The notes under the pieces: model-generated | What the model saw: the letters and a program-made list of their open reading frames with translations, nothing else | The model's database searches: none | What the model was told of the DNA's origin: nothing | Translations under genes and position numbers: made by a program | Shown here: positions 1 to 50,531 of the stretch, piece after piece | Layout of the letters: every line of letters begins with the position of its first letter | How positions within the stretch are numbered: position 1 is the stretch's first letter | Source: a virus | DNA: 50,531 bases | Strand: one strand, 5' to 3' | IMG/VR virus record: IMGVR_UViG_3300042559_000940 | Location: 1 to 50,531 of that record

Positions 1-30
1 GGTATGCTACCCTTACACCAAGCACGGCAT
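1..30 (-). tRNA. Partial tRNA 5' end cut by the window edge
   Basis: Read on the minus strand, the first 30 bases resemble the 5' part of a tRNA: an acceptor-like strand, then GTGT, a loop containing AAGGGTA, and GCAT, which together can form a D-arm. The anticodon lies outside the window, so the isotype is unknown. It is in line with the other tRNAs of the cluster. The call rests on the D-arm pattern only. Confidence 0.35.
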
Positions 31-40
31 TATGTTAAAA

Positions 41-253
41 TTACACAAATCTAAAAGATGTGTAAATCTTTTTATCTTCTGCTGACAACCACCAGTAATC
101 GCATGAACACAATTCTCGAGTGTTGCCTTCACGGTCTCTTACAACAACATCATTACATCCGTTAGGCATGAATTCGATCGGCTGCCATTCCCACGGTGCG
201 TAATATTCCTGTTCTTCCACTGGCTGTCTTCCTACTAATTTTGGTTGTTCCAC
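41..253 (-). CDS. Hypothetical small protein (70 aa)
   Basis: This unrecognised small acidic and aromatic protein contains a CSCDYWW stretch near its C-terminus. The longest frame starts at a GTG at 253, inside the 3' end of tRNA-Ile. An in-frame GTG at codon 12 (about position 220) is an alternative start outside the tRNA. It lies between a partial tRNA and tRNA-Ile, a common place for small phage ORFs. Confidence 0.45.
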   Translation of the reverse strand: MEQPKLVGRQPVEEQEYYAPWEWQPIEFMPNGCNDVVVRDREGNTRELCSCDYWWLSAEDKKIYTSFRFV

Positions 254-317
254 CGAGACTCGAACTCAGATCTGACGATTATCAGTCGCCTGCACTAACC
301 AGTTGTGCTATGGAACA
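242..317 (-). tRNA. tRNA-Ile(GAT)
   Basis: The minus strand folds as a cloverleaf: 7-bp acceptor TGTTCCA/TGGAACA, discriminator A, encoded CCA at 242-244, and anticodon loop CTGATAA giving GAT. The T-arm has GTTCGAGTC. It reads AUC/AUU isoleucine codons and heads the near end of the phage tRNA cluster. Confidence 0.9.
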
Positions 318-334
318 ATATTCATAGTTTAAAA

Positions 335-426
335 GATACACTGCTCAACCTCGACTCAACCCTCTATGGTTATTAGGTTGCGATAAGCCTAGTTGTATAG
401 CCGTAACCACGCGGCGTCAGTGTATC
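335..426 (-). ncRNA. Structured tRNA-like element, unassigned
   Basis: A perfect 9-bp terminal inverted repeat (GATACACTG at 335-343, CAGTGTATC at 418-426) encloses about 74 nt. On the minus strand this holds a D-arm-like hairpin GCCG-CGTGGTTA-CGGC, a TAGG/CCTA hairpin, an AACC/GGTT hairpin and a direct repeat GGTTGAG-TCGA-GGTTGAG. No normal T-arm or 7-nt anticodon loop is visible. It sits between tRNA-Lys and tRNA-Ile. It could be a degenerate or divergent tRNA or a small structured RNA. Confidence 0.45.
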
Positions 427-436
427 ATCAAAACTA

Positions 437-512
437 TGGTGGACCGGGTGGGACTCGAACCCACGTACTCCGATTAAAAGTCGGGTGCTAAAACCACCTC
501 AGCTACCGGTCC
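437..512 (-). tRNA. tRNA-Lys(TTT)
   Basis: Minus-strand cloverleaf with acceptor GGACCGG/CCGGTCC, discriminator A, encoded CCA at 437-439, anticodon loop CTTTTAA (TTT) and T-arm GTGGG-TTCGAGT-CCCAC. It decodes AAA/AAG lysine codons, common in AT-rich phage genes. Confidence 0.93.
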
Positions 513-556
513 ATGTTGCGTTTGTCATAATCTTCTGCGTTACGTTTTCGTTTCAT
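503..556 (-). CDS. Possible 17-aa basic peptide overlapping tRNA-Lys
   Basis: An ATG at 556 follows an AGGAG ribosome-binding site (562-566) with good spacing. The frame runs 17 codons to a TAG at 503, inside the 5' end of tRNA-Lys. It overlaps the 3' end of the 48-codon ORF upstream (540-686). The peptide is lysine- and arginine-rich at its N-terminus. The strong Shine-Dalgarno is the only support. Confidence 0.25.
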   Translation of the reverse strand: MKRKRNAEDYDKRNMDR

Positions 557-686
557 TTTTTCTCCTATATGCGTTAATATAGCGTCTTACATAGTCTGTT
601 GGTTCCGGTGGATTAGCACAAGCATCATGTATACGCTTCAATTCTTCTTCAGTCAAGAAGATTCTTTCTTCCGGATCAAGTTTCAT
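540..686 (-). CDS. Hypothetical small protein (48 aa)
   Basis: This short ORF between tRNA-Phe and tRNA-Lys begins MKLDPEERIFLTEEELKR and has a helical, charged composition with an arginine-rich C-terminus. The start ATG is at 684-686 and the stop TAA at 540-542. No strong Shine-Dalgarno is visible. It overlaps the start of the next tiny ORF. The amino-acid pattern looks protein-like, but I do not recognise the family. Confidence 0.5.
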   Translation of the reverse strand: MKLDPEERIFLTEEELKRIHDACANPPEPTDYVRRYINAYRRKNETKT

Positions 687-721
687 TTTATTTTCTTTCG
701 TGTTTATGGTAGTATAATTCT

Positions 722-797
722 TGGCGGGTCCCCACGGAATCGAACCGTGTCCTACTGCTCTTCAGGCAGCCGTACGCACCAGCTATACCAGAGACCC
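722..797 (-). tRNA. tRNA-Phe(GAA)
   Basis: Minus-strand cloverleaf: acceptor GGGTCTC/GGGACCC (one G-U), discriminator G, encoded CCA at 722-724, anticodon loop CTGAAGA (GAA), T-arm with GGTTCGATTCC. It decodes UUC/UUU. Confidence 0.9.
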
Positions 798-803
798 TAA
801 TTT

Positions 804-888
804 TGGTGGGAGAGGAGGGAATCGAACCCGTCCGTGCGTTGCCGCGATGGATTTACAATCCACTGCCTCACCTTGAGGCGTCTCTCCC
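804..888 (-). tRNA. tRNA-Tyr(GTA), class II
   Basis: Minus-strand cloverleaf of 85 nt with acceptor GGGAGAG/CTCTCCC, discriminator A and encoded CCA at 804-806. The anticodon loop is TTGTAAA (GTA), and the long variable arm (GCGGCAACGC) is as expected for bacterial tRNA-Tyr. T-arm has GGGTTCGATTCCC. Confidence 0.92.
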
Positions 889-904
889 ATGTATGTTACT
901 CCTG

Positions 905-992
905 GCAGGTGACGACCCTGCAAAGGAAGTCTCGAACCTTCCGATGGCTTGATCCTCAGGAGCGGGCCTAGTGATTTTCGAGATCGACTAGG
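905..992 (-). other. Hairpin cluster with a T-arm-like motif, unassigned
   Basis: Three stem-loops lie between tRNA-Glu and tRNA-Tyr. They are GCAGG/CCTGC with a 7-nt loop (905-921), GGAAG/CTTCC around a GTTCGAGA loop (925-942, minus strand), and CCTAGT/ACTAGG (967-992). The second resembles a T-arm, but its loop is 8 nt and no acceptor partner is found. GATCAAGCC occurs twice. It could be a decayed tRNA or a processing or structured spacer. Confidence 0.35.
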
Positions 993-1004
993 CTTGATCT
1001 ATTT

Positions 1005-1081
1005 TGGTAGGACATACGGGTTTCGAACCCGTTTCTCCGCCTTGAAAGGGCGGCGACCTTCGCCAAGAAGTCCAATGTCCC
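1005..1081 (-). tRNA. tRNA-Glu(TTC)
   Basis: Minus-strand cloverleaf: acceptor GGGACAT/ATGTCCT (one G-U), discriminator A, encoded CCA at 1005-1007, anticodon stem-loop CCGCC-CTTTCAA-GGCGG (TTC), T-arm CGGGTTCGAAACCCG. It decodes GAA/GAG. Confidence 0.93.
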
Positions 1082-1086
1082 AATTT

Positions 1087-1163
1087 TGGTGGTGCCGGGT
1101 GGATTTGAACCACCGACTTCATCGTTATGAGCGATGCACTCTGACCAACTGAGTTACGGCACC
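1087..1163 (-). tRNA. tRNA-Met(CAT), elongator type
   Basis: Minus-strand cloverleaf: acceptor GGTGCCG/CGGCACC, discriminator A, encoded CCA at 1087-1089, anticodon stem-loop CATCG-CTCATAA-CGATG (CAT). The paired first base rules out a normal initiator tRNA. The anticodon stem resembles elongator Met. Because the phage also encodes a TilS-like enzyme, a tRNA-Ile2 with lysidine at C34 must be considered, but the acceptor lacks the C4-G69 pair known to favour E. coli TilS. Confidence 0.88.
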
Positions 1164-1168
1164 AATTG

Positions 1169-1255
1169 TGGAGGTCGGTATCAGAATCGAACTGATTACT
1201 GTCGTGCAGTGCTATGGAGTTGCAGTCCATCCCCTTACCATCCGGGCCACCGACC
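1169..1255 (-). tRNA. tRNA-Cys(GCA) with a long variable arm
   Basis: Minus-strand cloverleaf: acceptor GGTCGGT/ACCGACC, discriminator U and encoded CCA at 1169-1171. The anticodon stem-loop is ATGGA-CTGCAAC-TCCAT (GCA), and the T-arm is ATCAG-TTCGATT-CTGAT. GCA plus U73 are the usual Cys identity elements. The variable region is 17 nt with a 4-bp stem (ACTG-CACGA-CAGT), and the D-stem is short (CCC/GGG). Both features are typical of class II tRNAs, not of normal tRNA-Cys. Confidence 0.85.
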
Positions 1256-1263
1256 AATTATTT

Positions 1264-1343
1264 GTAATAGTGAAACACACTCTCCGCTATGCAGTCCAAT
1301 TCCGGGTTCGCAGCCCGGCAGAACGAGTGTGCTTTACTATTAC
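1264..1343. other. 80-nt long hairpin with an inner T-arm-like stem-loop
   Basis: GTAATAGTGAAACACACTC (1264-1282) pairs almost fully with 1325-1343 (19 positions, two of them mismatch or wobble). Inside is CCGGG-TTCGCAG-CCCGG (1302-1318), which looks like a tRNA T-arm on the plus strand, opposite to the tRNA cluster. The strand of any transcript is not known. Confidence 0.4.
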
Positions 1344-1458
1344 CTGCTAGTATTTTACTCTGCCGTTATCTCCGGTCATTTCATCCACTAGCCCGCCCGT
1401 TTCTCTGTTTTTTAAAGTGCTTTGAGTAGGACCTCGTTTCCTATATGCACATAATGAA

Positions 1459-1489
1459 AAACCCTCCTAGTATTGCTACTGGAGGGTTT
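1459..1489 (-). terminator. Rho-independent-type terminator
   Basis: AAACCCTCC (1459-1467) pairs with GGAGGGTTT (1481-1489), with a partly paired inner AGTA/TACT. On the minus strand the stem is followed by TTTTTC, as expected for a terminator. It lies between the 1707-2114 gene and the tRNA cluster. Confidence 0.6.
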
Positions 1490-1515
1490 GTAAATCTATA
1501 TGTGTGTTAATCACA

Positions 1516-1608
1516 TCATACAGCTGAACCCTCCGAGACGCCATAGCGATACTCGCGGCATTTTTCAATGCTTCTAATCATAAACTTATGTTCATATGCG
1601 AGTTTCAT
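1516..1608 (-). CDS. Possible 30-aa small ORF
   Basis: This ATG-initiated frame begins MKLAYEHKFMIRSIEKCREY and ends with TGA at 1516-1518. There is no clear Shine-Dalgarno and the family is unknown. The rest of the roughly 360-base gap at 1344-1706 holds only the terminator at 1459-1489, a 15-base palindrome GTAGTAACTTACTAC (1645-1659) and two late-promoter-like sites. Confidence 0.2.
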   Translation of the reverse strand: MKLAYEHKFMIRSIEKCREYRYGVSEGSAV

Positions 1609-1664
1609 TACAATGTGTCTTTCTTATGTTGTTTTAAACTTATAGTAGTAACTTACTACAACTT

Positions 1665-1693
1665 TATTTATCTGTCAACTAGTTTTATTTATC
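1665..1693 (-). promoter_or_regulatory. Two late-promoter-like GATAAATA sites
   Basis: The minus strand reads GATAAATA twice (1672-1665 and 1693-1686), close to the T4 late consensus TATAAATA. They lie just downstream of the 1707 stop and upstream of the tRNA cluster, so they could drive late tRNA transcription. A TTGACA overlaps the first copy, but no good -10 follows. Confidence 0.4.
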
Positions 1694-1706
1694 TTTTTTG
1701 AAAAAA

Positions 1707-2114
1707 TTATTTAGAAAGGCCAGCAATCGTCTTATAATTATCCCATGCTTTCTTAGCTGCGGGATTTGTATTTACAACGTCATCTGTAAGTATAACATCA
1801 TACCAATAGTGATTCAATCTTGTAGGATGAGCACCGTACTGTCGAGGCTGATGCAACTTGCCTAGCTTCTTAAGTTGAACACAGATGTCTCTAACCTTAG
1901 ATTCGTCTTCTGCAGGAATAACACTCCATTCTGGCTGGCTATACAGACTGCCCGTGCTGTTGCCTCCAGCGTAACCTTTCCAGATCGATTTCCAATGACG
2001 ATCATCTTCGGGATCGAAATCTGTACGGGCAACAATCACTAGCACATCATAAATGTCAACTGTGCCTTCATAAATGTCTCGCACACACCGGCTAAGGCTA
2101 GATCCTACTTTCAT
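1707..2114 (-). CDS. Hypothetical protein (135 aa)
   Basis: This soluble protein contains DPEDDRHWKSIWKGYAGG and a C-terminal half with several lysines and tryptophans. I see no signal peptide, transmembrane segment or known catalytic motif. Its start overlaps the stop of the gene at 2111-2353 by 4 bases, suggesting translational coupling. Family not recognised. Confidence 0.7.
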   Translation of the reverse strand: MKVGSSLSRCVRDIYEGTVDIYDVLVIVARTDFDPEDDRHWKSIWKGYAGGNSTGSLYSQPEWSVIPAEDESKVRDICVQLKKLGKLHQPRQYGAHPTRLNHYWYDVILTDDVVNTNPAAKKAWDNYKTIAGLSK

Positions 2115-2353
2115 TTTAGTTTTTCTTTCATATGTAAGTAAAAATTTTCAACCAAAAGCTTGGTTACAGTTCCCATTGCTATAACTAATTTTTCTTCATC
2201 TTTTAAAGATGCAAACTGTTCTAGCACATTTGAAGCCATAATACTATAAACTGTTTCTTTGTCAACCTTGATCAAGTCCCAGTTCAACGGATCTGTTATT
2301 TCTGCTTCTTTTGCTAAACTTATAAGTTGTTCAACGGACGGGATAAAATTCAT
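2111..2353 (-). CDS. Hypothetical protein (80 aa)
   Basis: This small, mostly helical protein (MNFIPSVEQLISLAKEAE) is rich in Leu, Lys and Glu. It overlaps the 233-aa gene upstream by 23 bases and the downstream gene by 4 bases, so it sits in a compact operon. Function unknown. Confidence 0.7.
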   Translation of the reverse strand: MNFIPSVEQLISLAKEAEITDPLNWDLIKVDKETVYSIMASNVLEQFASLKDEEKLVIAMGTVTKLLVENFYLHMKEKLK

Positions 2354-3032
2354 AGTTACTCATCTTGTAAAAAATAAAGTCGTGCCCTGGTTGTTTATTA
2401 GGATAGGCATATCCTTTTATACCAACAGGCCCGCTGCTTGCAATATAATTCCATACAGGAAAAGATCTGTCCGAAACATTTACAAAAAAACTAAGCAACT
2501 GCTTTTTGTCATTGGTAAAATAATAACGATATTGATTTTCGTGTTTGCTTGATCTTTTTATTTTCTTAACAAAATTCCATGTATCAGACAAATCGCCAGA
2601 TGGTTGGTTAATACTTAAAGATACGTGTTCTGCAAACAGCATGTTAGTTTCGGTTGACTCTTTAAAAAAGTCGGGTAATTTTACCAATGCTTTTAGGTGT
2701 GATTCATCTACAACGTATACATTGTTGTTAAGTGCTTCAACAATTTCCATAAATGAACTAATAAATTCATTTTTAAGACGTCTTAGAAGGATCGAGTGGT
2801 TGAAAAAGCTACGTATTTTACTTGCTTCATCGATAAAACACTGTTCAACTTCGGTGGTATTAGCAAGCAAAAGTGCAGTGTGAATCTCTCCTAAACTCAT
2901 CCCGTCACTGTCCATTTTTATAGTAAAGGCTAACGGATCGTGATGAAACGTAATAAGTTTTGTTTCTTCTTTCTTATTTTTCGATGTATCTTCATTAAAC
3001 ATTATATCCCAGCTAACTGCGATGTTTTGCAT
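2331..3032 (-). CDS. Hypothetical protein (233 aa)
   Basis: This soluble protein has a hydrophobic N-terminal beta-like part and central helices (residues 70-130). No recognised domain is visible. The C-terminal part contains GYAYPNKQPGHDFIFYKM. It is in the same operon as the two smaller genes downstream. Confidence 0.7.
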   Translation of the reverse strand: MQNIAVSWDIMFNEDTSKNKKEETKLITFHHDPLAFTIKMDSDGMSLGEIHTALLLANTTEVEQCFIDEASKIRSFFNHSILLRRLKNEFISSFMEIVEALNNNVYVVDESHLKALVKLPDFFKESTETNMLFAEHVSLSINQPSGDLSDTWNFVKKIKRSSKHENQYRYYFTNDKKQLLSFFVNVSDRSFPVWNYIASSGPVGIKGYAYPNKQPGHDFIFYKMSNYEFYPVR

Positions 3033-3064
3033 CTTTTAATCCTATAAGTTTTTATATGTGTATT

Positions 3065-3799
3065 TTAGTCCCAAAGCGATTGGTAATACTTACCAAACAG
3101 CCGGAAACCATTTGCTACACGTTCTGCATATGCTTTGCGACCTTCCCAATCTGTTTCAGCAGTGTGATTAGGACCGTGGACCATTAGACTAGTACCGTTG
3201 TCTTGTTTTTTAAGACGATAATCATATTTTCCAGTGGTAAACTGATCTTCCCAATCCGCATTAGCACCGCCATCAAGACTTTCAAACGCAAAGATCATTT
3301 CGTCCATGACCCAATCCCACCGCTTGAAATGATTGTCATCGGTGTGACCAGTATCTTTTTTATCTTGCGAAAGTTCAGGGGCCGCAGTACTACGCAGATG
3401 CTCAGGAACGTCTTCGTCGTCAACATAAGGTGCACCGTGCTTATTTTCATTCAGTTGTTTAAGCATAGGACGAACAATGTAGCCTAAAGTCTCACTCATG
3501 CCCCAGGTATCCCAGCGATCGATATGAACTTTGATCTTACGCTTTTTCTTACGATCAATCCACAGTAGCAGTCGGTAGATCCAAGTGTCAGGACGTTCGT
3601 CGCCAAAGTCATATACTTCGTCTACAGCAGGCTCAGGGCGGATACTACCATGAGCAAGCCATTCACCAAACTTATGAACACGATCAGCGGTATGGGAAAA
3701 CCCGTACTCGTCTTTTTCGTCAGGAACCCAAAACATGATCATTTTAGCCAACTGATAAGGGCCAAACCAATTCTTATACGGGCCGATCTTGATTTTCAT
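3065..3799 (-). CDS. Conserved T4-like phage protein of unknown function (244 aa)
   Basis: The sequence, with KVHIDRWDTWGMSETLG, HGAPYVDDEDVPEHLRS and a C-terminal RLFGKYYQSLWD, matches my memory of a protein found in many large phages. Its function is unknown to me. There is no signal peptide or membrane segment. It is rich in Trp, Asp and Lys. Starts at an ATG with AGAAGAAAA upstream. Confidence 0.8.
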   Translation of the reverse strand: MKIKIGPYKNWFGPYQLAKMIMFWVPDEKDEYGFSHTADRVHKFGEWLAHGSIRPEPAVDEVYDFGDERPDTWIYRLLLWIDRKKKRKIKVHIDRWDTWGMSETLGYIVRPMLKQLNENKHGAPYVDDEDVPEHLRSTAAPELSQDKKDTGHTDDNHFKRWDWVMDEMIFAFESLDGGANADWEDQFTTGKYDYRLKKQDNGTSLMVHGPNHTAETDWEGRKAYAERVANGFRLFGKYYQSLWD

Positions 3800-3819
3800 T
3801 TTTCTTCTCTATGTGAAAT

Positions 3820-4029
3820 TTAATTTTGTTCTTTTAATTTTCTAAGAACAAGTTCTTCAATATCACTATAATTTACTACAACTTGATCAGAAGAGCAACC
3901 GTATTCTTGAAATCTGCACTCCCATCTAACATAAAACTTTGTTCCATTTTTAAAACTTTTAGTTCTATTATCTTTTTCTCTAGCTGCTTTAATTTCTTCA
4001 GCTTTTTTAAGTATTTCGTCTTCGGTCAT
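3820..4029 (-). CDS. Hypothetical protein (69 aa)
   Basis: This small basic protein begins MTEDEILKKAEEIKAAREK, contains two cysteines in WECRFQEYGCSSDQV, and ends in a charged helix. It overlaps the gene at 4026-4382 by 4 bases. Family not recognised. Confidence 0.65.
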   Translation of the reverse strand: MTEDEILKKAEEIKAAREKDNRTKSFKNGTKFYVRWECRFQEYGCSSDQVVVNYSDIEELVLRKLKEQN

Positions 4030-4382
4030 TTTGTCGCTTCCTTTTTTGCCCAGTAATCGGCTTTGAATTGTTTTACATCTGCAACTGCACTCTTAAGAGT
4101 CTCGGCATAATTGATGGCAACTTGTTCTTTCAAAACAATTGTTGTTTGCATTTCTGCATATCCTCGAGTAAGGATTTGCCAAATTTGCTTCCAACGATTC
4201 CGCTCCCACCACTTGGTACGATTCTTTACATAGATGTGAACTTGAACTTCAACATCGTCTGCTTCCACATTTAGTTCGTGGCTGCAATCGTCACTGCCAC
4301 ATTCACAACGAATGTGATACCACTTGCTGTCTCCCCATTCGGTAGTTTTTAGAATGCCTTCTGCTGGTGTTTCAGCCTTCAT
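4026..4382 (-). CDS. Hypothetical protein with Cys/His cluster (118 aa)
   Basis: The N-terminal region has CECGSDDCSH (about residues 27-36), a likely metal-binding knuckle. A tryptophan-rich segment (KWWERNRWKQIW) and a C-terminal helix follow. It resembles conserved hypotheticals of T4-like marine phages. It overlaps genes on both sides. Confidence 0.7.
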   Translation of the reverse strand: MKAETPAEGILKTTEWGDSKWYHIRCECGSDDCSHELNVEADDVEVQVHIYVKNRTKWWERNRWKQIWQILTRGYAEMQTTIVLKEQVAINYAETLKSAVADVKQFKADYWAKKEATK

Positions 4383-4575
4383 TGTCTATCTCCAAATATC
4401 TACTGTACTTTAGTGCCAATTCGACGTCTTTGGCAGGATATCCTTCAGAAACCAGCCACCGCCCAAGATCAAAATCTTCGCCTAGTGTATAATATTCTTC
4501 ATGTACTGGTTTAGGAAACCCGTATTTCCATCCTTCTGGTGGGTCAATCATTAACACTTTCAACGCTGCACCCAA
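4372..4575 (-). CDS. Hypothetical protein (67 aa)
   Basis: This small acidic and aromatic protein contains MIDPPEGWKYGFPKPVHEEY and a C-terminal helix ending in NEG. It overlaps the upstream gene by 16 and the downstream gene by 11 bases. Function unknown. Confidence 0.6.
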   Translation of the reverse strand: MGAALKVLMIDPPEGWKYGFPKPVHEEYYTLGEDFDLGRWLVSEGYPAKDVELALKYSRYLEIDNEG

Positions 4576-4796
4576 TTGTGAAATTCTTGTGCAAATTGTT
4601 GGCTTACCGCTTGATCTTCGAAATAAAAGGTATGCTGATAGATAGCAGTATACGCTTCAAAACTCCATTGATGGCGTTCAATATTTTTACGACACCAGTC
4701 CTTACCTGCTACGTCAAGGTCACTGTGAAGGCGAATACTGTATCCGCCATCACGCATCCACCGCATTTTGTACTCAGCAATTTCTAACGGTGTCAT
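4560..4796 (-). CDS. Hypothetical protein (78 aa)
   Basis: This small protein begins MTPLEIAEYKMRWMRDGGY and contains GKDWCRKNIERHQW. It looks soluble and helical. Its ATG overlaps the stop of the 4796-5002 gene, so the two are probably translationally coupled. Family not recognised. Confidence 0.65.
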   Translation of the reverse strand: MTPLEIAEYKMRWMRDGGYSIRLHSDLDVAGKDWCRKNIERHQWSFEAYTAIYQHTFYFEDQAVSQQFAQEFHNWVQR

Positions 4797-5002
4797 TAAT
4801 GAATGACTCCGTAGTTGCTTTCGTCGTTAGGATCTAGTCCAAAATATTCTATACATACTCTAGCTACAGTAGATGGCACGTCTTCTTCGTTTTCCAGACC
4901 TTTCGGAACCCAAATTCCTTTTAGCATTCCATCTTTTCCTACAACAAGTCCGTAGTCGTCGTCTTCAAGGCTGTTTTCAAAATATATAAAATCATGTGAC
5001 AT
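4796..5002 (-). CDS. Hypothetical acidic protein (68 aa)
   Basis: This small acidic protein begins MSHDFIYFENSLEDDDYGLV. No motif is recognised. It is part of the overlapping gene string from 6072 down to 3820. Confidence 0.65.
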   Translation of the reverse strand: MSHDFIYFENSLEDDDYGLVVGKDGMLKGIWVPKGLENEEDVPSTVARVCIEYFGLDPNDESNYGVIH

Positions 5003-5474
5003 TGTCTTTACCTTTCAATGATTCAAACGTTCTATACTTACTTAGCTCTTGATTGTATTTGTCTGCAAGAGTTTTTAACTTAGGATACTTTTTTTCAAGA
5101 TCATAGTCTCTTTTAATTACACTCATCATGTTGAACAACTCTTCGAGATTTTTATTTAATTTTTCAATTGGATCTAACGTATCCTGGGGAACATCATCAA
5201 TCTTGACATAGCCATTTTGTGTTCCGGGGTAATAACTGCCGTTCGGAACAACACCAGCATCAATCCAGTTTTTCTTAGCAGCATCAATTCCTTCGTGAGT
5301 TTGATACTGATTACGATTGTCTTCGTGTTTGCGAGCACCGCAACTGCATTTGTAAAAACGCTGTTTCCAATATATTTTTTTACCAGTATCTGTGTATTCA
5401 GTATGATAGTTGTCGTTACACGCAACCAATTCCCATCTGTGAGTATGGCGTGTTTTAAAAATACTAAACATCAT
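4992..5474 (-). CDS. Hypothetical protein with zinc-ribbon-like motif (160 aa)
   Basis: The N-terminus carries HTHRWELVAC, followed by YKCSCGARKHED, a pattern that could bind a metal. A linker and a C-terminal lysine-rich coiled-coil-like helix (residues 105-155) follow. It overlaps tilS by 11 bases, which suggests co-translation but does not define a role. Confidence 0.7.
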   Translation of the reverse strand: MMFSIFKTRHTHRWELVACNDNYHTEYTDTGKKIYWKQRFYKCSCGARKHEDNRNQYQTHEGIDAAKKNWIDAGVVPNGSYYPGTQNGYVKIDDVPQDTLDPIEKLNKNLEELFNMMSVIKRDYDLEKKYPKLKTLADKYNQELSKYRTFESLKGKDNVT

Positions 5475-6072
5475 CTAAAACTTTCTTTTTAATAACCTTG
5501 TGCAGTCCAGGATTAACTCGTAATGCATGTGGCATTAGCTCGTGTCTAATATAATTTCGAGTAAAAGTAGTATCGGTGTTAGTAGGATCGTCGATGTAGG
5601 GCACGCCATTAAGTTGTGCCCAGAGCTCCAAGTCTTTTTTTCTGTTAAGTCTAAACGGTCTAATCACATTGTTTCTACGATAAGGAATAATACAAGGACT
5701 TCCGTTCAAGCTACTCCAAATCCAAGTTTCAGCACAGTCATCTAGATGATGGCAAGTAATAACAGGAGTTTCAGGCCTAGCGAATTGCTCAAAGAATCGA
5801 TAGCGACGCCATCTCCAAAAGTCTTCTTTGCTCATTCCTGGCTTGATTGTATCGTCTTTGTTCATGCCGCCGAGAATACATTCGATGTTCTTTTTATGAC
5901 AGTAATTATAAACAAGATCTTGTGCAACAGTGTCGTGTTCGGAGCCATGATGGAAGAAAATAACTTCAACATCATGTCTACGAGACAAGAAATCGACCAC
6001 AGCCATAGAATCCGAGCCGCCGGAACATCCGACGTAAACACTGCGAGGGAGTTTGCCTTGTACTTTGATCAT
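5464..6072 (-). CDS. tilS: TilS-like tRNA(Ile)-lysidine synthase, short form (202 aa)
   Basis: TilS uses ATP and lysine to convert C34 of tRNA-Ile(CAU) to lysidine, so that it reads AUA instead of AUG. Visible here are the PP-loop SGGSDS at residues 17-22, a FHHG strand, the CHHLDDCAETW motif and a RNYIRHELMP motif near residue 175, all characteristic of the TilS N-terminal domain. At 202 residues it lacks the C-terminal tRNA-binding domains of the roughly 430-aa E. coli enzyme. It lies 4 kb from the tRNA cluster, which includes a CAT tRNA. It overlaps the genes on both sides by 4 and 11 bases. A related PP-loop tRNA thiolation enzyme is the main alternative. Confidence 0.85.
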   Translation of the reverse strand: MIKVQGKLPRSVYVGCSGGSDSMAVVDFLSRRHDVEVIFFHHGSEHDTVAQDLVYNYCHKKNIECILGGMNKDDTIKPGMSKEDFWRWRRYRFFEQFARPETPVITCHHLDDCAETWIWSSLNGSPCIIPYRRNNVIRPFRLNRKKDLELWAQLNGVPYIDDPTNTDTTFTRNYIRHELMPHALRVNPGLHKVIKKKVLDDV

Positions 6073-6338
6073 ACACTGTTATAGCATACTGCACTCAAGA
6101 GAGCAACAGTAAGTTCTCTTTGATCGACAGGAGTCATAATACCTGTAAATCTATTTTTTACAAAATCAACTGTTCCGTTTTCGTAAATTCTCCACACACG
6201 GTCAGAGCCATACAGTAGTGAACGAGGAAGATTTGTTTCTTTTTGCCAATTTGCATTTTTAGCCTTTGCAAGATAGTATCTATTAAGTCCATTCTGCTTG
6301 GCATATGTTGGATTAATTTCGCAAACAAAAGTAATCAT
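6069..6338 (-). CDS. Hypothetical protein (89 aa)
   Basis: This small protein begins MITFVCEINPTYAKQNGLN and contains VWRIYENGTVDFVKNRFTG. It looks like a compact beta-rich fold. It overlaps the start of tilS by 4 bases and may be co-translated with it. Function unknown. Confidence 0.65.
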   Translation of the reverse strand: MITFVCEINPTYAKQNGLNRYYLAKAKNANWQKETNLPRSLLYGSDRVWRIYENGTVDFVKNRFTGIMTPVDQRELTVALLSAVCYNSV

Positions 6339-6605
6339 TTAATCCTCTAACCAACTGCTGTAGTATGCATAAAAATGACTTGCTTCTTCCATATTATCAA
6401 ACCAAAATTTTTCACCAGTCCAAACGTAATTGTCCTCGCCATAACGTTTGGTCATATACTCGTGTGCAGATTCCCAAAAAACTTTTGGGTTAATACTTAC
6501 TGGAGTGTATCCTGCTTGTTCTAATACAGCAGCGTGTACATAAGGATCGTTTGCCTTATAATAGTCAACATACTCTCGAACTGTTAAAACATCAACGTAA
6601 TTCAT
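6339..6605 (-). CDS. Hypothetical protein (88 aa)
   Basis: This tyrosine- and tryptophan-rich small protein begins MNYVDVLTVREYVDYYKAND and ends with HFYAYYSSWLED. No known motif. It abuts the next gene and overlaps the preceding one by 4 bases. Confidence 0.65.
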   Translation of the reverse strand: MNYVDVLTVREYVDYYKANDPYVHAAVLEQAGYTPVSINPKVFWESAHEYMTKRYGEDNYVWTGEKFWFDNMEEASHFYAYYSSWLED

Positions 6606-6907
6606 ACTTCTTCTACCCTATGTCCTTGTAGTCTAAGCAATGTCACCTGTTTAGGTTTGAGCCATTTTACTTGATGAGGTGGTTCTGTACGAGATTCTAG
6701 TTCATCAACAACTGCCCACAAGATCCAGTTCTGCCAGTTGCCGTTGTTGTATTGACGAGTGGACCGCTCTCGAATATCATATACACGATATTGAGAATAG
6801 CCAAGACGAGGCAAGCGAACAGCATTGATTGCTGTTCGTTTTTGTTCAAGACGTTCTTTATAGTCTACTTCAAAACGGGGGGTCTTGCGGTTCTTTTGCA
6901 CGTACAT
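6602..6907 (-). CDS. Hypothetical basic protein (101 aa)
   Basis: This basic protein contains NWQNWILWAVVDELESR in its middle and a C-terminal LRLQGHRVEEV. It overlaps the preceding gene by 38 bases, so the true start may be a few codons downstream. Function unknown. Confidence 0.6.
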   Translation of the reverse strand: MYVQKNRKTPRFEVDYKERLEQKRTAINAVRLPRLGYSQYRVYDIRERSTRQYNNGNWQNWILWAVVDELESRTEPPHQVKWLKPKQVTLLRLQGHRVEEV

Positions 6908-7226
6908 TGCCTTTCAATACGTTAAACGTATATTCTTTTTCTTTACGTTGAGCATATGCGGTACGATGCCCGTCTTTGTCTACACACCAATCTCTGACAC
7001 GCTGATAACTGCCCCAAGCACGATCTGGGACATTGTACACTACTGCATCTACAATTTCAGGCAGACGAGTTTTATTCCAATGATCTGCCCTTCCAACAGC
7101 TAGCTGCAAGTCGTTAGCAAGAACACTGGTTAGAAATCCGCCGGGCTGAAACCCATGCATGAGATAGTTTTCTAGTGCTTCGTCTAGTAGATTGTTGCCG
7201 GTGTTGATGTCAGTATAACGTATCAT
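6870..7226 (-). CDS. Conserved phage-type hypothetical protein (118 aa)
   Basis: Its MHGFQPGGFLTSVLANDL and VYNVPDRAWGSYQRVRDW segments resemble a small domain I have seen in several phage genomes. The role is not known. Soluble, with no signal peptide. Confidence 0.7.
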   Translation of the reverse strand: MIRYTDINTGNNLLDEALENYLMHGFQPGGFLTSVLANDLQLAVGRADHWNKTRLPEIVDAVVYNVPDRAWGSYQRVRDWCVDKDGHRTAYAQRKEKEYTFNVLKGNVRAKEPQDPPF

Positions 7227-7555
7227 TTTATTTTTGGTTCCAGTGTTTTACTTTTGTATAGATTTTTTCCATGACTGCGAATAAGATCTGCCAACATCTG
7301 CGGCTGTTCTTCTGCTAACTCTTGCAGTGTAGCTTCGTCTACTTCAGAAGTAAAGAGCCAAATTTCAGGGTCACGTTGTGGATTAAACCGAGCTCGCATA
7401 GTTAAATAATGTAGATTAACAGGAGATTTAAGAGGGTCTCCTTTAATATCAGACAACAATTTATGTCGTTCATATGAAGTTAAGTCTACAACGCATTCAA
7501 ATCCGTAACAATCCCAATACGCAATAAAGATGTGATCATTATTAGAAGTTGTCAT
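7223..7555 (-). CDS. Hypothetical protein (110 aa)
   Basis: This small soluble protein begins MTTSNNDHIFIAYWDCYGFE. The C-terminal half is helical (LQELAEEQPQMLADLIRSHG). It overlaps both neighbours. No family recognised. Confidence 0.65.
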   Translation of the reverse strand: MTTSNNDHIFIAYWDCYGFECVVDLTSYERHKLLSDIKGDPLKSPVNLHYLTMRARFNPQRDPEIWLFTSEVDEATLQELAEEQPQMLADLIRSHGKNLYKSKTLEPKIK

Positions 7556-7823
7556 TAAGATCTTCCTTTTTTACAAATTCGCTGTATTTCACGATAAAGA
7601 AGGTTCTTTTCTTTTCCGAATAAAAATCAAGCATGATACAGTTTTTACGCCAGCCGCCATACTTACCTATGCTGTCATCCCAGTCTTTGTATTCTCGAGA
7701 TGTGAATCCTAACTTTGTTTTCATCTTGCTGCGAACAAGAATAACACTAGGAGGGTAATCCTCCTTAAGACGTTCTAAAAGTTTTTTCCACTGACTATGG
7801 CTGAGTTCTATCGGCTTTGTCAT
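7542..7823 (-). CDS. Hypothetical basic protein (93 aa)
   Basis: This lysine-rich protein has SHSQWKKLLERLKEDYP at the N-terminus and a beta-rich C-terminal half. No catalytic motif is visible. It overlaps the membrane-protein gene upstream by 29 bases. Confidence 0.65.
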   Translation of the reverse strand: MTKPIELSHSQWKKLLERLKEDYPPSVILVRSKMKTKLGFTSREYKDWDDSIGKYGGWRKNCIMLDFYSEKKRTFFIVKYSEFVKKEDLNDNF

Positions 7824-8007
7824 CTACTTTTAAAATCTCTAAGTTGTTTCCAGTGCCTCTAGTTTTAAGATATCCATCTTCAATAAGAGTATCGATAGTA
7901 GTTGAAATAATCATCTCTGCAGATACTTTTACTTGTTTTTTTACGCCAATGATATATCCAAATACTGTAAAAATTACAGCAACAGCCAAAAACCACAGTT
8001 CAATCAT
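7795..8007 (-). CDS. Small single-pass membrane protein (70 aa)
   Basis: Residues 1-20 (MIELWFLAVAVIFTVFGYII) form a transmembrane anchor, followed by a basic turn and a soluble tail of about 48 residues. It overlaps the neighbouring genes at both ends. Function unknown. Confidence 0.65.
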   Translation of the reverse strand: MIELWFLAVAVIFTVFGYIIGVKKQVKVSAEMIISTTIDTLIEDGYLKTRGTGNNLEILKVDDKADRTQP

Positions 8008-8695
8008 TGTTTGTTACCTCAACAGCATTTAACTTGACATAGTTTAGTTTTGTCATATTGAATCCAGTCTCTCTTTCTTTTTCGAGAGATTTTACCTTAC
8101 CATTTAATTCGTATACTGCACCAACACTGTACTCAGTCGGTTTAGTAAAAGAAATCAAGTTTTCTCCTAATCCTGCAAAATACAGATAAGTGGAATAATC
8201 TCTGAGGTGGATACGTTTAAGAATTTCGATTGTTCCACTCACAGATGTCTTTAAAACATAATGTTTGCTATCAGAAAAATCTTTCTTTAGTTTGCGTAGA
8301 TATACACTTTCTGCTTTTTCGCTTTTTACCACAGTTGGAACAACAGCAACTAGACCGATTTTGTGAACGGGAACAGTATCTTGACTGATTACAGCAAAGA
8401 CATCTTTTTGAAACGTTGACAGGTCTGTCCCCAAAAGCAGCAACGTATAACGTTTATAATGCTCTAGGGCAAGTTTTACATTTTCACGGTCTCGGTCTGT
8501 AATTTCTGGCATAACAAACCATGACGGAATATAATCATCGGGGCGAAATTTTTTCAATGCAGAAAAAAGAACAATATCCTTGTTTGGATAAGTTGTAGTA
8601 TCATTTGCAGAATGATATACTGTTGATTTTACATATCCGTTATTGATACGGTATGCAGCATATGCAAATTCAAGCAGTTGTTCTGTAGGAAACAT
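8000..8695 (-). CDS. Hypothetical protein (231 aa)
   Basis: I start this gene at ATG 8693-8695, because the longer frame from 8755 begins inside a sigma70-like promoter (8727-8755). The protein has an N-terminal helical part and a mixed centre with two lysine-rich helices (YLRKLKKDFSDSKHY). The C-terminal part contains GTIEILKRIHLRDYSTYLYF. It resembles conserved T4-like phage hypotheticals, but no function can be named. Confidence 0.7.
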   Translation of the reverse strand: MFPTEQLLEFAYAAYRINNGYVKSTVYHSANDTTTYPNKDIVLFSALKKFRPDDYIPSWFVMPEITDRDRENVKLALEHYKRYTLLLLGTDLSTFQKDVFAVISQDTVPVHKIGLVAVVPTVVKSEKAESVYLRKLKKDFSDSKHYVLKTSVSGTIEILKRIHLRDYSTYLYFAGLGENLISFTKPTEYSVGAVYELNGKVKSLEKERETGFNMTKLNYVKLNAVEVTNND

Positions 8696-8726
8696 TTTTC
8701 TAGCCTTTAGCTGTTGCATTTGTAGC

Positions 8727-8755
8727 AATATAGCAAATCGCAGAAGGCGTGTCAA
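8727..8755 (-). promoter_or_regulatory. Sigma70-like promoter
   Basis: Minus strand TTGACA (8755-8750), 17-bp spacer, TATATT (8732-8727). This nearly consensus promoter is about 30 bases upstream of ATG 8695 and supports that start. Likely read by host RNA polymerase early in infection. Confidence 0.7.
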
Positions 8756-8761
8756 GCCCTG

Positions 8762-9151
8762 TTAAAGACTTTTTACTACTTCGTCGTTTGCAATAGGTTG
8801 TAGCATGTGTATCAAACTGCCTTCAATTGCAGAAATAAGTGTTTCTTGCTCTAACGGAATGTATGTCATACGCATTTTTGTTACGTCGAATTCTACTCCG
8901 CTTTCTCTAAGCCATCTAAACCCAGCAGTATCTCTAGCTTTTTTAAAAATACCGGAAAACTTTTCTTCGTGATGCGGTTGACGATCTTTGACAAATCCTT
9001 TTCCAACATAGTAGAATTTATCGTCGTCGTAAATTATATAAACACCACGCAGACCTTTGGGTATGCTTTTATAATTGTTCCACGAATCTAAAGTAATTGG
9101 AGAAAGTTTGCAATTAAACGCTTTTTCTAAACTCAAAAGCTCTTGTATCAT
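8762..9151 (-). CDS. GIY-YIG-type nuclease domain protein (129 aa)
   Basis: The GVYIIYDDDKFYYVGKG segment (about residues 35-52) is the GIY-YIG core. An arginine-containing helix follows, and the late IEGSLIHMLQPIAN supplies the usual metal-binding Glu and a conserved Asn. The domain cuts DNA in homing endonucleases, UvrC and phage enzymes. This one is a single domain with no separate DNA-binding tail. Its ATG is 2 bases past the IF-1 stop. It could be a free-standing homing or host-DNA nuclease. Confidence 0.75.
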   Translation of the reverse strand: MIQELLSLEKAFNCKLSPITLDSWNNYKSIPKGLRGVYIIYDDDKFYYVGKGFVKDRQPHHEEKFSGIFKKARDTAGFRWLRESGVEFDVTKMRMTYIPLEQETLISAIEGSLIHMLQPIANDEVVKSL

Positions 9152-9152
9152 T

Positions 9153-9368
9153 TTAGATCCTAAACATAATTCGACCTTTTTGTAGATCGTATGGTGTCAT
9201 TTCTACTTTAACTTTGTCGCCCTGTACGAGTCTAATTTTAAATTGTCTCATCTTTCCGCCAGTGTAACAAGTTACCCTGTGACCGTTTTCGAGTTCTACA
9301 CGAAAAGTTTGGTTAGGCAAAACATCTACAATTTCGCCTTCTACTTCAATAACATCTTCTTTAGCCAT
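9153..9368 (-). CDS. infA: Translation initiation factor IF-1 (71 aa)
   Basis: IF-1 binds the ribosomal A site on the 30S subunit during initiation. The sequence matches the bacterial OB-fold protein along its full length. It begins [19 protein letters not shown], has [14 protein letters not shown] in the core and ends [18 protein letters not shown]. coli IF-1 is 72 residues. Its start overlaps the AbrB-like gene by 8 bases. A phage copy is unusual and, with bS21, the tRNAs and the tmRNA, suggests direct control of host translation initiation. Confidence 0.93.
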
Positions 9369-9552
9369 TTTTTACCTTGGAAATAGAAACGCCGCCACTT
9401 TCTAATATTTCGATCTTCAAGACGTCTCCCGGTACCCATCCTAATTCTTCTGCAATTTCAGGAGGAATATTCATCAAGACGTTGTTTTTGTCATTTTCAA
9501 TGTCTTGAAATATTTCATTAGCTGGATACGTTTTCATGTTATTATTTACCAA
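9361..9552 (-). CDS. AbrB/MazE-like swapped-hairpin DNA-binding protein (63 aa)
   Basis: The segment [22 protein letters not shown], followed by GVSISK, fits the SpoVT-AbrB swapped-hairpin fold used by AbrB regulators and MazE-type antitoxins. No toxin partner is next to it. The TTG at 9552 lies 5 bases after an AGGAGG (9557-9562) and is the better-placed start. An ATG at 9537 is the alternative. Co-transcribed with infA behind a structured leader. Confidence 0.7.
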
Positions 9553-9567
9553 ACTTTCCTCCTATTG

Positions 9568-9732
9568 GCGGCCCGTTAGCCACACACTGTTGGACTAGTG
9601 CTTGTGACCCTTGACAAATTTAAGCTCTCGCCGGACTTTCGCAGATAATATCATCTTACTCGGTTCATTGTCAAGACTTATAGATTTATAGCAATGTATC
9701 GCCACGGGCCAACAGCGACAATCATTGCTATT
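9568..9732 (-). promoter_or_regulatory. Structured leader of the abrB-like/infA operon
   Basis: Downstream of the distal promoter, the minus-strand RNA can form a hairpin between 9723-9729 and 9690-9696 (AGCAATG/CATTGCT plus TCGC/GCGA). Its loop carries GGCCCGT (9710-9704). The perfect complement ACGGGCC lies at 9576-9570, a few bases before the AGGAGG at 9562-9557. Pairing could hide or expose the ribosome-binding site. A second hairpin (CACT/AGTG) lies in between. No known riboswitch class was recognised. Confidence 0.4.
9645..9674 (-). promoter_or_regulatory. Sigma70-like promoter P2 (proximal)
   Basis: Minus strand TTGACA (9674-9669), 18-bp spacer, TATTAT (9650-9645). It would start transcription near 9638, after the leader hairpin at 9690-9729, giving a shorter leader for the AbrB-like/infA operon. 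Confidence 0.6.
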
Positions 9733-9738
9733 CTCTTT

Positions 9739-9766
9739 ACTATACATAAATTGTAAAAATTGTCAA
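9739..9766 (-). promoter_or_regulatory. Sigma70-like promoter P1 (distal)
   Basis: Minus strand TTGACA (9766-9761), 16-bp spacer, TATAGT (9744-9739), just after the decarboxylase stop at 9769. It would give an operon transcript with the full structured leader. Confidence 0.6.
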
Positions 9767-9768
9767 CC

Positions 9769-10902
9769 TCATTTGCAAACTACAACAGCTAACGGCGGAA
9801 ACCCGTTAAACGCAATAGTGCTGTAGGTGCTGGTGTAAGCCCCGCAGTTTCGTATAATAAATCGATCGCCACTGCAAAGGTCAACTGGCAAATGAACCTT
9901 GTTCTTTTCATATAGTACATCTGCACTATCGCAAGTAGGACCTGCAAGAATACATGGTCCTGTAGTAGAGTTTTCTTTACCTGGTATAGAAAATTGATAT
10001 TTAATAGCTTCGCCTTCGGTTTCAGCCAATCCACTAAATCTTCCTATGTTTAAATAAACCCAACGCACTGTTTCGTAGGATGACTTCTTGCTAACCAATA
10101 ACACTTCAGCAGCAATAGCACCAGCACTGCCTACTAATCCGCGACCCGGTTCGACCATAATGTAGTCTGCACCTGGAAATTGCTTACGAACACGATCCAT
10201 TAATTTTCTACCGTATTCTTCTGGCGGAGTTATATCAACACCGTAGTATGCAGGAAATCCGCCGCCGATGTTTACCAACGATAAATCGTATCCAAAACCG
10301 CAGGCTTCATCCCAAAGGTTAGCCATCATTTCTAGTGTGTCGAACCACATTTCAGGATGTTTTGTTTGTGAACCAATGTGCCAACTAATACCAACTGGCT
10401 TAAGACCTAGGTCTGTAGCATATCCCATTAGCTCAAGAACCATTTGGGGATCGCAACCAAACTTTCGTGATAACGGCCATTCTGCTTCAGTTTGCCCAAT
10501 CAATACACGAATAAACACGCGAGAGTTAGGTGCGTAATTTGCAATCTTTTCAAGTTCTTCACTTGCATCTGCTGCAAAAAGGTCAATACCTATAGAGTGT
10601 GCATATTTGATGTCTTGCCAACGCTTTACAGTATTGCCAAAACTGATATGTTCGGGCTTTGCACCTGCTTCTAAACAAGCATCTATTTCTCCCATCGATG
10701 CTGCATCAAACTTGCAACCTTGTTGCACTAAGCATTTTAGTATTTCAGGATGCGGATTGCTTTTAACAGCATAGTGTATGTGAGCATCGGGCATCCCACG
10801 TTTAAGATTATAGAAGTTTTTTTCCACTTCATTTATATCTAACACTAAAGTCGGTCTGTGAAATGTATTTTTTTTAATAAAATCTTCTATAAAATTGTTC
10901 AT
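9769..10902 (-). CDS. PLP-dependent ornithine/lysine/arginine-type decarboxylase, fold III (377 aa)
   Basis: Fold-III decarboxylases remove CO2 from ornithine, lysine or diaminopimelate, commonly making putrescine or cadaverine. Visible are the PLP lysine in HYAVKSNPHPEIL, the HIGSQ motif, the glycine-rich NIGGGFP and EPGRGLVGSAG phosphate-binding loops, the GPTCDSADVLYE active-site cysteine motif and the late YTSTYSTIAFNGF. At 377 residues it fits the small ornithine/lysine decarboxylase group. ATG 10902 is preferred over the longer frame because AGGAG lies just upstream. It is monocistronic or leads into the infA operon. Substrate is inferred. Confidence 0.88.
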   Translation of the reverse strand: MNNFIEDFIKKNTFHRPTLVLDINEVEKNFYNLKRGMPDAHIHYAVKSNPHPEILKCLVQQGCKFDAASMGEIDACLEAGAKPEHISFGNTVKRWQDIKYAHSIGIDLFAADASEELEKIANYAPNSRVFIRVLIGQTEAEWPLSRKFGCDPQMVLELMGYATDLGLKPVGISWHIGSQTKHPEMWFDTLEMMANLWDEACGFGYDLSLVNIGGGFPAYYGVDITPPEEYGRKLMDRVRKQFPGADYIMVEPGRGLVGSAGAIAAEVLLVSKKSSYETVRWVYLNIGRFSGLAETEGEAIKYQFSIPGKENSTTGPCILAGPTCDSADVLYEKNKVHLPVDLCSGDRFIIRNCGAYTSTYSTIAFNGFPPLAVVVCK

Positions 10903-10916
10903 GCAGTCTCCTTTGT

Positions 10917-10969
10917 AATATAGTAGTATATTTAAGCATTTTGTCAATAAAAAACAATCGCATTATGCT
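10917..10969. promoter_or_regulatory. Divergent promoters sharing one -35 region
   Basis: On the minus strand TTGACA (10947-10942) precedes TATATT (10922-10917) with a 19-bp spacer toward the decarboxylase. On the plus strand TTGTCA (10941-10946) precedes TATGCT (10964-10969) with a 17-bp spacer toward the three membrane-protein genes. The two -35 elements overlap, so the two directions may compete. Confidence 0.5.
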
Positions 10970-10999
10970 AAATACTATGCAAAACGTGAGGGCGTTTTA

Positions 11000-11278
11000 A
11001 TGGATTTTTTGCAATTAGTAAGCGAAGTAGGGTTTCCAATTGCCGGTGCATTAGCAGCCGGCGGTTTTGTTTTCTTAACATTGAAGTTTATTCTAGCAGG
11101 AGTAACAGGATCTGTTACAACTCTAAAAAATATTATTGCACAGTTAGATAATCGTGTTCAAACTATGAATAATGATTTAGTTAAGATAGATGCACTATTA
11201 AGTTATGCGTTAAATGTTAAACCTAATATAGATCGTATTGCTGCTAACGAAGGCAAAAACGATGCAAGGAGAGACTAA
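11000..11278 (+). CDS. Small membrane protein, holin-like (92 aa)
   Basis: An N-terminal GFPIAGALAAGGFVFLTL membrane segment is followed by an amphipathic coiled-coil-like helix (residues 40-75) and a charged tail. The layout resembles BhlA/UviB-type holin-like proteins, but this is not proof. GFPI at the same place in the next gene shows that the two are tandem paralogues. Its stop overlaps the next start (TAATG). Confidence 0.65.
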   Translation: MDFLQLVSEVGFPIAGALAAGGFVFLTLKFILAGVTGSVTTLKNIIAQLDNRVQTMNNDLVKIDALLSYALNVKPNIDRIAANEGKNDARRD

Positions 11279-11622
11279 TGGAATTTGATATTGCACAGGC
11301 TATTAAAGACTTTGGATTTCCGATCATTGCAGCAATGGGAATGGGCTACTTTGTTTTCTTTATATGGAAATGGGTAACTGAAGAAATTGATCCTGTGATT
11401 GGTGAAACAATGGGGACGCTGATTAAACTAGTGGATCGTGTACGTATGTTAGATAACGACATGATTCGTTTAAACAGTAAGCTAACAATGGTTTTAGAAT
11501 ATCGACAACACATAGATTCGCTTCCAGATGACAAAAAAGACGAACTCGACGAATTGATTAACAAGTATCAAAGCCGTAGCCAAGTTTTTAACAGCACCGG
11601 CAGAGAAGATAAAAAAAAATAA
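11278..11622 (+). CDS. Small membrane protein, paralogue of the upstream gene (114 aa)
   Basis: The N-terminal DFGFPIIAAMGMGYFVFFIW membrane segment is followed by a helical region (LVDRVRMLDNDMIRLNSKL) and an acidic and basic tail. Length and topology match the 92-aa neighbour, which points to a tandem duplication. The two may act together in lysis or at the membrane. Function inferred. Confidence 0.65.
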   Translation: MEFDIAQAIKDFGFPIIAAMGMGYFVFFIWKWVTEEIDPVIGETMGTLIKLVDRVRMLDNDMIRLNSKLTMVLEYRQHIDSLPDDKKDELDELINKYQSRSQVFNSTGREDKKK

Positions 11623-11639
11623 TAGAGGGAGATCCAGAA

Positions 11640-11975
11640 ATGGCAAGAACACCAAGAACACCAAAGACACTACAAGAAGACAGTCAATTTAACAAGTTTG
11701 ACACCGACGGCGATGGCGTAGTTTCCGACGAAGAACTTGCTAAAGCAGAACGCATTGTTGACTTAGAAAACAAAGATCAAAAAGAAGATCAACTTAGAAG
11801 AATGGCATGGGTTGCTATGCTTAGTATGGTTGTATTTACAGTTTTACTATTTTTACCTTTTATCGGTATTGACAGACTAGCAGCATTAGACAACATTTTA
11901 AGTATGTTCTACATTGCACAAGCTGGTGTAGTAGCATCATTCTTTGGTTCTAGTGCTTATATGAGTCGTTCATAA
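11640..11975 (+). CDS. EF-hand-containing membrane protein (111 aa)
   Basis: Residues 20-32 (DTDGDGVVSDEEL) form a canonical calcium-binding EF-hand loop. After a charged helix come two transmembrane segments (about 58-80 and 88-108). It is the last gene of the plus-strand trio, with AGGGAGATCCAGAA upstream and a terminator downstream. A calcium-responsive membrane protein is plausible. Confidence 0.7.
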   Translation: MARTPRTPKTLQEDSQFNKFDTDGDGVVSDEELAKAERIVDLENKDQKEDQLRRMAWVAMLSMVVFTVLLFLPFIGIDRLAALDNILSMFYIAQAGVVASFFGSSAYMSRS

Positions 11976-11994
11976 TAACACTTTACATTAATAA

Positions 11995-12022
11995 AAATAA
12001 GGAGCCTTTTGGCTCCTTATTT
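11995..12022. terminator. Bidirectional terminator between convergent genes
   Basis: Perfect 12-bp inverted repeat AAATAAGGAGCC-TTTT-GGCTCCTTATTT. It ends the plus-strand membrane trio and the minus-strand cyclase operon, whose stop codon lies inside the stem. Confidence 0.8.
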
Positions 12023-14056
12023 ACTTGTAGCTCTGAATACTCCGTCCCATTTTCCGGGCTGTATTTTTTTCTTAGATAGATCAGCAATACGTTCTTCCAT
12101 CATCTCGTAGTACTTGACTAGTGTGACAGGACCATTAATTTTTAACCACTGAATTTGTTCCAGAGCTGATTTCCAATTTGCTAATCTGTATTCTGATAAG
12201 AATGTTTCATGATGATGCCAAAACTCAGTGTTGGGTGTTTCTCTCCAAATTACTGTGTAAATAGGAAGTGCTTCGGTTTTACCTTTGACTGCTAATAGAT
12301 CTAATTCTACAACGTGATAGAAATGACGTGCTACTTCGGCAGTTTTTGGTCCTAGTATTAATAAAACACCATAGGGCTTGGTTTGTCCTTCAAGACGTGC
12401 GGCTGTGCTTACACTATCACCTAAAACGTCATAACCATAACGCTTATAACTGCCAATATTACCAATAACTGTAGGACCAGTATTGATACCAGCACCCATG
12501 CCAACGGGTGGCTTACCTTTTGCTTTAAGTTCTTCATTAAACACCTCTACAGCATCTATCATTTCAATTGCAGTTTTTACCGCAACACATTCATGATTAT
12601 CTTGATCAAATGGTGCACCGTTTATATGTAAACTTGCATCACCGATATATTTGATAATAGTGCCTTCGTTGCGTAATACTGGCTGTGTAATTGCTTCCAT
12701 GTAGTCATTCATGATTTGACGCAATCCTTCAACATCAGCACCGTAACTTTCTCCAAGAGGAGTAAAGCCACGCAGATCAGTCATAGTAATAGAGATGTTT
12801 TTCTTTACTCCACGTTCTATTACACTCGGATCTTTAGCCAGTAAATCAACAATCTTAGGCGACACATAACCACCAAATTGTTTTTTGATCTTTTGCTTTT
12901 GTAAGAACTCACTTACAAACTTAACAGTATATCTTACTAATCCTACCAACAACAAGAATGCTGCCGGAACAAAACCGTCTAGTAAGAAGTTATAAGCAGA
13001 GAACATATAGATGCTGCCACCGATTGATGTTCCAACTAGTATTAAAAATATTCCTATGCCCGCATAGGTCCAACGTGCTGCTATTATTAAAGCTATGCCA
13101 GAAATTACAAATCCTAGCAATTCAGCACCTGTTGCCCATGCTGGACGTTTTATATTGCTTTGATTAAACACTGTACCTAGCATTATAGCTTGTAGTTCAT
13201 GCGGCCAAATACCGCCTGCGGCTGTTGCAATTGGTTGTGTAATGCCGGCTGCTGTTGGTCCTACAAAAACTATACCGCCTGCAAAATCATCGGGCAACTC
13301 AGCAGCACTGTAACTGGAAAAATTTTGACTCCAATCTAACCAAACTCTGCCGATTTCATCTGTTTGTAATACACCATACTGTGGAATACGAAGTTTGTCT
13401 ATACCAATTGGTGACAGTTTAATTTGGAAACTTGGATCGCCGGCAAGAACACGAAGCACTTCCATAGTAACGTTAGGATACAGTATTCCACCGCTTTCTA
13501 GTATTAGTGGAGCACGTCTTGTAACACCGTCTATTTCTGGAAAAGTGTTAACAATTCCTGATCCAACAGCCGCACGTTCAATATCTGACACGTTTGCTGT
13601 GATGCCAGGCACGGAAGGAATAAGATCGATGTAGTCGCTATTAATAATACTAGCACCAGGATTGATTGGTTCATTTTTGTTTTCCTCTGTACCCAACATT
13701 GTAACTATAACAGGATAGTTGCTCATTGTGGTAGATAATACGCCATCTTGTCCTGCACGATCTGTTTCACTCATTAGAACGTTGAACACAACTAATCCTG
13801 CACCACGTGCATATAGTTCTTCGATGAGTTTGGCGTATTCGCCTCTTGGCCACGGCCATTGTCCGTTTGCCTTTAAACTTGCTTCGTCTATGTTTACTGT
13901 GTAAACGTTGTTAGCTACAGGTTCTTGATTTACTATAAGTTGGTCAAAGTAACGTAGCTGTAGACTTTCTAAAAAACTAGGATTAGCAAACTGTAGCCAA
14001 GCCAACAATACTAATACTAAAATGCTCCAAACAGGCGATAACAGTAATTTTTTCAT
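12017..14056 (-). CDS. CHASE2-domain class III adenylate/guanylate cyclase (679 aa)
   Basis: The protein has an N-terminal membrane segment (about 4-22), an extracytoplasmic CHASE2 sensor (about 25-300) and three transmembrane helices (about 305-385). The class III cyclase catalytic domain (about 400-590) and a short C-terminal helical tail follow. Metal aspartates are seen in TDLRGFT (D427) and KYIGDA (D473). K469 is at the place that often selects adenine, so cAMP is the likely product. The transition-state arginine is present in GDSVSTAARLE, but the usual Asn of GDxVN is Ser550. It ends the curli/FecR gene cluster. FecR and CHASE2 cyclases often pair in cellular bacteria. Confidence 0.88.
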   Translation of the reverse strand: MKKLLLSPVWSILVLVLLAWLQFANPSFLESLQLRYFDQLIVNQEPVANNVYTVNIDEASLKANGQWPWPRGEYAKLIEELYARGAGLVVFNVLMSETDRAGQDGVLSTTMSNYPVIVTMLGTEENKNEPINPGASIINSDYIDLIPSVPGITANVSDIERAAVGSGIVNTFPEIDGVTRRAPLILESGGILYPNVTMEVLRVLAGDPSFQIKLSPIGIDKLRIPQYGVLQTDEIGRVWLDWSQNFSSYSAAELPDDFAGGIVFVGPTAAGITQPIATAAGGIWPHELQAIMLGTVFNQSNIKRPAWATGAELLGFVISGIALIIAARWTYAGIGIFLILVGTSIGGSIYMFSAYNFLLDGFVPAAFLLLVGLVRYTVKFVSEFLQKQKIKKQFGGYVSPKIVDLLAKDPSVIERGVKKNISITMTDLRGFTPLGESYGADVEGLRQIMNDYMEAITQPVLRNEGTIIKYIGDASLHINGAPFDQDNHECVAVKTAIEMIDAVEVFNEELKAKGKPPVGMGAGINTGPTVIGNIGSYKRYGYDVLGDSVSTAARLEGQTKPYGVLLILGPKTAEVARHFYHVVELDLLAVKGKTEALPIYTVIWRETPNTEFWHHHETFLSEYRLANWKSALEQIQWLKINGPVTLVKYYEMMEERIADLSKKKIQPGKWDGVFRATSK

Positions 14057-14063
14057 ACTGTAT

Positions 14064-14303
14064 TTATTTTTTTATAGCAAGTAGTTTAGCTTTTAAATCT
14101 TCGCTGCCTACTTTAGGTTTTTCCTGGGCCACCACTGGTTGGGATTGTATTTTAGTATTTTTATAGGGTTCTTTGTCCCAGCCATTGCGGCTTCTAACAG
14201 CGGCGATGCGGGTCTGGATTTCAGCAATTCTAATATGGAGGTCCGATGATCCACTGTGTACTTCATCTTCTTTTCCTTTAAATAGATCGATCAGCCACTT
14301 CAT
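14064..14303 (-). CDS. Hypothetical basic protein (79 aa)
   Basis: This small charged protein begins MKWLIDLFKGKEDEVHS, contains IRIAEIQTRIAAVRSRNGWD and ends in a lysine-rich tail. No signal peptide. It sits 7 bases before the cyclase gene in the same direction and overlaps the preceding gene by 4 bases. Function unknown. Confidence 0.65.
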   Translation of the reverse strand: MKWLIDLFKGKEDEVHSGSSDLHIRIAEIQTRIAAVRSRNGWDKEPYKNTKIQSQPVVAQEKPKVGSEDLKAKLLAIKK

Positions 14304-14638
14304 TTTTTAATTTGAAATTCTATGCCTAATACTACACCAATGTTGTTATCTTCGAACCCTGGCGATATATAACCTATTGTATTATCATTTAATTCATAAG
14401 TGGATCTAACAAAAGGAATTACAGTGCTTTCATTGTATCCAGATACTAAACCGAATTCGTGATTCCATTTTCCGCTGCCTAGCTCAATCCCAGCATAAGC
14501 ACTTAATGCATCTTCGCTATTGTAGTAAGCACCTGCAATAAAGTCATCGTTTTGTAAACGAATATGTGGATGCAAATTATTGTAGTCCTCGTTCATTCCT
14601 AGATGAAAACTCAATGCTATTCCGTATACTAAATCCAT
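14300..14638 (-). CDS. Beta-rich, possibly barrel-like protein (112 aa)
   Basis: Alternating aromatic and polar strands (HPHIRLQNDDFIAGAYY, GYISPGFEDNNIGVVLGIEF) suggest an outer-membrane-like beta structure. No N-terminal signal peptide is visible, so export is uncertain. It lies inside the curli/cyclase cluster, with an ATAAATA site just upstream. I do not recognise the family. Confidence 0.6.
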   Translation of the reverse strand: MDLVYGIALSFHLGMNEDYNNLHPHIRLQNDDFIAGAYYNSEDALSAYAGIELGSGKWNHEFGLVSGYNESTVIPFVRSTYELNDNTIGYISPGFEDNNIGVVLGIEFQIKK

Positions 14639-14669
14639 TGTTATTGCCCCCTAACGTATTTATTTAAAA

Positions 14670-14693
14670 TGATAGGGCCCGTAGGCCCTATCA
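14670..14693 (-). terminator. Terminator with cUACGg tetraloop
   Basis: TGATAGGGCC-CGTA-GGCCCTATCA. On the minus strand the loop is TACG closed by C-G (a stable UNCG tetraloop), followed by TTTTAAAT. It separates the discoidin-curlin gene from the next gene, which has its own late-like promoter at 14657-14664. Confidence 0.75.
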
Positions 14694-14711
14694 TTAAGGT
14701 GGTATACAAAT

Positions 14712-16361
14712 TTATTGTTGATTAACTGTCATATTGCAAGTGCCGCTAGTACAAACGCCATTTACTACAGTATTGTCACTGAGGTTATTTGGAAGACTAT
14801 ACAGCTGACTTGTATCTCCACTCTGTGTAAGATTGAAGTTCCAGTTTCCGCCTGCATTTTCTAGTTCTACTATTGCTTGATGATTACCTGCACCTTCTTG
14901 CAATACTGTAACTGTAGCATCATCGCCGACGTTGGTAAGATCTAAATGATGTAGTCCAGTTCCTGTTTGAGTAATGTTGTATGTTCCGTAACTACCGTCA
15001 ATATCTAAAAATGCTGTTTTGTTGCTGTTACCACTTTGTTCAAATGTCATAGTGTTGTTGCTGCCTACAATGTTAATGTCAGCAAAGTTTCTATCAGCAT
15101 TTGATCCACTCTGTGAAATATCCAGTGTGTTTGAACTACCGTTTAAGTAAAGTAATACATAGTTACCATTGCTTAGTTGTTCAATGTCAACTGTGTTTGA
15201 ACTACCTATAATAGTAAAGTCAACATTGTTGCCACTTGTAATAGCAAATGCTGTTGCAACTTGTGCTTGTTGTACACTTGTGATACTGGTTAACGGTACT
15301 TGTACTTGTGGACCTGGGTTGCTTACACTTCCTGAACCTTGGTCAGTGCTGGTAGTGGTATCGCCGTCTTCCATCAAGAATATTACTTCTGCAATCTGAA
15401 CACTGTCGCAAGCAAGTATCTGTTGTTGTGTAGTTGGATTAGCACAACTAGGATCTGTTGTTGACTTTAATTCAGGGAATGTAATAAAGTAATAAACATA
15501 TGCTGTTGTGTTTGTAATAACTACAGGATCTATTGTTACACCACGTCCGCTAGGCAGTGTAATAGGTTGATCTTGTACAATTGCTGTCCAAGTAACACCA
15601 TCGTTTGAACCATAAAGTGTAAACTTAGTTGGATCACGCAATGCAAAATCGTTTGCTGTTGTGAATTGCAATGCTTTTACCACACGACCTGCACTTAATT
15701 TTACAGTGAAACCTGCTGTTTCTCTGTCAAAGTTAAGATACTTGGTGCTGCCGCTGCCGTCGACTGCTTTAATGGCTTCTTCACCTGCAGGTGTATTAGT
15801 ACTAGTTGGATAAACAGTTGTTATAGTACTGTTTAGGTTAGTATAAGTTGGACCTGCTGGAGCAGCACTTTGTCCTGCTGCTAGCGGCTGCGAACTTGCG
15901 AAAGTGTAACTTGTTAAATCACTTGAATCTACACTTGTATCCATATTTGTAAACGAAGCACTAGATCCATAGTTATAACCTTGTGCTGTCGAGATAACAT
16001 TACCAAAGAATCCGCTGCCGATATAAAATATGGCGCCGGAGCCTAGTGCTGTAATGTCTCCGTAGTCATGAATAATACGATCCAGTGTTCCGTTGGAATT
16101 CATTAATCTTAGACCTTGTTTTCCCGGTTGCACTGTTGAATCAAAAAATTCAAAATACTGCCCGGAGGTTGCTGTTACTGTGTTGAAGTCCTTATCGTAT
16201 GGAGCAATAAAGTTGCTTGCATTAAGCGTTGTTCCATTCCAATAATATTGAACGTCAAATATTTGTGCTATACCAAATTTACCATCTGTAATTGCAGCGT
16301 TTGCTGCTGTGGCAAATGTTAGTACAAAAAATGTTGCGATTATTTTTATTATTGTTTTCAT
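14712..16361 (-). CDS. Secreted adhesin with discoidin-like domain and curlin-type repeats (549 aa)
   Basis: A signal peptide (MKTIIKIIATFFVLTFATAANA) leads into a unique domain. A region at about 190-310 (AIKAVDGSGSTKYLNFD ... FTLYGSNDGVTWTAI) resembles F5/8 type C/discoidin carbohydrate-binding folds. The C-terminal third carries curlin-like repeats (SSNTLDISQSGSNAD, GNSNKTAFLDIDGS). It probably joins or caps a curli-like fibre and gives it a binding domain. Domain placement is by eye. Confidence 0.75.
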   Translation of the reverse strand: MKTIIKIIATFFVLTFATAANAAITDGKFGIAQIFDVQYYWNGTTLNASNFIAPYDKDFNTVTATSGQYFEFFDSTVQPGKQGLRLMNSNGTLDRIIHDYGDITALGSGAIFYIGSGFFGNVISTAQGYNYGSSASFTNMDTSVDSSDLTSYTFASSQPLAAGQSAAPAGPTYTNLNSTITTVYPTSTNTPAGEEAIKAVDGSGSTKYLNFDRETAGFTVKLSAGRVVKALQFTTANDFALRDPTKFTLYGSNDGVTWTAIVQDQPITLPSGRGVTIDPVVITNTTAYVYYFITFPELKSTTDPSCANPTTQQQILACDSVQIAEVIFLMEDGDTTTSTDQGSGSVSNPGPQVQVPLTSITSVQQAQVATAFAITSGNNVDFTIIGSSNTVDIEQLSNGNYVLLYLNGSSNTLDISQSGSNADRNFADINIVGSNNTMTFEQSGNSNKTAFLDIDGSYGTYNITQTGTGLHHLDLTNVGDDATVTVLQEGAGNHQAIVELENAGGNWNFNLTQSGDTSQLYSLPNNLSDNTVVNGVCTSGTCNMTVNQQ

Positions 16362-17452
16362 TGTTTTTGTACCACCTTAATATTGATGTTGTCGCCACCG
16401 TCTTGTATTTGAACGTTTGCAACGTAGTCGTCTTGTGTAAGACTGTAAGTTCCGTGTGTGTCTGCCCTGGTATTTAGAACAGCAATGTGAGGAGGGCGAT
16501 CACTGTCTATAAATATGCTTTCTTCGTTTGCAATCCATGTCATCCATGGATATTTGTGTATGTTTGGTAAAATTGTATTTTCTTCTTCATCTAGTTCGTT
16601 GTCGTCTAAGCCTGGTGTGAAATCTAAAAAGTTATCCAAGTATTTGTTATTAAGCCTGTTTACGTCTAATTGTGAAAAGTTAAGAAGATCGTCGTTTAAT
16701 AAATTTACGCTAAGTTCTTGATATTCTAAAAAGTCTACATCAAGGCCTGTTCTAATTTCTTCTTCTTCGTCTTCAGTAGCAAATCCGTTTGGAAATTCAC
16801 TAGGAGGAACAATGATTAATTCATTGTTAATATTTGATCTTTGTAACAATAATCTACGAGGATCGCTTGGTAACATTGCCATACTGCTTACCATAGTTCC
16901 TTGGTATGCTTCGTTAAGAGATACACTACCTGCTGCGTTACTAACTGTAATAGCACCCACTGGACATTCGTCTTCGTTGAGTGTTTCGTCAGGGCAACTT
17001 GGAAGCAGAATTATCAGACTACGACCTAACTCGTCCACAGTCATTGAAAAATCAGTACCTCTAACTGTTATGCTAGCAGTAGGCGTGTTTATACTTACAC
17101 GATCTCGGCTAGTTTTAGCTAGTTTACCGCTGGTCATTTGTACAGTGCCGAGGGCAACTTTCATACTCATACTTCCTGTGCTGGTGTTTGGGTCATATAC
17201 AAAATCGTCTATCACTAATTCACTTTGTTCAGTAATTCTTACTTTTGAATCGTCTTCAAATGTAATTTCTAAATTAGTTTGAGCAGTAATCAACTTGTCT
17301 AGCATTTCCACACCGAACCCTGCTTGTTCAAAAACAAGTTCTTCTTTGCTACGAACAGCACCTGCAGGATTGCCATCAAACTCTGTGATACTGCCCACTT
17401 CAGCAAATGCTATGCTAGGTATAATAACCATTATTCCAAACCAACGCCACAT
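16358..17452 (-). CDS. Periplasmic FecR-domain protein with a C-terminal curlin-like unit (364 aa)
   Basis: After a signal peptide (MWRWFGIMVIIPSIAFA) there is a FecR beta-domain (about 30-170), with the LEITFEDDSKVRITEQSELV and TPTASITVRGTDF motifs. A long acidic linker with asparagine/leucine repeats follows. The final 30 residues (YSLTQDDYVANVQIQDGG, NIKVVQKQ) resemble one curlin unit, so it may bind the fibre. It overlaps the adhesin gene by 4 bases. In cellular bacteria FecR domains sense or scaffold at the periplasmic side of signalling modules. Confidence 0.82.
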   Translation of the reverse strand: MWRWFGIMVIIPSIAFAEVGSITEFDGNPAGAVRSKEELVFEQAGFGVEMLDKLITAQTNLEITFEDDSKVRITEQSELVIDDFVYDPNTSTGSMSMKVALGTVQMTSGKLAKTSRDRVSINTPTASITVRGTDFSMTVDELGRSLIILLPSCPDETLNEDECPVGAITVSNAAGSVSLNEAYQGTMVSSMAMLPSDPRRLLLQRSNINNELIIVPPSEFPNGFATEDEEEEIRTGLDVDFLEYQELSVNLLNDDLLNFSQLDVNRLNNKYLDNFLDFTPGLDDNELDEEENTILPNIHKYPWMTWIANEESIFIDSDRPPHIAVLNTRADTHGTYSLTQDDYVANVQIQDGGDNINIKVVQKQ

Positions 17453-17453
17453 A

Positions 17454-18287
17454 TTAGTTCTGTAATATATTCACAGTATTTGAATTACCAGCAACTACAC
17501 CAGTGATATAAGTATATCCTATAGCAGTCTGTTGATCAAACGTAAATGCATTGGAGTTTCCGGTTATGTCCATTGTGATATTGTTATAACCTGCTGCTCC
17601 AGTTTGAGTAAATGCTAATACGTTGTTTCCACCAATGATGTCCATAATTACTACATTGTTTCCACCTGTGGTATTTTGAGTAATATCGGTAGTGTTTGAA
17701 TCTCCATCAATGTTAGCAGTTACAGAGTCATAGCCTGCTGTTGAAATTTGTGTAAGATTGAACACGTTTTGATCGCTAGGAGTAGTTTGTCCTATTTTTA
17801 TATTATTAGTGCTATCTGCACTGTCTAATGCAAAGTTCAACTGGTTATTACTACCTATTAGTTCTACTGTAGTTGTGGTATTGTTAACAATTACACCATT
17901 ACAATTACTGTTTGTATAATCTCTACAGTATGTAATAGCGTTCGAACTACCAGTAATAGTAGTATCAAATGTATTTGAAATTCCGCCAAATATTTGTCCA
18001 ATTATAGTGTTATAATCTCCAGCGGCACTGTAGACCAGTGTAGTATTATTTGCCCCTGATTCTAATTCAAAATCTGCTTCGTTGCCGTCGCCGTTTTGAG
18101 TTATGTTAATATCAATGTCATTTCCTTCAATATCAAAAGGGTTGTCTTCTCTATTAACACGGTTAAGTCCATTTTCTTGTAGCACATCTACATTCAATGC
18201 ACCACCTGCTTGATCAATATATACTTCACTTGCTATCGCTGTTGTTGCCAACATAGAGAAAGCCACTGTGGTTAGAATCTTTTTCAT
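17454..18287 (-). CDS. Curlin-repeat (CsgA-like) amyloid fibre subunit (277 aa)
   Basis: A signal peptide (MKKILTTVAFSMLATTAIA) is followed by repeats of the pattern G-N-x-N-x-hydrophobic-x-Q (GDSNTTDITQNT, GGNNVLAFTQTGA, GNSNAFTFDQQ, GNSNTVNILQN), the beta-hairpin repeat of curli subunits. E. coli CsgA is 151 aa with five repeats; this one is longer. It lies downstream of csgG and next to the FecR gene. Exact subunit versus nucleator role is not decided. Confidence 0.85.
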   Translation of the reverse strand: MKKILTTVAFSMLATTAIASEVYIDQAGGALNVDVLQENGLNRVNREDNPFDIEGNDIDINITQNGDGNEADFELESGANNTTLVYSAAGDYNTIIGQIFGGISNTFDTTITGSSNAITYCRDYTNSNCNGVIVNNTTTTVELIGSNNQLNFALDSADSTNNIKIGQTTPSDQNVFNLTQISTAGYDSVTANIDGDSNTTDITQNTTGGNNVVIMDIIGGNNVLAFTQTGAAGYNNITMDITGNSNAFTFDQQTAIGYTYITGVVAGNSNTVNILQN

Positions 18288-18326
18288 TTTTTTGCCCTCG
18301 TATTGGTAAGTTTTATCTTACTCTGT

Positions 18327-19100
18327 TTATTGTTGGATGGTCCAGATACCGTTATCCGCACCTTCCTTTATCATTTCTACTATTGCTGCTTGAATTGCCA
18401 ATCTTACAGCATGATTTACGCTTTCGTTTTGACTGTTGCCCACTTCTAATTCAACTGCTTGTGTGCCTAACTCAATAAAGCGAAATACCCCCATATCTGT
18501 GCTAGTGCTTACAACTGTTTTTGTTACCGCCGTGCTGGTTAATATTTCACCGGTCTGCACACTTACACAACGCATTGTTACAGTTATAACATCTTCTGTG
18601 TATTGAGTGCTCGGTCCTATACCTAAATAGCGTGCCCCCGCTCCGCCTGTTAGAGTATTTGAATCATAACCAACTATAGCACCTTCTACAATTAGTCCTG
18701 CAAACATCATTGGTGCTAGAGGAGTTTCGTCTCCTACACTTTCTCTGGTCTGTCTAATAATCTGACGCTCTTTAGACAAGTTTTCTAATCCCACACGTTC
18801 AACAACTTTAAACCATGTACCGTTGCCTACTTCGCGTAGTGCTTTAATTACGTATTCACTTGCACCTTGTGTAACGGCTGTGCTGATATTTGCAAGGCGT
18901 TCACTAGGTTTACGCTGCCCTGTTTTATCTTCAAATTGATACACTGCTGCTACCATAGGTCCTGCTAGAGGAGGAAGTGCATTTAGGTATTCTTCGTCTG
19001 TGATCACAACCTGCGGCGGTTCACTTTCAATTCTATTCACTGTAGATGAACAACTTGCTAATATAGATGTGGCCAGCAATATAGATAATAGTATTTTCAT
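18327..19100 (-). CDS. csgG: Curli secretion channel CsgG (257 aa)
   Basis: CsgG forms the nonameric outer-membrane pore that exports curli subunits. The protein has a lipoprotein signal with LASC lipobox (Cys17). PMVAAVYQFEDKTGQRKPSE, SEYVIKALREVGNGTWFKVVER and GARYLGIGPSTQYTEDVITV are characteristic of CsgG. The length matches E. coli CsgG (277 aa). Its first base overlaps the csgF stop. Curli secretion genes are known to me from pelagimyophages. Confidence 0.93.
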   Translation of the reverse strand: MKILLSILLATSILASCSSTVNRIESEPPQVVITDEEYLNALPPLAGPMVAAVYQFEDKTGQRKPSERLANISTAVTQGASEYVIKALREVGNGTWFKVVERVGLENLSKERQIIRQTRESVGDETPLAPMMFAGLIVEGAIVGYDSNTLTGGAGARYLGIGPSTQYTEDVITVTMRCVSVQTGEILTSTAVTKTVVSTSTDMGVFRFIELGTQAVELEVGNSQNESVNHAVRLAIQAAIVEMIKEGADNGIWTIQQ

Positions 19101-19555
19101 TAGAACGCAAACTCCCCTACTGGTACATCAAAGCTAGATACTAACTCTCCATTTGAGTCGTATACCTCTATATAAATTCTGTCATCAACATCTCTCATCC
19201 AACGAATATTATCGCCGAATGGAGTTTCTGCTTCTGCCCATTCTCCTATTGTAATGGTGCCGCCTTCGCCAAATAGTGCATCTGCTATTTGTTTTGACAG
19301 TTGTGCGTAGATACGACTTTCTAAGTTGTTTTGAAATTTATAAGCGTTACTGTTACGATATTCACGCTCAATGCGATCAAGTTCTGCTTGCTCGTCTGCT
19401 TTAATTTTATCTCTGCGTTGTTGCTCTAACTGTTCAATAGTAAGAACGTGTGTACTATATCCATTGCCGCTAAAAGCAGGGGAATTAAATTCAAACACGA
19501 TATCCGCTAGGGCCGGATTCGCAATCAAACATGCGATTATTATTATTTTTTTCAT
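19100..19555 (-). CDS. csgF: Curli assembly factor CsgF (151 aa)
   Basis: CsgF binds CsgG at the outer membrane and couples export to nucleation. A signal peptide (MKKIIIIACLIANPALA) precedes a mature start DIVFEFNSPAFSGNGYSTH, which matches the conserved N-terminal CsgG-binding segment of CsgF. ATG 19555 follows GGAGGGCATTCC and is better placed than the earlier in-frame codon at 19570. It is the first gene of the cluster. No CsgE, CsgC or CsgD is visible nearby. Confidence 0.9.
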   Translation of the reverse strand: MKKIIIIACLIANPALADIVFEFNSPAFSGNGYSTHVLTIEQLEQQRRDKIKADEQAELDRIEREYRNSNAYKFQNNLESRIYAQLSKQIADALFGEGGTITIGEWAEAETPFGDNIRWMRDVDDRIYIEVYDSNGELVSSFDVPVGEFAF

Positions 19556-19610
19556 TGGAATGCCCTCCATTATTATTTAACTAACGGAGTCATTTCTATG
19601 TATGCTAATA

Positions 19611-20291
19611 TTATTTTATATCAGGAAACAAGCATTCCTGTACAAAAACTTGTACATCTTCTTCGTTTAGTCCAAGAGCTGTCATTGTTCTTGGTGTATG
19701 CGGATTTTGTTTTTGATAATATGCATAACGATTTTGTGCTGCCGCGCCTTCTTCGTAAGTGCATTTTGTGTATCTGTAATATCCAAGCCAGTCATCAAGA
19801 TTGTTAAGACTTAAGTCTATTAACGATTCTAATTCTTCGTTGGTATTTACATTACCAACAGCAACCATATACTGACTAAAAATAGCTTTAGCCCAGTCAG
19901 GAAGCTCTCTTTCTTTTTTCCAGTCATACTCAGATACAACTTTTCCAAAGTTTATAATCATTGTATGATTAGGTGCTACAGTTGGACTAAAATCGTGAAA
20001 AAATCCTGTAACTTTATTTTTACCTGCTATTATGTCTAGCCCGTAAATTGGTGCAGTATCTGTGCAATGTGGAAATAAACAAACATGCATCATCCACAGT
20101 CCTTTAGTTGATCTTGCATCAACCACATCAACATGGGCACGACGAATTGTGTCGTTTTGCCAAACTCTATTCACCCAGCCCGGCTGATTAAATCTATCCA
20201 TGCCAGGCTCGTATACTTCTGTGGCACACGAGTTGAGTTTAGATATAATTTTATCTTGAAGATTGACTAACTGATTCCAAACTTCACTCAT
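19611..20291 (-). CDS. Ferredoxin-dependent bilin reductase (PcyX/PebS-like, 226 aa)
   Basis: These enzymes reduce biliverdin to phycobilins with ferredoxin electrons. Matching features are the WMMHVCLFPH strand, PIYGLDIIAG with the catalytic-type Asp (D86), the HDFSP segment and the C-terminal QNPHTPRTMTALGL ... QECLFPDI. It overlaps the heme oxygenase gene, which supplies biliverdin. Length fits the viral PebS/PcyX group known from oceanic phage sequences. Which product it makes cannot be read from the sequence. Confidence 0.83.
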   Translation of the reverse strand: MSEVWNQLVNLQDKIISKLNSCATEVYEPGMDRFNQPGWVNRVWQNDTIRRAHVDVVDARSTKGLWMMHVCLFPHCTDTAPIYGLDIIAGKNKVTGFFHDFSPTVAPNHTMIINFGKVVSEYDWKKERELPDWAKAIFSQYMVAVGNVNTNEELESLIDLSLNNLDDWLGYYRYTKCTYEEGAAAQNRYAYYQKQNPHTPRTMTALGLNEEDVQVFVQECLFPDIK

Positions 20292-20811
20292 TGGTTAATT
20301 CCGTAAACAATTGAATAGCAAACTCAAAACAACGATTTGCTTCTTCTGCCATGTCATCTGACAGCATTGATCTAACCTTAGTTTTAAGTTCTTCAACGTT
20401 ATCAAAATCATACATAGTTCCTGATCCTGGATTACGTTTCTTAATCATCTGGCCGCCATACATATCGCCAAAATGACGAACGTAAATGTGAGCAAGTATA
20501 CCTTCTCGATTTAGATTTATAATATGCTTTTCATATTCACGCACAACTGGCATTAAGAGACTGGGTGTGGTGCCTATAGCGTATTCTCGTTCGAGTTCTC
20601 TGATATCTGCATAAATGCGTTCTGCTCTATAGATTTCTTTTAGTTCAGGTAATACATGCTTGGCAGCATCTTCAAGTATAGAATATATCATATACTGATT
20701 ATACAGATAACGATGGTATTCTTCTGGAGAAAGCCCTTTAAGAAGATTTCGTGCAAATTCGGTACGTTCAGCACGTTGATGAACTTCGTATGTTAGTTCT
20801 TTTAACTTCAA
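20284..20811 (-). CDS. Heme oxygenase (175 aa)
   Basis: Heme oxygenase opens heme to biliverdin, CO and iron. The likely proximal heme ligand is His11 in YEVHQRAERTEFARNLL. The distal helix shows HIYVRHFGDMYGGQMIKK, with the conserved GD and GG glycines. The gene overlaps ClpS upstream (ATGA, 4 bases) and the bilin reductase downstream (8 bases). The pair forms a biliverdin-to-phycobilin cassette or, alternatively, an iron-release function. Confidence 0.88.
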   Translation of the reverse strand: MKLKELTYEVHQRAERTEFARNLLKGLSPEEYHRYLYNQYMIYSILEDAAKHVLPELKEIYRAERIYADIRELEREYAIGTTPSLLMPVVREYEKHIINLNREGILAHIYVRHFGDMYGGQMIKKRNPGSGTMYDFDNVEELKTKVRSMLSDDMAEEANRCFEFAIQLFTELTNE

Positions 20812-21140
20812 GCTTCTTCCTCTAATTTAATTCTTAAAGGAAACCCGTTATCTCTGCAAACAGAAATTGTTTCTATGGCCTTTTCTTCGGCAATTTCATA
20901 ACTGTAAACTCCAACAACTCCCGAACCTTCTTCGTGAATTTTCATAGTAAGAGCGTGTGCAGTTTCTTCAGAGTGTTTAAAAAGTTTGACTAATAACATA
21001 ACTACAAATTCCATTGGAGTATGGTCGTCATTTAAAAACACAACCTTAAATCTCGACGGTTCTTTATAATCAACTTTTATTTTTTCATTAACTTTAGCAA
21101 TGTCGAGTTGTTCTTTTTGTTTATATACATCATTTGTCAT
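20808..21140 (-). CDS. clpS: ATP-dependent Clp protease adaptor ClpS (110 aa)
   Basis: ClpS delivers N-end-rule substrates to ClpAP and changes its substrate choice. The family core is intact: FLNDDHTPMEFVVMLL (N37, D38, D39 for ClpA and substrate contacts), MKIHEEGSGVVGVYSYEIAE (H69), and the terminal PLRIKLEEE. Length agrees with bacterial ClpS. It lies between the small heat-shock protein and heme oxygenase genes. A phage copy next to HSP20, together with a phage tmRNA, suggests control of host proteolysis. Confidence 0.92.
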   Translation of the reverse strand: MTNDVYKQKEQLDIAKVNEKIKVDYKEPSRFKVVFLNDDHTPMEFVVMLLVKLFKHSEETAHALTMKIHEEGSGVVGVYSYEIAEEKAIETISVCRDNGFPLRIKLEEEA

Positions 21141-21157
21141 TTATTTTTCTCCAAGGT

Positions 21158-21186
21158 TTGTTAGAGGGTGTTGCACCCTCTAACAA
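21158..21186. terminator. 13-bp inverted repeat, terminator or attenuator
   Basis: TTGTTAGAGGGTG-TTG-CACCCTCTAACAA is a perfect 13-bp stem with a 3-base loop between the hsp20 stop (21194) and clpS start (21140). On the minus strand it is followed by ACC, not a T-run, so it may attenuate or protect mRNA ends instead of terminating fully. Confidence 0.6.
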
Positions 21187-21193
21187 TTAGACA

Positions 21194-21628
21194 TTAGTTA
21201 GCAATAATTTCAATTCTCTTCGGCTGTAGTTCTTCTGGAACATTACGCTTTAGATGAATATTTAGCATACCGAGCTCAAGGGTTGCGTTTGCAACTTCAA
21301 CAAAGTCGGCTAGTGTAAAGCTTCTACGGAAACTGCGTCTTCCGAGTCCCTTGTGTAGATACTTTACTTCCTCGTCTCCTTTTGGAGATGTGCCCTCAAC
21401 AGTCAAGATATTTTTATCGTGTACAATATCGAGATTGTCCATTCCAAAGCCAGCAACTGCAATACTGATCATCCATTCGTTTTCGTTGATTTCAGCAACG
21501 TTGTATGGAGGATAGTTGTTGGTATTTGGAGAATTGGCAAATTGACGTTCAATTTCATTAAAAATTCTGTCAAAGCCAACTGTGGCACGATGAAATGAGG
21601 GTAGGTCTAATGTTGTAAGTCTTGTCAT
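21194..21628 (-). CDS. Small heat-shock protein, HSP20/IbpA family (144 aa)
   Basis: An alpha-crystallin domain (about 35-130) contains NVAEINENEWMISIAVAGF, KYLHKGLGRRSFRRSFTLAD and ATLELGMLNIHLKRNVPEE. The family binds unfolding proteins without ATP. The N-terminus (LPSFHRATVGFDRIF) matches IbpA-type proteins. HSP20 genes are common in marine T4-like phages and may help capsid or protein folding. SD AAGGAG precedes the ATG. Confidence 0.9.
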   Translation of the reverse strand: MTRLTTLDLPSFHRATVGFDRIFNEIERQFANSPNTNNYPPYNVAEINENEWMISIAVAGFGMDNLDIVHDKNILTVEGTSPKGDEEVKYLHKGLGRRSFRRSFTLADFVEVANATLELGMLNIHLKRNVPEELQPKRIEIIAN

Positions 21629-21683
21629 TTTATATCTCCTTATTTAAGCAAGATCTTTCGGAACCCGTTTTGGCGTTCCACTT

Positions 21684-22817
21684 TTATTTACCATTGTTCG
21701 CATAAACAGCATTAAATTGCTGTGTTACACGTACAAAGGTTGTGCATTTGCTAAGTTGTTTTAATGTCTTAGCACCTGCATACGTGCAAGTACTACGCAG
21801 CCCGCCTAGTATTTCTTGCACAGTTACTTGTACATCACCTCTGTAAGGTACAAGAACTTCTCTACCTTCGGATGCTCTGTAATCTTTTAAGCCACCGAAG
21901 TGTTTATCGTTAGCAGCTTTTGAACTCATACCATAAAACTGCACAAACTTTTTTATATCAAGTATTTCGTCGCCGTTATCATAGTGTATTTCGCCAGTCT
22001 TGAAAGCCTTGTGTATAACGTTGCCGCCGCCTTGATCATGCCCGGCTAACATTCCACCTAGCATTACAAAGTCAGCACCGGCTGCAAATGCTTTGGCTAC
22101 GTCGCCAGGACAAGTGCAACCCCCGTCAGCAATAATATGACCACCGAGTCCATGAGCAGCATCTGCACATTCGATAACTGCTGATAATTGCGGATAACCC
22201 ACACCAGTCTGTATACGAGTAGTACAAACACTACCAGGACCAATGCCAACTTTAACGATATCTGCTCCAGCAAGAATAAGTTCCTCCGTCATTTCGCCTG
22301 TTACTACGTTACCGGCAATAATAACTATTTCCGGATAGCGTTCGCGAATGTTTCTTACATGATTAACAAAAGTTTCTGTATATCCATTAGCAACATCGAT
22401 ACAGAGGTATTTTAATCTAGCACCGAGACTTAAATAAACTTTACAGAACTTTTCGTAATCTGCATTGCTTACTCCGATACTCATAGCAACATGATCTGTT
22501 CTATAAATGCCGCCCGGTTCTTGATTAAAATAATCGACTAATTCTTTTTCTGTGTAAGTTTTTACAAGGCATGTAAACAGTCCTTGCTTCGCAAGAGCAT
22601 CTGCTACTTCAAATGTGCCAACACCGTCCATGTTGGCTGCCATAATAGGAATACCACGATAATGATAATCTTCTGTGTTTTCAGGAAATCCAGGAACATA
22701 GTTTCTAAACGTAAAGTTACGTATTAGATCTACTTCTGCACGACTTCCTAATGTACTTCTTTTGGGACGTATAAGAACGTCTTTATAATCTAATTTTATA
22801 TCTAAATCTAAACGCAT
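21684..22817 (-). CDS. guaC: GMP reductase GuaC (377 aa)
   Basis: GuaC converts GMP to IMP with NADPH, returning guanine nucleotides to the purine pool. [18 protein letters not shown] carries the catalytic-loop Cys. [32 protein letters not shown] and QFYGMSS match GuaC more closely than IMP dehydrogenase, and there is no CBS domain. E. coli GuaC is 347 aa. The bS21 gene lies immediately upstream in the same transcript direction. In a phage it may balance A and G nucleotide pools. Confidence 0.9.
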
Positions 22818-22825
22818 TTTAAACC

Positions 22826-23056
22826 TTAGAGGTCTTGCATTTTTTGTGTTTTCTTGTAACGTCTAATTGCAGCTTCTTTTGCTTTACGACGCTTGAGACT
22901 TTTGCTTTCAAAAAATTCTTTATTTTTAATATCTTGCATAATACCGTCGTCTGCAATTTTCTTTTTAAGTTTGCGTAGTGCCTTTGTGAGATCGTTATTA
23001 TGGACCTCAACTCTTAAACCTTTAGGATAGCTATCGGTTTGGTGAAATTTATTCAT
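22826..23056 (-). CDS. rpsU: Ribosomal protein bS21 (76 aa)
   Basis: bS21 sits on the 30S subunit near the mRNA 3' anti-Shine-Dalgarno region. The protein is basic and helical, with [19 protein letters not shown] and [20 protein letters not shown], the hallmark pattern of S21. The family is about 70 residues. ATG follows AGAGGAACAA. A perfect sigma70-like promoter lies 65-95 bases upstream, inside the preceding gene. Phage S21 proteins have been described and are proposed to bias host ribosomes. Confidence 0.92.
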
Positions 23057-23438
23057 TTGTTCCTCTATTAAGAATATTTTCTAACCAAGACAGATCATAA
23101 ACTCTGTTCTTGCTTATTACATTATAAGGGGTATAGTTATCATTTGTCAAGTAAAATGTTTTCGGTTGTGCAATAATATGACTAGAAAAAACTTTTGTAA
23201 GTACGTCACAATTATCAACATCAATTAAAACTACATCGGATGACTTTACCACATTTAACAGCCATTCAATATCATAGTCTGCTAATAATTCGTATAAAAA
23301 AACATTTACATTTATTTCAACGCGAGTTAAAATATCGTGCAAAGTTTCTTTTAACTCTTTTCTAGGATGTATTAAACAAATACTAAATGCATCATTGTTT
23401 AATATATCCGGCGGAGTAATTATAACAATATTATTCAT
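23049..23438 (-). CDS. Hypothetical protein (129 aa)
   Basis: This soluble alpha/beta protein has a hydrophobic first strand (NNIVIITPPDIL) and a central VVLIDVDNCDVL strand, loosely receiver- or Rossmann-like. No catalytic motif can be assigned. It overlaps both neighbours by 8 bases and hosts the internal promoter for rpsU. Confidence 0.65.
   Translation of the reverse strand: MNNIVIITPPDILNNDAFSICLIHPRKELKETLHDILTRVEINVNVFLYELLADYDIEWLLNVVKSSDVVLIDVDNCDVLTKVFSSHIIAQPKTFYLTNDNYTPYNVISKNRVYDLSWLENILNRGTNE
23121..23150 (-). promoter_or_regulatory. Consensus sigma70-like promoter for rpsU
   Basis: Minus strand TTGACA (23150-23145), 18-bp spacer, TATAAT (23126-23121): both hexamers are perfect. 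It lies inside the 129-aa gene and would start transcripts about 55 bases before the bS21 ATG at 23056. Confidence 0.75.
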
Positions 23439-25179
23439 TGTCAGATCTTATTTTATTCCAGATACTGTTAGGGTTTTGTTCGGAGTTTTGAACATACGCT
23501 TCCCAAGGAAGGCGATCAATCTCTCCATTTATATATGCTTCTTTAAACTCTTTGATAGTTAAATCTGGATGATCTTGTTTCCACTGTATTTTTGCAAGCT
23601 TGTTTTCGGCGTGACTTTCTATTGCATCTAGCTCGTTTATTCTTCTTTGTCGAGTTTCATCATCTGATACTTCACGCGGTTCCACTCCTGCATCATCTTC
23701 AACTGCGGCGGAAGCAAGGTCTTCTGTACGAAGTTCTCCCACGATTGCATCTGCATCAGTGTTAGTTTTCGGAATAATTCTATCATTGTCTAGTCCTCCG
23801 TTTTGAGATCTTGTTCTAGACAAGGTATCATCAATTTCAGTTCCGCCATTGTTGGGCCCGGTTTTCTCTGTGGTTGTGGCTGTGGCTGCAACACTGGTTG
23901 GGGTTGTGGTTGTGGCTTTGAGATCTTTGTTATCTGATTGTTCATAATCAGGTCTATCAGATACATCATTTTTTAAATCCTCTTTTGTGCGAAGTTCTTT
24001 GTGAAAATTAAATGTGTGTTGACTTGCAATCAGCAGCAACACAGCCAATGGATCAAACACAAAAATTATTAAAATAATTACCCAACGCACTGCTTCTTCT
24101 AAAAGATCTTTGTTACCAGACTCGCCATATACAAATTCTGCAAGATATTTGATAGGGCCTACTTCTGCTTCTAGTTTTCTATATTCTGCTTCTAATCCGT
24201 ATTTTTGTTCTGCTAAAGTTGATATAACCTTTTCAGCCTCAACAATAACTGTGTTTTGTTGTGCTATTTCCGTTGCAACTTTTTCTTCGTTAGTTGTACC
24301 TAGCTGTTGTCTAAGTCTGTTGATCAATTCATTTGAATTTTTAATTTCTGTTTCAGCTAAACTTCGTAAACGTTGTATTTCGCTACGAGCTGCATCAATT
24401 ACTGGCGAGGATAGTTTGCTGCTTTCTTGTGCAATTAGTTCTGCCAATCTTTGTTTTTCAGCAGTCTGTGCAATTCTATACGCTTCGATTGCTTGTGTGG
24501 TAGCAGGTCCTAGTCTGCCATCTGCACGAACACCTACCAATGCTTGCAATGCTTTGATGTTGTCAGACGAAATATATTGTTCGATATTTTGTAAATTGCT
24601 GTTAACTGTAGCTAGTTGATCTTCATACAACGATAGACCGCCGCCAAGTCTTTGTTCTTCTTTTTCAATAATACTATTTTGTTCGTCAATTGCAGGCTGA
24701 ATACGAGCATAAGCAGAATCTATACGCAACTGCTCTTTGTCAATTTGTGTTTGTATTTCTTCATCGCGGTTAGTACCAGCAATTTCAAGTTTTTCAATTT
24801 CTTGTTCTGCTTTGGTGATGATGCTTTGTTGTTTAACAATTTGGTTGTCAATTTGTTCTAATCTTGCTAAGCCATCCTTAGCACTGGCAGTTTGATCAAT
24901 GTGTGCTTTAGATAAGAAACCAAAGATACCCATGCTGGTGATCAACATCAAAACAGCAACAGAAACTAGTAGATAAGTTTTTAACCACCATACTGCACGA
25001 TCCCAGTAGTAGTGTAACCATACGGCAGTAACCAACTTTGCTATTTCTAACACACTGCCCATGATAATAATAGGCACTGCGGCCGCAGCAAATATTGCTA
25101 CAAGACCTGCTACCGAATAGTATATTGCAACAGCACTGATACTCAATGCTGTTAGCATTGTAAGAAAACCTAAGAACAT
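23431..25179 (-). CDS. Large membrane and coiled-coil protein with a peptidoglycan-binding-like motif (582 aa)
   Basis: Three to four N-terminal transmembrane segments (about 5-110) lead into long coiled coils (about 115-370). They are broken by KALQALVGVRADGRLGPATT (about residue 212), which resembles a PG_binding_1 repeat. A further transmembrane segment (WVIILIIFVFDPLAVLLLIA) and an acidic C-terminal domain follow. Similar large membrane proteins occur in marine T4-like phages. A link between inner membrane and cell wall is inferred; actual function unknown. Confidence 0.7.
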   Translation of the reverse strand: MFLGFLTMLTALSISAVAIYYSVAGLVAIFAAAAVPIIIMGSVLEIAKLVTAVWLHYYWDRAVWWLKTYLLVSVAVLMLITSMGIFGFLSKAHIDQTASAKDGLARLEQIDNQIVKQQSIITKAEQEIEKLEIAGTNRDEEIQTQIDKEQLRIDSAYARIQPAIDEQNSIIEKEEQRLGGGLSLYEDQLATVNSNLQNIEQYISSDNIKALQALVGVRADGRLGPATTQAIEAYRIAQTAEKQRLAELIAQESSKLSSPVIDAARSEIQRLRSLAETEIKNSNELINRLRQQLGTTNEEKVATEIAQQNTVIVEAEKVISTLAEQKYGLEAEYRKLEAEVGPIKYLAEFVYGESGNKDLLEEAVRWVIILIIFVFDPLAVLLLIASQHTFNFHKELRTKEDLKNDVSDRPDYEQSDNKDLKATTTTPTSVAATATTTEKTGPNNGGTEIDDTLSRTRSQNGGLDNDRIIPKTNTDADAIVGELRTEDLASAAVEDDAGVEPREVSDDETRQRRINELDAIESHAENKLAKIQWKQDHPDLTIKEFKEAYINGEIDRLPWEAYVQNSEQNPNSIWNKIRSDNE

Positions 25180-25219
25180 GTAATATTTATCCTACCTTTT
25201 TTAGCAATATAACAGTAGA

Positions 25220-25606
25220 TTAACCTCTACGCATGTTGCTAACTTCGATAGCCTGTTGTTTGTTCATAATAGGAACAGCATTGCTTTTGTGCATAGTAGC
25301 AATACCTTTAATAAGCGTACCTGTGTAGCGTTTTTCTTCTGTTTTAGCACCAGACCCTGCAACTTGATTGCTGAGTTTAACTTTTGGTGCGTGTTCTTGG
25401 TAATTAGGAATTTCGTGTATACTTACACGGTTACCTCGACGATCCTTGGGTAATTTTTTAGCAAGACTAGCATCGTCAATTCCGTGCTTTTTAAGCCATG
25501 CTTCGTGCTCTGCTTTTGCATCACGCAGTTTTTTTGTATTAGCAATCTTACGTTTTGAGTTGTACTTAGTAGTAGTTAAATAAGGTCCAACAAGATGCAT
25601 TGACAT
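25220..25606 (-). CDS. Conserved marine T4-like phage protein (128 aa)
   Basis: The opening MSMHLVGPYLTTTKYNSKRK and the basic, probably disordered body match a protein I recall from many cyanophages and pelagiphages. Its function is unknown. The ribosome-binding site AGGAG (25613-25618) lies in one arm of a 12-bp inverted repeat whose other arm is in the promoter spacer (see 25607-25662). Confidence 0.8.
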   Translation of the reverse strand: MSMHLVGPYLTTTKYNSKRKIANTKKLRDAKAEHEAWLKKHGIDDASLAKKLPKDRRGNRVSIHEIPNYQEHAPKVKLSNQVAGSGAKTEEKRYTGTLIKGIATMHKSNAVPIMNKQQAIEVSNMRRG

Positions 25607-25662
25607 AGAGTTACTCCTAGCAAATTATATCTTAATATAGCAGGAGTAACTCTAGTTGTCAA
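25607..25662 (-). promoter_or_regulatory. Sigma70-like promoter whose spacer can mask the Shine-Dalgarno in read-through mRNA
   Basis: Minus strand TTGACA (25662-25657), 17-bp spacer, TATATT (25639-25634). The spacer contains AGAGTTACTCCT (25653-25642), fully complementary to AGGAGTAACTCT (25618-25607) just before the ATG. Read-through mRNA could form a 12-bp hairpin hiding the ribosome-binding site. mRNA from this promoter lacks the upstream arm and stays open. Confidence 0.6.
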
Positions 25663-25663
25663 C

Positions 25664-26101
25664 TTAATTACACCACGATGTTTTTTTATCGCCGTAGTAT
25701 TCTCTAGCAAATCCTTTTTCAATTAGCATCTTGGTTAAGCTGTTGCCATCAATTAACACATCGCCTAAAACTCTGCCGCCAAACTTGTCCCATTCGTAGA
25801 TTACAATTTTAGTTGATTTAGATTTTGCTAGAAGATCTTTTGTAAACTTACTAGCAGCATCGCCCATGTCTGCTTCTTTTTTGCATTCTGCTCTGCCACC
25901 TTTTTCTGGGGTATCTACACCCCATACACGCAATGACAACTTCTTAGGTAGTGGATCTAGCAAGAATGCTGCTTCGAATTCCACTGTGTCGCCGTCTACT
26001 ACGCGAAGAATTTTTAATTCGTGTGCTACACCAGTTGGTGTTTTTACTTCAGCAAACGCCATAGCTGGAAGCAAAAGTAATACTAATAGTAATTTTTTCA
26101 T
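25664..26101 (-). CDS. Secreted staphylococcal-nuclease-like (thermonuclease) protein (145 aa)
   Basis: A signal peptide (MKKLLLVLLLLPAMAFA) is followed by an SNase OB-fold. LRVVDGDTVEFE holds the calcium and catalytic Asp region, and VWGVDTPEKGG and DKFGGRVLGDVLIDG carry the arginines of the active site. The C-terminal LIEKGFAREYYG also fits. Such nucleases degrade DNA or RNA outside the cytoplasm. It may act in the periplasm on foreign DNA or released host DNA. AAGGA precedes the ATG. Confidence 0.85.
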   Translation of the reverse strand: MKKLLLVLLLLPAMAFAEVKTPTGVAHELKILRVVDGDTVEFEAAFLLDPLPKKLSLRVWGVDTPEKGGRAECKKEADMGDAASKFTKDLLAKSKSTKIVIYEWDKFGGRVLGDVLIDGNSLTKMLIEKGFAREYYGDKKTSWCN

Positions 26102-26158
26102 GTTTTTCCTTAGGTTATTTAAAAATATAAAAATATTTACCTAAAAAAGAATATAAAA

Positions 26159-26181
26159 AAAGGCCGCACTAGGCGACCTTT
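26159..26181 (-). terminator. Rho-independent terminator
   Basis: AAAGGCCGC-ACTAG-GCGACCTTT (one G-U). On the minus strand the stem is followed by TTTTTTTATATTC. It ends the porin-like gene. Confidence 0.75.
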
Positions 26182-26213
26182 AGTTCGGACGGCGTATAGC
26201 CTATCCCTATTGC

Positions 26214-27005
26214 TTAGAACGAGAAGCTAATACCAACAGCAGGAGTTACTTCTTCTGCGTCAATGTTGTAGCCAACTTCTGCGTATGCACTCAAGCTGTC
26301 TTTGGTGTAAACTACACCGGCACCGACGTTTTGAGCAAATTCATCTTCGTCGCCGTTAACAAAAGCACTTACTTTTACAGCTTCGTTAAGAGTATAAGCA
26401 CCAAGTGCTTCGTATGCAAATGCATCTGCATAAGTAACAGTCATGTTAGCATAAACTGCTTCAGTAACTTCAACACCAGTTGAAACAGCAACAGTAGTGT
26501 CTTCGGTGTCCAAGTTGTAGTCAAGTGCCGAAGTTACGTCAATTTTGCCGTAGTCTTTAGCATACGAAAGCTGAACGTTTTCAATTTCTGAAACATCAGC
26601 ACCGATATCAGTGAAACCAATCAAGCCAGCAATGCTGCCGTGCTTAACAATGATCGACTCGTGATCGTCTGCAACAGTTGCAAGTGTATCACCGCCAACG
26701 ACTTCAAGTCCGCCAAAGCTGAACAAGTCCTCTTGATCGCCAAAGCTAACACTGGTAGCACCAAATGCAAGACCCAACGCCCAAGTATCAACAGCCAAGT
26801 CGCCGTTATCAGAAACAACGCCCAAGCTACCAAATGCAGTAGCACCTTCGGTTTTCGAGCCGAAAGAAAGATCGACTGACGGAGTTACAATGTAGTCTCC
26901 GGCAATGTTTTTAGTAACGTCTGCACCAATTTCAGTCGAAACATCGGCAGCAAATGCAGCACCAGCAAACGCAATAGCTGCAATAGAAGAAAGTAGTAGT
27001 TTCAT
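26214..27005 (-). CDS. Outer-membrane porin-like beta-barrel protein (263 aa)
   Basis: A signal peptide (MKLLLSSIAAIAFAGAAFA) precedes repeated amphipathic strands rich in Gly, Asp, Thr and Ala (VSTEIGADVTKNIAGDYIV, EVGYNIDAEEVTPAVGISF). The protein ends in the typical C-terminal Phe of outer-membrane barrels. It is acidic, like marine porins. A phage-encoded porin could change host permeability or receptors. The upstream region (27006-27151) holds TTACA/TGTA direct repeats that might be a weak Pho-type site, but I do not call it one. Confidence 0.78.
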   Translation of the reverse strand: MKLLLSSIAAIAFAGAAFAADVSTEIGADVTKNIAGDYIVTPSVDLSFGSKTEGATAFGSLGVVSDNGDLAVDTWALGLAFGATSVSFGDQEDLFSFGGLEVVGGDTLATVADDHESIIVKHGSIAGLIGFTDIGADVSEIENVQLSYAKDYGKIDVTSALDYNLDTEDTTVAVSTGVEVTEAVYANMTVTYADAFAYEALGAYTLNEAVKVSAFVNGDEDEFAQNVGAGVVYTKDSLSAYAEVGYNIDAEEVTPAVGISFSF

Positions 27006-27151
27006 TATCTATCCTTTTAAAACCTGATCACAGTTAATTCTGTGAATCTGTAATGTAGTTATACAGTTTTTATTGTAACGTGCAACCAGTTTGAACAGGT
27101 TTGACGTGTTTTGCTACTCTAATTTTGATATGTGTGCTATTTTTGCAACAG

Positions 27152-27361
27152 CTATAATGCTGTTGTCATTTTGTCTATAACAGGCAATAAGCGTTCTACT
27201 AATACAGACATTAGTATTAATGCAATTAGCCCAAACACTATCCAGTTCTTTTTTTTGCTTGCACTAATAAGTTGCATAGCTAGTAATTCGTTACCTAAAA
27301 TTCTAAAGCTAACTTCGAACTTTTCTTCTTCAGTAGGAGTGTTAGGGCTTTCGTCTTGCAT
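27152..27361 (-). CDS. Small C-terminally anchored membrane protein (69 aa)
   Basis: A charged N-terminus (MQDESPNTPTEEEKFE) is followed by a transmembrane segment (NWIVFGLIALILMSVLVE) at about 39-56. No family recognised. It follows the 80-aa gene at a distance of 3 bases. Confidence 0.6.
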   Translation of the reverse strand: MQDESPNTPTEEEKFEVSFRILGNELLAMQLISASKKKNWIVFGLIALILMSVLVERLLPVIDKMTTAL

Positions 27362-27364
27362 ACA

Positions 27365-27607
27365 TTATTTAGCCCACTCTTCGTAAAAGAATTCTGCATC
27401 CTCGTCTGTTAAAAATTTCATAGTAGCTATGTTATTTTCTATGGTTAAGAAAAGCTTTATGTCATTTATGGCTTGCCATTTTTTAACAGTTTGTGTTAAA
27501 AAAAATTGGCCCTCTTGGGGCCCTGGTTCAAGTATACTAGGATAATCTGTTGTTAAAAATGTTACAACAAATTCTGCAGGCTTAGGAGATATTGTGTATA
27601 TTTTCAT
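27365..27607 (-). CDS. Hypothetical protein (80 aa)
   Basis: This beta-rich small protein contains FLTTDYPSILEPGPQEGQF and an acidic end (LTDEDAEFFYEEWAK). It overlaps the upstream 67-aa gene by 4 bases. Function unknown. Confidence 0.6.
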   Translation of the reverse strand: MKIYTISPKPAEFVVTFLTTDYPSILEPGPQEGQFFLTQTVKKWQAINDIKLFLTIENNIATMKFLTDEDAEFFYEEWAK

Positions 27608-27807
27608 TTTAATTTTCTCCTTGTGAGTTTTTTAGGAGTTTCTGTAATTTTAATTGTGCTGTGTCTTTTTAATATCGGATCCACCGCCGCTTTAACTTGC
27701 GATAAATCCCATTTAAATGTTTTTTGTGCTTCGGAATAAATTGCGTCTACATTGTCGTGACGCCCTATAATTCTATAAAGCACTTTATCGATCTCTATCC
27801 AATTCAT
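27604..27807 (-). CDS. Hypothetical basic protein (67 aa)
   Basis: This small helical protein begins MNWIEIDKVLYRIIGRHDN and ends in the basic tail KKLTRRKLK. The sequence would suit nucleic-acid contact, but there is no direct evidence. Confidence 0.6.
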   Translation of the reverse strand: MNWIEIDKVLYRIIGRHDNVDAIYSEAQKTFKWDLSQVKAAVDPILKRHSTIKITETPKKLTRRKLK

Positions 27808-27855
27808 ATGGTATTATGTAACCTAGCCTTATTAGTTAAAACTTTGACACAGTTT

Positions 27856-28482
27856 TTAAATTTTAATAACTTCCATTTTTTTAGAGAAAGTTGGGAACAT
27901 AAAATTTTGATCTTTGTGATGCTCTCTTCGATTTTTGTTATCGTTTGGATATCCGATACCCATTAACAACAAAACAGAATCGTTTATATTAAGAATTTTT
28001 CTTATCTTATCATCATCGAAGCAACTGCAACATCCAGTTGATAGTCCCAACATAGTAGCCGATAAATTAAGATATCCAGCTGCTACTCCTACAGAAAGAA
28101 GCTTGTCTCTTTGCATGATTTCATGTTCTTTTTGCATTTCTTGGGATGCTAACATTTCGAGATTTCTGTATTTCTCATCAAACCACGATTGATCTTCAAC
28201 TAATACTACTAAAAGATTTGCCAGTGTTTGACTATTAGTTACCGATACTTTTGTATCGTAGTTTACAGTAAAGCCATTAGTTGTGTTGTGTATTTCTTCA
28301 ATAACTTTTCTATCTTGGATAAAATATGGTTTATAAAAAACGATATTTTGTTTACTTGGACAGGCAGTTACCGCAGTTTCTAGTACTTGTAAATCTTCTT
28401 CTGAGATTTGTTTATCTAAGTCCCAATTTCTCTGACAGTGCTGACTTTTATGTATTGATTTTTTAATCATTGTAGTAAACAT
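27856..28482 (-). CDS. Nitroreductase-family flavoprotein (208 aa)
   Basis: The family uses FMN and NAD(P)H to reduce nitro groups and quinones. CQRNWDLDKQISEEDL, followed by TACPSKQNIVFYKPYFI, matches the N-terminal FMN-binding pattern. The SVGVAAGYLNLSATMLGLSTG stretch, followed by LMGIGYPND, matches the C-terminal core. Substrate cannot be told from sequence. It is preceded by AAGGATATG and a perfect late-promoter-like TATAAATA (28513-28520). Confidence 0.78.
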   Translation of the reverse strand: MFTTMIKKSIHKSQHCQRNWDLDKQISEEDLQVLETAVTACPSKQNIVFYKPYFIQDRKVIEEIHNTTNGFTVNYDTKVSVTNSQTLANLLVVLVEDQSWFDEKYRNLEMLASQEMQKEHEIMQRDKLLSVGVAAGYLNLSATMLGLSTGCCSCFDDDKIRKILNINDSVLLLMGIGYPNDNKNRREHHKDQNFMFPTFSKKMEVIKI

Positions 28483-28512
28483 TGATACATATCCTTTTGT
28501 TTGTAATAATAG

Positions 28513-28520
28513 TATTTATA
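28513..28520 (-). promoter_or_regulatory. T4-type late promoter motif TATAAATA
   Basis: The minus strand reads TATAAATA exactly, about 31 bases upstream of the nitroreductase ATG. This is the T4 late-promoter consensus. Confidence 0.55.
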
Positions 28521-28560
28521 TTTTTAATATAAACGTTACACTCTAAAAAGGCATATTAAA

Positions 28561-28584
28561 AAAGGGTGCCCGTAGACACCCTTT
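28561..28584 (-). terminator. Rho-independent terminator of the tmRNA
   Basis: AAAGGGTG (28561-28568) pairs with CACCCTTT (28577-28584). On the minus strand the stem is followed by TTTTTTAA. It lies just after the tmRNA coding piece. Confidence 0.8.
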
Positions 28585-28855
28585 CCAGTCTTTCTGTTGC
28601 TAGGCGACTAACCCCCGTAACCCTTAGGCTACCATGAGCTCCTGAGGAGCATAGTTGCTGTTTGCGACTATAATTTTATTGCGTTAACCGAGCTTTCGCC
28701 GGGTGACTCCATCCTGCCTAGTTCGTACATCGATCCTATTTCGACCCCAGCAAATACACACTAGCTTGCAAGACTCCTAATAACTCCACGGGTACGCCGC
28801 TGTTATTAGGTAGTGTGTACTTGGTGGAGTCGCCGGGTACCGCCCCCGGGTCTGT
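28585..28855 (-). ncRNA. ssrA: Circularly permuted (two-piece) tmRNA
   Basis: tmRNA frees stalled ribosomes and tags their products for proteolysis. Minus-strand order is acceptor piece first, with T-stem CCGGG/CCCGG (28833-28849), acceptor strand CGACTCC (28832-28826) and A+CCA (28825-28822). A 73-nt spacer follows. The coding piece opens with GGGGTCGAAA at 28748, whose GGGGTCG pairs 7 of 7 with CGACTCC (one G-U). ATAGTCGCAAAC then precedes the tag frame GCA..TAA (28665-28624), encoding ANSNYAPEELMVA. The same TAGTCGCAAAC context precedes the E. coli tag. A late promoter lies at 28887-28894 and a terminator at 28561-28584. Ends of the mature pieces are estimates. Confidence 0.88.
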
Positions 28856-28886
28856 CCCGTGTTCAGTGAACTTCAACATCACAAGT

Positions 28887-28894
28887 TATTTATA
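28887..28894 (-). promoter_or_regulatory. T4-type late promoter motif upstream of tmRNA
   Basis: The minus strand reads TATAAATA exactly, 30-40 bases upstream of the tmRNA acceptor piece, giving a predicted start near 28878. Confidence 0.55.
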
Positions 28895-28918
28895 TGCTAT
28901 TTCTTAGTATCAGTCAAG

Positions 28919-28948
28919 AAAATAGAGTGACTTTCGCCACTCTATTTT
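28919..28948 (-). terminator. Terminator after pstS
   Basis: AAAATAGAGTG (28919-28929) pairs with CACTCTATTTT (28938-28948). On the minus strand the stem runs into TTTTCTTGAC. It separates pstS from the tmRNA. Confidence 0.75.
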
Positions 28949-28957
28949 TATTTTTAA

Positions 28958-29920
28958 TTACCAGTTAGCAATCATCTCTTGTGTAGCTGCTAGTTCTGGG
29001 TCTGGAACAAGTCCGTATTGTGCTAGAGCACCATCCGGTCCTGCCATTTCATCACTTACAAAGAATTGGACGTATTCTTTAAGACCTGGAATAACTCCAA
29101 GGTGTGCGTTCTTAACATAGAAGAACAATGGACGGCTGATTGGGTAATCACCGCTTGAGATAGTTTCGACGCTTGGGAATACTCCATCAACTGTTGCAAC
29201 TTCTAGTTTGCTTGTGTTGTTCTGATAGAAACTAAGACCAAATACACCTAGTGAAGTTTTATTAGCATCAAGGCGTGCAAGTGTTTCTGTATAGTCGCCG
29301 TCGATGTCAATTGCTACACCGTCAGTTCTTACTTTTACACAAGCCTTCTTTTGATCGTCGTCTAGTTTTTCAACACCAAGAGCTGCTTTACAACCATCTT
29401 CCATAACCTTTACATCAAACACTTCACGAGTTCCGTGCTTGGTTCCTGGAATATATACAAGGATTTCTACTTCCGGAAGTGTCGAATCTACTTCACTCCA
29501 TAGTTTTGCAGTGCTTGACTCGTGTAGTGCGTTATACAGTTGCTTGACCGTTAAGTTATCAATATTAAGTTGGTCAATATTTGAAGCAAATACAATGCCG
29601 TCATAGCCGATTCTAACTTCAGTTACTTCGCCAACTACAGCTTCGCAAGCTGCATATTCTTCTTCTTTCATCTTAGAACTGCTGTTAGCAATGTCTACAG
29701 TATTTTCACCTGTACCTTCGCATAGTTTCTTACGGCCTGCACCTGAACCGCCGCCTTCAACAACCGGTGACGGGAATTCGAAGTTTTCGCCAAATGCTTC
29801 AGCAACAATAGTTGCATATGGTAGAACAGTTGACGAGCCAGTAACCTGTACGTTGTCTCTTGCAAGTGCTGTCGTAGCTGTTAATGCGACTACTGCGGCC
29901 GCTGCTATAAATGTTTTCAT
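28958..29920 (-). CDS. pstS: Periplasmic phosphate-binding protein PstS (320 aa)
   Basis: PstS captures phosphate in the periplasm for the host PstCAB transporter. A signal peptide (MKTFIAAAAVVALTATTALA) precedes the phosphate-binding loop VTGSSTVLPYATIVAEAF. GGGSGAGRKKLC and DIANSSSKMKEEE are also typical of this family. ATG 29920 follows AAAGGAT and matches the signal-peptide start, unlike the longer frame from 29950. A phage pstS would raise host phosphate uptake during infection. A Pho-box-like array lies just upstream. Confidence 0.9.
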   Translation of the reverse strand: MKTFIAAAAVVALTATTALARDNVQVTGSSTVLPYATIVAEAFGENFEFPSPVVEGGGSGAGRKKLCEGTGENTVDIANSSSKMKEEEYAACEAVVGEVTEVRIGYDGIVFASNIDQLNIDNLTVKQLYNALHESSTAKLWSEVDSTLPEVEILVYIPGTKHGTREVFDVKVMEDGCKAALGVEKLDDDQKKACVKVRTDGVAIDIDGDYTETLARLDANKTSLGVFGLSFYQNNTSKLEVATVDGVFPSVETISSGDYPISRPLFFYVKNAHLGVIPGLKEYVQFFVSDEMAGPDGALAQYGLVPDPELAATQEMIANW

Positions 29921-29981
29921 TTTTAATCCTTTTGTTAATGAAATCTTCAATTTCTGAAGATATTATTAGTTTACAACATCA

Positions 29982-30020
29982 TTGTAACAGTTTTATGACA
30001 ATTTTGTGAAATTTTTGTAA
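29982..30020 (-). promoter_or_regulatory. Pho-box-like PhoB binding array upstream of pstS
   Basis: Minus strand TTGTCATAAAACTGTTACAA (30001-29982) is close to the PhoB consensus CTGTCATAWAWCTGTCACAY. Directly upstream, TTACAAAAATT and TCACAAAATTG extend the same 11-base rhythm. This gives four phased half-sites ending about 60 bases before the pstS ATG. It suggests that host PhoB turns on phage pstS under phosphate starvation, as reported for some cyanophages. Confidence 0.7.
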
Positions 30021-30025
30021 AATCT

Positions 30026-30223
30026 TTATTTTAGTGACATTTTTTTTGACCATGCTTCTTCAAAGCCTTCTTCGTGAACAACATTTTCGTGATTACCCCA
30101 GATACGTTCAAAGTAGCCGTTGTATACACTCAATATGTCTTTTTCGCTCCAAGCGTCCGGAATTAGCTGGCCTTTAACAATCCAATAATATCTATTGGCT
30201 TCTTTATATTGATCTTGTGTCAC
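30026..30223 (-). CDS. Hypothetical protein (65 aa)
   Basis: A GTG start (30223) opens a tryptophan- and tyrosine-rich small protein (EANRYYWIVKGQLIPDAW). The context AAATAACTTGTGA is shared with the late-promoter region of the tmRNA. The Pho array begins only 6 bases after its stop. Function unknown. Confidence 0.55.
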   Translation of the reverse strand: MTQDQYKEANRYYWIVKGQLIPDAWSEKDILSVYNGYFERIWGNHENVVHEEGFEEAWSKKMSLK

Positions 30224-30230
30224 AAGTTAT

Positions 30231-30458
30231 TTATTTTTCGATACCTAGCGAATAGCATGATTCGGGATCAACCCATTCATCTTCCATTCCTAAGCTTTCT
30301 GTGTAATCAAATACAGTAATGCCTTTTAACCGTAGATAGGTAATATCCATCGGTCTTATCAACACTGGAAGACTGATTTCTCCGCAAGGATTGCCGAGCT
30401 TAACAGGCCAGTCTATATCTACAAGATGTGCTTTAACTTTCATCTTCGTTGATTTCAA
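30231..30458 (-). CDS. Hypothetical protein (75 aa)
   Basis: This small protein begins MKSTKMKVKAHLVDIDWPV and contains PCGEISLPVLIRPMDITYL. No known motif. It overlaps the 64-aa gene by 26 bases, so its true start may be the internal Met6. Confidence 0.55.
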   Translation of the reverse strand: MKSTKMKVKAHLVDIDWPVKLGNPCGEISLPVLIRPMDITYLRLKGITVFDYTESLGMEDEWVDPESCYSLGIEK

Positions 30459-30627
30459 CGTCTACTGTTTCTGTTTTCTTTTTTCTTTTTCCATAGAATC
30501 CGCCAGTGTATTCTATGTCTTCTGTGCGTTCACCTACTGGACAGACTTTTACTTGTCCGCCTTTGGATATAAATTCTTCTATAAGATTTTGAGGAGTATT
30601 GTGGTGATTTCTGCTTATTGAGTACAT
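30433..30627 (-). CDS. Hypothetical basic/acidic protein (64 aa)
   Basis: This short protein begins MYSISRNHHNTPQNLIEEF and has a lysine cluster (KRKKKTETVDVEINEDES) at the end. No family recognised. Confidence 0.55.
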   Translation of the reverse strand: MYSISRNHHNTPQNLIEEFISKGGQVKVCPVGERTEDIEYTGGFYGKRKKKTETVDVEINEDES

Positions 30628-30637
30628 TTTTTTTCCA

Positions 30638-30961
30638 TTATTTAAAATTTTCTACTACAGCCTTAAAGATTTCTTCTAAACTTAAGTGTGCTTGGTCTGG
30701 GTGCATTTTCATAACTTGCTGATTAAATTCGTCATTAAAATTACTAGTAAGTCCAAACAATACTAGTAAATCTTCTTGGGTTAATTCATCACCAATCTGT
30801 GTTGCTGCCCAAATAGCCGACATTAATACTAAATGAACAGACAAATCGTTATTTGTTATTTTGTTTGATAAAATAAAATTAACTGCTTTTTTTCTTATAT
30901 TGAAATAATATTCTACACGTTTACCAATATTATATAGATAATCGATGTTTTCTTGATTCAT
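30638..30961 (-). CDS. Hypothetical helical protein (107 aa)
   Basis: This mostly helical soluble protein (NIDYLYNIGKRVEYYFNIR, QEDLLVLFGLTSNFNDEF) has no recognised motif. It shares one base with the next gene's stop (TAATG-type junction). Confidence 0.65.
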   Translation of the reverse strand: MNQENIDYLYNIGKRVEYYFNIRKKAVNFILSNKITNNDLSVHLVLMSAIWAATQIGDELTQEDLLVLFGLTSNFNDEFNQQVMKMHPDQAHLSLEEIFKAVVENFK

Positions 30962-31233
30962 TAAAATCTAGACTCCGGTATAAAGTAGTACAATAAGCTT
31001 CCAGAAGGAGAAATAGCTTTTTCTAACTCACGTGTTCTAAAAAAATCAATACTATGGTTTTTACGTCTTACAGTCCACATGTCAGACATTGTTTCTCTGT
31101 TTACGTAAATGTACGGTGATTCGTTACGTTCAAATGAAACAGCTCTGTATTCTAGTGTTTTTCCATCAAACATCACAGGATCAATACCATACTCTAACTT
31201 AATGTAATTTCTAAGATCTTTTAGTGTGTTCAT
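30961..31233 (-). CDS. Hypothetical protein (90 aa)
   Basis: A basic small protein (MNTLKDLRNYIKLEYGIDPV) preceded by AGGAGAACAGC and a late-like AATAAATA (31251-31258). Family not recognised. Confidence 0.65.
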   Translation of the reverse strand: MNTLKDLRNYIKLEYGIDPVMFDGKTLEYRAVSFERNESPYIYVNRETMSDMWTVRRKNHSIDFFRTRELEKAISPSGSLLYYFIPESRF

Positions 31234-31256
31234 GCTGTTCTCCTATACTGTATTTA

Positions 31257-31436
31257 TTATAGGTCACTTTTCTTTTCTTGTATTTCTTTTCTTCGTTCTG
31301 TGATAAGATCTTTCATGTTGTTGAGTGCTTGTCTCGCACGAACAGCACTAGTCTTGATGCCTTTTGCTTCAAACTTATCGTTTTCTTGCAAATAAATAGC
31401 CCAAGCTAGTTTTAGCTGTTCGTGCGTATCACTCAC
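31257..31436 (-). CDS. Small lysine/arginine-rich helical protein, GTG start (59 aa)
   Basis: A GTG at 31434-31436 overlaps the stop of the HAD-like gene (GGTGAGTGA). The frame gives HEQLKLAWAIYLQENDKF and a basic helix (AVRARQALNNMKDLITERRK). It resembles small histone-like or hypothetical proteins often found in large phages. The overlap supports translational coupling. Confidence 0.6.
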   Translation of the reverse strand: MSDTHEQLKLAWAIYLQENDKFEAKGIKTSAVRARQALNNMKDLITERRKEIQEKKSDL

Positions 31437-32001
31437 CGAGAACTACCTCACAGATTTCTTTCCATGTTTTGACACGAATCACTGCTGGATTAGTATACCA
31501 CTGATTGTGTGAATGGTCAATCAAGATCGGCCGTAGACCAAATTTTAAACCAGTGTCGCAGTTTTCTGGCTTATCCTCGATCCACCATAACCCAGTGTCG
31601 GCGTACTTTTCCAATGCTTCGTCTTTGTCTGCACCAGTATCGAGACAGATTAAGTGTTCAAATGCATCAGTTCCAAAACGAGAACGAAGATTAGTCCATC
31701 GCAGAGAATGTGCAAACGGATCTTTGCTTAGGCTAGTAATAGCATCAAACGTATAACCGGCTTCAACTAAACGTGCTATTCCACTGCGAGCATCACGAAA
31801 AGCTGGCAAGTTACTGATCCAAGCACTTTCGTTAAAATCACGAACAAGATCACGCTTTTCACTTTTCGGAATAGCATAGGCTATGTCGAGGTTATATGTA
31901 TCATGCACAACCTTGCTATAGCCTTTTTCAACCATCCATTCGTGGAAGGGAGTTTCCCAATCAAACGTGCAACCATCGCAGTCTGTTAAGATTTTCTTCA
32001 T
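31429..32001 (-). CDS. HAD-like phosphatase or nucleotidase (190 aa)
   Basis: Motif I of HAD enzymes is seen as ILTDCDGCTFDW (DxD), a possible motif II Ser/Thr in AITSLSKD, and acidic residues in WWIEDKPENCD near the C-terminus (motif IV). Such enzymes dephosphorylate nucleotides or small phosphoesters. A role in deoxynucleotide metabolism near nrdAB is plausible but inferred. Confidence 0.7.
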   Translation of the reverse strand: MKKILTDCDGCTFDWETPFHEWMVEKGYSKVVHDTYNLDIAYAIPKSEKRDLVRDFNESAWISNLPAFRDARSGIARLVEAGYTFDAITSLSKDPFAHSLRWTNLRSRFGTDAFEHLICLDTGADKDEALEKYADTGLWWIEDKPENCDTGLKFGLRPILIDHSHNQWYTNPAVIRVKTWKEICEVVLGE

Positions 32002-32015
32002 TTTTTACCTATATG

Positions 32016-32333
32016 TTATTGCGGTCCGCCATCGCCGGAAACGCTGTTATCAGTTCCTGTTCTAGAAGCACTGCCGACGATTGTTCCAGTGTAGGTTCCG
32101 GTGAATGGGTCGTCTTTCCTAGCAACACGTTGGCCTTCGGCAATTATGTTACCCGAAGCTACACTTATTTTACCTTTGTGTCCGCAATCAGCTGTTACTT
32201 CGTCACCGACTCTTGCTGCTAACTTACCTTCGATAAATGTTATTGTTGCACTTCCGGTAATTTTTCCGCTTTGAGGACCGTGTATGCTACAAACACCTGT
32301 AGTTTCGTCGTCTAGTCTAGCAAAGTTTGTCAT
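32016..32333 (-). CDS. PAAR-motif tail-spike tip protein (105 aa)
   Basis: PAAR proteins cap the tail spike and sharpen it for membrane piercing. FIEGKLAARVGDEVTADCGH with NIIAEGQRVARKDDPFTG matches the PAAR repeat and metal-binding pattern. A Gly/Ser/Thr-rich tail follows. It supports a contractile-tail (myovirus) phage. Confidence 0.85.
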   Translation of the reverse strand: MTNFARLDDETTGVCSIHGPQSGKITGSATITFIEGKLAARVGDEVTADCGHKGKISVASGNIIAEGQRVARKDDPFTGTYTGTIVGSASRTGTDNSVSGDGGPQ

Positions 32334-32620
32334 ACAAGTTTGATTCCGCTAGTGCTGCTAATATATTGTTTAGCCATTTCGCTATCAGTTTTAGCAATAA
32401 AGATTACTGCATTTTTGTTAATCTCAATTTTTGTATCCGGATTAACTGTAAACGTATAAGGACCCAATCCTAGTCCTTGCGGTGTTGCCATAATTGCCAT
32501 TGGCTTGGAAACCACATAAGTGTTTGGTTTAGTTTCTACAAGTCTAGCAACCAGCTCGTCGCCGTTAAACGTTTTGATAGTAACAGTGTCACCGTCTTTC
32601 ATAGGTGCTTCAATAAGCAT
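32330..32620 (-). CDS. Conserved phage protein (96 aa)
   Basis: This beta-rich protein (GDTVTIKTFNGDELVARLVE) resembles a small conserved protein I recall from T4-like cyanophages. Function unknown. It is coupled to the PAAR gene by a 4-base overlap and shares one base with the glutaredoxin stop. Confidence 0.65.
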   Translation of the reverse strand: MLIEAPMKDGDTVTIKTFNGDELVARLVETKPNTYVVSKPMAIMATPQGLGLGPYTFTVNPDTKIEINKNAVIFIAKTDSEMAKQYISSTSGIKLV

Positions 32621-32871
32621 TAATCATTTCTCCACATGTCATGATCTTCAAAATATTTTTCAAGTGCATCTGATCCGCCAATATAATTTCCGTGCAAGAA
32701 AATCTGCGGAACAGTTCGTGCGTTGGGAACTGCTTCTAACAATTGCTCTTTAGTCCACGGCCCGGTGCTAATGTTTCTTTCTTCGTAACGAATACCTTTA
32801 CCATCCAGCATACGTTTTGCTTTTACGCAATACGGACAATTGTCTTTGCTCCAAACGATAGTTCCACTCAT
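32620..32871 (-). CDS. Glutaredoxin (83 aa)
   Basis: Thioredoxin fold with active site CPYC in WSKDNCPYCVKAKRML, cis-Pro motif RTVPQIF and glutathione loop GGSDALEKY. It can reduce ribonucleotide reductase. It lies directly downstream of nrdB and the tiny 28-aa gene, with translational overlap, as in phage nrd operons. Confidence 0.9.
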   Translation of the reverse strand: MSGTIVWSKDNCPYCVKAKRMLDGKGIRYEERNISTGPWTKEQLLEAVPNARTVPQIFLHGNYIGGSDALEKYFEDHDMWRND

Positions 32872-32954
32872 TTCCTTTTTTTTCCAATCTTTACTGCTCT
32901 TTTTGCCGCTGCTTTAACTTTTGCAGGACCGCGAGGCTTACGAGGTTTTCTCAT
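32868..32954 (-). CDS. Tiny highly basic protein between nrdB and glutaredoxin (28 aa)
   Basis: Its ATG overlaps the nrdB TGA and its TGA overlaps the glutaredoxin ATG, so all three can be translated in series. The peptide begins MRKPRKPRGPAKVKAAAKRA and is almost wholly Lys, Arg, Ala and Pro, resembling a nucleic-acid-binding tail. Function unknown. Confidence 0.6.
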   Translation of the reverse strand: MRKPRKPRGPAKVKAAAKRAVKIGKKRK

Positions 32955-34078
32955 AGGCTTAACCCTTTAAATGTATCGTCATCGATGTCTCGCTTGATAT
33001 CACCGATGATATAAGAACTAATTTCTGTTTCCTGTGGTGCAACCTGTACTTCTGCACCCGAGATCCACTTTTCAGTCCAAGGAAGTGGATTGCTTTTAAC
33101 GTTGTATGGGCAAGGAAGATTAACCTTTTTCATTCGACGTGCTGCAATCCATTCAATGTATTCGCATAACAGTTGCTTGTTCAAGCCGATCATGCTGCCG
33201 TCTTTAAACAAGTAGTCAGCCCACACTTTTTCTTGATTAACTGCATCAACAAACATCTTAACTGCTTCTTCTTGACATTCTTCTGCAATCTTAGCAAAGT
33301 CAGGATCGTCTTTGGCAAGCAGCCCGAGCAACAGTTGTGTGCTACCAAGATGCAGATTTTCATCACGTGCAATCAGTTTGATAATCTTAGCATTGCCTTC
33401 CATCTTCTTAAGTTCAGCAAATGCCCAACTACATGCAAAGCTAACATAGAAACGAACACCTTCGAGAATGTTCACACTCATCAGTGCAAGCCACAACTTC
33501 TTTTTAAGATCGTAAAGATCTACTGTGATAGTCTTGCCGTTAACTGTGTGAGTTCCTTCACCTAGCAGATTATACCACGATGCTAGTTCAATCAGATCGT
33601 CGTAATTTTTACTGATATCTTCTGCACAATCCACAATCTCTTCGATGTCCATCATTTCGTCGAAGATCTTGCTAGGATTGTTATACACGTTTCTGATAAT
33701 GTGAGTGTAACTACGGCTATGGATGCTTTCGCTAAACGTCCAAGTTAGAATCCAATTTTCAAGTTCGGGCAAACTAACAATAGGACTAAAAGCTTCAACT
33801 GGGGCACGACCCTGCACAGAATCTAGCAAAATCTGACGCTTTAGATTGCTGGTAAAAATATGTTGTTCGTGTTCGGTAAGAGCTTTAAACTCTGTTGCAT
33901 CTTTGTAAAGATCAAGTTCGCTGGGTCTCCAAAAGAATCCGTGTTGCTTGTCTGTAAATTTATCAAGCGACGGATACTTCATAGTATCGTAACGTTGAAC
34001 TGTTGGGCCGCCTGTGGGGTCGAGAAATGCTAAAACTTTTGTGTGATCAGCTTTATTATTAAGATCGAAAACGCTCAT
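32951..34078 (-). CDS. nrdB: Class Ia ribonucleotide reductase beta subunit NrdB (375 aa)
   Basis: NrdB makes the tyrosyl radical for deoxynucleotide synthesis. All key parts are present: ILLDSVQG (Asp ligand), FSESIHSRSYTHIIRN (Glu, His and the radical Tyr), LEGVRFYV (Glu) and RDENLH (Glu, His). The length and HTVNGKT insert match the E. coli-type class Ia protein. It follows nrdA across a hairpin with an ATATAAATC site, so it may have its own late expression. Confidence 0.95.
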   Translation of the reverse strand: MSVFDLNNKADHTKVLAFLDPTGGPTVQRYDTMKYPSLDKFTDKQHGFFWRPSELDLYKDATEFKALTEHEQHIFTSNLKRQILLDSVQGRAPVEAFSPIVSLPELENWILTWTFSESIHSRSYTHIIRNVYNNPSKIFDEMMDIEEIVDCAEDISKNYDDLIELASWYNLLGEGTHTVNGKTITVDLYDLKKKLWLALMSVNILEGVRFYVSFACSWAFAELKKMEGNAKIIKLIARDENLHLGSTQLLLGLLAKDDPDFAKIAEECQEEAVKMFVDAVNQEKVWADYLFKDGSMIGLNKQLLCEYIEWIAARRMKKVNLPCPYNVKSNPLPWTEKWISGAEVQVAPQETEISSYIIGDIKRDIDDDTFKGLSL

Positions 34079-34114
34079 AATCTGTCCTTAAGTAGATTTA
34101 TATATAAGAATATA

Positions 34115-34134
34115 ACAGAGCCCGTAGGCTCTGT
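34115..34134 (-). terminator. nrdA-nrdB intergenic hairpin with cUACGg tetraloop
   Basis: ACAGAGCC-CGTA-GGCTCTGT. The minus-strand loop is TACG closed by C-G, as in the 14670 terminator, followed by TATATTC. It may end or attenuate transcription between nrdA and nrdB. Confidence 0.55.
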
Positions 34135-34137
34135 CAA

Positions 34138-36447
34138 TCATATTGTGCAGCTTTCGCAGGCAACGTCGTCACTAATTTGTAATTCTGCTTCGAATACATC
34201 TTCTTTGGCAAATTTAGATAAATCTACTTCGCCTGCGCCGTCGTTTGTATTAAAGTAATACAACTGCTTTCCACCGTACTTGTAGAACATAATCATGTGC
34301 TGTAGCATAACACTCATTGGAATTTTTTCGTCGTTAAAGAAAATAGGATTGTAACTGGTGTTTACTGAAATACCTTGGTCAATATATTTCTGTAAGACAG
34401 CCATGATCTTTAGATAGCCTTCGGGCGACTTCTGATCCCAAAGCAGATCGTATTTGTTCTTTAAACGCTTGTATTCTGGAACAACTTGCTTGAGAACACC
34501 GTGCTTGCTTTGCTTAACTGAAATGTAGGCACGTGGTGGTTCAATACCGTTTGTAGCATTTGCTATTTGTGCAGATGTTTCGCTGGGCATCAGTGCCATT
34601 AGTGTGCTGTTGCGAATACCTGTCTCCCGTAGTTGAGCACGAAGACTGTCCCAATCCATGCGTTCGACATGCGGAACAAGAGTATCTACATCTTTCTTGT
34701 AAGTTTGATTAGGAGTAATACCGTGACCATACTTGGTTTCTAAATTACCACTTGGTGCACCTTGCTCCTTAGCAATGTCTGCACTAGCTTTGATTAGATA
34801 GTAACTCCAAGCTTCTGCCCATTCATCAATCACAGCAAGACCTGCTGTATCGATGTGCTGATAGGAAAGGCCGTGCTTGGCCATCCAGTATGCAAAATTG
34901 ATGATACCAATTCCTAATGGACGACGCTTTTCAGTTGAAAGACGTGCTGCTAGAACAGGATAATCTTGATAGCTTAACAGTGCATCAAGTCCGCGAACTG
35001 CAAGAGTACATACACGCTCAAAGTCTGCTGGTGTTTTAATATTACCCCAGTTAATGGCGGAAAGGGTGCAAAGGCTGATTTCTCCCTCCGGATCATTTAA
35101 ATCATTTAATGGCTTGGTCGGAAGATCAATTTCTGCACAAAGATTGCTTTGACGAATAGGTGCAACTTCGGGCAAGAACGATCCGTGGTCGTTTGCATTG
35201 TCTACATTCTGCAAATAGATGCGGCCGGTTGCTTTGCGTTCTTCCATAAATGAACCAAACAAGTCTGCTGCTCTAACAGTCTTTTTACGAATTCTTGTAT
35301 TGCGTTCTGCTGTTTCATAAAGCTCTTTAAACTTTTCTTGATCTGCAAAAAACGCATCATACAGTCCAGGAACATCGCTAGGCGAAAATAGTGTGATATT
35401 TCCTCCGGTAATTAGACGCTCGTACATTAGTTTGTTAAACTGTACACCGTAGTCCATATGACGTACACGAGTTTCTTCTGTGCCTTTGTTATTCTTCAAC
35501 ACAAGAAGATCTTCAACTTCTAAGTGCCAGGCAGGATAGTATATAGTTGCTGCTCCTCCACGAACACCGCCTTGACTACAGCTTTTAACGGCTGCTTGGA
35601 ACATTTTGTAGAAAGGAATAATACCAGTATGATATGCATCACCTTTGCGAACAGGCGATCCAACTGCACGTATTTTCCCGCCGCCGACACCAATGCCAGC
35701 TTTTTGACTCACATACTTAACAATAGCACTGGTTGTAGCATTGATACTGTCAAGGCTATCATCAGATTCAATAAGGACGCAACTACTGAACTGTCTTTGA
35801 GGTGTGCGAACACCAGCCATAACAGGAGTAGGCAAACTGATATCATGAAGAGATATAGCATCATAGTAATCTTTGACCCATTGTAGTCTTGTTTCTTTTG
35901 GATAACTTTGAAACAGTGTTGCAGCGATTAAAATATAGCACATCTGCGGAGTTTCAAAGATTTCACCTGTTACACGATTCTGTGCTAGATACTTGCCTCT
36001 TAGTTGCTCCATTGCAACATAAGTTAAGTTTTCGTCACGTTCGTGCTTAACAAAACTATTAATTTTTTCCCATTCTTCGTCAGTATAATAGTTGATTAGT
36101 TCTGTATCGTAAAAACCGTTTTCAATATTGCGAACTACAAGTTCTTTTACTGTGCATGGTTTATACTGCCCGTATACTTCTTTTCGTAGTCCATAATTGA
36201 TTAGTCTGCCACCTACGTATTGGTAATTTGGATTTTCTTCCGAAATAAGATCTGCTGCTGCCTTGATAAGTGTTTCTTGAATGTCGTTTGTTTTAATACC
36301 ATTGTAAAATTGTATTTGACTTTTAATTTCAACTTCGCTAGGACTTACTCCTGTAATACCCTCACATGCATGAAAAACTACTTTGTGTAACTTTTCGATA
36401 TCAAGGGGTTCTTTTTTACCATTACGTTTGGTGACTTGAATCATCAT
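34138..36447 (-). CDS. nrdA: Class Ia ribonucleotide reductase alpha subunit NrdA (769 aa)
   Basis: NrdA reduces ribonucleotides to deoxyribonucleotides. The order is an N-terminal ATP-cone (1-90), the SSCVLIESDDSLDSI region with a catalytic Cys, GGGKIRAVGSP, the NLCAEIDLPT motif, SLCTLSAINWGN, PLGIGIINFA and PSETSAQIANATNG. The C-terminal redox tail is ACESCTI. All signs of an active class Ia enzyme are visible. ATG follows AGAGGAATTTA. Confidence 0.95.
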   Translation of the reverse strand: MMIQVTKRNGKKEPLDIEKLHKVVFHACEGITGVSPSEVEIKSQIQFYNGIKTNDIQETLIKAAADLISEENPNYQYVGGRLINYGLRKEVYGQYKPCTVKELVVRNIENGFYDTELINYYTDEEWEKINSFVKHERDENLTYVAMEQLRGKYLAQNRVTGEIFETPQMCYILIAATLFQSYPKETRLQWVKDYYDAISLHDISLPTPVMAGVRTPQRQFSSCVLIESDDSLDSINATTSAIVKYVSQKAGIGVGGGKIRAVGSPVRKGDAYHTGIIPFYKMFQAAVKSCSQGGVRGGAATIYYPAWHLEVEDLLVLKNNKGTEETRVRHMDYGVQFNKLMYERLITGGNITLFSPSDVPGLYDAFFADQEKFKELYETAERNTRIRKKTVRAADLFGSFMEERKATGRIYLQNVDNANDHGSFLPEVAPIRQSNLCAEIDLPTKPLNDLNDPEGEISLCTLSAINWGNIKTPADFERVCTLAVRGLDALLSYQDYPVLAARLSTEKRRPLGIGIINFAYWMAKHGLSYQHIDTAGLAVIDEWAEAWSYYLIKASADIAKEQGAPSGNLETKYGHGITPNQTYKKDVDTLVPHVERMDWDSLRAQLRETGIRNSTLMALMPSETSAQIANATNGIEPPRAYISVKQSKHGVLKQVVPEYKRLKNKYDLLWDQKSPEGYLKIMAVLQKYIDQGISVNTSYNPIFFNDEKIPMSVMLQHMIMFYKYGGKQLYYFNTNDGAGEVDLSKFAKEDVFEAELQISDDVACESCTI

Positions 36448-36484
36448 TAAATTCCTCTTTAAGACTCTATAATTTGTTAGATAT

Positions 36485-36910
36485 TTATTGTAGGGCAGGT
36501 AGCCGATAAGATTTTTCGAATTGCAGAGATGGTGGTAAATCTACAACTTTTATTGCACAATTTCTATTGTATCCAATAACACAATTGTCAACAAAAAGTA
36601 GATATTTTATCTCTGACTTTTCCTTATCGGTACAGATATGTATCTCAAATTGAGCCTCAGAAAAGCGAGTGGTTAATTGCAAAGTATAGGCAATTCCTAA
36701 AATTAATGCAAAATTACAATAATTATTTTCTCTTAAAAGTGACCAAGGATCTAGCCAACTGGTCTGGTCATATGGATCAACCTGTATGTTAACTAAAGGA
36801 GCACGATTATAAAAATCTATGACCTCTTGTATTGGGTTGTGAGAAAACTCTAGCTGATTTCTAAAATCAGCCCAGGCTCGCAGCCTGTCCTCAAATCTTT
36901 TATCAAACAT
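36485..36910 (-). CDS. Conserved phage hypothetical protein (141 aa)
   Basis: This soluble protein with RLRAWADFRNQLEFSHNPIQ and IEIHICTDKEKSE-like beta strands appears related to small proteins found next to marine phage fibre genes. It abuts the beta-helix tailspike gene upstream, so a role in the tail or its chaperoning is possible. Confidence 0.65.
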   Translation of the reverse strand: MFDKRFEDRLRAWADFRNQLEFSHNPIQEVIDFYNRAPLVNIQVDPYDQTSWLDPWSLLRENNYCNFALILGIAYTLQLTTRFSEAQFEIHICTDKEKSEIKYLLFVDNCVIGYNRNCAIKVVDLPPSLQFEKSYRLPALQ

Positions 36911-36913
36911 GTG

Positions 36914-38530
36914 TTACGATTTTACTCTTATTGTATAATAAAACTTGTCGTCTGCTGAAGCAATTGTGTTAATACAATTAATTCTAATAGTATCTTTGTT
37001 TAGATCGCCACCTAAGTCAGCAAACTCTGCATAAAAAGTTAATGCAGTGCTGTAATCAGTTGATGATCCTAAGTAGGTGTAATCGTCATTTACTGTAACT
37101 TCTTCTGTGTCCAAGTTACATACTATTTCAAGCACACCTTCTCTTACTATATTATTGTTAGTTTCTGTGTAAACATAATCAACAAATATAGTTCCGCTAT
37201 TGATAACAGGAAACTTTAGAATTTCCTGTGGATCACCGCTTGGTACTTTACCAGGCATATATCCTATTGTAATTTCATTAGCATAAGGTAGTCTAACGTT
37301 AGTTCTTCCGTGTATTTCAGGAACATAACGTGTATCAAAGTTTAGTACAGAAGGGTTGCCATCTTCGTTTGGTGTAAGTGATGCAGTTCTTTCAAAATAG
37401 TCGTTATCAGAAATGTTTGTGTTTGTTTCAAAACGTACATTAGAGTAAAACGGTATTGGAGTACCTGCACTGTTATTACCTACGTTTAGATATTTGTTTT
37501 CTCTGCTTACATTGTATTCACCATTTTTTACATAGATGCCTTCTTGATCTACGCGATCAAATATACATTTTTCAAAAGTGTTAAACAATGGACCGGTCAT
37601 TTGGTTATTACTACCAATGACGCTGTTTAGTCCAAATGCAATTGCTTGTTTAATCTTATAAAAAATGCAATTAGAGAAGACGTTATGTTTAACATCATCA
37701 TCACTATATACTGCATAATTAAAACTGTCAATCTCAATATTTTCAAAAAGATTGAATGATGATGTAATATCAGTTGCTGTTGCTGTTAATACTATTGCAC
37801 TGTGTGAAGTATTTGTAGCACCAAAGTCCCATGCACCTTCAAAACGTAAATTTTTAAACACACTGTTAACACCGGATGCAACTGTTATACCTTTGTAAGA
37901 TGTTGACGGTATTGATATAGTCATATCCGACATTTCAATGTATCTTGCTTGATTTAAGTTTGTGATTGTTTCTAACACATTGTTAGGATTATAGTGTATT
38001 GTTGTAAACGCATCACAGTTTGATGTAATGATTTTTGTTTTACCTTTTCCTGCACCTCTAAGTGTTACATAAGGAGGCAATTGTATTGTGCTGGAAATTA
38101 AATAGGTACCGGCAGGAAACCAAAGTATTACTCTACTAGCGTTATCGCTGTTTTTATAAAGATTGTTTACTGCATTTTCTATAGCTGTTGTTTGGTCAGT
38201 TCCGTCAGCTGTTGCTCCAAAAGAAAATACAGATACAAACTCGTCTAATCTTTCTTGTAAGGGTCTACTTACAGGTATTTGAGATCCCCAAAGATTGTCG
38301 TCTGGTTTATAAGTATACTGATCAGCAAGAGTAAAAATGTTGTCGTGTTCGGTAAGAACTTTTGTATTACCAACATACGGAGCACCTTCGCTTACTGACC
38401 CGTTTCCAATAAACAATTCTTGTGTATCAATTGCCCATCCAATTTCGCCCGACGCTAATTGAGGCATTCCGGTGTTGGTAAGTTTTCTACCTCTACGATG
38501 TTGAATTCTCGAGATTTGAACTACAGCCAT
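36914..38530 (-). CDS. Tail-fibre or tailspike with beta-helix (pectate-lyase-like) domain (538 aa)
   Basis: The N-terminal 50 residues (MAVVQISRIQHRRGRKLTNT, GWAIDTQELFIGNGSVSEGA) form the attachment region common to T4-like marine tail fibres. A right-handed beta-helix follows, starting at SFGATADGTDQTTAIENAVN (PF12708-type), and runs to about 420. A C-terminal beta domain completes it. It probably binds or cleaves host surface sugar. A late-like CATAAATA lies just upstream (38554-38561). Confidence 0.82.
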   Translation of the reverse strand: MAVVQISRIQHRRGRKLTNTGMPQLASGEIGWAIDTQELFIGNGSVSEGAPYVGNTKVLTEHDNIFTLADQYTYKPDDNLWGSQIPVSRPLQERLDEFVSVFSFGATADGTDQTTAIENAVNNLYKNSDNASRVILWFPAGTYLISSTIQLPPYVTLRGAGKGKTKIITSNCDAFTTIHYNPNNVLETITNLNQARYIEMSDMTISIPSTSYKGITVASGVNSVFKNLRFEGAWDFGATNTSHSAIVLTATATDITSSFNLFENIEIDSFNYAVYSDDDVKHNVFSNCIFYKIKQAIAFGLNSVIGSNNQMTGPLFNTFEKCIFDRVDQEGIYVKNGEYNVSRENKYLNVGNNSAGTPIPFYSNVRFETNTNISDNDYFERTASLTPNEDGNPSVLNFDTRYVPEIHGRTNVRLPYANEITIGYMPGKVPSGDPQEILKFPVINSGTIFVDYVYTETNNNIVREGVLEIVCNLDTEEVTVNDDYTYLGSSTDYSTALTFYAEFADLGGDLNKDTIRINCINTIASADDKFYYTIRVKS

Positions 38531-38556
38531 TTAACTACTCCTACGCTTTTATATAT

Positions 38557-39237
38557 TTATGCGTACTTGGAATAGTAGTCGTGTACTCGGTCCCACCATT
38601 TGTGAGACCATTCGTCAAATTCATCGGGCCACAGATCAAATTGCAAATACTGTTCGTCTCTAGTACACATAAAAATGTGTCCTTCACGAATGTTAGTACC
38701 GTGTATTTCATTATGAGCAAGTGCATACGCAGTCATTTGAAGATAATAATCTTCAATCCACTCTTTCTTTTTAACTTTGTTGCTCTGTTTAAAATCCATG
38801 ATTGACGGATTGCCTTTGTACAGTCCAACTAAATCTGTTGTTCCTGCATAAAGATCTGGCATGTACAAAGAAACTTCTGATCCCCAAATTTCGTTTACAT
38901 CGTCGAGTGCATGTACTTTGATCCGAGTTGCCATTGCATGTGCTTTTTGAGCGTAAGGATTGCTGCCAGGCACTGGCCAACTGCCGGTGTCGATATAATC
39001 TTCTAGATACTTGTGCATACGAGTACCTACACCAGCAGCTTCAACTGTTATTTCTTTTGCTTTTTCTTCGCCAACACGCTTTCGCCATTCTATCAAGTGT
39101 GTTTGATCTTTTGTCTCTGACAGAATTGTTGTAACACTAGGAACTGGGATGCTGCCACCCCAGTCATATCTTCTTTTGCCATTTACTTCAACTCTTAAAA
39201 GTTTTTTATATTCATATTTCTTTTTTATTAATGTCAT
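38557..39237 (-). CDS. PD-(D/E)XK (RecB/Cas4-like) exonuclease (226 aa)
   Basis: The conserved core is GTRMHKYLEDYI, then YAGTTDLVGLYKGNPSIMDFKQSN (the D..DxK catalytic motif) and DYYLQMTAYALAHNE. It resembles the lambda-exonuclease/RecB nuclease superfamily. It likely degrades or processes DNA ends during replication or recombination. Confidence 0.83.
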   Translation of the reverse strand: MTLIKKKYEYKKLLRVEVNGKRRYDWGGSIPVPSVTTILSETKDQTHLIEWRKRVGEEKAKEITVEAAGVGTRMHKYLEDYIDTGSWPVPGSNPYAQKAHAMATRIKVHALDDVNEIWGSEVSLYMPDLYAGTTDLVGLYKGNPSIMDFKQSNKVKKKEWIEDYYLQMTAYALAHNEIHGTNIREGHIFMCTRDEQYLQFDLWPDEFDEWSHKWWDRVHDYYSKYA

Positions 39238-39252
39238 GCCTAATTACAATTT

Positions 39253-39564
39253 TTACAAATCACCTAAGTCAGTTGCTCTTTTTGCCATTGCCGAAACAGT
39301 ATTTTTTCCTGATGTAGGTTTTCTCGATAAATTATTTTCATCGCCTGTTTTTATTTTAACAGAGTTTTTATTAAAGTCAGCCACTATATTTTGAATTTTA
39401 GGGTCACTGTTGTATGCTTGTTGAAAGATATCATAAGTGAAACCTTCGTCACCCATGTTACTCATATATTGATTTAATTGATTAAAGGAAACGTTGAAGT
39501 TTCCTTTATTTTTTAATAAAACTAGAAGTTGGTACAGTTTATTAGCGTTAACTTCTTCAGTTAC
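39253..39564 (-). CDS. Downstream ORF (103 codons) fused by a possible -1 frameshift to the prohead-like gene
   Basis: This frame is open from the slippery AAAAAAAAAG (39564-39573) to 39253 and reads VTEEVNANKLYQLLVLLKNK onward. No ATG, GTG or TTG occurs before the weak internal ATG at 39465, which has no Shine-Dalgarno. The zero frame ends TCA AAA AAA AAG TAA and contains the canonical A AAA AAG slippery site. A -1 slip reads straight into this frame. A hairpin lies at 39484-39507. Alternatives are a homopolymer assembly error or a short independent ORF. Confidence 0.55.
   Translation of the reverse strand, partial: VTEEVNANKLYQLLVLLKNKGNFNVSFNQLNQYMSNMGDEGFTYDIFQQAYNSDPKIQNIVADFNKNSVKIKTGDENNLSRKPTSGKNTVSAMAKRATDLGDL
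39484..39507. terminator. Hairpin AAAGGAAAC/GTTTCCTTT
   Basis: A 9-bp stem with a 6-nt loop (GTTGAA). It is followed by ATTTTTTAAT on the plus strand, but on the minus strand it lies inside the putative frameshift ORF. It could be a stimulatory stem about 60 bases after the slippery site, or an ordinary terminator on the other strand. Confidence 0.4.
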
Positions 39565-40496
39565 TTTTTTTTTGAAAGTATGTTTGCAAGTGTAGTTGGA
39601 TTTACTGATTCTTTTGTGCGTAGCTTTTTAAGAACAGCACCGGCTACCTTTTCGCCACGCTCTTTGCTACCATACTTTTCGCCTGCACTCTTTGCAATCT
39701 TTGCAAATTGCTTGCCTGGCTTGCCAATGTCTTTACCTGCGGCTGCTTTTTTAGCTGAGTAGTCTTTTGACTCACGCTTTGCTCTATCTGCTGGTTCTTC
39801 GCCGCCGGCTGCTGGTTCTGCTGCTCCAAAGTCGTCGTCTACCGAACTGACCGGAGTAATGTCGCCGCCGAGGTCTGCATCTAGTTCGTCTTCTGCACCT
39901 AAATCTGCATCCATTCCTGGTTCTTCACCTGGCATAGGTGTTGGTGCTGTTCCTTCGCCGGTCAACTGACTTACACCGCCAGTTAACGAAGTACGAGTTG
40001 ATTCCATAGCTTGGTAGAGGCTGTCAAGTGCAGGCTTTACCAATCCAACAAATGCTTCTGAAGATTCTTGTCCTAGCTCGTCGCGAATTGCGTCAGCAAG
40101 TTCAAGCATAGATTCTGTTTGCATTTCTGCTACATCTTCCATCCAACCAGTTAGACGATCAACCATGTCTTTAGCTGACATTACCAATTCAGCTTTGTCT
40201 TCTTCGCCTTCTCTTAAACGCTTAGTTGAAGTGTCTTCTTCAACATGTCCTCTTTCGGAAAGAGCAGCATTTAATACATCAAGCATCATTTTTGATTTTT
40301 GATAAGTTTCATTATGAACAGCGTCAAACGATTCGTTTGTTTCTACTTGACTTAGTTTTGTACGCAATCTATTACGTGCATCTTGAAGCTGTTCTATTGT
40401 AAAACGCTCTAAATTAATCTTTTGTCCGAATCGAGCAGCAAGGCTTTCGTTTAACGACTTAGCAGTAACTGGTTTAGCAAATTCTCTTATGTTCAT
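39561..40496 (-). CDS. Prohead core or scaffold-like structural protein (311 aa)
   Basis: The start MNIREFAKPVTAKSLNESL (ATG 40496) and the long helical middle match a class of marine T4-like prohead/scaffold proteins I recall. An acidic, Pro- and Gly-rich stretch (EEPGMDADLGAEDELDADLG) and a lysine-rich C-terminus follow. It ends at TAA right after the A-rich slippery run. A late-like GATAAATA (40523-40530) is upstream. Family assignment is tentative. Confidence 0.6.
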   Translation of the reverse strand: MNIREFAKPVTAKSLNESLAARFGQKINLERFTIEQLQDARNRLRTKLSQVETNESFDAVHNETYQKSKMMLDVLNAALSERGHVEEDTSTKRLREGEEDKAELVMSAKDMVDRLTGWMEDVAEMQTESMLELADAIRDELGQESSEAFVGLVKPALDSLYQAMESTRTSLTGGVSQLTGEGTAPTPMPGEEPGMDADLGAEDELDADLGGDITPVSSVDDDFGAAEPAAGGEEPADRAKRESKDYSAKKAAAGKDIGKPGKQFAKIAKSAGEKYGSKERGEKVAGAVLKKLRTKESVNPTTLANILSKKK

Positions 40497-40528
40497 GGTT
40501 GGGTTCCTGGAATTGTTTAATTTATTTA

Positions 40529-40957
40529 TCACATATCTTTCATAATGAACTCATCAAGAGCATTTTTTGCAGCATCGATTTTTGTCTTCGATATTTCAAG
40601 ACGAGAAGCTACTGCTTTTTTGCGAGACTCGCTGGCGTTTCCATGTATGATGTGAGAATAAAATTGACTGTCATTATAATTTTTTTCTATTATGTTATCG
40701 TATTTCATAATAGTATAAATTGGAGACTTTTTAATAGAAGCTTTTGCTACGGCAAGAGCCCCTGTTATACTAAAAGTAGTTGTTATGGGTTTGTTTAGTT
40801 TAGTATCGAATACTATATATCCGAGATTTTTGCTTTTTCTTATGACAATATGTCCGAGTCTGACACTGTTGCCCTTTTTATAAGGCAACGAAAAATTGTT
40901 CATTTTAGAGTCGATTATGTCTTCAAGTTCCTGAATAGCTATGTCAAGGTCTTTCAT
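40529..40957 (-). CDS. Hypothetical protein (142 aa)
   Basis: This basic, partly helical protein (DLDIAIQELEDIIDSKMNNF) has a beta-rich middle and a terminal coiled-coil-like helix. It overlaps the 68-aa gene by 14 bases. Structural neighbours suggest, but do not prove, a virion-related role. Confidence 0.6.
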   Translation of the reverse strand: MKDLDIAIQELEDIIDSKMNNFSLPYKKGNSVRLGHIVIRKSKNLGYIVFDTKLNKPITTTFSITGALAVAKASIKKSPIYTIMKYDNIIEKNYNDSQFYSHIIHGNASESRKKAVASRLEISKTKIDAAKNALDEFIMKDM

Positions 40958-41150
40958 TTGGAATTACTACCGTGCTACCTTTATAATATACCTTTGAAAG
41001 CAAACTTTTTTTAATTAAGTTTTCAATCACATATTGTTCTCTCTGTGAGAATGACTCAACATAACACGGTTTTGATATCTTGTCAAGCAATGTTTTTTCT
41101 TCATTGCTCATCTGTATTGAAAATTCTTTAATTAACTCATTAAATTTCAT
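40944..41150 (-). CDS. Hypothetical protein (68 aa)
   Basis: This small protein begins MKFNELIKEFSIQMSNEEK and resembles a short helix-turn-helix-sized domain (TLLDKISKPCYVESFSQREQ). No confident family. It overlaps the upstream gene by 4 bases. Confidence 0.55.
   Translation of the reverse strand: MKFNELIKEFSIQMSNEEKTLLDKISKPCYVESFSQREQYVIENLIKKSLLSKVYYKGSTVVIPNERP
41058..41086 (-). promoter_or_regulatory. Sigma70-like promoter
   Basis: Minus strand TTGACA (41086-41081), 17-bp spacer, TATGTT (41063-41058), inside the 68-aa gene. It could serve the genes from 40957 downward. Confidence 0.4.
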
Positions 41151-41578
41151 ATTGATATCGATTTCTTAATATCTTGCTTGTTATAAGTAATTTTATCTGG
41201 CTGGCTAGGATCTTTAATTGCATCCGGGTTTTCTATTTCTACTTCATCGCCTGCTACTTTTGTAATCTTGAATGCTTGAGGGGTTCCGGCTTGAGTTGGA
41301 AGCACTAACTTTTTTCCCGGTTGCAATAAAGCATCTTTTGCTCTATCAACGTCTGCATAGGCTGTGTTATCGCCGGGCAATGTTGGTTGTTTTTGCGAGC
41401 CTGCCATTCCGGCAACTTTTTGTCCTATTTTCTGTGCAGCGGCGCCTGCTACAGCTTTTCCAACCTGTTTAGCAGCCATGCCTGCTACTGATCTAGCAGC
41501 CGCCCCGGCAGCCATTCCAATAAGAGGTAATATTTCGTCTAGCTTTTCGTCGCTGTTAATAAATTCATCTGCTCGCAT
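41147..41578 (-). CDS. Alanine-rich hypothetical protein (143 aa)
   Basis: The N-terminal half is Ala/Gly-rich (LPLIGMAAGAAARSVAGMAA), resembling a membrane-interacting or glycine-zipper region. The C-terminal half is a soluble beta-rich domain (KLVLPTQAGTPQAFKITKVA). Similar proteins occur with phage structural genes. Function unknown. Confidence 0.6.
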   Translation of the reverse strand: MRADEFINSDEKLDEILPLIGMAAGAAARSVAGMAAKQVGKAVAGAAAQKIGQKVAGMAGSQKQPTLPGDNTAYADVDRAKDALLQPGKKLVLPTQAGTPQAFKITKVAGDEVEIENPDAIKDPSQPDKITYNKQDIKKSISI

Positions 41579-41607
41579 TATCTTATTTTCTTTCTGTCCG
41601 CTGTTTG

Positions 41608-41883
41608 TTATCTGTTCAACGCTTGTATTCTACGACTAGCAGGATTTACACGCTTTGTTCTTCCAGCTTTTCTAGCCATGCGTCTGCCAAATCTCGATTT
41701 GGTTCGCTTAAAACTTGCACTCTGTTTAAAGTCAAGTGGAGCAAAACATTGTGCCATTTTGCTAACAACACGACCGTGTCGTTTCCCGCCGGAGCAACGA
41801 TATTTGCGAACAACTGATTTACCAGTTCTCCCCCACACTACTTTTTCATTTACAGGTTGATCAAATAATTCACGCAATAACAT
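41608..41883 (-). CDS. Very basic phage protein (91 aa)
   Basis: This Arg- and Lys-rich protein has WGRTGKSVVRKYRCSGGKRH and a C-terminal FGRRMARKAGRTKRVNPASR. The charge suggests nucleic-acid or capsid interior binding. It matches a conserved small protein of marine T4-like phages by memory. A late-like GATAAATA (41889-41896) lies at the ATG. Confidence 0.65.
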   Translation of the reverse strand: MLLRELFDQPVNEKVVWGRTGKSVVRKYRCSGGKRHGRVVSKMAQCFAPLDFKQSASFKRTKSRFGRRMARKAGRTKRVNPASRRIQALNR

Positions 41884-41900
41884 AAAGTTATTTATCGTGT

Positions 41901-42140
41901 TTAGAATTTCATTAACATTACTACGATTGTTCCGAGCAAGCCAGAACTAATAGTAGCAGCGGCACCGATTATAACCTTGACTAATGATTGGTTGGCTGAT
42001 TTCATTTCTGCAGAAATACTATCAAGTTTTCCTTCTACCTTGGTCAAACGATTATCTAGTTGTTGATATCTTAATGCACATAAATCAACGTGTGCTTCAA
42101 GGCTTTCTTTTTCTAAGTCAGTTGTTAAGGCAGTCGACAT
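41901..42140 (-). CDS. Coiled-coil protein with C-terminal membrane anchor (79 aa)
   Basis: Heptad-like LDNRLTKVEGKLDSISAEMK is followed by a glycine-rich transmembrane segment (VIIGAAATISSGLLGTIVVM). The arrangement is like XhlA/haemolysin-type holin helpers. A lysis accessory role is possible. Confidence 0.65.
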   Translation of the reverse strand: MSTALTTDLEKESLEAHVDLCALRYQQLDNRLTKVEGKLDSISAEMKSANQSLVKVIIGAAATISSGLLGTIVVMLMKF

Positions 42141-42213
42141 TTATTTCTCCATTTTGCGACAGTAATGAATATTTTTAAATGCCTTTGTTCTTGCCTTTTG
42201 TATATTTATCATA

Positions 42214-42615
42214 TTATGTAAAATCGTCTAAGTTGAGAAACACTATGTTGTTGAGTTCTTCTGAGCTTGTTATAAACGCAGCATCTTCTAAGTCAACTGT
42301 TTCGTTTAAGTTTTTAATAACAGGGACTAAATTAAAATCAAACTTTAATGTGTCAATTGAATGACTGTTGTCAAACTCAAAATTAAAATTTAGTTTCCAT
42401 ACTCGATGGTTGCCTTTATACAATGTGCCAAAACCTAATCCTGTTATATCTCTGTCATCACAACTAGTTGTTGTGCGTATTTCTGGATTTGCTCGCATAC
42501 TTATAGTTTGTATGGCAGTAAGATAGTTTTGCTGTTGCTTTTGTAAAAAACTGTCGTCACCTTTTCGAGCACGAGTCTGTGTAATATCTATAAGTGTTAA
42601 TAACTGAAATCTCAT
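42214..42615 (-). CDS. Conserved phage structural-region protein (133 aa)
   Basis: This basic-N-terminal, beta-rich protein (MRFQLLTLIDITQTRARKGD) resembles a conserved protein that sits among marine T4-like structural genes, sometimes near tail completion genes. Its exact role is unknown. Confidence 0.65.
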   Translation of the reverse strand: MRFQLLTLIDITQTRARKGDDSFLQKQQQNYLTAIQTISMRANPEIRTTTSCDDRDITGLGFGTLYKGNHRVWKLNFNFEFDNSHSIDTLKFDFNLVPVIKNLNETVDLEDAAFITSSEELNNIVFLNLDDFT

Positions 42616-42638
42616 AACATTACTTATCGGTCATAAAA

Positions 42639-42665
42639 AAAGGGTCCGCAAAACGCGAACCCTTT
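42639..42665 (-). terminator. Rho-independent terminator
   Basis: AAAGGGTCCGC (42639-42649) pairs with GCGAACCCTTT (42655-42665) (one G-U). On the minus strand seven T's follow. It ends the 42685-43095 gene. Confidence 0.75.
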
Positions 42666-42684
42666 GATTTTAGTTTTACAACTA

Positions 42685-43095
42685 TTAGTCGATCGATAGA
42701 CCGTTAGTTGCCAAATCAACTGCTGTGATTGTGCATGAAGTGTCTGCACCAATTGCTGCTAGAATTGCTGCTTCTGCTGCACCCCATGAGCCGTTGCTTA
42801 CTGATGGTGTTGCTGCTGAACCACTGTTTGCAGTGTTTTCATTGTATGCTACGATGAAACCTTCAGTGCCGCCATCTGCCCAATAAATTTCAGCAAAACC
42901 TTGTAGAGCATTTAGTGCTTTGTAGAAGTTGCTGTTTGCAGTTTCTGCTGAAAAGTTAACTGCTGCGGCACTGTTAACTGCTGCAACTTTAACGAACTTT
43001 AGGTTTGGTGTACCAAATGCATAATTTGCTTTTGCTACACGAGCGTTTGCGCCAACTGTAGTTGCGCCAACTGATACTGAATATACGTCTGCCAT
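42685..43095 (-). CDS. Ala/Val/Ser-rich structural-type protein (136 aa)
   Basis: The composition (MADVYSVSVGATTVGANARV, SNGSWGAAEAAILAAIGADT) is typical of secreted or decoration-type beta proteins, but no signal peptide is present. A phage capsid-decoration or structural role is likely. AAGGAG precedes the ATG. Confidence 0.6.
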   Translation of the reverse strand: MADVYSVSVGATTVGANARVAKANYAFGTPNLKFVKVAAVNSAAAVNFSAETANSNFYKALNALQGFAEIYWADGGTEGFIVAYNENTANSGSAATPSVSNGSWGAAEAAILAAIGADTSCTITAVDLATNGLSID

Positions 43096-43203
43096 TTTAA
43101 ATCTCCTTGTACTCTATGGCAACAAACTTACGCTCCGTAAGTATTGTTATTATTATTTACCATAGAAGCAAAAATACTTATGATAATGGGGTTAAAACAC
43201 GAA

Positions 43204-44286
43204 TTAATCAGGAACCCATCGATGTCTGGGCACTAGCTTAATTTGTTCATCAAGAATCATATATCCTTCGCCGCCGCTTTCGTTTAGTGTGTACGACTGT
43301 ATTTCTGACACAGAGTCAAACTGCTCGATTATATTATTTTTTAATTCCATGATACCTTTTACTAAATTAAAGATAGTGGGCAATGCATAAGGATGCTCTT
43401 CAGCTAATTTAGCGATCTTAGATTGTTTTGGATGACTCACCTTTGAAGTTGCTAGCCAATCAAAAAAAGTTTCTCCTAGTGTATCTAACTTTCCTGCTTT
43501 ACTTGTTTGATTTACATATGTATAGATAATATTTTTAAGATCGCCTAATCCTGCTATAGGTGCAAGAAAACTGTCTATATCCGACTCTGAAATTATGTTT
43601 TGCAATTTTGCAATTTTGTTTTGCTCAACTACAATGTTAGATTTAATTCTAGTTTGTGTAATTACAGATACACTTGTGCTTTCATACACATTTTCATGCT
43701 GAAAGAATACACCATCTGCATCTCCAAATTTGCGATAAAACTTGTGGGCAGCAATGCATACTTTTGCTTCATCTAGTTTTGCACCCAATGCTGTGTTTGT
43801 ATTAACTTTGTAAGTTACTTTGTTTGGAGTAAACTCTACAGACTCGTTTGCAATTTGTGCAGGGCGATTAGGATAGAAAAGCAAATCCCCGTACACATAT
43901 CCTTGTGTCCATTTTGGAGTAGCTGCTTCTAAAAGTGGCCAAATACGCACAAGACTTTCTGCAAATGCAGGACGCCAGGGTTCTCCTCGGCCACTAGTTA
44001 GAATAAATTCTTCTAGCATATCCGGGCTAGTGCATTCAGCTTTGCCCCATGCATTTTTATTTACAAGTACAAACTGTCCAAGTGCATTGCGTCCCCAATA
44101 TATCGTAGGATTTCCGTCCCACTTAACCGAAGCTTCTCTTAGATTTTTAATTACATGCAATGCACGTTCTGCACCCGCACTCCCTTCAATAAAGACCAGG
44201 TCTTCAAGGTGCTGAAATTCTCTGCCTACTCTTGGTTTTACAAAAGTCTCAATACTCGATGACGACGTTTGATATTTGTGTGCCAA
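43204..44286 (-). CDS. Nucleotidyltransferase/ligase-fold protein with KWDG motif (360 aa)
   Basis: The VKWDGNPTIYWGR segment (about residues 54-66) holds a KxDG motif I like that of ATP-dependent DNA/RNA ligases. GYVYGDLLFYP resembles motif III. EGYMILDEQIKLVPRHRW near the C-terminus resembles motifs IV/V. It matches cyanophage hypotheticals of this type by memory. Substrate unknown; could be a repair ligase or adenylyltransferase. It overlaps the GNAT gene by 49 bases. Confidence 0.65.
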   Translation of the reverse strand: MAHKYQTSSSSIETFVKPRVGREFQHLEDLVFIEGSAGAERALHVIKNLREASVKWDGNPTIYWGRNALGQFVLVNKNAWGKAECTSPDMLEEFILTSGRGEPWRPAFAESLVRIWPLLEAATPKWTQGYVYGDLLFYPNRPAQIANESVEFTPNKVTYKVNTNTALGAKLDEAKVCIAAHKFYRKFGDADGVFFQHENVYESTSVSVITQTRIKSNIVVEQNKIAKLQNIISESDIDSFLAPIAGLGDLKNIIYTYVNQTSKAGKLDTLGETFFDWLATSKVSHPKQSKIAKLAEEHPYALPTIFNLVKGIMELKNNIIEQFDSVSEIQSYTLNESGGEGYMILDEQIKLVPRHRWVPD

Positions 44287-45173
44287 AATTTTCCCTTAGA
44301 GTTGCTGTTTACCCAAGCAGTATACACAGGTCTGCCAACACTTGCAACCTTATATCTACGTCCGTTGCCCAATGTCATTGTGACATCACGTTCATTTTTT
44401 TGTAAGGTAATGTCAGTTATCCAACTAGAAAGAACTGGCTGTTCGTTGAGTACAGCCTCAGATACTGTTGTCTTTATATTTTTTGCTGTTGCAACCAAAC
44501 GAGTGTCTTGTGCTCTTTCCATTGCTTCTAGGTCGTCATATATCGGATCAGCATACTGTTTTAATAAATTTCCGTATTCATCGTCGTCGATATTGCCAGA
44601 CATGTATTGCTGATGTAGACGATCTTGTATGTCTGATAGTTCTTTTTTAAGTATGTTTATTTCGCTAGGATCATAATACACATCGTCTGGATCATCTGGG
44701 TCAAATTCTCTAAAAGAATCGCTATCGGTTTCCCATGCATAAACATTAATGCGTGGATCTCTTGCAAGAGAATTCCAAAGTTTTTCACTGCCCTTTGTTT
44801 GACTGGTGTCGCTTACAATTGTGTATCCATATTTTTCTATAGCCAGTTTGTACAACTGTAATGCAATTCCTTTTCCTTGTAAAACAGGATCAAAGTATAT
44901 TTCGGAAAACACAAAGTCTTTGCCTTGGTGCGGTTGCTTTAGTAATGCAAGCTGTCCGTACAATTCAGGTAATTCATTAGGTCCGTCTTCGACCCCAACA
45001 AATAGCATTAATTCAGCACGGCTACGTACTCCAGGCTTAATTTCAAATATATTCCAGTTGCCAATTTTGTGATTGGTTGGTGTTACTCGGTCAGCATAGT
45101 CAGCTGTCAACTCTGCTGTTCTGGCCATGTTAGGATTTATTTCATTACTTCTAATTACTTCAAAAATTTTCAT
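44238..45173 (-). CDS. GNAT acetyltransferase-like protein with C-terminal KTSC-type domain (311 aa)
   Basis: IYFDPVLQGKGIALQLYKLA with Q/G-x-G-x-G/A matches the acetyl-CoA loop of GNAT enzymes. Middle coiled-coil-like helices follow. The C-terminal GRRYKVASVGRPVYTAWVNS resembles the KTSC domain. It may modify a protein or small substrate. It sits between the ligase-like and nucleotidyltransferase genes. Confidence 0.65.
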   Translation of the reverse strand: MKIFEVIRSNEINPNMARTAELTADYADRVTPTNHKIGNWNIFEIKPGVRSRAELMLFVGVEDGPNELPELYGQLALLKQPHQGKDFVFSEIYFDPVLQGKGIALQLYKLAIEKYGYTIVSDTSQTKGSEKLWNSLARDPRINVYAWETDSDSFREFDPDDPDDVYYDPSEINILKKELSDIQDRLHQQYMSGNIDDDEYGNLLKQYADPIYDDLEAMERAQDTRLVATAKNIKTTVSEAVLNEQPVLSSWITDITLQKNERDVTMTLGNGRRYKVASVGRPVYTAWVNSNSKGKFWHTNIKRRHRVLRLL

Positions 45174-45850
45174 GCAATTTCTTTCCAGCTAGGATCTTCT
45201 TTCAAGTCTGCAATCATTTTATTTGCAACATCAACAGGAAGTGCTGCTACAATACTTTCAAAACAATCAAAGTCTTGTTCTTTACCGTTTACTCCGATCA
45301 ACAAGTAAGCAATTGTATCTAATTTGTTAGTTATAAAGTCTCCACGTTTTCCTTCTTTGTTTCTATTAAACAAACCTTGAAACGCACTCCAAAGCAAACC
45401 TTTTGATTTTGCAAGGTACATCATAGCAAGATGCTTATGTACACCTTTGTACTTAGAATTGGCAGGTATTTTGTGTATGTGAAACTTGCTTACTTCTTTT
45501 GCCTGAGGTGTGACTAATATATCTGCTTGATAAGCTTCGTTGTTAATTGGAACTCGTACATGAACGGCAATTCCATTTAATGTAGTTGTATCGCCAGACT
45601 TATCAAATAAGTCTTTTAATTTTTTTCTAATGTTTCTAGGATTGTCTTCATTGAAAACCTGTGCTAGGATTCTTTCTTCAACAAGAACGTCGAAGTCTCC
45701 GCTTTTTTTACCTACAACCGGATTGGCTGTACTACCAATTGGAATAACAGAAACTCCAATCTGAGACAGTACAGAATCTAAATGTTCTGCAATTGCACCT
45801 ATTTGAGAATGGTCAAATGGCACAACATCTATGAATACATTTCCGCCCAT
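45170..45850 (-). CDS. Pol beta-type nucleotidyltransferase-like protein (226 aa)
   Basis: The motif IPIGSTANPVVGKKSGDFDV (GS...DxD) and a third acidic residue in YQADILV match the minimal nucleotidyltransferase fold. Such enzymes add nucleotides to RNA or proteins, or act as antitoxin-like partners. It overlaps the GNAT gene by 4 bases. Substrate unknown. Confidence 0.65.
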   Translation of the reverse strand: MGGNVFIDVVPFDHSQIGAIAEHLDSVLSQIGVSVIPIGSTANPVVGKKSGDFDVLVEERILAQVFNEDNPRNIRKKLKDLFDKSGDTTTLNGIAVHVRVPINNEAYQADILVTPQAKEVSKFHIHKIPANSKYKGVHKHLAMMYLAKSKGLLWSAFQGLFNRNKEGKRGDFITNKLDTIAYLLIGVNGKEQDFDCFESIVAALPVDVANKMIADLKEDPSWKEIA

Positions 45851-45852
45851 TT

Positions 45853-46107
45853 TTACTTCTTTTTTGATTCTATTATTTTTTCAACACCGTATCTAAACTT
45901 ACGAGGATTGGACCCCCGTATTGCATTTAGAAAACGTCTTTCCAAATCTATAGCAACTTCTTCAGGATATGTCTCATGTATCTTTGTCAAAAGATTAACA
46001 GCACTTTCAATAAGGTTGCTTCCAGTAGTTTGTATGAATTCATCAGTGTAAGTTTTTCGACCTACACTGGAAAGTTCTTCTAAGATACCACGTGTTTTTT
46101 TCTTCAT
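45853..46107 (-). CDS. Hypothetical protein (84 aa)
   Basis: This helical protein begins MKKKTRGILEELSSVGRKTY. ATG 46107 follows AAGGACAAGGCA, a better start than the longer frame at 46143. A late-like AATAAATA lies at 46124-46131. Function unknown. Confidence 0.65.
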   Translation of the reverse strand: MKKKTRGILEELSSVGRKTYTDEFIQTTGSNLIESAVNLLTKIHETYPEEVAIDLERRFLNAIRGSNPRKFRYGVEKIIESKKK

Positions 46108-46299
46108 TGCCTTGTCCTTATAGTATTTATTATGTAGTAGCATTTGTCAAGAAGTTTTTGTGCTATGCACTACACGCATATCGTCTTTGCAATAATCACG
46201 CTCGTTTTTGTCAACATTTTATAGTAAATATAGTGTGCAAGTGCAGCATAATTCTGCATTTGAACACAGATATACAAACACACAGAACAAAAGAGAGAA

Positions 46300-46470
46300 A
46301 TGATGTTAACACTAAAACTTTTTGATAGTATAACCAAAATCACTAAACCCACTATGTCAGATCGTGATCTGGCCATATGGGCTCGCACCGAATACAAGAA
46401 GGATGCTGAATACGCATACTTTCATATGAAGCAGTACGGGGTTGCTCCTAAATTTGGAGTAACACGATGA
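46300..46470 (+). CDS. Small protein, first of a tiny-ORF operon (56 aa)
   Basis: ATG 46300 after AGAGAGAA begins MMLTLKLFDSITKITKPTMS, followed by RDLAIWARTEYKKDAEYAY. No known family. The stop overlaps the next start (ATGA). The upstream ACAAACACACAGA (46274-46286) is repeated before the last gene of this cluster. Confidence 0.6.
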   Translation: MMLTLKLFDSITKITKPTMSDRDLAIWARTEYKKDAEYAYFHMKQYGVAPKFGVTR

Positions 46471-46637
46471 TATCACTGTTGACAGAATGGTATGCTAGAA
46501 ACCGAACCTACAGAAAAACCTACAAAGAACTCAGTTCGTTGACTGTGCATCAACTCAAGGACTTGGGATTAAGTCATAGTTCGATTGAGCAAATTGCATT
46601 AGAGGCTGCTTATGGCAAGGAGGCTCGCTATGTTTAA
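46467..46637 (+). CDS. DUF1127-like small protein (56 aa)
   Basis: The pattern YRKTYKELSSLTVHQLKDLG, with LSHSSI following, matches the DUF1127 core (REL..L...EL.DIGLSR.DI) common in alphaproteobacteria. There, such proteins modulate RNA turnover and phosphate or motility traits. It overlaps genes on both sides. Confidence 0.7.
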   Translation: MISLLTEWYARNRTYRKTYKELSSLTVHQLKDLGLSHSSIEQIALEAAYGKEARYV

Positions 46638-46794
46638 AAATCTATTCAAAGCAAGAACTGAAAAAGATCAGATCGAAGAATACCTAGCTGAGGCAGTTGA
46701 TCTTGTTGATTTAGAGAATCGTATTAGAAGAATCGATCGTCACGAAGCACCGTGGCAGATCCGAGCAAATCAAAATCTAGCAGGGTGGACATGA
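46630..46794 (+). CDS. DUF3563-like small protein (54 aa)
   Basis: ATG 46630 follows AAGGAGGCTCGCT and gives MFKNLFKARTEKDQIEEYLA ... VDLENRIRRIDRHEAPW, matching the DUF3563 pattern (YLA..VD..DLE.R.R..DR.EAPW). The longer frame from 46612 is less likely. Function unknown. Confidence 0.65.
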   Translation: MFKNLFKARTEKDQIEEYLAEAVDLVDLENRIRRIDRHEAPWQIRANQNLAGWT

Positions 46795-46856
46795 TGATAG
46801 ATCCAGATCACAGTTACTATCGCGATTACAGCGAAAAGAAAAAAGGCGGCAAATGA
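46791..46856 (+). CDS. Tiny protein (21 aa)
   Basis: ATG overlaps the preceding stop. The peptide begins MMIDPDHSYYRDYSEKKK and ends GGK. It is supported only by the overlap chain of the operon. Confidence 0.35.
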   Translation: MMIDPDHSYYRDYSEKKKGGK

Positions 46857-46972
46857 TGTGGCATCGTATTGCCAACTTCTTTGAACGTGTTGGCCGTACT
46901 AGAGCATCTGCTGAACTTGCAAGACAAGGATATCATGATCTTGCTAGAAAACTAATTTTGGAGATTGAATAA
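46853..46972 (+). CDS. Small helical protein (39 aa)
   Basis: The peptide MMWHRIANFFERVGRTRASA, then ELARQGYHDLARKLIL, resembles short alphaproteobacterial helical proteins. It starts in an ATGA overlap and its TAA overlaps the next ATG (TAATG). Confidence 0.5.
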   Translation: MMWHRIANFFERVGRTRASAELARQGYHDLARKLILEIE

Positions 46973-47046
46973 TGGCTCACATACCATACTACAACGAAGA
47001 AGAAAAGATTCCTACAAAGGAATCTAAACCAGTTGACAAACAGTAA
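46972..47046 (+). CDS. Tiny hydrophilic protein (24 aa)
   Basis: TAATG junction with the previous gene. The sequence begins MAHIPYYNEEEKIPTKES and is likely disordered. It is the last overlapping member before the 58-base gap. Confidence 0.35.
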   Translation: MAHIPYYNEEEKIPTKESKPVDKQ

Positions 47047-47103
47047 ATACTCTGTTACATTAACAACACGTAACACAAACACACAGATACAGGAGAACAC
47101 AAA

Positions 47104-47415
47104 ATGAACGATTACGCGAAACAAATGCAAGAAGCCGCACAGGCATTCGGCGAACAACTAAAGGCAGCAATGCCTCGAGTAACTTTTAATAAAAATGGAT
47201 ATGAAATTAGAGCCCAGGTCCTTGAAATGGCTCAAAGCCAAGTCTGGCAAGACTACCACACCAAGTGGGGCCAGTATGAAACCAGTGTTTCAAAAGATGG
47301 CAAGGAAGTTGTAACCAAAGTAGAAATGCCGCAAGTACCTGGTGCTGACCAAGTGCTGGAAGCTGCTGAAAAGTTCTACAACTTTGTAAACGGTAATGTT
47401 GGTAAAAAAGATTAA
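47104..47415 (+). CDS. Phasin-like helical protein (103 aa)
   Basis: Helical composition (DYAKQMQEAAQAFGEQLKAA, ADQVLEAAEKFYNFVNGN) is reminiscent of phasins or stress-adaptor proteins. AGGAGAACACAAA precedes the ATG. The upstream repeat ACAAACACACAGA (47075-47087) matches that of the first gene of the cluster. Role unknown. Confidence 0.55.
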   Translation: MNDYAKQMQEAAQAFGEQLKAAMPRVTFNKNGYEIRAQVLEMAQSQVWQDYHTKWGQYETSVSKDGKEVVTKVEMPQVPGADQVLEAAEKFYNFVNGNVGKKD

Positions 47416-47477
47416 ATAAACTGTAAACTTATTATTAAAGATCCGGGCATAGCCTGTTTATTATATATTATAGAAAG

Positions 47478-47504
47478 CCCCTGTTAGTGTAATGCTAGCA
47501 GGGG
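47478..47504. terminator. Terminator between convergent genes
   Basis: CCCCTGTTAG (47478-47487) pairs with CTAGCAGGGG (47495-47504) (one G-U). T-rich flanks on both sides suggest use in both directions, for the phasin-like gene and the large tail fibre. Confidence 0.65.
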
Positions 47505-47539
47505 TTAAACGTTTTACGCACCTCTAATCATGCATCCGC

Positions 47540-50176
47540 TTATAATATACGTTCGGCTATAATATTGTAACCTGTTGTAGTACCGTTGTCGCTACGCATA
47601 AATGTCACACGATAGATACGACCTGCTGCTTTATCCTGTAGTGTAGCTGTATAAGTATCGCCAGAGGCGTCCATGCCGGCAGCAGTATATAAACTAGTCC
47701 AAGCACTGCTTGATACAATAGTACCGGTGCTACCTGTTTGTTGAATTGCACTACCGTTTCTTGCGGCTACTACTGTCCAGGCAAGATTCCTTGATGAACC
47801 GTTGCCAATAACCTGCGGAAATATACCGCCTTGGTTGCTGATGCGGAAACGCATATCATCAATGGTTAGTTCAGTGTCGATTGCAGAATTGAATGGCAGT
47901 CTACCAAGACTAGGTGTTCTTGCTGTTACAGTTGCGCCAGTGTTAACATTAAACGCAGTAGGACTCATAGTCAACACATTGGTGAATGCGTTGCTACTAC
48001 GGAACTGGAACTGTCCCTGAGTTGTTCCGCCAGTGCTAACATCGAAATACATATTAGTAAGTCCGTTAGTAAGATTACGTAGAGCACCTTCAAGCGGCAT
48101 TTGTAATGCTACACCACTTTCAGCGGCAGTACCAGCAATGAACGCTGTTGCGGCATTACTTGTGATACTAGCAGTTGTACCTATAGTTTTGCCACTGGCC
48201 ATTGACAAGTTATTGTTGATTGTGGTAGTACCAGTGCTTGCGCCCATATTCAATGCTGTGGCTGCACCGGCAAAGTTTACTGTAGTTGCCGTTGTGTTAA
48301 CTAACGGGAATGTAGTTTGATTGGTAGTAATACCGCCACTGGCATTTAGTGCTAGTGTACCTGTTGTTGTGATAGCACCACTGCTTAAACTTGTTAGTGT
48401 TCCAACTGATGTTAAACTACTATTAACAATGTTACTGCCTAATGTGTTGCCGTTCAATACAGTATTACCACCTATGTAGTAAGCACTACCGGCAACAATG
48501 TCTATGTTACCATTAGCATAGATGTTTGAAGCGACACCTAATACTCCGCCAATGTTAACAGAGTTACCAGCGGCATTATATGATGCGCCTACTCCAGCAT
48601 TGTTGAATCTTACTAATCCACTAGAAGTCAACGATGTAAGTGTACCTACACTGGTTAAACTACTAGATACTACTGTTGAGTTTAATGTTGTGCCAGTTAG
48701 TGTTCCTGCGGCGGCTGTTATAGTAATAGCCGCACTACCATCAAAGTCTACGCCATTGATAGCACGGGCTGTAGTCAATGTTGCGGCAGATCCTGTGGTG
48801 TTTTGATTTAGTGTAGGTATATCTGAAGCAACAATAGCACGGAATGTTGGAGCACCGTTGTCTGCATTTGGTGCAGCTAGGAAATATTTTGCCGTCTTGC
48901 TGGCATAAGGATTCTTTGTGTCGCCATAGTTATCATCCAGTGCAATAGTAACTGCGGTGCTGCCGTTGAAACTTGTTCCACTCAGTCCTGTGCCAATAGT
49001 CAGTGCTTCAGTGGTAGAACTATCGCCAGTGTAGGCAGAGTATTGTGTAGTGCTGTCTGGGAACTCAATAGTACCTTGATTAGTGAAAGACCAGTTTACC
49101 GAAGTTGATGAACCAGGTATACCTGTTACTAAATTGATATCAACAGCACCATCGCCGGCCGTTATAGTTGTTTGTGCAGGGGCACTTGGGAAAAATTCAG
49201 CGGCAGTCCATTGTAGGGTGGTGCTTGTACCAGTCCAGGCGGTTGCTTGTTCTGTACCGTCCGGGAATGTTAGTATCCCGTCATAGTCAAACTGCCAGCG
49301 TTCTTCAGTAGCAAATGCTGGAAGACCCCACCAAGTGCTAATTCTAACACCAGTGGCAAGATCAGCAACAACTTCAGACTTGAATGGGCTTTCAGTCCCG
49401 AATGATCCAGCAACCTTAATTATGTTATCTGTGCTACCCTGGGTAATTGTAACAGCACCTTCTGCATCGCTACTGGTGGTGATTCCGCCTGCGCCTATAA
49501 ATTTAACTGTTTCGCCTGTGCTTATTAGTCGTTGAGTCGAATCGTCGCCTGCAACTGAAAATTGATATGTGCTACTGAGATTAGGTTTATCTGTTAGGTC
49601 ATTATAACTACCCGAGAACAGTGTAGGCTTATTAGACAAATCAGTATAACTACCTGAGAATAGTGTGGGTTTGTTTGATAAATCGTTGTAACTGATTGTA
49701 CCAACTGATGTTAAGTATCCTGCGCCGGCATGATCACCCCACCCATATGCTGTATCCCAGTTTGTTATCTGTGTGCTGGTTATATTGTAGGACGCATGTC
49801 CTACAAACACCGGATCAGTTTCTGTATAACCGGTAATAAATCCAGCACCGTTGGTCAACTGATTGGTGTTTGTGGGTATTGTGGGCTTGTTGGTTAGGTC
49901 GTTGTAACTGCCACTGAATCCACTTATAACTTGGTTGTTGATTGTGATAGTGGTGCCATCGATTTTAACACCACCTTTGACTGTGGTAGTTGCAGTAGGC
50001 AATGTGTAGCTGCTACCACCTGCTCCTCCGACTGCTACACCGCCAGGAGTTTCGCCGTCGCCGATGCGTATGCTGTTGGTAATACTATCATACCACAGAC
50101 GATCCTTTTCGCCTAAGCGAGTATCGCCGTCATTGTAATTGCGTCTTTGAGTGCGAAAATCTTGTGTGAATGCCAT
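47540..50176 (-). CDS. Large tail-fibre protein with short tandem repeats (878 aa)
   Basis: The N-terminus (NDGDTRLGEKDRLWYDSITN) is the attachment region of T4-like marine fibres. The middle carries 14-residue repeats of the form SYNDLSNKPTLFSG, about 42 bp each (DNA region about 49590-49720), and more diffuse SSLTSVGTLTSL repeats. The C-terminal tip is a distinct beta domain. A late-like GATAAATA lies at 50196-50203. Confidence 0.83.
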   Translation of the reverse strand: MAFTQDFRTQRRNYNDGDTRLGEKDRLWYDSITNSIRIGDGETPGGVAVGGAGGSSYTLPTATTTVKGGVKIDGTTITINNQVISGFSGSYNDLTNKPTIPTNTNQLTNGAGFITGYTETDPVFVGHASYNITSTQITNWDTAYGWGDHAGAGYLTSVGTISYNDLSNKPTLFSGSYTDLSNKPTLFSGSYNDLTDKPNLSSTYQFSVAGDDSTQRLISTGETVKFIGAGGITTSSDAEGAVTITQGSTDNIIKVAGSFGTESPFKSEVVADLATGVRISTWWGLPAFATEERWQFDYDGILTFPDGTEQATAWTGTSTTLQWTAAEFFPSAPAQTTITAGDGAVDINLVTGIPGSSTSVNWSFTNQGTIEFPDSTTQYSAYTGDSSTTEALTIGTGLSGTSFNGSTAVTIALDDNYGDTKNPYASKTAKYFLAAPNADNGAPTFRAIVASDIPTLNQNTTGSAATLTTARAINGVDFDGSAAITITAAAGTLTGTTLNSTVVSSSLTSVGTLTSLTSSGLVRFNNAGVGASYNAAGNSVNIGGVLGVASNIYANGNIDIVAGSAYYIGGNTVLNGNTLGSNIVNSSLTSVGTLTSLSSGAITTTGTLALNASGGITTNQTTFPLVNTTATTVNFAGAATALNMGASTGTTTINNNLSMASGKTIGTTASITSNAATAFIAGTAAESGVALQMPLEGALRNLTNGLTNMYFDVSTGGTTQGQFQFRSSNAFTNVLTMSPTAFNVNTGATVTARTPSLGRLPFNSAIDTELTIDDMRFRISNQGGIFPQVIGNGSSRNLAWTVVAARNGSAIQQTGSTGTIVSSSAWTSLYTAAGMDASGDTYTATLQDKAAGRIYRVTFMRSDNGTTTGYNIIAERIL

Positions 50177-50198
50177 CTAAATACCCTAGTTAGAGTAT

Positions 50199-50489
50199 TT
50201 ATCGTTGCAAACCTGCTAGTGTTTTTAGATTAGCAATGCTATCTTCTTGATCATCTGCTGGTTCTTCGCCTATAGTTTCGTCATCGATCATTTTATTGAT
50301 AACCGGTGACTTTTTGCCCAACTCTGCTTTCTTGAGTTCTAGTTCTTGTTGTAGTGGATTCATCATCACAGGATTTTGATCAAGTTCTTCATCGTCCTTG
50401 GCATCCTTGCCTGCAACATTCACACGTGGTTTAACCCCATCTAGATCAATGGTAATCGGAATGTTTATTGTGATCTCGTCCATACGCAT
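50199..50489 (-). CDS. Conserved small phage protein (96 aa)
   Basis: Beta-rich N-terminus (MRMDEITINIPITIDLDGVK) followed by an acidic helical region (NPLQQELELKKAELGKKSP). Similar short genes lie upstream of large fibres in marine T4-like phages. A late-like GATAAATA lies at 50495-50502. Confidence 0.65.
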   Translation of the reverse strand: MRMDEITINIPITIDLDGVKPRVNVAGKDAKDDEELDQNPVMMNPLQQELELKKAELGKKSPVINKMIDDETIGEEPADDQEDSIANLKTLAGLQR

Positions 50490-50494
50490 AATGT

Positions 50495-50502
50495 TATTTA
50501 TC
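50495..50502 (-). promoter_or_regulatory. Late-promoter-like GATAAATA (one of a set)
   Basis: One of many minus-strand (A/T/G/C)ATAAATA sites upstream of genes: 14061-14068, 14657-14664, 25184-25191, 31251-31258, 36482-36489, 38554-38561, 40523-40530, 41889-41896, 46124-46131, 50196-50203 and 50495-50502. Two perfect TATAAATA copies lie at 28513-28520 and 28887-28894. T4 late sites read TATAAATA. Confidence 0.45.
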
Positions 50503-50531
50503 TCTTAATAAATCTCTCGCCACTGTATAGT

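Follow-up and report, generated by a model that had tools for sequence, protein, structure and literature searches.

Identity and order of the genes

What use might a phage have for the genes of a curli fibre, and why should a FecR-domain protein and a receptor cyclase travel with them? Phage curli genes have reportedly been called unexplained since 2020. The question is raised here by a window of 50,531 nt (the whole stretch of DNA analysed, positions 1 to 50,531 of IMG/VR record IMGVR_UViG_3300042559_000940), in which these genes occupy 12017-19555 in the order csgF, csgG, curlin 1, FecR, curlin 2, cyclase. Pfam matches, all on the minus strand, confirmed the sequence-only reading of one same-direction cluster of curli secretion, FecR and CHASE2-cyclase genes; two small genes between curlin 2 and the cyclase had been absent from it. 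The features are as follows.

19100..19555, minus strand: csgF, 151 aa; Pfam CsgF 5.5e-12, phrog_35372; signal peptide by eye
18327..19100, minus strand: csgG, outer-membrane pore lipoprotein; Pfam CsgG 1.1e-51; lipobox LASC by eye
17454..18287, minus strand: curlin 1, CsgA/B-like fibre subunit; Pfam Curlin_rpt 8.2e-5
16358..17452, minus strand: exported FecR-domain protein; Pfam FecR 3.9e-10
14712..16361, minus strand: curlin 2, discoidin (F5/8 C) domain plus curlin repeats; Pfam Curlin_rpt 5.5e-8
14668..14695, minus strand: terminator-like hairpin; 12-bp stem, -23.8 kcal/mol, z = -4.94, short U tract
14657..14664, minus strand: T4-type late-promoter-like motif AATAAATA, directly 3' of the hairpin and 18 nt 5' of ATG 14638
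14300..14638, minus strand: PagP-like C-terminal small protein, 112 aa; phrog_3600 3.2e-9
14064..14303, minus strand: 79-aa protein with no assigned function; 4-nt overlap with the PagP-like gene
12017..14056, minus strand: CHASE2 receptor with class III nucleotide cyclase domain, 679 aa; Pfam CHASE2 1.1e-37, Guanylate_cyc 2.5e-16; phrog_35576 5.5e-192
11995..12022, minus strand: strong terminator hairpin between the cyclase and a convergent EF-hand gene

From csgF to curlin 2 the intergenic gaps are -1, 39, 1 and -4 nt; 3' of curlin 2 there is a 73-nt gap with the hairpin, followed by gaps of -4 and 7 nt. The csgF start is taken at ATG 19555, just 3' of a GGAGG, because the alternative ATG 19570 overlaps this ribosome-binding site. 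The amyloid-type evidence for the two curlin genes consists of the curlin repeats found by Pfam. Curlin 2 is a predicted adhesive fibre subunit: its F5/8 type C match (5.7e-6; 26.9 bits) falls slightly under the Pfam cut-off of 28.2, and the same domain is above the cut-off in its homologues L088, L226, L070 and L158. Across the homologues either F5/8 C or PA14 domains are found above cut-off; the lectin-type domains on curlin 2 are variable. The PagP-like gene is present in 39 loci and the 79-aa gene in 18.

The host phage and known systems

The window lies wholly within a 330,024-nt contig with T4-like genes (RIIA, RNA ligase); its source is accordingly a jumbo phage with a genome of 330 kb or more. 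The assumption that it came from a pelagimyophage finds no support, the HTVC008M-like pelagimyophages being T4-like, SAR11-infecting phages of ~140-150 kb. Nor is the sensor cyclase a newly seen addition to the curli genes, as had been supposed, since the combination of curli, FecR and cyclase genes in pelagiphages was described in 2022 (PMC9599517). A set already published for smaller ocean phages is here seen in giant ones; no paper on jumbo-phage curli was found in our literature search. New in the present analysis are the one-to-one retention of CsgF and CHASE2 genes, the residue pattern and exchanged catalytic halves of the cyclases, the curlin-type end of an exported FecR protein, the signals for a separate cyclase unit and the scarcity of cNMP-binding proteins.

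The closest known system is the type VIII secretion (curli) module of pelagiphages, including HTVC008M, Melnitz and the HTVC023P-type podophages (PMC7029224, PMC9004378, PMC9599517). It has the same order (csgF-csgG-curlin-FecR-curlin-cyclase in HTVC008M and Melnitz) and likewise no csgE in the module. The present module differs in residing in a jumbo phage, in the inserted PagP-like and 79-aa genes, in the discoidin domain on curlin 2 and in the Ser-type catalytic half of its cyclase; the HTVC023P-type podophages have a histidine kinase in front of the module, whereas there is none in front of it here. Bacterial csg operons have in common with it the CsgG/CsgF pore and the curlin repeats. FecR and cyclase genes are otherwise missing from bacterial curli loci, with FecR and a CHASE2 cyclase both present in only one cellular locus (L252, marine Hyphomonas MAG TMED17), a count drawn from 80 fetched loci that had phage-like contigs in MAGs among them; L247-L250 and L259, which appear to be phage contigs binned into MAGs, were excluded.

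Linkage of the cyclase to the curli genes

The same gene order is common to most of 241 phage loci, most of them with two curlin-type genes, and because of this recurrence the arrangement is far beyond chance. Among phage loci found through CsgG, FecR was present in 80 of 80 and CsgF in 79 of 79, and the cyclase lay no more than 8 kb away in all 68 that had room for it. Starting from the cyclase, linkage within 8 kb was seen in 53 of 60 loci; a loss of linkage in the other seven was considered and rejected, as the six of them looked at singly (all but L123) have CsgF on the same contig. In 36 large phage records, chosen for carrying one of the genes, the count in every case was exactly one gene each for CsgF and CHASE2, even with the cyclase inverted or 9-19 kb off, and this one-to-one retention was seen in contigs of up to 372 kb. 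Since the two stay within 8 kb in 68/68 loci, and one of each is kept in 36/36 records despite broken operon linkage, the data support the view that cyclase and curli genes belong together in function. The invariant metal, adenine and Arg residues of the cyclase and its dN/dS of about 0.1 support it too.

The terminator suspected near 14670 proved to be a real hairpin (14695-14668), though its U tract is short, and the late-promoter-like motif directly 3' of it would give the cyclase a transcription unit of its own. In relatives this motif is enriched 5' of the cyclase (43/156, against 5.5 simulated) and is also found 5' of csgF. A window-wide enrichment was rejected, the raw count of 17 being near the first-order expectation of 11.9, and for this reason the motif was used only by its position 5' of csgF and the cyclase across relatives. 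A further copy at 14068, just 5' of the cyclase start, was set aside, as transcription from it would start inside the start codon.

These signals bear on a rather different account, in which the cyclase is separate from the fibre module, an independent host-takeover gene that is often beside the curli genes and acts on the physiology of the host by a cAMP pulse or ATP drain. Such an account would explain the late unit in the window, the distance of >1 kb that in 44/136 loci separates the cyclase from the curlin or FecR gene before it, and the phages, several in number, with an inverted cyclase or one 9-19 kb distant. It fits poorly with the 36 records, in which neither gene occurs without the other (selected as they were by carrying one), or with the recurrence of FecR-CHASE2 pairing in curli-free bacteria, and we consider it somewhat unlikely. 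Cyclase and curli genes that were unlinked in related phages and differently timed had been named beforehand as grounds for giving up the idea of a joint function. These grounds are partly borne out, the cyclase often being its own late unit and sometimes inverted or distant, but it was never lost in any tested record.

The FecR-domain protein

In the AlphaFold model (pLDDT 84.6) the FecR protein, which has an N-terminal signal peptide by eye, is laid out as a FecR domain at residues ~20-200, a low-confidence linker at ~210-290 and an ordered C-terminal beta domain at ~295-364, the last ending in the curlin-type strand INIKVVQKQ. This terminal motif is found in 143 of 160 FecR homologues and in 10 of 1154 controls. 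The likeness is confined to ~10 C-terminal residues: the tail gave no match to the curlin profiles and no significant homology by profile search, and its assignment as a curlin repeat was rejected beyond the shared 10-residue terminal motif.

It was suggested in PMC9599517 that the FecR protein may be an iron-responsive regulator of the module. The Pfam FecR domain is in keeping with this, as is the match of the model to the cell-surface-signalling domain of the anti-sigma protein PupR (Foldseek E 1.5e-4). However, PF04773 was the only domain that Pfam found, with no anti-sigma domain, and neither the module nor the neighbours scanned include a gene for a sigma factor or TonB receptor. Export of the protein, together with its curlin-type terminal strand, makes an iron or anti-sigma regulator unlikely, and we judge the specific proposal of iron-responsive control of this module to be highly improbable. 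The protein is probably part of the fibre, rather than of iron regulation.

A second structural match, to the anchoring domain of a Marinomonas adhesin (5ix9), has a Foldseek E of 0.017 and a TM of 0.71 by target, with a weak sequence match (E 0.28). It may recall the retention domains of RTX adhesins of the LapA/MpAFP type, which likewise combine a small folded periplasmic domain, a linker and an exported part. The similarity is weak; the channel here is CsgG, not a TolC-type one, and there is no large adhesin.

A proposed fibre with an attached sensor

The best explanation, which we put forward tentatively and with a little less than even confidence, is that the module encodes a late-expressed, curli-type system for adhesive fibres and that a sensor is attached to it. 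CsgG and CsgF would form the outer-membrane pore, through which we infer secretion to occur, with curlin 1 as fibre subunit and curlin 2 as a subunit with a swappable carbohydrate-binding domain. The folded FecR domain would remain in the periplasm while the C-terminal domain, ending in the curlin-type strand, probably acts at the pore to link or nucleate the fibre, a role suggested by these two features taken together. The inner-membrane cyclase may then use its periplasmic CHASE2 domain to read the FecR protein, the likely partner of that domain, so that fibre assembly or contact would alter cyclic-nucleotide synthesis inside. The most likely biological use would be adhesion or aggregation of infected cells.

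Besides the recurrent gene order, the one-to-one retention, the conserved catalytic residues with low dN/dS, and the terminal strand, two-domain model and fold matches of the FecR protein, this explanation is favoured by the variation of lectin-type domains on curlin 2, by the late-promoter motif 5' of both csgF and the cyclase, and by the FecR-CHASE2 pairing in bacteria. FecR adjoins ordinary CHASE2 cyclases in 4/29 alphaproteobacterial loci, and in Burkholderia a FecR-CHASE2 kinase operon (BiofilmReg) controls biofilm formation (PMC5192318). These pairs resemble the present one in having an exported FecR-domain protein beside a CHASE2 receptor; unlike it, they have no curli genes attached, and in Burkholderia the receptor is a kinase. 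Against the fibre-sensor explanation stand the shortness of the FecR-curlin likeness, the weak 5ix9 sequence match, the absence of FecR and cyclase genes from bacterial curli loci other than one marine MAG, and two features of the cyclase taken up below, the Ser in place of Asn and the scarcity of cNMP receptors. The absence of clumping in Melnitz-infected cultures (PMC9004378) also counts against it.

The same absence of clumping, along with the lack of a CsgE gate among the eight module genes searched with Pfam, would sit well with CsgG/CsgF having been repurposed to form a gated pore that times lysis or takes up larger solutes, with the fibres secondary (PMC9004378, PMC7029224). Yet most loci have two curlin-type genes, one with a lectin-type domain, and a FecR protein with a curlin-type end; both fit fibre secretion and not a bare pore. 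We find the gated pore quite unlikely.

The cyclase and its product

The cyclase in the window has D427, K469, D473, D543, S550 and R554. Across 160 cyclases the metal-binding Asp (D427 and D473), the adenine Lys (K469) and the transition-state Arg (R554) are invariant. The transition-state Asn is replaced by Ser550 here, the position being Ser in 100/160 and Asn in 60/160. The enzyme is a predicted class III adenylate cyclase that has the Asp, Lys and Arg of the class and lacks the Asn.

A receptor for its product was sought with PF00027, a search that leaves other cAMP-binding folds outside its coverage. There was no such cNMP-binding protein in 16 phage records, and it was found in only 2/60 Pelagibacter-family genomes, compared with 43/58 Alphaproteobacteria at large. 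The proposal that fibre assembly is coupled to second-messenger signalling is upheld insofar as the cyclase is conserved with the curli genes; signalling in the infected cell is weakened by these counts. A coupling of fibre and cyclase is likely, and the cAMP output is unexplained. The one-to-one retention of the genes, a FecR protein that is probably in the fibre, and the lack of canonical cAMP receptors from most members of the known host family turn what was a vague idea into concrete tests; likewise, the presence of the set in a jumbo phage, the fibre-type end of FecR and the apparent lack of a known receptor sharpen the question of function.

The missing receptors also invite the proposal that the cyclase product or domain acts against a pathway of host defence or metabolism instead of serving in cAMP-receptor signalling, with an arms race behind the exchange of catalytic halves. 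Catalytic halves do diverge more than receptor halves: in the pair L177/L179 the receptor halves are 91.5% alike and the catalytic halves 55%, and in L016/L175 the values are 79% and 42%. Catalytic halves were exchanged beneath conserved receptors. Against the proposal, PF00027 does not extend to other cAMP-binding folds, and we rate such interference with defence or metabolism as improbable. A fuller version of the sensor idea, in which a CsgG-tethered fibre, a FecR retention-and-relay protein and the CHASE2 cyclase would carry a signal from outside to inside, in hosts without a canonical receptor and with halves exchanged because the product or target differs, seems unlikely to us as a whole. 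The dN/dS is about 0.1 for the cyclase and 0.056 for csgG (measured against L164).

Organization of the cluster and the phage that carries it

The sequence-only reading had proposed a single cluster of curli, FecR and cyclase genes, perhaps split by a terminator near 14670. The Pfam domains bear out the cluster, and a hairpin with an adjoining late-promoter-like motif was indeed found at the suspected split.

Features of the window
19555-12017, minus strand: CsgF, CsgG, curlin repeat, FecR, F5/8 type C with curlin repeat, and CHASE2 with nucleotide cyclase (Pfam)
14695-14668: hairpin with a 12-bp stem (z = -4.9), within a 73-nt gap
14664-14657: AATAAATA, a T4-type late-promoter-like motif directly after the hairpin, 18 nt ahead of the next ATG
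11995-12022: strong terminator ending the cyclase unit
28582-28921, minus strand: permuted tmRNA gene of the alphaproteobacterial type

The genes from csgF through curlin 2, the predicted adhesin, are joined by tight junctions, and the 73-nt gap follows curlin 2. Between the motif and the cyclase lie a PagP-like gene and then a gene for a 79-aa protein, both unmentioned in the earlier reading. Across the compared loci, ATAAATA is enriched within 60 nt upstream of the cyclase (43 of 156 loci, against a simulated 5.5 with a maximum of 10) and of csgF (29 of 150, against 6.7 with a maximum of 14). In these loci the motif is absent from the 120 nt ahead of csgG and FecR, a weak control given that these stretches are mostly coding; in the window itself, the exact motif was not found before csgF. 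The simplest reading is that of two late units, one for the fibre genes and one for the cyclase.

The surroundings hold several other genes. The gene at 11640-11975, for a small EF-hand protein that probably has a membrane segment, is convergent with the cyclase and shares its terminator, and an ornithine/arginine-type PLP decarboxylase gene lies at 9769-10947. Genes for a heme oxygenase and a ferredoxin-dependent bilin reductase (19611-20811) share the strand of csgF and immediately precede it; ClpS-like and Hsp20 genes come before them.

The pelagimyophage origin assumed earlier did not hold. By BLASTN the entire window falls within a viral contig of 330,024 nt, the compared pieces being 99.995-100% identical. 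The contig has the T4-type genes RIIA and RNA ligase/tail-fibre attachment catalyst, and also a NAMPT gene; from its length and T4-type genes, this is a jumbo phage and not a 140-150-kb pelagimyophage. The tmRNA gene, which Melnitz also has in permuted form, suggests an alphaproteobacterial host but is not proof of one.

Linkage of the curli genes and the cyclase

Curli genes in phages have been reported, with sibling capture suggested (PMC7029224). FecR and adenylate cyclase were recognised in myophage and podophage modules, whose trees place the phages nearest to Alphaproteobacteria (PMC9599517), and HTVC008M and Melnitz have the csgF-csgG-curlin-FecR-curlin-cyclase order of the window. The combination is therefore already known, and the window is its jumbo-phage member. 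The idea of fibre assembly coupled to second-messenger signalling is itself close to that of PMC9599517.

We compared 241 loci, from three seeded scans of viral contigs and loci already in hand; seeds were limited to the top 80 matches, and near-identical contigs were incompletely collapsed. Around these best-match CsgG seeds, all 68 loci with room had a same-strand cyclase no more than 8 kb away, with FecR in 80/80 and CsgF in 79/79. CsgG was found within 8 kb upstream of the cyclase seed, again among the best 80 matches, in 53 of 60 loci; in exceptions the cyclase is inverted or 9-19 kb off, yet six of the seven contigs concerned also carry CsgF. In 36/36 large records tested, which were picked for carrying one of the genes, CsgF and CHASE2 are each present exactly once. 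That the pair survives the loss of operon linkage speaks nonetheless for a functional bond that goes beyond co-transcription.

Co-occurrence and conservation strengthen the proposed coupling, while it is weakened by the missing cNMP receiver. The cNMP-binding domain PF00027 was found in 0 of 16 phage records, and in 2 of 60 genomes from the family of a Pelagibacter MAG versus 43 of 58 in a broad sample of Alphaproteobacteria, counts that cover one receptor fold in possibly incomplete genomes. The obvious cAMP target is nevertheless mostly missing where the host family is known.

The FecR-domain protein and the fibre

The FecR protein has an N-terminal signal peptide (by eye) and PF04773 as its sole Pfam domain; the parts of an anti-sigma regulator are therefore missing, and that identity is unlikely. 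In its model (mean pLDDT 84.6) the N-terminal domain and a C-terminal beta domain are ordered, and the ~80 residues between them have low confidence. Of 160 complete FecR proteins from phages, 143 carry the motif [VIL]x[VILAFY]xQ no more than 3 residues from the end, compared with 173 of 281 curlins and 10 of 1154 control proteins. In profile tests the likeness to curlin is confined to ~10 residues, so we call this end a curlin-type strand and reject a curlin repeat.

The predicted structure resembles the cell-surface-signalling domain of PupR; a weaker match is the anchoring domain of a Marinomonas RTX adhesin (5ix9). Such a domain retains RTX adhesins at the surface because, once folded on the inner side, it does not fit through the channel (PMC12077191). 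FecR might, by analogy, hold the fibre at CsgG or nucleate it there. A pairing of FecR with the CHASE2 domain is reasonable too, since FecR-domain genes adjoin CHASE2 cyclases of the ordinary kind at 4 of the 29 alphaproteobacterial loci (1.5-kb flanks), and an operon of FecR and a CHASE2 protein, there a kinase, controls biofilm in Burkholderia (PMC5192318).

As for the fibre itself, a lysis-timing pore has been proposed, and clumping was not seen in Melnitz cultures (PMC9004378). In several relatives curlin 2 has F5/8 type C domains; HTVC008M and the compared locus L017 have PA14 there, and others have neither. With a predicted, changeable sugar-binding part, such a fibre is better explained by adhesion than by a bare pore. 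The best mechanism we can offer, to which we give somewhat less than an even chance, is that an adhesive fibre would be connected through a FecR link, and that the CHASE2 cyclase would read this link.

Conservation and history of the cyclase

All 160 distinct phage cyclases keep both metal Asp residues, the adenine Lys and the Arg; the specificity position is D in 101, T in 43 and S in 16. The transition-state Asn, present in the best three solved-cyclase matches, is retained in 60 of the 160, and Ser replaces it in 100, including the window. With dN/dS at ~0.1 against close relatives, the window's putative Ser-type cyclase is, on this estimate, under selection.

In four pairs of loci, each of one Ser type and one Asn type, the receptor halves are alike while the catalytic halves diverge: 91.5% against 55% in L177/L179, 79% against 42% in L016/L175, 82% against 60% in L028/L031, and 68.5% against 37.6% in L021/L170. 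The two halves have different histories, and the pattern points to repeated exchange of the catalytic half.

The phage cyclases cluster with one from TMED17, a marine Hyphomonas MAG, and this cluster (support 100) excludes the 29 sampled alphaproteobacterial CHASE2 cyclases. Among 80 loci from bacterial genomes retrieved with phage CsgG, a single cellular locus has FecR, CHASE2 cyclase and curli genes together: L252 (9348-15371), in the same marine Hyphomonas MAG, with a complete csgF-csgG-curlin-FecR-cyclase order. The flanks of L252 are ordinary chromosomal ones, and the locus shows that the module also occurs outside viruses; it may represent the donor type or a back-transfer. Five phage-type curli loci (L247-L250 and L259) on MAG contigs labelled Rhodobacteraceae, Pirellulales, Pelagibacter, Flavobacteriales and Sphingobacteriales were not counted as cellular: since L259 carries T4-type replication genes, they seem to be phage contigs placed in cellular bins.

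Judging by sequence, two phage contigs have a further ORF immediately downstream of the CHASE2 cyclase that begins like a soluble class III nucleotide cyclase (L125, 12927-14156; L142, 12183-13415).
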